From the NCBI GenBank assembly GCA_937890445.1, contig CALACD010000122.1, positions 1-34,720 of the forward strand: a stretch of DNA of 34,720 nucleotides. Reading direction: 5' to 3'. Positions 1-34,720 of this stretch are shown piece by piece (position 1 is the stretch's first letter; each line of letters starts with the position of its first letter). The notes below the pieces were generated by a model that saw nothing but the letters and a program-made list of their open reading frames with translations, was not told the DNA's origin and did not search any database. Both the position numbers and the translations under genes were made by a program. This DNA comes from an uncultured Acidimicrobiia bacterium (GTDB taxonomy: Bacteria > Actinomycetota > Acidimicrobiia > Acidimicrobiales > SZUA-35).

Positions 1-353
1 ACGGTCGAGCGCCATGACACCATCGGCGGTGCCTGCTCGAGGGAGTCCAACACGCTGCGTTACGGCCATCACACCCGCGCCCAACATGCCTGCGTCGAGA
101 ACTTCGTGCACGACAACGCCAAGCGTGGCATGGGCAAACGGGACATCGTGCCCAACATCAACTTCTTCATGAACGTGCCGGTCGAAGCAGACGGAACCCT
201 CGGCATCGTCGATGGTCTGTCGGCACCGGGTCTCACGGTCGACCTGCTGGCCGCGATGGACACGCTGGTGGCGGTGTCGAACTGTCCCCAGATCAACAAT
301 CCTTGCAACGGCTTCAACCCGACCCCGGTACGGATGATCGTGACCATGCCGGA

Positions 354-357
<4 letters not shown>
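1..357 (+). CDS. DUF1989 urea carboxylase-associated protein (UAAP2 / carboxyguanidine deiminase subunit-like), C-terminal 118 aa, truncated by window edge
   Basis: Frame 1 is open from base 1 to TGA 355-357: ...GGACSRESNTLRYGHHTRAQHACVENFVHDNAKRGMGKRDIVPNINFFMNVPVEADGTLGIVDGLSAPG...SNCPQINNPCNGFNPTPVR. The MNVPV..DG..GI.DG.SAPG and NCPQ.NNPC..FNPTP motifs are typical of the family. ATGA overlap with the downstream carboxylase. Confidence 0.88.
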
Positions 358-4063
<3,706 letters not shown>

Positions 4064-4067
<4 letters not shown>

Positions 4068-5746
4068 CCAACGAGACGGCGCGGCAAACGATCGAGGACA
4101 CGTTCGATCGCATCGACGTCGCGCGGCGCGACGTCGACGATGCCATCTTCATCGCGGTTGCTGATCGGGACCGAACGCTGGCCTCGGTCGACGGCGAGGG
4201 ACCACTGGCCGGACTCACCTTTGCCGTCAAGGACAACATCGACGTGGCCGGCATGGCCACGACCGCCGGCTGCCCGAGCTTCGGGTTCCAACCAGCAGTG
4301 TCGGCCACGGTGGTCGCTCGGCTGACCGGGGCCGGCGCCACCTGCGTGGCCAAGACCAATCTCGATCAGTTCGCCACCGGACTCGTCGGCACCCGCAGCC
4401 CCTACGGCATCCCGATCAATCCGGTCGATGCCCGATTGGTGCCGGGTGGGTCGTCGTCGGGCTCAGCCGTCGCCGTCGCCCGCGGTCTGGTCGACTTCGC
4501 CTTGGGCACCGACACCGCAGGCTCGGGTCGTGTCCCTGCGCTGCACAACCGCATCGTCGGGCTCAAACCGACCCGGGGACTCCTGTCGACGGCTGGCGTC
4601 GTGCCTGCGGTTCGTAGCATCGACTGTGTCTCGATCTTCGCCCGCGACATCTCGACGGCGTGGTCGGCGCTGGAACAGGCCCGAGGATTCGATGCCTCCG
4701 ACCCGTTCAGCCGCCGGGCACCGACTCCTCCCCCACCTTCCCCCCTGCTTCGGGTGGCTGTCCCTTCGGTCGTCGATCTCGACACCGATCTCGACCGCGC
4801 CGCCTGGGAGGAGGCGCTCGCCTCACTGCGTAACCTCGCCATCGAGGTGTGCGAGCTCGACATCTCGTTCCTGTGCGATGCCGGCGATCTGTTGTACGGC
4901 GGACCATGGGTGGCCGAGCGCCTGGCTGCGGTCGGAGACTTCCTACGAACCGAACCGGTCGATGCCGATCCGACCGTTGCCCGCATCATTCTGGGGGGTG
5001 ACGAATTCGCTGCCATCGACGCCTACCGAGCGCAGTACCAGTTGGCCCACTACAAGCAGCGGGCCGACGCACTCTGGCACGACATCGATGTACTGCTCGT
5101 TCCAACCGCCCCGGGGCTCGCCACCCTCGACGAGGTGGCCGCCGACCCCGTCGGACGCAACACCAGGCTCGGCCGCTACACCAACTGGGTCAACCTCCTC
5201 GACCAGTGTGCAATCGCCGTCCCCGGACCCGACCGGACCGACGGGTTGCCGTTCGGGGTCACGGTCATCGGTCCTGCGGGCGCGGATGCCACCATTGCCT
5301 CCTTGGCCGCCGACCTCGTGGGCGAACACCTGTCGGCGGCCGTCACCGAAGCGGCAACCGGCTGGCTCGACATTGCCGTGGTCGGCGCTCATCTGACCGG
5401 CCAGCCCTTGAACTGGCAGCTGACGGATCCCGGCGCCCGTCTCGTCACCTCCACCGTGACGGCCGCGTCGTATCGGCTCTATGCGCTGGCCAACTCCCAG
5501 CCGCCGAAGCCGGGCCTGGTCCACGTCGATGACGGCGGCGCCGCCATCGAGATCGAGATCTGGCGTATGCCGAGAGATGCCGTCGGCGGTCTGCTGGCCC
5601 GAATCCCCGCACCGCTGGGGTTGGGGACGCTGCAGCTGGCCGATGGGCGAACCGTACACGGCTTCATCGCCGAACCCCGGGCCATCGAAGGCGCCGACGA
5701 CATCACCCACTTCGGCGGATGGCGGGCCTACCTCGCGTCGCGCTGA
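4064..5746 (+). CDS. atzF: Allophanate hydrolase (amidase-signature enzyme with C-terminal domain)
   Basis: Amidase signature GGSSSGSAVAVARGLVDFALGTDTAGSGRVPA; C-terminal allophanate hydrolase domain (...GGWRAYLASR); ATGA overlap with the carboxylase. Confidence 0.92.
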
Positions 5747-5821
5747 GACCACGGCACCTGATTCTCCGTCCTGAAACGACCAGGCAACAGGCAGGAAACC
5801 TGGAGACGCGATCGTGAGGGG

Positions 5822-6436
5822 ATGCAACTCGATCTCACCGCAACCAGGCCGGCTCTCATCGTCGTCGACATCCAAGCCGGGGTCTCCGAAGGCGTCGAAG
5901 CCTCGCTGCCCCACGTCGGAGAGGCCGAAGCGGTTCCGAAAGCCGTCGACGTGCTCACCGCGGCACGACAGCTCGGCATACCGGTCATCCACTTCAGGGA
6001 GGTCCACCGCAAGGAGATGGTCGACTTCGGTCGAGAACTCGACGGCGACGAGCCCGTGCACTGTCTCGAGACCTGGCCCGAGGCGCAATACCACCCCGAC
6101 ACCTTCCCCATCGACGGCGAGTTCCCGATGCACAAGCGCCGCTACAGCTGTTTCATCGGAACCGACCTCGAAATCCTCCTGCGGGGTCTCAAGGTCGACA
6201 CGCTCATCTTGATCGGCGCCATGACCAACGTGTGCGTGCACTACACCTTCGCCGACGGGCATCAGAAGGACTACCACATGCACGTCGTCGAGGACGCGGT
6301 GTACGGATCGGATTGGCCGGCCCACCACGCCTCGCTGATCGCCATGGAGTATCTGCAGCACGGGGCCCGGATCACGGCCGAACAGTTCGTCGACGCCGTG
6401 GCCGACCAGTTGGCCAGTCGATCCGTCGGCGTCTGA
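5822..6436 (+). CDS. Isochorismatase-fold cysteine hydrolase (amidohydrolase; candidate biuret-type hydrolase)
   Basis: Catalytic triad context: ALIVVDIQ (Asp), HKRRYSCF (Lys), GAMTNVCVHYTFADGHQKDY (Cys). Confidence 0.88.
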   Translation: MQLDLTATRPALIVVDIQAGVSEGVEASLPHVGEAEAVPKAVDVLTAARQLGIPVIHFREVHRKEMVDFGRELDGDEPVHCLETWPEAQYHPDTFPIDGEFPMHKRRYSCFIGTDLEILLRGLKVDTLILIGAMTNVCVHYTFADGHQKDYHMHVVEDAVYGSDWPAHHASLIAMEYLQHGARITAEQFVDAVADQLASRSVGV

Positions 6437-6473
6437 GAACCGTCAGAGGAACGTCGCAGGAAAGGAGTCACGC

Positions 6474-7301
6474 ATGGCCAGCACCGGCGTCCGTCGGGTG
6501 GTGCCTCTCACCTTCGGTTGGGAGCACATTCCCCTGAGCATCTCGATCGCCGGTGGCGATCCGAACCTCCGCTTGCGCGAACCCGTACCCGGGATCCTCC
6601 TGGAGGTCGACGGCGGCTGGTTCCTTCTCGACACCGGGTTCAACACACCGGTGCTCCTGGACCACCAGCTCCGACGACGACTGTGTCACATGGGCATCGA
6701 GGACGAGTTGGTCGGCGACGACGGCGACTCGATCGAACGAGCCTTCGAGTTCGTCGGCATCGACCCGGCCGACGTCGTCGAGGTCGGACTCAGCCACCTC
6801 CACTACGACCACGCCGGCGGTTTGCGCTGGTTCGTCGAGCAAGCCCCCGTTCATTGCCAGCGAAGGGAACTGGAACACGCGCTGGCCCTCGACGCGCCCG
6901 AGCCCCAGGCCATGCTGCGTATGGACTTCGACGACCATCGCATCGACTGGCGACTGGCCGACGGTGATGTCGAGCTGGCACCGGGCATCACGGCCATCGC
7001 CACCTATGGCCACACCGTCGGCCATCAGAGCTTCGTGATCGACCTGATCGACGGTTCCGGCTTCGTCTTCGCCTTCGATGCCGCCGACCTCCAACGCAAT
7101 CTCGACGACGAGATCCCACCCGGTTCGGTGGCCACCGGCGATCAGGAGGAGGCCATCGAATCGATCCGACGACTGAAGGCGATCGCCAAGGAGAAGAACT
7201 ATCGCCTGATTCCGGGCCACGATCCCGACGTGTGGCCGGCCTTCACCGCAGAGCTCGGCTGCGAAGGCCCCCACGAACATGGACGGTTCCTTCCCGTCTG
7301 A
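6474..7301 (+). CDS. MBL-fold hydrolase, N-acyl homoserine lactonase-like
   Basis: SHLHYDHAGG (HxHxDH), distal GHTVGHQS and PGHDPDVWP motifs. Confidence 0.85.
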   Translation: MASTGVRRVVPLTFGWEHIPLSISIAGGDPNLRLREPVPGILLEVDGGWFLLDTGFNTPVLLDHQLRRRLCHMGIEDELVGDDGDSIERAFEFVGIDPADVVEVGLSHLHYDHAGGLRWFVEQAPVHCQRRELEHALALDAPEPQAMLRMDFDDHRIDWRLADGDVELAPGITAIATYGHTVGHQSFVIDLIDGSGFVFAFDAADLQRNLDDEIPPGSVATGDQEEAIESIRRLKAIAKEKNYRLIPGHDPDVWPAFTAELGCEGPHEHGRFLPV

Positions 7302-7374
7302 TCCAACCCGTCTGACCCATCCCGAATCTCTCGTGTGTCGGGAACCAGACTGCTGGTTGGTTCGTCACAGGATC

Positions 7375-7403
7375 ATCGCGGCAGCTGCGAAGGGCTGCGC
7401 GAT
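7375..7403 (+). promoter_or_regulatory. Imperfect hairpin in the leader of the alpha-2-macroglobulin gene
   Basis: ATCGCG(g)CAGC - TGCGAAGG - GCTGCGCGAT: 10-bp stem with one bulge, just 5' of the GAGGAGAGG ribosome-binding site. Confidence 0.5.
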
Positions 7404-7423
7404 CCGAGGAGAGGAATGCGGAT

Positions 7424-10400
7424 TTGCGTCGACTGATGGTCATCAGCTTGTGTTTCGCCCTTCTCGCAGCTGCCTGCACCGATAGCGGGAGCGACGACGA
7501 CGAGACCGGATCTGTGGGTGTCGGCAGGGTGGCGGACGCCACTCGACCGTCGCGCCTGGCACTGCAGTTGAGTGAGGGGTCGGCTTCCCAGGTTGCCGAC
7601 CCGGCGACCAGTGTCGTGACCGGCACCGCGTTGACCGACAACGAGGTCACGGCCATCCTCGATCGACTCCCCGTATGGGACGTGCCCGACACCGATCAGG
7701 TCGAGTCCAACCGCCCGACCGACTCGCTGCGCCCTCCCCTCATCGGCGACACCGTCGAAGGAACCTTCCCCCCGACCGGCGACGCCGACCCCACGGCAGA
7801 CGAAGCGGCCGACGGCCCACTCGAAGTCCTACGAGTCCAGCCCGAGGGTGCAGTCCCTCTCGCTGCGTTCCTGAGCATCACCTTCAACCAGCCAATGGTG
7901 CCGCTGGCCACCCTCGACCAGCTCGGAGCCGAAGACGTTCCCGTCACGGTCACTCCCGCCGTCGAGGGTCGGTGGCGTTGGATCGGGACTCGGACGCTGC
8001 GGTTCGAGGTCGACCCCGGCCTCACCGATCGGCTCCCGGCAGCCACCGAGTACCAGGTCGAGATCCCGGCCGGGACGGTATCGGCCAACGGGGCCCGACT
8101 CGCCGAAGCCGTCCGTTTCCAGTTCGCCACACCTGCGCCCCGAGTGGAGTCGTTCGTCGGGGCCTCCGACAGCATGCCGCTGACCTCGGTGTTCGTCGCC
8201 GTGTTCGATCAGGTCGTGGACCCCGAGAGCATCCTGTCGACCACCACCTTGGAGGTCGGCGCCGACGAGCGCCCCGTTCGGGTCGCCACCACGGACGAGA
8301 TCGAAGCCGACGAGGAAGCATCGAGTGCCATCGAGGATGCGTTGGAGGGGCGGGCCGTCGCCTTCGTCGCCACCGACCCGCTGCCGGTCGATCAACCGGT
8401 CGTGATCACGTTCGAGGCCGGTACCGCATCGACCGAAGGCCCCCGTGTCACCGACAGCCCCCAGACGTTCCGGGGCCGCACATTCGGCAACCTGCGAGTG
8501 AGCCGGACCGACTGCGGCTACGGCGACGGATGCCGACCGCTGACGCCGTTACGGATCGAGTTCAGCAACCCGCTGGACCTGAACGTGTTCACCCCGTCCA
8601 TGGTCGGCGCCGAACCGGCGATCCCCGGGATGCGGGTCAACGTCTACGGCAACACGATCGAGGTGGCGGGGGCAACCGCGGGCCGCACCACCTATGAGAT
8701 CACCCTGTCGGCCGCCATCACCGATACCTTCGGCCAGACGCTGGGCGACGACGTCACCGAGCGGTTCGAGGTCGGTCCGGCCCTACCCTGGCTCCGGGGC
8801 TTCGACCGCCAATTCGTGACCGTCGACCCGACGGCGCCATCTCCGACGGTGAGCATCTCGACCATCAACCACGAGAGCGTTCGAGTGAGGGCATGGTCGG
8901 TGTCGCCCGACCAATACGGGGACTATCTGCGTTACCTCGAGTCGACCTATGCAGACACCCGACCCCCCGAGCCGAGCTGGCCCGTGGTCCTCGACCAGGA
9001 CGTCGCCATCGACGCCCCCGACGACACCTTTGCCGAAACGGCGATCGATCTGACCGATGCCTTCGACCAGTCGGACGGACCGATCGTCGTGCGCATCGAA
9101 CCGACCCGAACGTTCTCGCCCGACAGCAACGAGTACTGGCAGAACCAACCCAGCTACGCCTTCGTGCAGCAGACCACCGTGGCCATCGATGCCATCGTCG
9201 ACAACGACGAGCTGCTGATCTGGACCACCGATCTGCGCACCGGTGAGCCCTTGGGCGACGTCGACGTCGAGGTGCTCGGTCGGAACGAATCCGTGACGAC
9301 CGACCAGGACGGACTGGCCCGGTTGTCGCTGAACGCCACGGGCGTGACCGGCTTGGTCGCCACGGTCGACGACCGGATCGGCATGCTGCCCTCCAGCTGG
9401 TACGACGGCTGGCAAGCCCAGCAGAACGGCGAGGAGACCCGCTGGTACGTCTTCGACGATCGGGGCATCTACAAGCCGGGTGAGACGGCAAGGGTGACGG
9501 GCTGGATCCGAACCATCGACGCCGGCAAGGGTGGCCCACCCGAACTCGTCGCCGACAGCGTCACGGTCGACTACCAGGTCTATGACCCGCAGTACAACGA
9601 GATCGCATCGGGTCAGACCGAGGTCAACGCGCTGGGCGGATTCAACCTGGCCGTCGACATCCCCGCCGCGGCCAATCTGGGTCAGGCGACGATCGAGTTC
9701 CAACTCTCGGGACCGGGCGCGCCGGCGTCGGGTTACGGCAACCACTGGTTCCAGATCCAGGAGTTCCGGACTCCCGAGTTCGAGGTGCTGGCCCGGGCCG
9801 AGAGCGCTGGCCCGTACCTGGTGGCCGAACCGGCCACCATTGCCGTGGACGCCAACTACTACGCCGGGGGCCCGCTTCCCGACGCCGAGGTCCAATGGCT
9901 GGTCAGCACCGCTCCCACCAGCTACTCCCCGCCCGGATGGGACCCGTTCGTGTTCGGCCAGTGGCAACCGTGGTGGATCGCCGGGCCCTCCTTCGAGGGC
10001 GGCTACGGGATCGACGGCTACCGCGGAGATTTCGGGGCCGAAGGCGACATCTGCTTCGACTGCGGTCCCGGCTTCGGTTCGATCGAGTACGAACAGTTCG
10101 CGGGCCGCACCGACGGCGGCGGACATCACTATCTGCAACTGGACTTCACCGGTCCCGAGATCGACCTGCCTTCGTCGATCACGGCCGAGTCGACCGTGTT
10201 CGACGTGAACCGTCAGGCCTTCGCCGGACGAACCAGCCTGTTGGTGCACGCGGCCCGCCAGTACGTCGGCCTGCGAACCGATCGACCGTTCGTGGAGAAG
10301 GGCACGCCGATTCGGGTCGACGTCGTCGTCACCGACATCGATGGTGCAGCCGTCGCCGGCCGCGATGTCGAGGTCACTGCGGGTCGGGTCGAGTCGATCT

Positions 10401-13400
10401 TCGCCGACGGCACGTGGACCGATCAGGTGGTCGATTCCACGACGTGCACGATCACCTCGATCGCAGCCGTCGACGCGTCCAGCGAGACCCCCCGCTGCGA
10501 GTTCGCCACCGACATCGGCGGCAGCTACCGGATCACCGCCATCGTCACCGACGACGACGGCCACCGGAACCGAACCGAGATCACCCAGTGGGTGACCGGG
10601 GCCGAGAGTCGTCCCTCGCGGCTGGTGCAGCAGGAGACCGTCACCATCGTCCCCGACCGTGCGACCTATGCCGAAGGTGACACCGCCGAGTTGTTCGTCC
10701 AGGCCCCGTTCTCGCCGGCCAGTGGTCTGGTGACCGTGATGCACGGCGGCATCGAGTCGACCATCTCGTTCGATGCACCCGACGGCACGGCCGTGGTCGA
10801 CGTTCCGATCGAGGCCGGCTTCGTGCCGAACGTGTCGGTACAGGTCGACATGGTCGGTTCGGCCGTGCGGACCGCTGACGACGCGACCCCGCTTCCCGAC
10901 GCGCCGCGCCGCCCGGCGTTCGCCACCGGCCGCATCGACCTGGCCGTGCCGCCGCTGCGCCAGACACTCCAGGTCATGGCAACGCCCGGCGATCCACTGC
11001 TGCAACCGGGAGCCGACACCTCGGTGACCGTCGAGGTACGCGACGCCGACGGGGAGCCCGTGGATGGCGCCGGCGTGGCCATCGTCGTGGTCGACGAGGC
11101 TGTCCTTGCCCTGACCGGCTATCAGCTGTCCGATCCCCTCGACACGTTCTACGGCATGGTCTATGGCAATGCCTTCGCCGAGTACGTGCGCTCCAGCGTG
11201 GTGTTGTCACAACCCGAGACCTTCGACTCGGGCAACACCGCCGGGGGCGAGGAACAAGCCACCGATGACGGCACTGTCGACGAGGAGGCCGTGGAGGAGG
11301 AAGCGTCGGCCGATTTCGCCCTGTCCGACGGCGATGACACCGGTGCTGCGTCCCCGACGACCACTGCCTTCAGCGAGGCGCGACAGGCGGGCACCGATGC
11401 AGCCGGCTCGGGGGTTCCCCTCGAGGTCCGCACCGACTTCGGCGCGCTGGCCGTCTACGCCCCCGACGAGACCACGACTGCCGACGGCACCGTCACCGTC
11501 GCCGTGGCGCTGCCGGACAACCTGACTCGCTATCGGGTGATGGCGGTCGCCGTCGACGGGGCCGAACGATTCGGCAAGGGCGAAGCCAACATCACGGCCC
11601 GCCTGCCGCTGATGGTGCGGCCGTCGGCTCCCCGGTTCTTGAACTTCGGCGATCGGTTCGAGCTGCCCATCGTGGTCCAGAACCAAACCGATGGCGTCAT
11701 GTCCGTCGACATCGTGGTGCAATCCTCGAACCTGGCGCTGACCGATGCCGCCGAGTTCTCGGGCACCACCAACGATGGAGCCATGGCAGGACAGCGCGTG
11801 ACCGTGCCCGCCAACGATCGGGTCGAGGTTCGTTTCCCCGCCGCCTCCGATCGGGCCGGGACCGCCCGATTCCGGGTCGCCGCCGTCAGCGGTGACGACG
11901 GTGACGCGGCCCAGATCGAACTGCCGGTCTACACCCCGGCCACGGCCGAAGCCTTCGCCACCTACGGTGTCCTCGACGGTGGCGACGGCGCCATCGCCCA
12001 ACCACTCCTGGCCCCGGTCGACGTCTTCTCCCAGTTCGGGGGGCTCGAGATCAACACCTCGTCGACGGCCCTCCAGGCCCTGACCGACGCTGTCCTGTAC
12101 GTCACCGACTATGAGTACGACTCAGCCGATGGCCATGCGTCTCGCATCATGGCCGTGGCCGCCCTGCGCGACGTGCTCGAGGCCTTCTCGGCCGATGGGC
12201 TCCCGTCGGCGGCGGCACTGAACGCACAGGTCGCACGCGACATCGAGCGCCTGGCCGCTCTCCAGAACGATGATGGCGGCTTCCCCTACTGGCAACGGGG
12301 ACAGCTCTCGATCCCCTGGCAGTCGATCCAGTCGACCCACGCCCTCGTGCTGGCCGATCAGGCCGGGTACCAGGTGCCCGATGCCACGCTGGCTGCGGCC
12401 CTCGACCACCTGGCCAACATCGAATCCTTCATCCCCACCGACTATGCGGTCGAGGTTCGCACCACCCTCAGCGCCTACGCCCTGCACGTACGCAACCTGG
12501 CCGGCCAGCGGGACTCGACCAAGGCCGAGGGCCTGTACACCGCGAGCGTCGACACCCTTCAACTGGATGCACTGGCCTGGTTGTGGCCCGTGGTGGAGAG
12601 CTCCGACATCCGGTCGGCCATCTCCCGAACATTCGAGAACCGGGCAGTCGAGACGGCGGGGGCGGCCGTGTTCGCCAACGACTACGGCGAGGACGCCTAC
12701 GTGATCGCCAACTCGGACCGTCGCACCGACGGGGTGATCCTCGACGCCTTGATCACCCAGGCGCCCGACAGCGATCTGATCCCCAAGGTGGTGGCCGGAC
12801 TGCTGGGCAACCAGATCCGAGGCCGGTGGAACAACGTGCAGGAGAACGCGTTCATCCTGTTGGCCCTCCACCGCTATTTCGACACCTTCGAATCGGTCAC
12901 GCCCGAGTTCGTCGCCCGGGCCTGGCTCGGTGACCGCTACGTCGCCGAGGCCGAGTTCCGGGGACGTTCGACCGATCGGTCCGCCACGCTGGTCCCGATG
13001 GCCGAACTGATCGACGCCGGCAACTCCCAGGTCGTGGTGGCCAACGACGGGGTCGGACGCCTCTACTACCGGCTGGGCCTTCGCTACGCCCCCGAGGACC
13101 TCACGCTCGAGGCTCGTGACGAGGGCTTCGTCGTGGAACGCATCTACGAGGGCGTCGATGATCCTGCCGACGTACGACGCGAGACCGACGGCACCTGGTA
13201 CATCCGGGCCGGATCAACGGTGCGGGTACGGCTGACGATGGTGGCCGACGCTCAACGCACCCACGTGGCCCTCATCGATCCGCTACCGGCCGGTTTCGAA
13301 GCCCAGAACCCGGGATTGGCCGTGACTCCGACCACCCCGCCCGAAGAGATCGGTGAGGGTTCATCGTGGACCTCGTGGAACTACGGGGGATGGTTCGAAC

Positions 13401-13591
13401 ACCAGAACCTGCGCGACGACCGGGCCGAAGCGTTCACCAGCTACCTACCGGGAGGCACCTACGACTACTCCTACATTGCCCGAGCCACCACGCCCGGCAC
13501 GTTCGTGGTCCCACCGACCCGAGCCGAGGAGATCTACGCACCCGAGGTCTTCGGCCGCTCACCTTCGGCCACCGTGGTCGTCGAAGGCTGA
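7424..13591 (+). CDS. Alpha-2-macroglobulin family lipoprotein (YfhM/YfaS-like), 2055 aa, thioester motif absent
   Basis: Lipoprotein signal MRRLMVISLCFALLAAAC; MG domains (WYVFDDRGIYKPGETARVTGWIR, VVDEAVLALTGYQ), A2M domain (LPDNLTRYRVMAVAVDG), thioester-domain helices without CxEQ. TTG start 7424 (ATG 7436 possible). Confidence 0.9.
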   Translation: MRRLMVISLCFALLAAACTDSGSDDDETGSVGVGRVADATRPSRLALQLSEGSASQVADPATSVVTGTALTDNEVTAILDRLPVWDVPDTDQVESNRPTDSLRPPLIGDTVEGTFPPTGDADPTADEAADGPLEVLRVQPEGAVPLAAFLSITFNQPMVPLATLDQLGAEDVPVTVTPAVEGRWRWIGTRTLRFEVDPGLTDRLPAATEYQVEIPAGTVSANGARLAEAVRFQFATPAPRVESFVGASDSMPLTSVFVAVFDQVVDPESILSTTTLEVGADERPVRVATTDEIEADEEASSAIEDALEGRAVAFVATDPLPVDQPVVITFEAGTASTEGPRVTDSPQTFRGRTFGNLRVSRTDCGYGDGCRPLTPLRIEFSNPLDLNVFTPSMVGAEPAIPGMRVNVYGNTIEVAGATAGRTTYEITLSAAITDTFGQTLGDDVTERFEVGPALPWLRGFDRQFVTVDPTAPSPTVSISTINHESVRVRAWSVSPDQYGDYLRYLESTYADTRPPEPSWPVVLDQDVAIDAPDDTFAETAIDLTDAFDQSDGPIVVRIEPTRTFSPDSNEYWQNQPSYAFVQQTTVAIDAIVDNDELLIWTTDLRTGEPLGDVDVEVLGRNESVTTDQDGLARLSLNATGVTGLVATVDDRIGMLPSSWYDGWQAQQNGEETRWYVFDDRGIYKPGETARVTGWIRTIDAGKGGPPELVADSVTVDYQVYDPQYNEIASGQTEVNALGGFNLAVDIPAAANLGQATIEFQLSGPGAPASGYGNHWFQIQEFRTPEFEVLARAESAGPYLVAEPATIAVDANYYAGGPLPDAEVQWLVSTAPTSYSPPGWDPFVFGQWQPWWIAGPSFEGGYGIDGYRGDFGAEGDICFDCGPGFGSIEYEQFAGRTDGGGHHYLQLDFTGPEIDLPSSITAESTVFDVNRQAFAGRTSLLVHAARQYVGLRTDRPFVEKGTPIRVDVVVTDIDGAAVAGRDVEVTAGRVESIFADGTWTDQVVDSTTCTITSIAAVDASSETPRCEFATDIGGSYRITAIVTDDDGHRNRTEITQWVTGAESRPSRLVQQETVTIVPDRATYAEGDTAELFVQAPFSPASGLVTVMHGGIESTISFDAPDGTAVVDVPIEAGFVPNVSVQVDMVGSAVRTADDATPLPDAPRRPAFATGRIDLAVPPLRQTLQVMATPGDPLLQPGADTSVTVEVRDADGEPVDGAGVAIVVVDEAVLALTGYQLSDPLDTFYGMVYGNAFAEYVRSSVVLSQPETFDSGNTAGGEEQATDDGTVDEEAVEEEASADFALSDGDDTGAASPTTTAFSEARQAGTDAAGSGVPLEVRTDFGALAVYAPDETTTADGTVTVAVALPDNLTRYRVMAVAVDGAERFGKGEANITARLPLMVRPSAPRFLNFGDRFELPIVVQNQTDGVMSVDIVVQSSNLALTDAAEFSGTTNDGAMAGQRVTVPANDRVEVRFPAASDRAGTARFRVAAVSGDDGDAAQIELPVYTPATAEAFATYGVLDGGDGAIAQPLLAPVDVFSQFGGLEINTSSTALQALTDAVLYVTDYEYDSADGHASRIMAVAALRDVLEAFSADGLPSAAALNAQVARDIERLAALQNDDGGFPYWQRGQLSIPWQSIQSTHALVLADQAGYQVPDATLAAALDHLANIESFIPTDYAVEVRTTLSAYALHVRNLAGQRDSTKAEGLYTASVDTLQLDALAWLWPVVESSDIRSAISRTFENRAVETAGAAVFANDYGEDAYVIANSDRRTDGVILDALITQAPDSDLIPKVVAGLLGNQIRGRWNNVQENAFILLALHRYFDTFESVTPEFVARAWLGDRYVAEAEFRGRSTDRSATLVPMAELIDAGNSQVVVANDGVGRLYYRLGLRYAPEDLTLEARDEGFVVERIYEGVDDPADVRRETDGTWYIRAGSTVRVRLTMVADAQRTHVALIDPLPAGFEAQNPGLAVTPTTPPEEIGEGSSWTSWNYGGWFEHQNLRDDRAEAFTSYLPGGTYDYSYIARATTPGTFVVPPTRAEEIYAPEVFGRSPSATVVVEG

Positions 13592-13654
13592 CCGGCCGGT
13601 CCTGCCGAGTCCAGCATCACCGCAGCGGCGGACCGATTCGATGAGACTGGGGCG

Positions 13655-14275
13655 GTGCAGGTGCGCCGATCCATCCTCATCACCGTGGGGACGTTGGGCG
13701 CGGCCGCCGCTTCCGGGCTGATCGCCGACGAGCTCCACCACCGGGCTGCATCGCGGCACATTCCGTCGGCTCGCTCGGTCGCGCTCGTGGTGTTGGGGTT
13801 CCCGTCCCGACGCGACAACCGACCCCACCCGGTGCAGATCTGGCGGGTGAAGTTGGCCTTGCGCACGATCGCACGTCATGGCGCCGACACCATCGTCTTC
13901 TCCGGTGCTCCTCCTCGTCCCGGCGCCCCGTCCGAGGCCGAAGCCATGGCCGACATCGCCACGTCGCTCGGCTACCCGGGACCGACGAACCCGGCCGTCA
14001 TCCTCGAGACCAACGCCACCAGCACCTGGGAGAACGTCCACGGTTCGGCACCGCTGGTCGAAGGGGCCGACATCGTGATCCTGGTCTCCGATCCGCTCCA
14101 TGCCCGACGGGCCCAGCGCTACTGGCACCAGCAACACCCCGGAGACACCGATCGGGTCTTCGTCACCGATGGCTCACCTCGCTTCGCCGACTGGTGGATG
14201 AAGATCCCGACCGCGGCGGTGTCGGCGGTCCGATGGCGGGCCGTCGCCGTCAAACATCGCCTCGGTTTCGCCTGA
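13655..14275 (+). CDS. YdcF/DUF218 family protein
   Basis: SVALVVLGFPSRRDNRP..., DTIVFSGAPPR, PSEAEAMADIATSLG, ILETNATSTWENV, VSDPLHARRAQRYW pattern of DUF218; GTG start. Confidence 0.8.
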   Translation: MQVRRSILITVGTLGAAAASGLIADELHHRAASRHIPSARSVALVVLGFPSRRDNRPHPVQIWRVKLALRTIARHGADTIVFSGAPPRPGAPSEAEAMADIATSLGYPGPTNPAVILETNATSTWENVHGSAPLVEGADIVILVSDPLHARRAQRYWHQQHPGDTDRVFVTDGSPRFADWWMKIPTAAVSAVRWRAVAVKHRLGFA

Positions 14276-14281
14276 GCGCCG

Positions 14282-15076
14282 TCAGGTGTCGGAGATGCCT
14301 GCTCCCAGCAGTCGCTCGAGGCTGCCGAACCGGGCCAGCATCGTGAGCACACCCAGGCTGATCCCGGTGAAGACGATGGACACCGCAGCAATGGTCGGTG
14401 TGAAGCCGTAGCGAAGCGAATTGAAGATCTTGATGGGCAGGGTCTCCACGGTGAACCCTGCGACCATGAAGGCGATGATGTACTCGTTCAAGCTCAGGAC
14501 GAAGGCCGCCACGTAACCCGTCACGATGCTCGGCACCAGCAAGGGAAAGGTGACCGTGAAGAAGCGACGACGCCCATCGGCTCCCAACGTGGTCGCTGCC
14601 TCCTGGATCGACGGATCGATGCCGGCCAGACCGAGGCTGATGGTGATGAGCGGCACGGTCGAGAAGAAGACACCGTGGGCGATGATCACGTTCTCGATCT
14701 GACCGGGGCGCCCGATCTCGTTCCACAACACGAGGGCCCCGACGGCGCTGATCACGGGCGGAAGCATGAAGGGAAGCACCCCAAGGGCCATGAAGACACC
14801 GGAGAAGCGAGGCCGCCATTGATGGAGGGCATAGGCCATGGGCAGGGCGATCAGCACCGCGAGCCCCGCTCCGGGAACCGCGATCTTCAACGAGTTGCTC
14901 ACCGAGGCCCGCCATTGTGGGTCCGTGAGCAGAGCGCCATACCACTTGCCGGAGAACTCCGTGACGGGAAAGTCCAGGAACTGGTTGGCGTTCAGTGATG
15001 CGACGCCCACCACCAGCAGTGGCCCGACCAGGAAGATCACCACGGCCGAGATGACGAAGAATCGGAAGAGTCGCAT
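14282..15076 (-). CDS. ABC transporter permease (PotC-like)
   Basis: MRLFRFFVISAVVIFLVGPLLVVGVASL...; EAATTLGADGRRRFFTVTFPLL EAA-loop. The track ORF to 16258 is an in-frame extension; ATG 15076 overlaps the upstream TGA. Confidence 0.9.
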   Translation of the reverse strand: MRLFRFFVISAVVIFLVGPLLVVGVASLNANQFLDFPVTEFSGKWYGALLTDPQWRASVSNSLKIAVPGAGLAVLIALPMAYALHQWRPRFSGVFMALGVLPFMLPPVISAVGALVLWNEIGRPGQIENVIIAHGVFFSTVPLITISLGLAGIDPSIQEAATTLGADGRRRFFTVTFPLLVPSIVTGYVAAFVLSLNEYIIAFMVAGFTVETLPIKIFNSLRYGFTPTIAAVSIVFTGISLGVLTMLARFGSLERLLGAGISDT

Positions 15077-16008
15077 CAGACGGCCACCGCCTTCTGACGA
15101 GCGCGACCCTGGCGCGATCCCAACCAGGTCGTCACCCCGACGATGGCCAGGGAGACGGCGGTGAGGAACATGGCGATGGCGGCCGCGAACGGCACGTTCG
15201 AGTTGTAGGTGGCCTGGTCGGAGATGAACACCGACAACGTCCAGTGCTCGGGCCGACCGAGGACCTGGCCGATGATGTAGCTCCCGAGCGTGAAGACGAA
15301 CACCATGAGGAAGGCCGCGACCAGGTTGGTCCGACTGAGTGGCACCACCACGTTGAAGAACGTACGCAGCGGTGAAGCCCCCAGCGTCTCCGATGCTTCG
15401 GTGAGCTCGCGGTCGATACGGCTGAGCGCCGGATACAGGGTCAGCACGCAGTAGGGAAAGGCGATGTAGGCCAGTCCGATGCAGACCGCCCAGTACCCGG
15501 GCGTGTACGACTGCGGTTCGGACATCAGACCGAGCCAGACCATGATGTTCGAGATCCCCGACGCCCGGCCCAGGATCAGATCCCAGGCGAAGGCGACGAT
15601 GACCTCGGACAACGTCAACGCAGCCAGGATCATGATGAGCAGCGGAACCTGATACCGGGCCTTCATGCGTGTCAGGAACCAGGTGAACGGAAAGGCGAAC
15701 ATCACCGTCACCGCCGCCACGAACAGGCAGATGCGAAGCGAGAACAACGCCCGATCGATGTAGAAGTCGCTGCCGAGACGCGACCAGCTCTCGAGGACGA
15801 AGGCAGGCTCGTAGAACCCTCCCTGGATCCGCCGGTAGAACGAGGTCCGTAGCATCAGCGCGAACGGGCCGAGAAAGAACACGGCCAGCACGAGGGTGGG
15901 AACCATGAGCATGATCCGGCCCGACCAGCTCATGCCCGGCCCGTCCTCGTCGTGGATCACGGGCTCGGTCAGCTCGACCGTATCGGCTGGCGTCTCGACG
16001 ACGGTCAT
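15076..16008 (-). CDS. ABC transporter permease (PotB-like)
   Basis: Start chosen as ATG 16008 (MTVVETPADTVEL), overlapping the ATPase stop; EASETLGASPLRTFFNVVVPLS EAA-loop. Confidence 0.9.
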   Translation of the reverse strand: MTVVETPADTVELTEPVIHDEDGPGMSWSGRIMLMVPTLVLAVFFLGPFALMLRTSFYRRIQGGFYEPAFVLESWSRLGSDFYIDRALFSLRICLFVAAVTVMFAFPFTWFLTRMKARYQVPLLIMILAALTLSEVIVAFAWDLILGRASGISNIMVWLGLMSEPQSYTPGYWAVCIGLAYIAFPYCVLTLYPALSRIDRELTEASETLGASPLRTFFNVVVPLSRTNLVAAFLMVFVFTLGSYIIGQVLGRPEHWTLSVFISDQATYNSNVPFAAAIAMFLTAVSLAIVGVTTWLGSRQGRARQKAVAV

Positions 16009-17165
16009 ACCCGCTCCGGGTCGTCGACGACGACGCAACTGGCCATTGGGAAGTGCACACGGACCACGTCACCGCGGGCCAGCCTCGGCCCGGAAGCAAG
16101 ATCCCTGGAGCCGCCCTGCACGACGATTGGCTCGGCCAACCCCACATCGACGAAACACTCGAAGGTTGCACCCAGATCGCGTACGAACGACACCGTGCCC
16201 GGCAACCGATTGGGGGCTCGGTCGTCGCTGTCGGACCCGACGATCTCGAGTTCGGCATCGGCCGGGCGGGCCGAGATGGTCATGTCGGCGCCCACCGCGC
16301 GGAAGTCGCCGGTCGGGGGAACGTCGAACAACCTGCCCTCGATCTTCACCGAAGCGCGTCCTGCCGATCGCCCCCGGAGCAGGTTGGTGGCGCCGAGGAA
16401 CTTGGCCGTGAAGGCTGTCTTCGGCGATCGATAGACCTCGAGCGGCGGGCCAACCTGCTCGATACGACCCTGGTTCAACACGACGATCACATCGGACATC
16501 GTCATCGCTTCGCGTTGATCGTGGGTCACCATGATGGTGGTGATGCCCAGTTGCTGCTGGAGCAGACGGAGCTCGACCTGCAGCGATTCCCGCAAGTTGG
16601 CGTCGAGCGCCGACATGGGTTCGTCCAAGAGGAAGATGGCTGGGTTCCTGGCGAGCGCCCGAGCAATCGCCACCCGTTGCCGCTGCCCACCCGACAACTG
16701 GCTGACCTGGCGGTCGGCCAGCCCGTCGAGGTCGACGAGACGAAGCAGTTCGGCGACCCGGGTCGCGACCACGGCCTTCTCGGTACGTCGGATCTTCAGT
16801 CCGTACCCGATGTTGCGGCGGACATCGAGATGCGGGAACAGTGCCAGCGACTGGAAGACCATGCCGATATCGCGCTGATGAGCCGGGCGTTTGGTGATGT
16901 CTTCTCCCGCCAGACGGATGGTGCCGGCGTTGGGGTTGTCCAGTCCCGCGATCAGACGAAGCAGGGTCGTCTTGCCACAGCCCGACGGCCCGAGGAACGA
17001 CACCAACTGCCCCGAAGGCACCTGCAGCGACACATCGTCGACGGCTACGACGGAGCCGAAGCGGCGGGTGACACGCTCCAGGACCAGATTCTCGGTCACC
17101 GATGATTCCGTCGCACTCGCCTCCGATGCACCGGTGCGAAGATCGATCTCGGATTCGGTCAGCAT
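16005..17165 (-). CDS. ABC transporter ATP-binding protein (PotA-like)
   Basis: Walker A GPSGCGKTT, signature LSGGQRQRVAIARAL, Walker B IFLLDEPMSALD, C-terminal TOBE-like domain. Confidence 0.95.
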   Translation of the reverse strand: MLTESEIDLRTGASEASATESSVTENLVLERVTRRFGSVVAVDDVSLQVPSGQLVSFLGPSGCGKTTLLRLIAGLDNPNAGTIRLAGEDITKRPAHQRDIGMVFQSLALFPHLDVRRNIGYGLKIRRTEKAVVATRVAELLRLVDLDGLADRQVSQLSGGQRQRVAIARALARNPAIFLLDEPMSALDANLRESLQVELRLLQQQLGITTIMVTHDQREAMTMSDVIVVLNQGRIEQVGPPLEVYRSPKTAFTAKFLGATNLLRGRSAGRASVKIEGRLFDVPPTGDFRAVGADMTISARPADAELEIVGSDSDDRAPNRLPGTVSFVRDLGATFECFVDVGLAEPIVVQGGSRDLASGPRLARGDVVRVHFPMASCVVVDDPERV

Positions 17166-17166
17166 G

Positions 17167-18378
17167 TCAGCCGGCGAAGATCTGCTCGGACCACTGCTGG
17201 TTGATCCAGTCCTCGCGCTCCTGGTAGGCCGTGTAGTACGGCTTGATTGCAGCGTCGGGTCCCGGTCCGGACACCATCTCGTAGTCCTCAGCGGTCAGTT
17301 CGAGGTGCTCGACGCCCACCGTCGGGGATGTCCCGAGCGTGGTGGCGAGCCGTTCCTGGACCGTGGGCTGGGAGAACCAGTCGATGAAGACCAGCGACGC
17401 CTCCGGCTGCTCGGTGGTCTTGGTGATGGCCCAGCTCCCGCTGTCGAGCACCGCTCCCTCCTCGGGGAAGACCGAGCGGAGTGGCTCCCCGATGCTGGCC
17501 GCGTACTGGGTGATGTCGTGGTAGAACTGCCCGATCGCCACCTCGCCCGAGTTGTAGTCCTGCTGAGCGGTCGCCTCGTCCCGCCACCAGAGCTTCACGT
17601 TGTCCTTGAGTTCGGCGATCTTGGCCATGACCTCCAAGATGCCCTCCTCGGTCTCGAGCATCGTCGTGCCTTCGTCGAACCAGGTGTTGGCAGTGATGTC
17701 GAGCAGGAACGAGGTCTGCGCCTGGTTGTTCAGCGCCATGTCGTTCAACCATTGAGAATCCCAGAGCGTCTTCCACGACGTCGGGCTCTCGGGAACCCGG
17801 TCGGTGTTGGACACCAACGTGATGTACCACGATGCCGCTCCCACCCCGATCACTTCATCGGCATCGTTGGTACGCACGAATCCTTCGGCCTGGTACGTGG
17901 CGTTGGCAAGATCTGACGCGCTGTATCCCATCAGCAGGCCACCGGTCGAGGCCTTGAGGATGTCGACGTTCCCGAACATCGACACGTCGGCCGGGGCCGT
18001 CCCGGCCGCCACGGCCTGCTGAACCTGGATCAGCCATGCCCCGCCGCCGGGCTCGGAGATCGACTCGACCTCGATGCCGGTCTCGGCGGTGAAGTCCGGG
18101 TAGATGGCCTTGTAGTTCTCCTCGAAGAATCCACCGAAGGTGGCAACCTTGATCTTGGTGCCGGTCAGGTCGGCCGCGCTGGGGGCGGCCACCGGTTCGG
18201 CCCCGGCTTCGGCCTCGTCACTTCCACCGCCACAGGCAGCCAACAACGACGACGGGAGCGCCAGTGCCGCTCCGGTCAGGCCCAGCCGACGAAGGACGTC
18301 GCGGCGCGATTGGTCGGCGGGCGCGTTGAAACGTCCTGGAAGGGCGAGTCGAGGGTCGGTGCGGCGGAAGTGGGTCAT
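17167..18378 (-). CDS. Extracellular solute-binding protein (PotD/spermidine-putrescine type), probable Tat-exported lipoprotein
   Basis: SRRDVLRRLGLTGAALALPSSLLAAC (twin-Arg + lipobox), GTKIKVATFGGFFEENYKAIYPDFTAETGIEVE; 1-nt gap to the ATPase gene. Confidence 0.9.
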   Translation of the reverse strand: MTHFRRTDPRLALPGRFNAPADQSRRDVLRRLGLTGAALALPSSLLAACGGGSDEAEAGAEPVAAPSAADLTGTKIKVATFGGFFEENYKAIYPDFTAETGIEVESISEPGGGAWLIQVQQAVAAGTAPADVSMFGNVDILKASTGGLLMGYSASDLANATYQAEGFVRTNDADEVIGVGAASWYITLVSNTDRVPESPTSWKTLWDSQWLNDMALNNQAQTSFLLDITANTWFDEGTTMLETEEGILEVMAKIAELKDNVKLWWRDEATAQQDYNSGEVAIGQFYHDITQYAASIGEPLRSVFPEEGAVLDSGSWAITKTTEQPEASLVFIDWFSQPTVQERLATTLGTSPTVGVEHLELTAEDYEMVSGPGPDAAIKPYYTAYQEREDWINQQWSEQIFAG

Positions 18379-18390
18379 GATGCAGCCTTC

Positions 18391-18446
18391 GTAGAGGTAG
18401 AGGGAGAGGTAGAGGGAACGAGCTAGGGGGAGAGGGAGAAATGGGG
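18391..18446 (-). promoter_or_regulatory. Polypyrimidine tract with CCTCTAC repeats in the leader of the solute-binding protein gene
   Basis: Minus strand reads CCCCATTTCTCCCTCTCCCCCTAGCTCGTTCCCTCTACCTCTCCCTCTACCTCTAC. Confidence 0.5.
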
Positions 18447-18483
18447 TTCGGAGTGGTCCGCTTCGATGAATCGGTCGTGTCCG

Positions 18484-19098
18484 CTACTCGGTGGTGGCAT
18501 CCAACTCGCCGGCGAGCCGTTGGGACAGGTCCGGCGGGCCGAGGCGGATGACGGTCCTCCAGCCGCGCCGACCGTGTTGTTGGTAGATGGCCGCCCACCG
18601 GCCGGTCCGGTCGTCGATCACCATGCCGACGCGATGGGCACCGATGCAGATCACGAGGCCTGAGCCCCTGGCGAAACGATGCACCGGTCGCACGACGTCC
18701 TCCGGAGCGCTCACTCGCTCCCAGACTTCGACGAACTCGACCTTCGAGCCATCGAGGTCGAACGAGCCGTGCTCGTGGATCAGCCCGTCCTGCCAGATCA
18801 GTGTGCCGATGTCGTTGCCCACGTCCACCGAATCCGCAGCACCCGGTGCCGCCGAATCCAGGAGGTGTTCCCAGGTGAGAGACGGATCGTTCCAGGTGGT
18901 CCTTCCTCCGAAAGCTCCCGGCCCCGAGAGAGGAGCATCGACCCGCGGGTTCCGGATGTCGATGAAATCGTCGCCGGCTTGGAGCCAGAGCACGGTTGCC
19001 GGTTCGACCGGGCGTTCACCGCCGATCGAGACCGACCTTCGTTTCCACGCTCCACTGAAGATGGCGGGCGTTGCGGTCGCGTTCATGATCGACGTCAT
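18484..19098 (-). CDS. Uncharacterised beta-rich (possibly calycin/HRI1-like) protein
   Basis: Complete ORF with 4-nt overlap to the upstream oxygenase stop; FSGAWKRRSVSIGG...ATVLWLQAGDDFIDIRNPR...KVEFVEVWERVS... Fold assignment is a weak impression only. Confidence 0.75.
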   Translation of the reverse strand: MTSIMNATATPAIFSGAWKRRSVSIGGERPVEPATVLWLQAGDDFIDIRNPRVDAPLSGPGAFGGRTTWNDPSLTWEHLLDSAAPGAADSVDVGNDIGTLIWQDGLIHEHGSFDLDGSKVEFVEVWERVSAPEDVVRPVHRFARGSGLVICIGAHRVGMVIDDRTGRWAAIYQQHGRRGWRTVIRLGPPDLSQRLAGELDATTE

Positions 19099-20216
19099 GG
19101 CAGGAAGGTCAGGAGGTCACGGTGGAAATCGGTGATGGGCTTCTCGTGCACGCTGGCCAGCGGCCCCACCCCGAACTGTTTGGATCGCAGTACCCGCTGC
19201 ACCTGCTCGACGGCGAAGCCGTCCTCGTCGACCAGCACCTTCAGCAGATCGATCCGGCCGGCATCGGTGAGCTCTGACCCCGGCTGGGCCCGAATCCGAA
19301 TATCGAGCTCGCTCGTCGTCGGTCCGGTCGGGATCACCTGATAGGTCATGGTGAGCGTGTCCGACGACGAGGTCGGCACGTTGGGGAAGATCAGGTTGGC
19401 TCGCAGGACATCGAGTTCCTCTGTCGGGAGATGCTCGATGCGAGGCAGGCTCCGGTTCCGATTGTTCGACTCCCTCGTCTCCCCCTCCCGAAGTCGCTCA
19501 TCGGAGACCCAATGCAGACCCAACTTGTGATGGTTGAAGTTGGCGTGGTCGTACATGCCGAGCGTCTCGTCGTGGAGATACCAGAGATGGAGGACGTCGA
19601 TGTGATTCTCGATGTACAACTTCCAATTGCACTGGATGGGAACCTTCAGTCGGAACACTTCTTCGAGCTGGCTGACATCGAACGGCCCACGATGGGCTGG
19701 ATAGGCATCCAGCCAGAGGTCGAACGGCTCGGCATCACCCGAAGGGTGCACGAAGACCATGCCGTCATAGCTGGCGGTCGGCAGCGGGATCAGGCCCCAC
19801 TGGCTGGGATCGACGTCGGCGAACTGGCCCGACCGTTGGGGGATGCGCACCAGGGTTCCGCCCGGATCGAACTCCCAGCCGTGATAGAAGCACCGAATGT
19901 TCCCATCGGTGTGCCCGGCCTCACAGGCCAGTGCCATTCCTCGATGACGGCACATGTTGACGAAGCCCCGAATCTCCCCGTCACGGCCCCGCATCAGCAG
20001 GATCGGTTCGAAGCCGACATTGACCGGGAGATAGTCACCGGGGTTCGCAAGATCGGCCTCGTAGGCCACGAGATTCCAGGTCCGGGCAAACAGCTCTCGT
20101 TGTTCGCGCTCGTACCACTCCGGGCTGAAGTAGGCCTCGGGCGGCAGCAGATAGCGGGCTCGATCCTCGGTGGCAAGCATCCGAAGGTCGAGGTCGGTCG
20201 GTGAGTCGAGGGTCAC
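19095..20216 (-). CDS. Rieske non-heme iron oxygenase, alpha subunit (full length)
   Basis: Rieske motif CRHRGMALACEAGHTDGNIRCFYHGW (CxH-17-CxxH); iron site ENHIDVLHLWYLHDETLG (DxxHx4H); EDGFAVEQVQ near the C-terminus. GTG start 20216 overlaps upstream TGA. Confidence 0.94.
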   Translation of the reverse strand: MTLDSPTDLDLRMLATEDRARYLLPPEAYFSPEWYEREQRELFARTWNLVAYEADLANPGDYLPVNVGFEPILLMRGRDGEIRGFVNMCRHRGMALACEAGHTDGNIRCFYHGWEFDPGGTLVRIPQRSGQFADVDPSQWGLIPLPTASYDGMVFVHPSGDAEPFDLWLDAYPAHRGPFDVSQLEEVFRLKVPIQCNWKLYIENHIDVLHLWYLHDETLGMYDHANFNHHKLGLHWVSDERLREGETRESNNRNRSLPRIEHLPTEELDVLRANLIFPNVPTSSSDTLTMTYQVIPTGPTTSELDIRIRAQPGSELTDAGRIDLLKVLVDEDGFAVEQVQRVLRSKQFGVGPLASVHEKPITDFHRDLLTFLP

Positions 20217-21007
20217 GGGAGGGCTCCTTCGAGGTAGTCGATGACATTGCGCTGGAAGGCGACGATGGGTTGCTCGTGGGTGGCAGCGAGAGGGCCGACG
20301 CGGAAGTGCCGCGACCAGAGGACGTGTTGAATACGAGCGCAGGCCTCCATGTCCTCCTCGATGAACCCCAGTGACGCACGTACCAGAGGGTCTGGATCAG
20401 CTCCGGGCTCGGCCAGAACCCGCAGTTCGACGACGGTCCTGTCGGCCGCCACCGGCCGAGCCCGATAGGTCAGGAAGAAGTCGGCTGCGGCTGCCATCGG
20501 CGTGTCGGGAAACAGCAGATGGGCGCCGAGACCGACGACGTCCCGTTCCTCGAGATGTGAGATGAGCGAACCGGTCGGTCGGGGCTGGCCGGCTCGCAGC
20601 GGTTCGTAGCTGGCCCAGTTGCGGCCCAGTTGACGATGCTCGAATCGAGCGTGGTCGAAGCTGCCGAGCGATCGATCGTGGAGATACCAGAGGTGGAGAA
20701 CGTCGAGATGGTTCTCGATGAACAACTTCCAGTTGAACTCGCCCTCCAGATCCACCGAGGCCACCTCGACCAGACGTTCGGGCTGAACGCTGCCGAGCGC
20801 ACGGGGAAGCGCACCGAGCGCCGCTTCCAGCGGCTCCGACGGTCTGTTGGAGGAGAAGTCCAGACCGGCCCAATGATCGAGGGTCGTGCCTTCACTGCCG
20901 CGGTGCCAGGTGGTGTCCAGGAGCGCGCGGCGCTCGACGTCGAACCAGGCACCGTCGGTGTAGGCCTGCGGCTCGAGGAGATAGCGAGGACGTTCGAGTA
21001 ATGGCAA
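20213..21007 (-). CDS. Rieske-less paralog of the adjacent oxygenase alpha subunit (catalytic domain only)
   Basis: RYLLEPQAYTDGAWFDVERRALLDTTW aligns to RYLLPPEAYFSPEWYEREQRELFARTW of the neighbour; NWKLFIENHLDVLHLWYLHDRSLGSFDHARFEHRQLG aligns to NWKLYIENHIDVLHLWYLHDETLGMYDHANFNHHKLG; no CxH/CxxH motif. Track start GTG 21034; TTG 21007 is possible given a putative -10 at 21015-21020. Confidence 0.88.
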   Translation of the reverse strand: MPLLERPRYLLEPQAYTDGAWFDVERRALLDTTWHRGSEGTTLDHWAGLDFSSNRPSEPLEAALGALPRALGSVQPERLVEVASVDLEGEFNWKLFIENHLDVLHLWYLHDRSLGSFDHARFEHRQLGRNWASYEPLRAGQPRPTGSLISHLEERDVVGLGAHLLFPDTPMAAAADFFLTYRARPVAADRTVVELRVLAEPGADPDPLVRASLGFIEEDMEACARIQHVLWSRHFRVGPLAATHEQPIVAFQRNVIDYLEGALP

Positions 21008-21014
21008 GGACCGG

Positions 21015-21044
21015 ACTATGGCGAAGCCGACCACACGTGGTCAA
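21015..21044 (-). promoter_or_regulatory. Putative promoter (-35 TTGACC, 18-nt spacer, -10 CATAGT) with embedded 14-bp inverted repeat GACCAC-AC-GTGGTC (21029-21042)
   Basis: Minus-strand reading TTGACCACGTGTGGTCGGCTTCGCCATAGT; both palindrome arms are perfect. Confidence 0.5.
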
Positions 21045-21174
21045 CGGTTCCCGTCGTTGTTCACCGTGCGGTAACCGTGCGGAAATCGTCGCCTTCCATC
21101 TCGGTGTCCAACGCCCATCGAGTGGACGTGATCTTTCCTTCACACAGCAGACAGATACCGGTCAGGTCGGTGCC

Positions 21175-22320
21175 TCAACTGCGTCCGGAGACCTTCTGGC
21201 GAGCTCGGTACAGCTGGGCAGCCAACACCTGTTCCGTGGCCAGATCGGTCGGGCCAGGACGATCGTGCAGATGGGCCAGGCGAGCGAGCGCAGCGTGCAC
21301 GGCATCGAAGTCCTTGCGCCCCGATCGGGACAACGCCCGACGGGCCGACCACATCGAGGACCAGTGTCCGAAGACCGACACCTCTGACTGCGCCATCCCG
21401 TAACGCTGCGCCAGCCACGGAACCAGTTCGACGAACCGCTTCTGTTGGCTGCGGCGCACGACGATCAGCGAGATCATCCCGGCGATGAAGAGCACCACGA
21501 ACAACAGCGCCGCCAGCGCAACCACGCTGCCACCATCGACCTCACCCAGCGACAGGGCCCCGTTCCACGCCATGTGAGTGGCGATGGCCAACCCGAGGCC
21601 CCACAGCATCGACGGGAACACGGGGCGTCCTCGCGAGACCGCCAGACCAATGGCCAGTCCGGTCCAGGTCGTGAACAGTGGATGGGCGAACGGGGTCAGC
21701 AGTGCCCGCAGGATGAAGGTCTCCACCAGCACGCCGCTCTCTTCTGCCGTGGCGAAATACAGGAAATCCTCGACGACGGCGAATCCCAGCGCACTCCAAC
21801 CGGCATAGACCACCCCGTCCATCACCCCATCGAGTTCGCGGCGACGAACGGCATAGACGATGGCGAAGGCCTTGGCCGTCTCTTCCACGATCGGGGCCGA
21901 CAGCACCGCCGCTGCAGTCTCTCCCCACGCGACGGCCACGATCGAGTTGATGGTGCCGGCAATCACCACGGCGACCGTCGCTCCCCACAGCAACGCGTGG
22001 ATGCGGGCCGGCCACGGTTCGGGCTCGACCCGGTCGAGCCACATCAGGACGGGAGCCACGATGACCAAGGGGACGAGTCCGAGTCCGATGGCGGCCGGGG
22101 CCTGCACTCCGAGTCCCACGATCATCAGCAACGACAGCGCACCGGCCACGATCACGGGAACGCTCAACCAGGCGGGCAGTTTCGGCTTGGCCTCCTCGTG
22201 GCGTACATGGGCCGTCCAGCAGAATCCATCCCACCAACGCCACGCCGCCGCCTTCCAGGGATCGGCGTACCAACCGGCGCGTGTCGCACTCGACGGTGGT
22301 GGGGGCGGTGTCGGTTGCAT
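21175..22320 (-). CDS. PrsW-type intramembrane metalloprotease with N-terminal DUF2510-like domain
   Basis: N-term RAGWYADPWKAAAWRWWDGFCWTAHV; APIVEETAKAFAIVYAVRRRELDGVMDGVVYAGWSALGFAVVEDFLY (EExxK, VVED) and multiple TM segments. Confidence 0.87.
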   Translation of the reverse strand: MQPTPPPPPSSATRAGWYADPWKAAAWRWWDGFCWTAHVRHEEAKPKLPAWLSVPVIVAGALSLLMIVGLGVQAPAAIGLGLVPLVIVAPVLMWLDRVEPEPWPARIHALLWGATVAVVIAGTINSIVAVAWGETAAAVLSAPIVEETAKAFAIVYAVRRRELDGVMDGVVYAGWSALGFAVVEDFLYFATAEESGVLVETFILRALLTPFAHPLFTTWTGLAIGLAVSRGRPVFPSMLWGLGLAIATHMAWNGALSLGEVDGGSVVALAALLFVVLFIAGMISLIVVRRSQQKRFVELVPWLAQRYGMAQSEVSVFGHWSSMWSARRALSRSGRKDFDAVHAALARLAHLHDRPGPTDLATEQVLAAQLYRARQKVSGRS

Positions 22321-22339
22321 TCGATCGACCGAACCAGCG

Positions 22340-22663
22340 TCAGGGGCGACGATGCCAGATGGCGCTGGTGGGTTCGATCACGACGACACCGTCGTCGGCC
22401 GACACTACCCGGGCCACACCATCCACGAGGAGACTCATCGACTCATCGCCGACATTGGGCCACAGCAAGGTGACCGTCGGTCGATCCTCGCAGTTCCGAC
22501 TGCTTCGCCGACCGGCCGACACGGTGAACCGACCGTCGGTGAAGGTCACGGGCACGTTGGCCGGGTGGGGCGAGCCATCCTCGCTGGTCGTCAAGAGGAA
22601 GGCGACGGTTTCCAATCCCTCCACGGCCGGCGCCAATTCTTCCAACGAGACCTTGATGCTCAT
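22340..22663 (-). CDS. Pyridoxamine 5'-phosphate oxidase-like (FMN split-barrel) protein
   Basis: VAFLLTTSEDGSPHPANVPVTFTDGRFTVS...RPTVTLLWPN...SLLVDGVARV pattern. Confidence 0.65.
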   Translation of the reverse strand: MSIKVSLEELAPAVEGLETVAFLLTTSEDGSPHPANVPVTFTDGRFTVSAGRRSSRNCEDRPTVTLLWPNVGDESMSLLVDGVARVVSADDGVVVIEPTSAIWHRRP

Positions 22664-22725
22664 GGCAGCAATCTAGGCCCGACGGCGTCAGCATCGTCAG
22701 ACCCGAGCCCCGTCAGGTCCGACGG

Positions 22726-25056
22726 TCAGACCAGAGTCTCGACCTGATCCGGTTCGGGCTCCACGAACTCGTGCAGGGCGGGGCCCTCGATATTGAGATT
22801 GGGCAGGATCCGATCGAGCCACGCCGGCAACCACCAGTTTCTGGCCCCCAGCAATTCCATCGTGGCCGGCACCAGCAACATGCGCACCAGGCTGGCGTCC
22901 AGCAGCACGGCCATCGACAATCCCAAACCGAACAGTTTGATGATGCGATCGTCCTCGAACAAGAAGCTGCCGAAGACCACCACCATGATGGCGGCAGCAG
23001 CGGTGATGACCCGAGCCGTCATGGCCAGACCGTCGGCCACCGAGTTCACGGGGTCACCGGTACGGTCGAACTCCTCCTTCACTCGGGACAGCAGGAAGAC
23101 CTCGTAATCCATCGACAAGCCGAACACGATGGCGAACAGCATCATGGGAATGAACGGCTCGATCGGCGCCGGTTCCACACCGGAGATGGAGCTGAACCAA
23201 CCCCATTGGAAGATGGCGACCACGACGCCGTAGGCAGCCGAGATCGACAACATGTTCATGATCACCGCCTTCAGCGGCACCAGCAGAGACCGGAACACGA
23301 CCATCAACAACAGGAACGAGATCGACAACACGGCTACCAGGAAGACCACGACTCGAGTGGTCAGGTAGCCCGTGAAGTCGATGTTGCCGGCCGTGGCGCC
23401 GGCCACGTTGGCATCGAGGGTCGTCCCCGCGACTGCGGGCGGGATCACGTCTTCGCGCAGGTGCCGCACCAGGTCAACCGTCGCTTCGTCCTGAGGCGAG
23501 GTCCTGGGGATCACCTGCAACAGATAGGCCTCGGATGCAGCCGGGTCGTTCTGATCGTTGGGAAAGGGCGGGCTGACCGACGCGACACCGTCGGCCGCTG
23601 CAATGGCGGTCGCCACGGCCTGCACCGCAGCCGCATCTTCGGGTGTTCCGAGCTTCATGGCAACGATCAACGGACCGTTGAAGCCCGGCCCGAAGCCCTC
23701 GGCGATCAGATCGTAGGCCTGGCGCGTCGTGGTCGATTCCGGGAAGTTCCCCTCGTCGGAGAAGCCCAGGCGCAACCCGAGCACGGGTGCCGACAGGGCG
23801 AGGAGGAGTCCGCCGCCGACCACGAGGAAGACCCACGGATTGGCCTGGATCAGTCGACTCCACCGGTAGGCCAGGGTCTGTCGGATCGGCTTCTCCTTTC
23901 GAGGCGGAACCGCCTGGCGAAGGGGAGCCAGCGCAAAGGACGCAACCAGGGTCACCAGCGCGAGCACTGCGCCGGCCAGAGCCAGCGGTCGGAAGGCAAT
24001 GCCGACGCCGAGGATGGCGAGGGCGACGAAGCCGGCGATCAGCAGACCCCGCCAGCGTGTGACCTCGACTCGTTCCCGAGCCAGACCGAGCATTGCCGGC
24101 AGCAGGGTGATGGACGCAAACATCGTGATGGCAACCGTGATGGCGGCGCTGATGCCCAGCCCGGAGATGAAGGCGAGGCCGATCAACAACATGCCGAGTA
24201 GCGAGACGACGACCGTCAAACCAGCGAACACGACGGCCCGACCTGCGGTGTCCATCGCACCCATGGTCGCCTCGAGCGGAGTGGCACCGGTTCTGGTCAG
24301 TTCGCGGTAGCGGGTGACGATGAACAGGGCGTAGTCGATACCGACGCCCAGACCGATCATGGCTCCGATGATGGTGGCGAAGTCGGGGGCCGAGATGACA
24401 TTGGTCAGCAGCGTCACCACGCCGATGCCGGTGCCGACACCGGCCAGCGCGACCGCAATGGGGAGTCCCATGGCAAGGACCGATCCGAAGGCCAGGATCA
24501 GCACGACGATGGCAAACGAGATGCCGATCAACTCCGATTCCGGTGGCTCGAACTCGCCGAGGGCCGCGCCGCCGATCTCGGTCCGCAACGAGTCGATGCC
24601 GGAGATCTCGTCCAGCTTCTCCTGGATCTGCAGTCCGATCTCGGCCGATTCGGTCTGATCGACGTCCGCTGCCAGGTTGACGGTGGCGAAGGCGACGGTG
24701 CGGTCACCGTTCACCTGCTGCGCCCCGAAGGGGCTGTAGGGGCTCACGACCGATGCACCCTCGATGCCTTCGGTGGCATCGAACACTTCACTCATCGCAG
24801 CCACCACTGCCGGGTCATCGACGCCCTGCTCGGCCGAGAAGACGATCGAGCCGCCGAAGGCCGAACCGGCGCCAGGGAAGTACTCCTCGAGGATGGCCAG
24901 ACCATCAGCACTCTCCGAGGCCGGGATCTCGAACTCTCCGTTGAAGTTGCTGCCCACCACGCCAACGAGAGCCTGGACGCCGATCAGCGCGCCGACCCAC
25001 AATCCCAGGGTGAGCCAGGCGTTCTCGAAACACCAGCGGCCTAGACGTCGATACAT
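22726..25056 (-). CDS. MMPL-family RND transporter
   Basis: Two GxGxDYxxF-type motifs (GLGVGIDYALFIVTRYREL; FGLSMDYEVFLLSRVKEEF), TM-rich; ATG 25056 preceded by GGGAGG. Confidence 0.93.
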   Translation of the reverse strand: MYRRLGRWCFENAWLTLGLWVGALIGVQALVGVVGSNFNGEFEIPASESADGLAILEEYFPGAGSAFGGSIVFSAEQGVDDPAVVAAMSEVFDATEGIEGASVVSPYSPFGAQQVNGDRTVAFATVNLAADVDQTESAEIGLQIQEKLDEISGIDSLRTEIGGAALGEFEPPESELIGISFAIVVLILAFGSVLAMGLPIAVALAGVGTGIGVVTLLTNVISAPDFATIIGAMIGLGVGIDYALFIVTRYRELTRTGATPLEATMGAMDTAGRAVVFAGLTVVVSLLGMLLIGLAFISGLGISAAITVAITMFASITLLPAMLGLARERVEVTRWRGLLIAGFVALAILGVGIAFRPLALAGAVLALVTLVASFALAPLRQAVPPRKEKPIRQTLAYRWSRLIQANPWVFLVVGGGLLLALSAPVLGLRLGFSDEGNFPESTTTRQAYDLIAEGFGPGFNGPLIVAMKLGTPEDAAAVQAVATAIAAADGVASVSPPFPNDQNDPAASEAYLLQVIPRTSPQDEATVDLVRHLREDVIPPAVAGTTLDANVAGATAGNIDFTGYLTTRVVVFLVAVLSISFLLLMVVFRSLLVPLKAVIMNMLSISAAYGVVVAIFQWGWFSSISGVEPAPIEPFIPMMLFAIVFGLSMDYEVFLLSRVKEEFDRTGDPVNSVADGLAMTARVITAAAAIMVVVFGSFLFEDDRIIKLFGLGLSMAVLLDASLVRMLLVPATMELLGARNWWLPAWLDRILPNLNIEGPALHEFVEPEPDQVETLV

Positions 25057-25072
25057 GGATCCTCCCGAAACC

Positions 25073-25096
25073 AATCGCTACGGATACGTAGCGATT
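25073..25096. promoter_or_regulatory. Perfect inverted repeat AATCGCTACG-GATA-CGTAGCGATT, probable TetR operator
   Basis: 10-bp perfect arms with 4-bp centre, between the divergent MMPL and TetR genes; TTGACT -35-like hexamer (25115-25120, minus strand) 18 nt upstream. Confidence 0.8.
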
Positions 25097-25243
25097 CTTC
25101 ATCGTTGTGGTTTTAGTCAACCTCGGTGGGAGGTGCAACGGTATTGCCCACAACCGGGCGGTCTGGTGTCACATCTCCGACGACCACCAGCTCGGCCGAC
25201 CGGAAGCGTACGGCAGCCGATGTCGCTACTCTGGATCGTTGAT

Positions 25244-25813
25244 ATGGCTCGTCCACGGAGTGAGGCGGCCAGGGCCAAGGCCCTCGGAGCCGCCACCGAC
25301 CTCGTCCTCACTGCGGGAGTACGCGGTTTCAGCGTCGACGAAGTGGTCCGACGCTCCGGTGTGGCCAAGACCACGATCTATCGCCACTTCTCCTCGGGCA
25401 ACGAGCTGATGTTGGCGGCACTCAGCTGCACCATCGCCCCCTTCTCGACCCCGGACACGGGGTCGCTGCGCAGCGACCTGATCGAGTTCGCCAACGAGAC
25501 CTTGCCAATGATCGCCGACCCGCTACTACGGCCGGTCATGCTCGAGATCCTGGCTGCCGCCGCCCGCGACGACGAACTGCGAGAACTCCACGCCGCCGTC
25601 GTACGCGAGAAGATGACTCCGCTGCGCGTCATCTACGAACGAGCCCAGGAACGAGGCGAGGCCGATCCGGCGTTGGACTTCGACCGGGCCTTCGATCTGA
25701 TCGAGGGGCCGTTCATGGCTCGGTGGTTGATGCGTCCCGACATGCTGCAGATGCTCGATGTCGCCGCACTGGTCGACCGCATCGTGGTCGGCCTTGCAGC
25801 CAAGACGAACTGA
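25244..25813 (+). CDS. TetR/AcrR-family transcriptional regulator
   Basis: ARAKALGAATDLVLTAGVRGFSVDEVVRRSGVAKTTIYRHFSSGNELMLAALS helix-turn-helix; ATG 25244 chosen within the longer track ORF. Confidence 0.92.
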   Translation: MARPRSEAARAKALGAATDLVLTAGVRGFSVDEVVRRSGVAKTTIYRHFSSGNELMLAALSCTIAPFSTPDTGSLRSDLIEFANETLPMIADPLLRPVMLEILAAAARDDELRELHAAVVREKMTPLRVIYERAQERGEADPALDFDRAFDLIEGPFMARWLMRPDMLQMLDVAALVDRIVVGLAAKTN

Positions 25814-26650
25814 TCAGCGCACGCCCAACATTGCTGCCGCTGCCCAGGTGTTCTCCATCAGGCAGGCGATCGTCATCGGACCCGTCCCCCCGGGCATCGG
25901 GGTGATGGCTCCGGCCACGGCCTGAACGCTGTCGAAGTCGACGTCGCCGACGATGCCGTCGGCGGTCCGCGAGATCCCCACGTCGAGAACCGCGGCCCCG
26001 GGTTTGACGTGCTCGGCCGTGATCATGCCGGCCACACCGGCCGCCGCCACCAGGATGTCGGCCCGCCCGGTCACCGCGGCCAATTCAGAGGTTCTCGAGT
26101 GCGCCAGCGTCACCGTGGCATCGGTGCCCTTGCGGCCCAACAACAACACTTGGGGCAGGCCGACCAGGGTCGAACGCCCGACGACCACCGCCGTCTTGCC
26201 CGCCGTGGCAACCCCGTAGTGCTCGAGGAGACGCATGACGCCCAACGGGGTGCACGGTGCGTGGCCCGGCAGGTCGCGCACCAGACGACCCATGGACCGC
26301 TCGGTCAGACCATCGACATCCTTCGCGGGTGGAATCAGCTCCAGCACGCGCTCGGCGTCGAATCCTTCCGGCAGCGGCAACTGCACCAGGATTCCGTGCA
26401 CGCCCCGATCGGCCACGAGGTCCCGGACGATCTCCTCGATCTCGGCCTGTGTCGCCGAGCCGTCGATCCCGACATGACGCGACGCCAGACCGGCCTCGGC
26501 CGCCTTCTTCTGCTTCGCACGGACATAGACCTGGCTCGGCTTGTCTTCCCCCACCAGCACGGTGGCCAAGCAGACCTCGGGGCTGCCGGCCGCTTCCACC
26601 TTCTGCCGTAGCCGATCGATCAAGGTGTCGCGAAGTCGGTTGCCGTCCAT
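25814..26650 (-). CDS. folD: Bifunctional methylenetetrahydrofolate dehydrogenase/cyclohydrolase
   Basis: YVRAKQKKAAEAG, GILVQLPLPEGFD, PAKDVDGL, VVVGRSTLVGLP, ITPMPGGTGPMTIACLMENT. Start probably ATG 26650; upstream track extension to 26908 looks spurious. Confidence 0.95.
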   Translation of the reverse strand: MDGNRLRDTLIDRLRQKVEAAGSPEVCLATVLVGEDKPSQVYVRAKQKKAAEAGLASRHVGIDGSATQAEIEEIVRDLVADRGVHGILVQLPLPEGFDAERVLELIPPAKDVDGLTERSMGRLVRDLPGHAPCTPLGVMRLLEHYGVATAGKTAVVVGRSTLVGLPQVLLLGRKGTDATVTLAHSRTSELAAVTGRADILVAAAGVAGMITAEHVKPGAAVLDVGISRTADGIVGDVDFDSVQAVAGAITPMPGGTGPMTIACLMENTWAAAAMLGVR

Positions 26651-26721
26651 CACGATGGCCCCTCCGTCGGTACGGGCCCAATCGGTGTCGGAATGCGCTG
26701 CCACCCGACCGACGCTAGCGG

Positions 26722-27243
26722 TCATTGCACGATGAAGCCCTCGACCTCGGGCATTGTCGGACCCAACCACGATGGCGCCCGGGCAGCCGGGACCTTGATC
26801 GGGGTCCCATCCGCCGAGCGAGTCCCGAACACCACATCCCAGCACGGATTGGTGACGGCCAGGTTCTGACCCGGCCGACCGAAATGGTGCCGATAGTGGT
26901 GACGCCACAGCAGACGGGCCAGCGCACTGCGGGGCGGCCGATGATGCATACGGTCGTGCAGGTAGGTGTAGACCGCATAGCCCCCGGTGAACCCGACACC
27001 GAACGACGGGGCCACGGCAACCGACGTCAGCACCAGGGCGGCTCCCTTGTAGCCGAGGTTGTGCACATCGGGCGCCAGGGGCACCGTTGCCGACGGATCA
27101 CCGTGGTGGTCCATGTGCTCGTCCGCCAACGGTGACGTTCCGCGTCCGGCATGCATGACCCAACGGTGCGACACGTACTCGGCGAGAGACCACGCGAACC
27201 ACCCCGCCGACACGCCGAGGATCGAGCGAATCGCCATCGTCAC
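26722..27243 (-). CDS. Fatty acid hydroxylase / sterol desaturase family membrane protein
   Basis: Histidine clusters SLAEYVSHRWVMH, DEHMDHHGDP, YLHDRMHHRPP, WRHHYRHHFG. Confidence 0.82.
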   Translation of the reverse strand: MTMAIRSILGVSAGWFAWSLAEYVSHRWVMHAGRGTSPLADEHMDHHGDPSATVPLAPDVHNLGYKGAALVLTSVAVAPSFGVGFTGGYAVYTYLHDRMHHRPPRSALARLLWRHHYRHHFGRPGQNLAVTNPCWDVVFGTRSADGTPIKVPAARAPSWLGPTMPEVEGFIVQ

Positions 27244-27264
27244 ACCCTACTCTCGGCGCCAATC

Positions 27265-29034
27265 ATGCTGATCGCGAGCTCGCAAGCCACCACTGCCGTA
27301 GCCATCATCGTCGTGCTCGGCACCGCGGCGCTCTGGGGTGGCAATCGCCTGAAGATTCCGTCCATCCTGCTGTTGTTACCGGCCGGCGTGTTGGCCGGTC
27401 CGGTGTTCGGCATTCTCGAGCCCGACGAGCAGTTCGGCGATCTGCTGTTCCCGCTCATCTCGTTGGGGGTGGGTCTCCTGCTCTTCGAGGGTGGACTCAA
27501 CCTCCGATACGAGCGCACGGCTCGGGTCCGGAGCGTCGTGATCCGTCTCGTCACGGTCGGTGCGCTCATCACCTGGTTGGTCGCCTGGGTCGGGGCCTGG
27601 CTCGTGTTCGACATCGACGCCCAGTTGGCTGGTCTCATCGGAGCGGTCCTGGTGGTGTCGGGCCCGACCGTGGTGATGCCCCTCCTGCGTCTGGCCCAGC
27701 CTCGGCAGTCGGTGGCCGAAGTACTCCGTTGGGAAGGCATCGTGATCGACCCGGTCGGGGCCACCCTGGCCGTCGTCGTACTCGATGCCGTCATCGAGGA
27801 TGCCGAACCGAGTCGAGCCGTCCTGCGGATCGGAACCACCCTGCTGGTCGGAGGCGTCATCGGCGTCGCGCTCGGGCTGGCCTACCTGGCGGCCTTGAGC
27901 GCCCATCTGGTCCCCGACCATCTCGCGAACCCCATTGCTCTGGCCTTGGCGGTCACCGCCTTCGCCAGCGCCGACCTTCTCCGACCCGAGGCAGGGTTGA
28001 TGTCGACGACGGTGCTGGGCCTCGTTCTGGCCAATCAGCGAAAGGCGCCGGTGCGCCATGTCGTCGACTTCGCCGAGGACATCAGCTTCCTGGTCCTGGG
28101 CGCGCTCTTCATCGTGCTCGGTGCCCGCATCGACCTTGCCGAGCTGGCCGACATCGCACTCCCGGCGCTTGCCCTCACCGCGATCCTCGCGTTCATCGCC
28201 CGTCCGCTGACGGTGCTGGCGTCGACCTTTCGATCCGGACTGAGCACCAACGAGCGCTTGTTCCTCGTCGCCGTGGCGCCGCGTGGCATCGTGGCGGCCG
28301 CCGTCTCGTCGGTGTTCGCACTCGAGCTCGAGGAGGCCGGCATCGACTCCGGACCAATGGCCGGGGCAGTCATGGTGGTGATCATGAGTACCGTCCTGCT
28401 GTACGGACTGACCGCTGTTCCCGTCGCCAAGATGCTGCAGATCGCGCGTCCCCCCAATCGGGCCGTCGCCATCGTCGGTGGAAGCGGCTGGCACCTCAAG
28501 ATGGCCGGGGCGCTCCAAGAAGCCGGCGTCTCGACGATCATCTTCACCGACCGCCAGATCGAACGCCGACGGGCCCAACAGGCGATGTTGCTGGCCTACG
28601 ACGGCGACCTGCAGAGCGAAGAGCTGGAGGAGGCCGCCGATGCCCTCGGTGTCGGCTCGGTCCTCGTGCTCTCCGATCGCACCGAGCTGGTCACGGCCGC
28701 CGTCACTCGTCTCGGCCATATCGTCGGCCGGTCGAACATCTATGCGCTGCGGCGTCCCCAGGTCGGTGGGGTGGCGGCATCGATCGCGACCCGGCCCGCC
28801 TTCGGCCAGTTGACGGCCGAGGAGATGGACGACTTCATGGCGAACGACGCCGAAGTCGTGCTGACCGACGGCGAGACCGGGCCGGAACCGAACGAGAACC
28901 AGATCGTTCTGGCCCGGCTGCAGCAGCTGGGGGGAGCCGTCAGCTTCGGACCGGGACAGGGGTCGCTCCACATCGTGGCCCGGAAACTCCGGACCGGACC
29001 GACACCCGGCACCGGAAAACCTTCTCCACTGTGA
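27265..29034 (+). CDS. CPA1-type Na+(K+)/H+ antiporter with C-terminal TrkA-N-like domain
   Basis: TM-rich; GLLLFEGGLNLR, VVSGPTVVMPLL, EGIVIDPVGA; RAVAIVGGSGWHLKMAGALQEAGVSTIIFTD nucleotide-binding-like C-terminus. ATG 27265. Confidence 0.88.
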   Translation: MLIASSQATTAVAIIVVLGTAALWGGNRLKIPSILLLLPAGVLAGPVFGILEPDEQFGDLLFPLISLGVGLLLFEGGLNLRYERTARVRSVVIRLVTVGALITWLVAWVGAWLVFDIDAQLAGLIGAVLVVSGPTVVMPLLRLAQPRQSVAEVLRWEGIVIDPVGATLAVVVLDAVIEDAEPSRAVLRIGTTLLVGGVIGVALGLAYLAALSAHLVPDHLANPIALALAVTAFASADLLRPEAGLMSTTVLGLVLANQRKAPVRHVVDFAEDISFLVLGALFIVLGARIDLAELADIALPALALTAILAFIARPLTVLASTFRSGLSTNERLFLVAVAPRGIVAAAVSSVFALELEEAGIDSGPMAGAVMVVIMSTVLLYGLTAVPVAKMLQIARPPNRAVAIVGGSGWHLKMAGALQEAGVSTIIFTDRQIERRRAQQAMLLAYDGDLQSEELEEAADALGVGSVLVLSDRTELVTAAVTRLGHIVGRSNIYALRRPQVGGVAASIATRPAFGQLTAEEMDDFMANDAEVVLTDGETGPEPNENQIVLARLQQLGGAVSFGPGQGSLHIVARKLRTGPTPGTGKPSPL

Positions 29035-29045
29035 GCTGGGTCACA
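29030..29045. promoter_or_regulatory. TGTGA-N6-TCACA palindrome (CRP/GlxR-type consensus)
   Basis: Direct reading TGTGAgctgggTCACA, overlapping the antiporter stop codon and upstream of uppP. Confidence 0.6.
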
Positions 29046-29119
29046 GAAGGAACCCGGTCGATGCATCATCGTCCATTGCACGGCGGATCGTTTCGGCAAC
29101 GCAAGGCAACCGGATCGAT

Positions 29120-29161
29120 AGCGAAGCCGCCGGCGGAGGGACCGGCGGCTTCGCTCGTTTT
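29120..29161 (+). terminator. Intrinsic terminator or attenuator upstream of uppP
   Basis: AGCGAAGCCGCCGG - CGGAGGGA - CCGGCGGCTTCGCT (14-bp perfect stem, 8-nt loop) followed by CGTTTT. Confidence 0.8.
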
Positions 29162-29178
29162 GCCGACAGCTACTGCAC

Positions 29179-29246
29179 GTTCGACCAGCAGAGCTCGTTC
29201 GACCAGCAGAGCTCGCTCAACCAGCAGAGCTCGCTCAGCCAGTACG
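29179..29246 (+). repeat. 18-bp tandem repeat, consensus GTTCGACCAGCAGAGCTC, 3 copies + degenerate partial copy
   Basis: 29179-29196 and 29197-29214 identical; 29215-29232 has two substitutions; partial from 29233. Confidence 0.92.
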
Positions 29247-29300
29247 TTGCTGATTTCGAAGCCGTCTCAATCCATGCCACTTCCCTCCGAAAGAAGCTGT

Positions 29301-30305
29301 ATGAAGCAATGTTCCGCCAGGGCGAAGGCAGCACTCGGCCTGTTGCTCCTGCTTCCGCTCCTCTTCATCGGAACGGCGTCGGTCCAAGCGGCCACACCCG
29401 ATGCCACGGACGCAGAACCGGCTGCTGACCAGGCCACGACGGCCGAACCAACGGCCGAACCCAGCGCCGACAAGGTCGAGCTGTCGGCAACCGACGCTGC
29501 CATTCTCGGCCTGGTCGAGGGCCTCACCGAGTATCTGCCCGTCAGCTCGACCGGCCATCTCCTCGTCACCAACAAGGTGTTGGGTCTGGGCGGCACCGAG
29601 GCCTCCGATGCTGCGCTCAAGACGTACGCCATCTGCATCCAGTCCGGTGCCATCCTTGCCGTTCTCCTGCTCTACAAGAAGCGGATCTGGCAAATGGTGG
29701 ACGGACTGCTCGGCCGTAGCGACGAAGGACGGCGCGTGCTGATCGCAGTCGTTGCCGCCTTCGTGCCGACCGCCATCATCGCTCAGTTCGTCTTTCCCAT
29801 CATCCGTGATCGGTTCTTCGGGGTCGGGCCCATCGCCGGGGCCTGGATCGTCGGCGGTTTCGCCATCCTGGCCATGACCCGGGCCGGATTTCTCGATCGG
29901 GCCGGTCACGAACTGGCCACCATCACGGTCCGGCAGGCCACGATGATCGGCCTGCTCCAGACCGTTGCCATCTGGCCGGGCGTGAGCCGTAGCCTCGTCA
30001 CCATCGTTGCCGGTGTGCTGGTCGGCATGAACCTCCGGGCTTCGGTCGAATTCAGCTTCCTGCTGGGTTTGGTCACCTTGTCCGCCGCAACGGTCTACGA
30101 AGGCCTCAAAGGTGGGTCCGAGCTCGTCGACACCTTCGGCGTGGCCTCCCCGCTCATCGGTTTGGCGGTCGCCTTCGTGTCGGCCCTCATCGCCGTCAAG
30201 TGGATGGTGGACTGGTTGCAGCGCCGGGGATTCGAAGTCTTCGGCTGGTATCGGCTCGGGGCCGGCGTGCTCGCGTTCATCGCACTGTCGGCGGGCTGGC
30301 TGTGA
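29301..30305 (+). CDS. uppP: Undecaprenyl-diphosphatase with signal-like N-terminal extension
   Basis: LGLVEGLTEYLPVSSTGHLL, WPGVSRSLVTIVAG, RASVEFSFLLGL. Preceded by MKQCSARAKAALGLLLLLPLLFIGTASVQAATPDATDAEPAADQATTAEPTAEPSADKVE. Confidence 0.92.
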   Translation: MKQCSARAKAALGLLLLLPLLFIGTASVQAATPDATDAEPAADQATTAEPTAEPSADKVELSATDAAILGLVEGLTEYLPVSSTGHLLVTNKVLGLGGTEASDAALKTYAICIQSGAILAVLLLYKKRIWQMVDGLLGRSDEGRRVLIAVVAAFVPTAIIAQFVFPIIRDRFFGVGPIAGAWIVGGFAILAMTRAGFLDRAGHELATITVRQATMIGLLQTVAIWPGVSRSLVTIVAGVLVGMNLRASVEFSFLLGLVTLSAATVYEGLKGGSELVDTFGVASPLIGLAVAFVSALIAVKWMVDWLQRRGFEVFGWYRLGAGVLAFIALSAGWL

Positions 30306-30326
30306 TCGAAACCTCGGGTCCGAGCC

Positions 30327-31385
30327 TCATCGGCCCGTCGTCGACCAGTGCCAAGGTTCGCTCGGCAGATTGAACAGTCCGTACTCGGCCCCGTGCATCT
30401 GCAGCCACCCGAAGCCGGGGCTCGACCGGGTGAGGGTCGAGCCCTTCTCCGTGAAGTCGATGGCCAGCCCCAGTTCGTGCTGGGAGTAGCCGGGGCGAGC
30501 CGTGGGCGGAAAACACTGTCCGGCCGGCATGTCGAACAGCGCATACCCGCTGTCGCCGCAATGCGACCGTCGGAGCACGATCTGTTGGTCGACCCGACGG
30601 TGCCCCCATCCGCCGAACTCGATCCCGTCCTCGGACGCTGCCGCCAGCAGCGCCGCCATCGGTTCGGCCAGGTCGACATGGACCAGGAAGCCACCGACGG
30701 AGACGAGACGGGGTTCCTCGTTGCGCCCGATGGCCTCATCGGTTCTGGCCTGTATCTCCTCATCACGGATTCCGAGACGGGTCCTGTAGTCGTCGACCAT
30801 GGCTTCGGCTCGGTCCCGAGATGACCTCCGGGCGCTGACCGTCGCTTCCGCCACGGCCCAGTTCTGCTCGCGTTCGGCCCGCTCCCGGACCAGCGCTTCC
30901 AGCTGGATCTGAGACGCCGTGAGGCTGCGAAGCAAGTCCTCGGTCACGGTTTCGATCGGAGCATCGCGGCGAGAGGCCACCGAAGCTGCATCCGGAGTCG
31001 GATCGATGTCCCCGTTGGCCAACACGAACGCCTCGATGACGAAGGCCTGCAACATGGCCTGCTGGGCCCGCCGATCCTCTTCCACTGCGATGACGTCGCC
31101 CCGTACCCGGCGCAAGAGAACCTCGGCCTCGTCTGCCTCGATCTGCGCCCGCGTCACGCCGTCCTCCTGCAGCGCGAGATTGGCCCGCAGCGGCTCCCAG
31201 CCATCCTCCAGTTCCGCTTCGGTTGCCAACCAGGGCGTTCCCATGAGCACCGCTTGGGCTTCTTGCTCGGCCTGCACCAGTTGCGAGTCGGTGGGTGTCG
31301 CGAGCGGTGGCGCCGCCAACGCGCTCGCGGCCGTCCACAGGCAGCACGCCACCATCAACGGAGGAAATCTCGCCATTCGCCACAT
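30327..31385 (-). CDS. D,D-carboxypeptidase, M15/VanY-like, with N-terminal helical region
   Basis: CFPPTARPGYSQHELGLAIDFTEKG (SxHxxGxAxD) and EPWHWSTTG; hydrophobic N-terminus MARFPPLMVACCLWTAASALA. Confidence 0.9.
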   Translation of the reverse strand: MWRMARFPPLMVACCLWTAASALAAPPLATPTDSQLVQAEQEAQAVLMGTPWLATEAELEDGWEPLRANLALQEDGVTRAQIEADEAEVLLRRVRGDVIAVEEDRRAQQAMLQAFVIEAFVLANGDIDPTPDAASVASRRDAPIETVTEDLLRSLTASQIQLEALVRERAEREQNWAVAEATVSARRSSRDRAEAMVDDYRTRLGIRDEEIQARTDEAIGRNEEPRLVSVGGFLVHVDLAEPMAALLAAASEDGIEFGGWGHRRVDQQIVLRRSHCGDSGYALFDMPAGQCFPPTARPGYSQHELGLAIDFTEKGSTLTRSSPGFGWLQMHGAEYGLFNLPSEPWHWSTTGR

Positions 31386-31459
31386 CTCACGTCATCAATC
31401 GGCGGATCGTGACGCTGAATGAGCGGGCCGGACGGACGTGAGAGAATTCTCGGCAACGC

Positions 31460-31486
31460 TGTCGATCTCGCTCCCAGCCGTTCGAC
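31460..31486 (+). promoter_or_regulatory. Candidate ECF42-dependent promoter (TGTCGA - N17 - CGAC)
   Basis: Direct reading TGTCGA tctcgctcccagccgtt CGAC, 46 nt upstream of the DGPF gene ATG; compared with recalled ECF42 motif. Confidence 0.55.
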
Positions 31487-31531
31487 GTCCCGTGAATCAA
31501 CGAACCAGGCCTCGTGCCGGAAGGAACCATC

Positions 31532-31885
31532 ATGAAGTACGCATGCTTGATCTACAGCGACGAGAACGACACCACCGCCAACCCCGACCCCCTGTCCAAA
31601 GAGATGGAGACGATCATGGCCGGCTACATGGCATTCGGCGGTGCCGCCGGCGACAAGATCTTGGGCGGTGAAGCACTCCAGCCGACCCCGACCGCCACCT
31701 GCGTTCGAGTGAGTGACGGCGAGGTGATCGCCACCGACGGTCCCTTCGCCGAAACGAAGGAACACCTCGGCGGCTTCTACATCATCGAAGCGGCCGACCT
31801 CGACGAGGCCATCGCAATGGCGGCCATGATCCCCCACGCGGCGATGGGAACCGTCGAGGTTCGGCCGGTCATCGACTTCGGCTGA
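31532..31885 (+). CDS. YCII-related / DGPF-domain protein
   Basis: MKYACLIYSDEND..., ATDGPFAETKEHLGGFYIIEAADLDEAIAMAAMIP, VEVRPV; GGAAGG-like RBS before ATG 31532. Confidence 0.93.
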   Translation: MKYACLIYSDENDTTANPDPLSKEMETIMAGYMAFGGAAGDKILGGEALQPTPTATCVRVSDGEVIATDGPFAETKEHLGGFYIIEAADLDEAIAMAAMIPHAAMGTVEVRPVIDFG

Positions 31886-31890
31886 GGAGC

Positions 31891-33147
31891 ATGAGCGAGT
31901 CGTTCTCCCACGACTACGGCGAGATCATCCGACGAGAATGGCCACGAGTGGTGGCCACCCTCGTCGGTGACTTCGGCGACCTGTCCGAGGCCGAGGATGC
32001 GATACAGGAAGCGGTCGTGGAGGCGCTGCGAACGTGGCCCCGATCCGGTGTCCCCGATCGGCCCGGAGCCTGGATCACGACCGTGGCCCGACGGCGGGCC
32101 ATCGACCGACGGCGGCGCTCGAACACGGGACGCCAGAAGGCGGAACTCGATCTCCGGCTCCGGCATCGGCTGGATGGCAGCCAGGACCCTTCCGACGTGG
32201 TCGACGACGAGAGCCTCCTGCGCGACGAGCAGCTGCGTCTCCTGTACGCCTGCTGCCATCCAGCCCTCGCACCGCAAGCCCAGATGGCGCTCACGCTTCG
32301 GAGTCTGGGCGGACTGACAACCAGTGAGATCGCTCGCGCCTTCCTGGTACCGGAGCCGACCGTTGCCCAACGCCTGGTCCGAGCCAAGAAGAAGATCGCA
32401 GCAGCCGGAATCCCGTTCAAGATTCCTCCTGATCACGAGCTCCTGGCCCGAACCGACCTGGTGCGAACCGTCGTCTACCTGATCTTCAACGAGGGATACG
32501 ATGCCTCCGCCGGTGCCGATCTGGTGCGAGCCGAACTGTGCGCCGAAGCCATTCGCCTTGCCCGTCTGGTGGCAGAGCTCACGCCCGACGATGCCGAGTC
32601 GCTGGGTCTGGAGGCGCTCCTCCTCCTCATCCACGCTCGGGCTGGAGCCCGCGTTGACGCTCACGGAGACCTGGTGCTCCTGGCCGACCAGCGACGGGAC
32701 CTGTGGGACGTCGATCTCATCGACCAAGGAATGATGACACTGGATCGAGCACTACGTCTGGAACGGCCCGGCCCGCTGCAGATCCAGGCTGCGATCCAAG
32801 CCCTGCACAACGAGCCGCCGCCTACGGATTGGGAGCAGATCGAGTTGCTGTACCGGAGACTGCTCGACCTCCGGCCGTCTCCGGTGGTTGTCCTCAACCA
32901 TGCGGTTGCCCTGGCCACAGCCGGCGACATCGAAGGCGGACTTCGTCGCCTGGACGAACCAGCACTGGCCGACCAGTTGGATCGCTATCACCACTACCAC
33001 TCGGCCCGCGCCGACTTGTTGCGAACCATCGATGTCGCGGCATCGGCTCTGGCCTATCGCCGAGCCCTCGAGCTGGTGTCCAGTGAGCCGGAACGTCGCT
33101 TTCTCGAGCGGCGCTTGACCGAAGTGACGGCGGGCCTCAGTCCGTGA
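31891..33147 (+). CDS. ECF42-type RNA polymerase sigma factor with long C-terminal (DUF6596/TPR-like) extension
   Basis: DLSEAEDAIQEAVVEALRTWPRSGVPDRPGAWITTVARRRAIDRRRR (sigma2), LTTSEIARAFLVPEPTVAQRLVRAKKKI (sigma4), DEPALADQLDRYHHYHSARADLLR C-terminal extension. Confidence 0.93.
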   Translation: MSESFSHDYGEIIRREWPRVVATLVGDFGDLSEAEDAIQEAVVEALRTWPRSGVPDRPGAWITTVARRRAIDRRRRSNTGRQKAELDLRLRHRLDGSQDPSDVVDDESLLRDEQLRLLYACCHPALAPQAQMALTLRSLGGLTTSEIARAFLVPEPTVAQRLVRAKKKIAAAGIPFKIPPDHELLARTDLVRTVVYLIFNEGYDASAGADLVRAELCAEAIRLARLVAELTPDDAESLGLEALLLLIHARAGARVDAHGDLVLLADQRRDLWDVDLIDQGMMTLDRALRLERPGPLQIQAAIQALHNEPPPTDWEQIELLYRRLLDLRPSPVVVLNHAVALATAGDIEGGLRRLDEPALADQLDRYHHYHSARADLLRTIDVAASALAYRRALELVSSEPERRFLERRLTEVTAGLSP

Positions 33148-33736
33148 CGGTCTTGACCAGTTGCGGCAGACGGCTGGCCAGCTCTGTCAAGGGCGCAGGG
33201 TCCCGCACGATGCGGGCCCGTTGCGCCGCACCGTCGAACGCCGACAGGAACAGGCCAGCCAGGTCCTCGGCGTTGGCCGCACCAAGTTGCGGTGACAACA
33301 GCTCGGTCAGGGCGAGCTGCCAACCGCGATAGACCTCGGCACACGCGGCCTGGATGGTGGCGGATCGATGCGACATCTCGAGCCCGAGAATGGCGATGGG
33401 TGAAGCGACCTCGAAGTCGCTGCCCTCCAGTTCGGCAATCACGCCGTCGACCAACGAGACCAGGGACCGAGTCACATCGGTGGGATCGAAGAAGGCCTGC
33501 CGCAGTCGGCTCTCGAAGTCCCGACCGGCCAACGATGCGGCTTCCACCGCCAACTGGTCCTTGCCCTTCGGAAACAGGAAGTTGATCGAGCCCCACGGCG
33601 CATCACCGTGATCGACGACCTGACGCCACGACGTGGCGTGATACCCATGACGACCGAAGAGATCGGCAGCCGAGCGGAGCATGCGTTCACGAGAGTCGCT
33701 GGAAGGCACCCGAGCGACACTAGCGCGCCTACCCAC
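33137..33736 (-). CDS. TetR/AcrR-family transcriptional regulator
   Basis: DSRERMLRSAADLFGRHGYHATSWRQVVDHGDAPWGSINFLFPKGKDQLAVEA. Convergent, 11-nt overlap with the sigma gene end; start codon uncertain (GTG). Confidence 0.87.
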   Translation of the reverse strand: MGRRASVARVPSSDSRERMLRSAADLFGRHGYHATSWRQVVDHGDAPWGSINFLFPKGKDQLAVEAASLAGRDFESRLRQAFFDPTDVTRSLVSLVDGVIAELEGSDFEVASPIAILGLEMSHRSATIQAACAEVYRGWQLALTELLSPQLGAANAEDLAGLFLSAFDGAAQRARIVRDPAPLTELASRLPQLVKTVTD

Positions 33737-33742
33737 CGCTGA

Positions 33743-34651
33743 TCAGACCCGTTCGACGCGTGACGTGCCGAACAGTCCGGATGGCCGGAACGAAAGCACG
33801 ATCAGGATCACGACGAAGGCCACGGCCAACGAGAGGTTGCGGAGGAATTCGAGCGGTCCCCAGTCTCCCAGGTAGCCGACCAGCAGCGACTGGATCAGCC
33901 CGATGGAGATGCCGCCGATCACTGCGCCCGGCAGCGAGTCGAGCCCACCGAGGGCAGCCGAGGCGAACGAGAAGATCAGCAGGGTGGCCATCATGTTGGG
34001 CTGAAGGAAGAGTCGAGGAGCAACCAGCGTCGCACCCAGGGTGCCGAAGGCGCAGGCGAGCGCCCATCCGAACATCAGGGTTCGTCCGGTACGGATGCCG
34101 ACGAGTCGAGCGGAGTCGGTGTTGGACGACACCGCACGGAACGACAGTCCGATCTTGGTCTTGTTGAGGATCAGGTAGAGCACGAACATCATGGCGCCGA
34201 GCATCGCCCAGGTGCCGATGGCGTCATAGAACAATCGTGCCCCGCCGATGCTGACATAGTCGTCGGCGCCCTTGGGGAAGAGCGACGGAAAGGCCCGAGG
34301 CTGGTAGTTCCAGATCTCGCCCGCCACCGCGTTGAGGATCAGGAACACCCCGAGCGTGATCAGGACCACGGGCAGATGGTCGGTCGGGTCGAAGGGACGA
34401 ATCAAGACTCGTTCGATCGCGGCCCCCATGGCAGCCGAGACGAGCATGGCCAAGAAGATCGCCAGGACGATGTTGAGACCCTGTTCCACTGCCAGGACAT
34501 AGGCGATGAACGCTCCGAACATCGCCAGTTCACCCTGCGCGAAGTTGATCAAGGTCGTTGCCTTGAAGATGAGGACCAGCGCCACGGCCACCACCGCGTA
34601 GATGGCTCCCAGGGTCAAGCCATCGAACAGCCGCTGCAGGAAGAGTTGCAT
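33743..34651 (-). CDS. Branched-chain amino acid-type ABC transporter permease (LivH-like)
   Basis: LFDGLTLGAIYAVVAVALVLIFKATTLINFAQGELAMFGAF, GIRTGRTLMFGWALACAFGTLGATLVAP, LGGLDSLPGAVIGGISIGL. Confidence 0.94.
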   Translation of the reverse strand: MQLFLQRLFDGLTLGAIYAVVAVALVLIFKATTLINFAQGELAMFGAFIAYVLAVEQGLNIVLAIFLAMLVSAAMGAAIERVLIRPFDPTDHLPVVLITLGVFLILNAVAGEIWNYQPRAFPSLFPKGADDYVSIGGARLFYDAIGTWAMLGAMMFVLYLILNKTKIGLSFRAVSSNTDSARLVGIRTGRTLMFGWALACAFGTLGATLVAPRLFLQPNMMATLLIFSFASAALGGLDSLPGAVIGGISIGLIQSLLVGYLGDWGPLEFLRNLSLAVAFVVILIVLSFRPSGLFGTSRVERV

Positions 34652-34720
34652 GGGGACCTCGGTTTCTCGGTCGACGCAGCTGCCGGAAGAAAGGCCCGCG
34701 ACGACAATCAGTAGGATGTA

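Follow-up and report, generated by a model that had tools for sequence, protein, structure and literature searches.

A Rieske oxygenase gene pair with one Rieske-less alpha subunit, and its possible role in guanidine metabolism

Can a Rieske oxygenase (RO) subunit that lacks its Rieske domain still work, and from where would it receive electrons? This question is raised by two adjacent minus-strand genes, here named α1 and α2 (Table 1). They are located in a window of 34,720 bases, which is the whole stretch of DNA that was analyzed and corresponds to a complete contig of a draft assembly (619 contigs, 94% complete) from an uncultured actinobacterium.

The coupled α1-α2 genes and the missing Rieske domain

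Both open reading frames proved to be real and positioned as claimed in the first-pass annotation, and their suspected translational coupling corresponds to a 4-nt overlap. A second coupling, absent from that annotation, was detected between α2 and the downstream HRI1-like gene, which also overlap by 4 nt. No β subunit gene was found in the operon, nor was a reductase or GST-like gene; the neighbors are the HRI1-like gene and ABC transporter genes.

Using Pfam models, we found a Ring_hydroxyl_A match (E 8.3e-21) and no Rieske match in α1, and its row in an alignment of 17 homologues was devoid of the CxH...CxxH motif. For α2, both Rieske (E 6e-18) and Ring_hydroxyl_A (E 2e-24) matches were obtained and the Fe ligands are kept, showing that it is a full RO alpha subunit. 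The segment missing from α1, originally estimated at about 100 residues, amounts to 91-93 residues net in comparison to intact homologues and to 100 aa in comparison to α2. According to the 17-homologue alignment, the gap begins just past the N-terminal LFxxTW and runs up to the last Rieske-side strand, and the eight junction residues match neither flank clearly. As proposed, the remaining α1 sequence can be aligned with α2 in two parts, the catalytic domain (38% identity over 211 residues, E 2e-48) and the N terminus (42% over 38 residues). The D-x2-H-x4-H motif and the C-terminal E-D, which α1 had been said to keep, are indeed present, all in columns that are invariant across the 17 homologues. 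The AlphaFold2 model of α1 is confident (pLDDT 89.4, pTM 0.87), and its best fold matches in the PDB are the stachydrine demethylase Stc2 and the carnitine monooxygenase CntA.

The third gene encodes a protein of the PF16815 family, the name of which comes from a yeast protein. By tblastn, an HRI1-like gene was detected next to an RO gene in seven other loci (L022, L035, L040, L062, L063, L067, and L068), and weak matches were found beside RO genes in two further loci (L036 and L069). The HRI1-like gene recurs immediately downstream of this RO family, and its product is a possible accessory subunit. A search of solved structures for its function returned only one weak, uninformative match.

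Table 1. Positions of the features discussed in the text (window coordinates unless a locus is given)
Feature	Position	Strand	Remark
Partial DUF1989 gene	1-357	+	Window context
Urea/guanidine carboxylase	303-4067	+	Window context
Allophanate hydrolase	4064-5746	+	Window context
Isochorismatase-type hydrolase	5822-6436	+	Window context
MBL-fold lactonase-like protein	6474-7301	+	Window context
Two ABC permeases	15076-16038 and about 14282-15163	-	
ABC ATPase	16005-17165	-	ABC transporter genes span 14282-17165
PotD-like ABC substrate-binding protein	17167-18378	-	Downstream of HRI1-like gene
HRI1-like protein (PF16815)	18484-19098	-	204 aa; Pfam match E 1.4e-10
α2	19095-20216	-	Complete RO alpha subunit, 373 aa, GTG start
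α2 Rieske domain (CRH...CFYH)	19830-20081	-	68.2 bits; sole local Rieske centre
α1 stop/α2 start overlap	20213-20216	-	4 nt (GTGA)
α1	20213-21034	-	RO catalytic subunit without Rieske domain, 273 aa; opens the coupled gene set
α1 Glu227-Asp228	20351-20356	-	Carboxylate Fe-ligand region; invariant columns
α1 NWKLFIENHLDVLHLWYLH	20678-20734	-	Bridging Asp111 and Fe-ligand His114 and His119; invariant columns
α1 deletion junction	20882-20905	-	Residues 44-51, HRGSEGTT; between N-terminal arm (TTW) and strand LDHWAGLDF
RO of G253	L040:7667-8185	+	Single-copy locus
RO of G859	L068:8063-8913	+	Single-copy locus
Guanidine-I riboswitches	L067:10308-10418, L036:8180-8282, L066:8335-8437	-	

Recurrence of the pair and origin of the Rieske loss

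We searched for homologues in overlapping samples of relatives and of the family, class, order, and phylum, comprising more than 900 related genomes. In these overlapping samples, nine genomes had a single intact copy of the RO family, and two had a pair. The pair together with the HRI1-like gene therefore exists elsewhere, namely in genomes G883 and G954 (loci L062 and L063, respectively). It was absent from same-genus and same-family genomes, from one phylum-wide sample, and from plasmids, and the α1 gene was carried by no close relative. The pair is known from three genomes, all of them draft assemblies, with each kind of loss in one genome.

In G883, both subunits are intact, α1 and α2 overlap by 4 nt, and the HRI1-like gene follows. 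In G954, a distant relative, the first subunit is intact, and the second is a 306-aa protein that is missing 52-54 residues, the two cluster-binding motifs among them. Rieske-fold β-strands and the entire Fe site of this protein remain (model pLDDT 88.8). The Rieske losses in the window and in G954 differ in extent and affect opposite partners; both are in frame and restricted to the Rieske part, and neither shortened protein has lost D, H, H, or E-D. In another genome (G052, locus L012), a short open frame was considered as a further Rieske-less RO but rejected, as it is truncated at the contig end.

At column 225 of the alignment, the Cys before NWK (CNWK) is near-invariant in the family. 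It is replaced by Phe in the window α1 and in the L062 α1, and by Ser in the second subunit of L063; all three exceptions belong to pairs.

The closest α1 homologue by identity (52-54%) is the RO of KatS3mg009, a single, intact gene followed by an HRI1-like gene. Since the close homologues of α1 all keep an intact Rieske domain, the loss in α1 is derived and lineage specific. Intact homologues in close relatives had been named as a refutation of the first interpretation; they do exist, and an ancient, fixed Rieske-less architecture was consequently given up. In the phylogenetic tree, the window α2, the G883 α2, and the RO of genome G186 form one clade with support of 100/100. The second subunit of G954 joins this clade weakly (62/94) and may therefore be a separate duplicate. 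The loss in the second gene of the G954 pair holds regardless; its orthology to α2 does not. A recent tandem duplication as the origin of the window genes was rejected (sister grouping, p-AU 1.4e-5). Since the two window genes are not sister sequences, their paralogy predates the deletion.

Is α1 a functional protein? We regard it as unlikely, though worth serious attention, that α1 is a decaying duplicate, in which the deletion occurred after α2 had covered the function, with the frame surviving by chance, by recency, or through the translational coupling of α2. Destructive lesions do exist in single-copy relatives. The RO of G253 carries an in-frame deletion of 684 nt (228 codons) relative to that of G166, a genome of the same genus with DNA 87% identical; it removes almost the entire catalytic domain and half the Rieske motif, and the gene still overlaps the HRI1-like gene. 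The RO of G859, which adjoins an HRI1-like fragment and urease genes, is without the first CxH motif, and its reading frame is disrupted by a shift near 8600 and by an in-frame TGA. It is these decayed copies that most strongly call for caution. In addition, the tree branch of α1 is long (0.79 versus a median of 0.49), and 47/54 near-invariant catalytic positions are retained (0.87; intact rows, 0.91-0.98; second subunit of G954, 0.91), as would be expected from mild decay. However, the G253 and G859 lesions affect single-copy loci, whereas the paired genomes keep every metal ligand and lose the Rieske part only; no argument against plain decay is stronger than this contrast, although it is based on small numbers. 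Moreover, opposite partners were hit in two lineages, α1 has neither stops nor frameshifts, and its GC content by codon position (0.74/0.46/0.76) shows the pattern of a coding frame. No significant rate excess of α1 over intact homologues was detected in nine Tajima relative-rate tests (p 0.10-0.87). The constraint pattern is what a functional protein or a deletion of fairly recent date would give, and it does not fit long neutral decay.

It is considerably less probable that the draft assembly dropped the Rieske segment of an intact α1. Although the assembly comprises many contigs (see above) and the close homologues of α1 are intact, the deletion is in frame, its junction residues match neither side and fold confidently, and the unrelated L063 assembly contains a mirror-image loss in a similar pair. 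The opposite in-frame losses in two pairs thus disfavor an assembly error and favor a functional α/α' complex.

Guanidine context and the proposed complex

Relatives of the RO are located in guanidine loci, with a guanidinase, a carboxylase/allophanate hydrolase, or a guanidine riboswitch near the RO gene. In L037, the ureohydrolase best matches the guanidinase of Nitrospira inopinata (9FEK, E 4e-198) and keeps the Thr and Trp that mark guanidinases; relatives with 78-83% identity are encoded in L065, L066, and L067. One of the guanidine-I riboswitches (in L067) directly precedes the guanidinase, RO, and HRI1-like genes. No guanidine riboswitch above threshold was found in the window. Urease genes are present in the RO loci L037, L065, L067, and L068, and a carboxylase and an allophanate hydrolase are encoded in the window and in L034. 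The window carboxylase cluster lies ~12 kb away from the RO pair, and the kinds of genes found at positions 1-7301 of the window also flank the RO in relatives. The carboxylase is named urea carboxylase by an NCBIfam model; it may act on guanidine, since a DUF1989 gene adjoins it. Creatininase-family, type III glutamine synthetase, and SDR genes are recurrent in RO loci, too. A creatininase-family amidohydrolase gene adjoins a type III glutamine synthetase-like gene near the RO in L034, L035, L037, L038, L062, and L063.

The guanidine loci, together with nearest folds that belong to N-dealkylating enzymes, suggest that the likeliest RO reaction would be N-dealkylation of a substituted guanidine. 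In the literature searched, no Rieske enzyme is described that feeds a guanidinase from substituted guanidines.

We consider the following model, taken as a whole, to be moderately probable. The old paralogues α1 and α2, encoded in one operon with the HRI1-like protein, would come together in a mixed oligomer; in the lineage of the window, α1 has lost its Rieske domain. Electrons would pass from the Rieske centre of α2 across the subunit interface to the conserved Asp of α1 and on to its mononuclear iron. The complex would oxidatively N-dealkylate a substituted, methylguanidine-like guanidine, and the released guanidine would enter the urea/guanidine branch, the genes of which also lie in the window. 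Of the α/α' complex with a shared Rieske centre that was proposed at first, the recurrence of the pair and the opposite loss in G954, with its Fe site retained, spoke in favor, while the complex, electron path, reaction, and substrate are parts of the model that we infer. Probably, each of the two pairs (window and G954) forms a mixed complex sharing the electron donor of one partner.

In ROs, the cluster is ~12 Å from the iron of the neighboring subunit and ~45 Å from that of its own subunit (PMC12445004), and therefore, α2 could serve α1. A constraint absent from the first-pass annotation concerns a head-to-tail C3 ring: with a Rieske-less subunit in it, one acceptor site would have no donor. 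Since each site in such a ring needs a Rieske-bearing neighbor, the active sites would be limited by α2, and each α2 should support no more than one electron-competent site. An odd ring such as a trimer cannot strictly alternate two subunits, and thus, mixed trimers or another stoichiometry would be required.

It is very unlikely that α1 is served by a Rieske centre on another protein, a reductase or a separate ferredoxin, instead of α2. This arrangement has a precedent in NdmC with NdmD (PMC4408171), and a ferredoxin-like Rieske domain is encoded elsewhere in the window genome (contig C51). Yet no FAD_binding_6 reductase match was obtained in the 94% complete assembly, no Rieske-reductase fusion was found among the 14 Rieske matches in the genome, and it is α2, not a reductase or GST-like gene, that is coupled to α1. 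The genome encodes about a dozen ROs, and a protein with a Reductase_C domain on C112 is a possible electron partner; the reductase may be of this other type or may be missing from the assembly. A structural or regulatory role for α1, without turnover and in place of the absent β subunit, is hardly credible: although a Rieske-less α1 could not donate electrons to its neighbors, neither shortened protein has lost an iron ligand or the bridging Asp.

A broader, tentative reading of the shared-donor model is that obligate α/α' ROs of guanidine metabolism exist in Acidimicrobiia-type actinobacteria and that either paralogue might shed its Rieske centre, since the partner provides one; the donor and acceptor roles would then have been separated two or more times, in opposite directions. 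The shared-donor interpretation itself is plausible and is helped by the reversed pair; it is unproven and is based on three draft genomes.

If the model is true, nature has separated the roles of electron donor and acceptor in this pair. In a homotrimeric RO, both roles reside on one gene product and are therefore hard to separate by mutation. With a one-Rieske pair, its mirror image, and a third pair that is intact and ancestor-like, the direction of intersubunit electron transfer, the stoichiometry, and the use of sites would be testable with wild-type proteins. Guanidine metabolism would also gain an oxygenase, one that may turn substituted guanidines into substrate for guanidinase.

Comparison with known oxygenase systems

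Separation of the two metal centers is known from the chlorophyllide a oxygenase of Micromonas pusilla, with the Rieske centre on one chain and the iron site on the other. This enzyme of two polypeptides (PMC9615114) is a plastid enzyme of another subfamily, and the window α2, by contrast, keeps both centers. NdmC of the caffeine N7-demethylase NdmCDE of Pseudomonas putida CBB5 is, like α1, a Rieske-less nonheme iron oxygenase of the RO family to which a partner donates electrons. As a precedent for a Rieske-less oxygenase, it stands; as a precedent for the electron source, it does not, since NdmC uses an extra Rieske cluster on its reductase NdmD (PMC4408171), and no such protein was found here. 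Furthermore, the GST-like NdmE is needed in that system, whereas in the window a full-length paralogous alpha subunit is the likely donor.

Two alpha paralogues in one heterohexamer are found in NdmA/NdmB, an α3α'3 oxygenase (PMC12445004). Both NdmA and NdmB keep the Rieske domain, in contrast to the window α1, and the window pair is known from its coupled genes. Stc2 and CntA (α3), the nearest solved folds to α1, share C-N bond-cleaving chemistry; they consist of a single complete alpha subunit and show 14-19% identity. The closest arrangement is that of the G883 pair, with the gene order α1-α2-HRI1 and the same 4-nt α1/α2 overlap, but with both Rieske domains intact.
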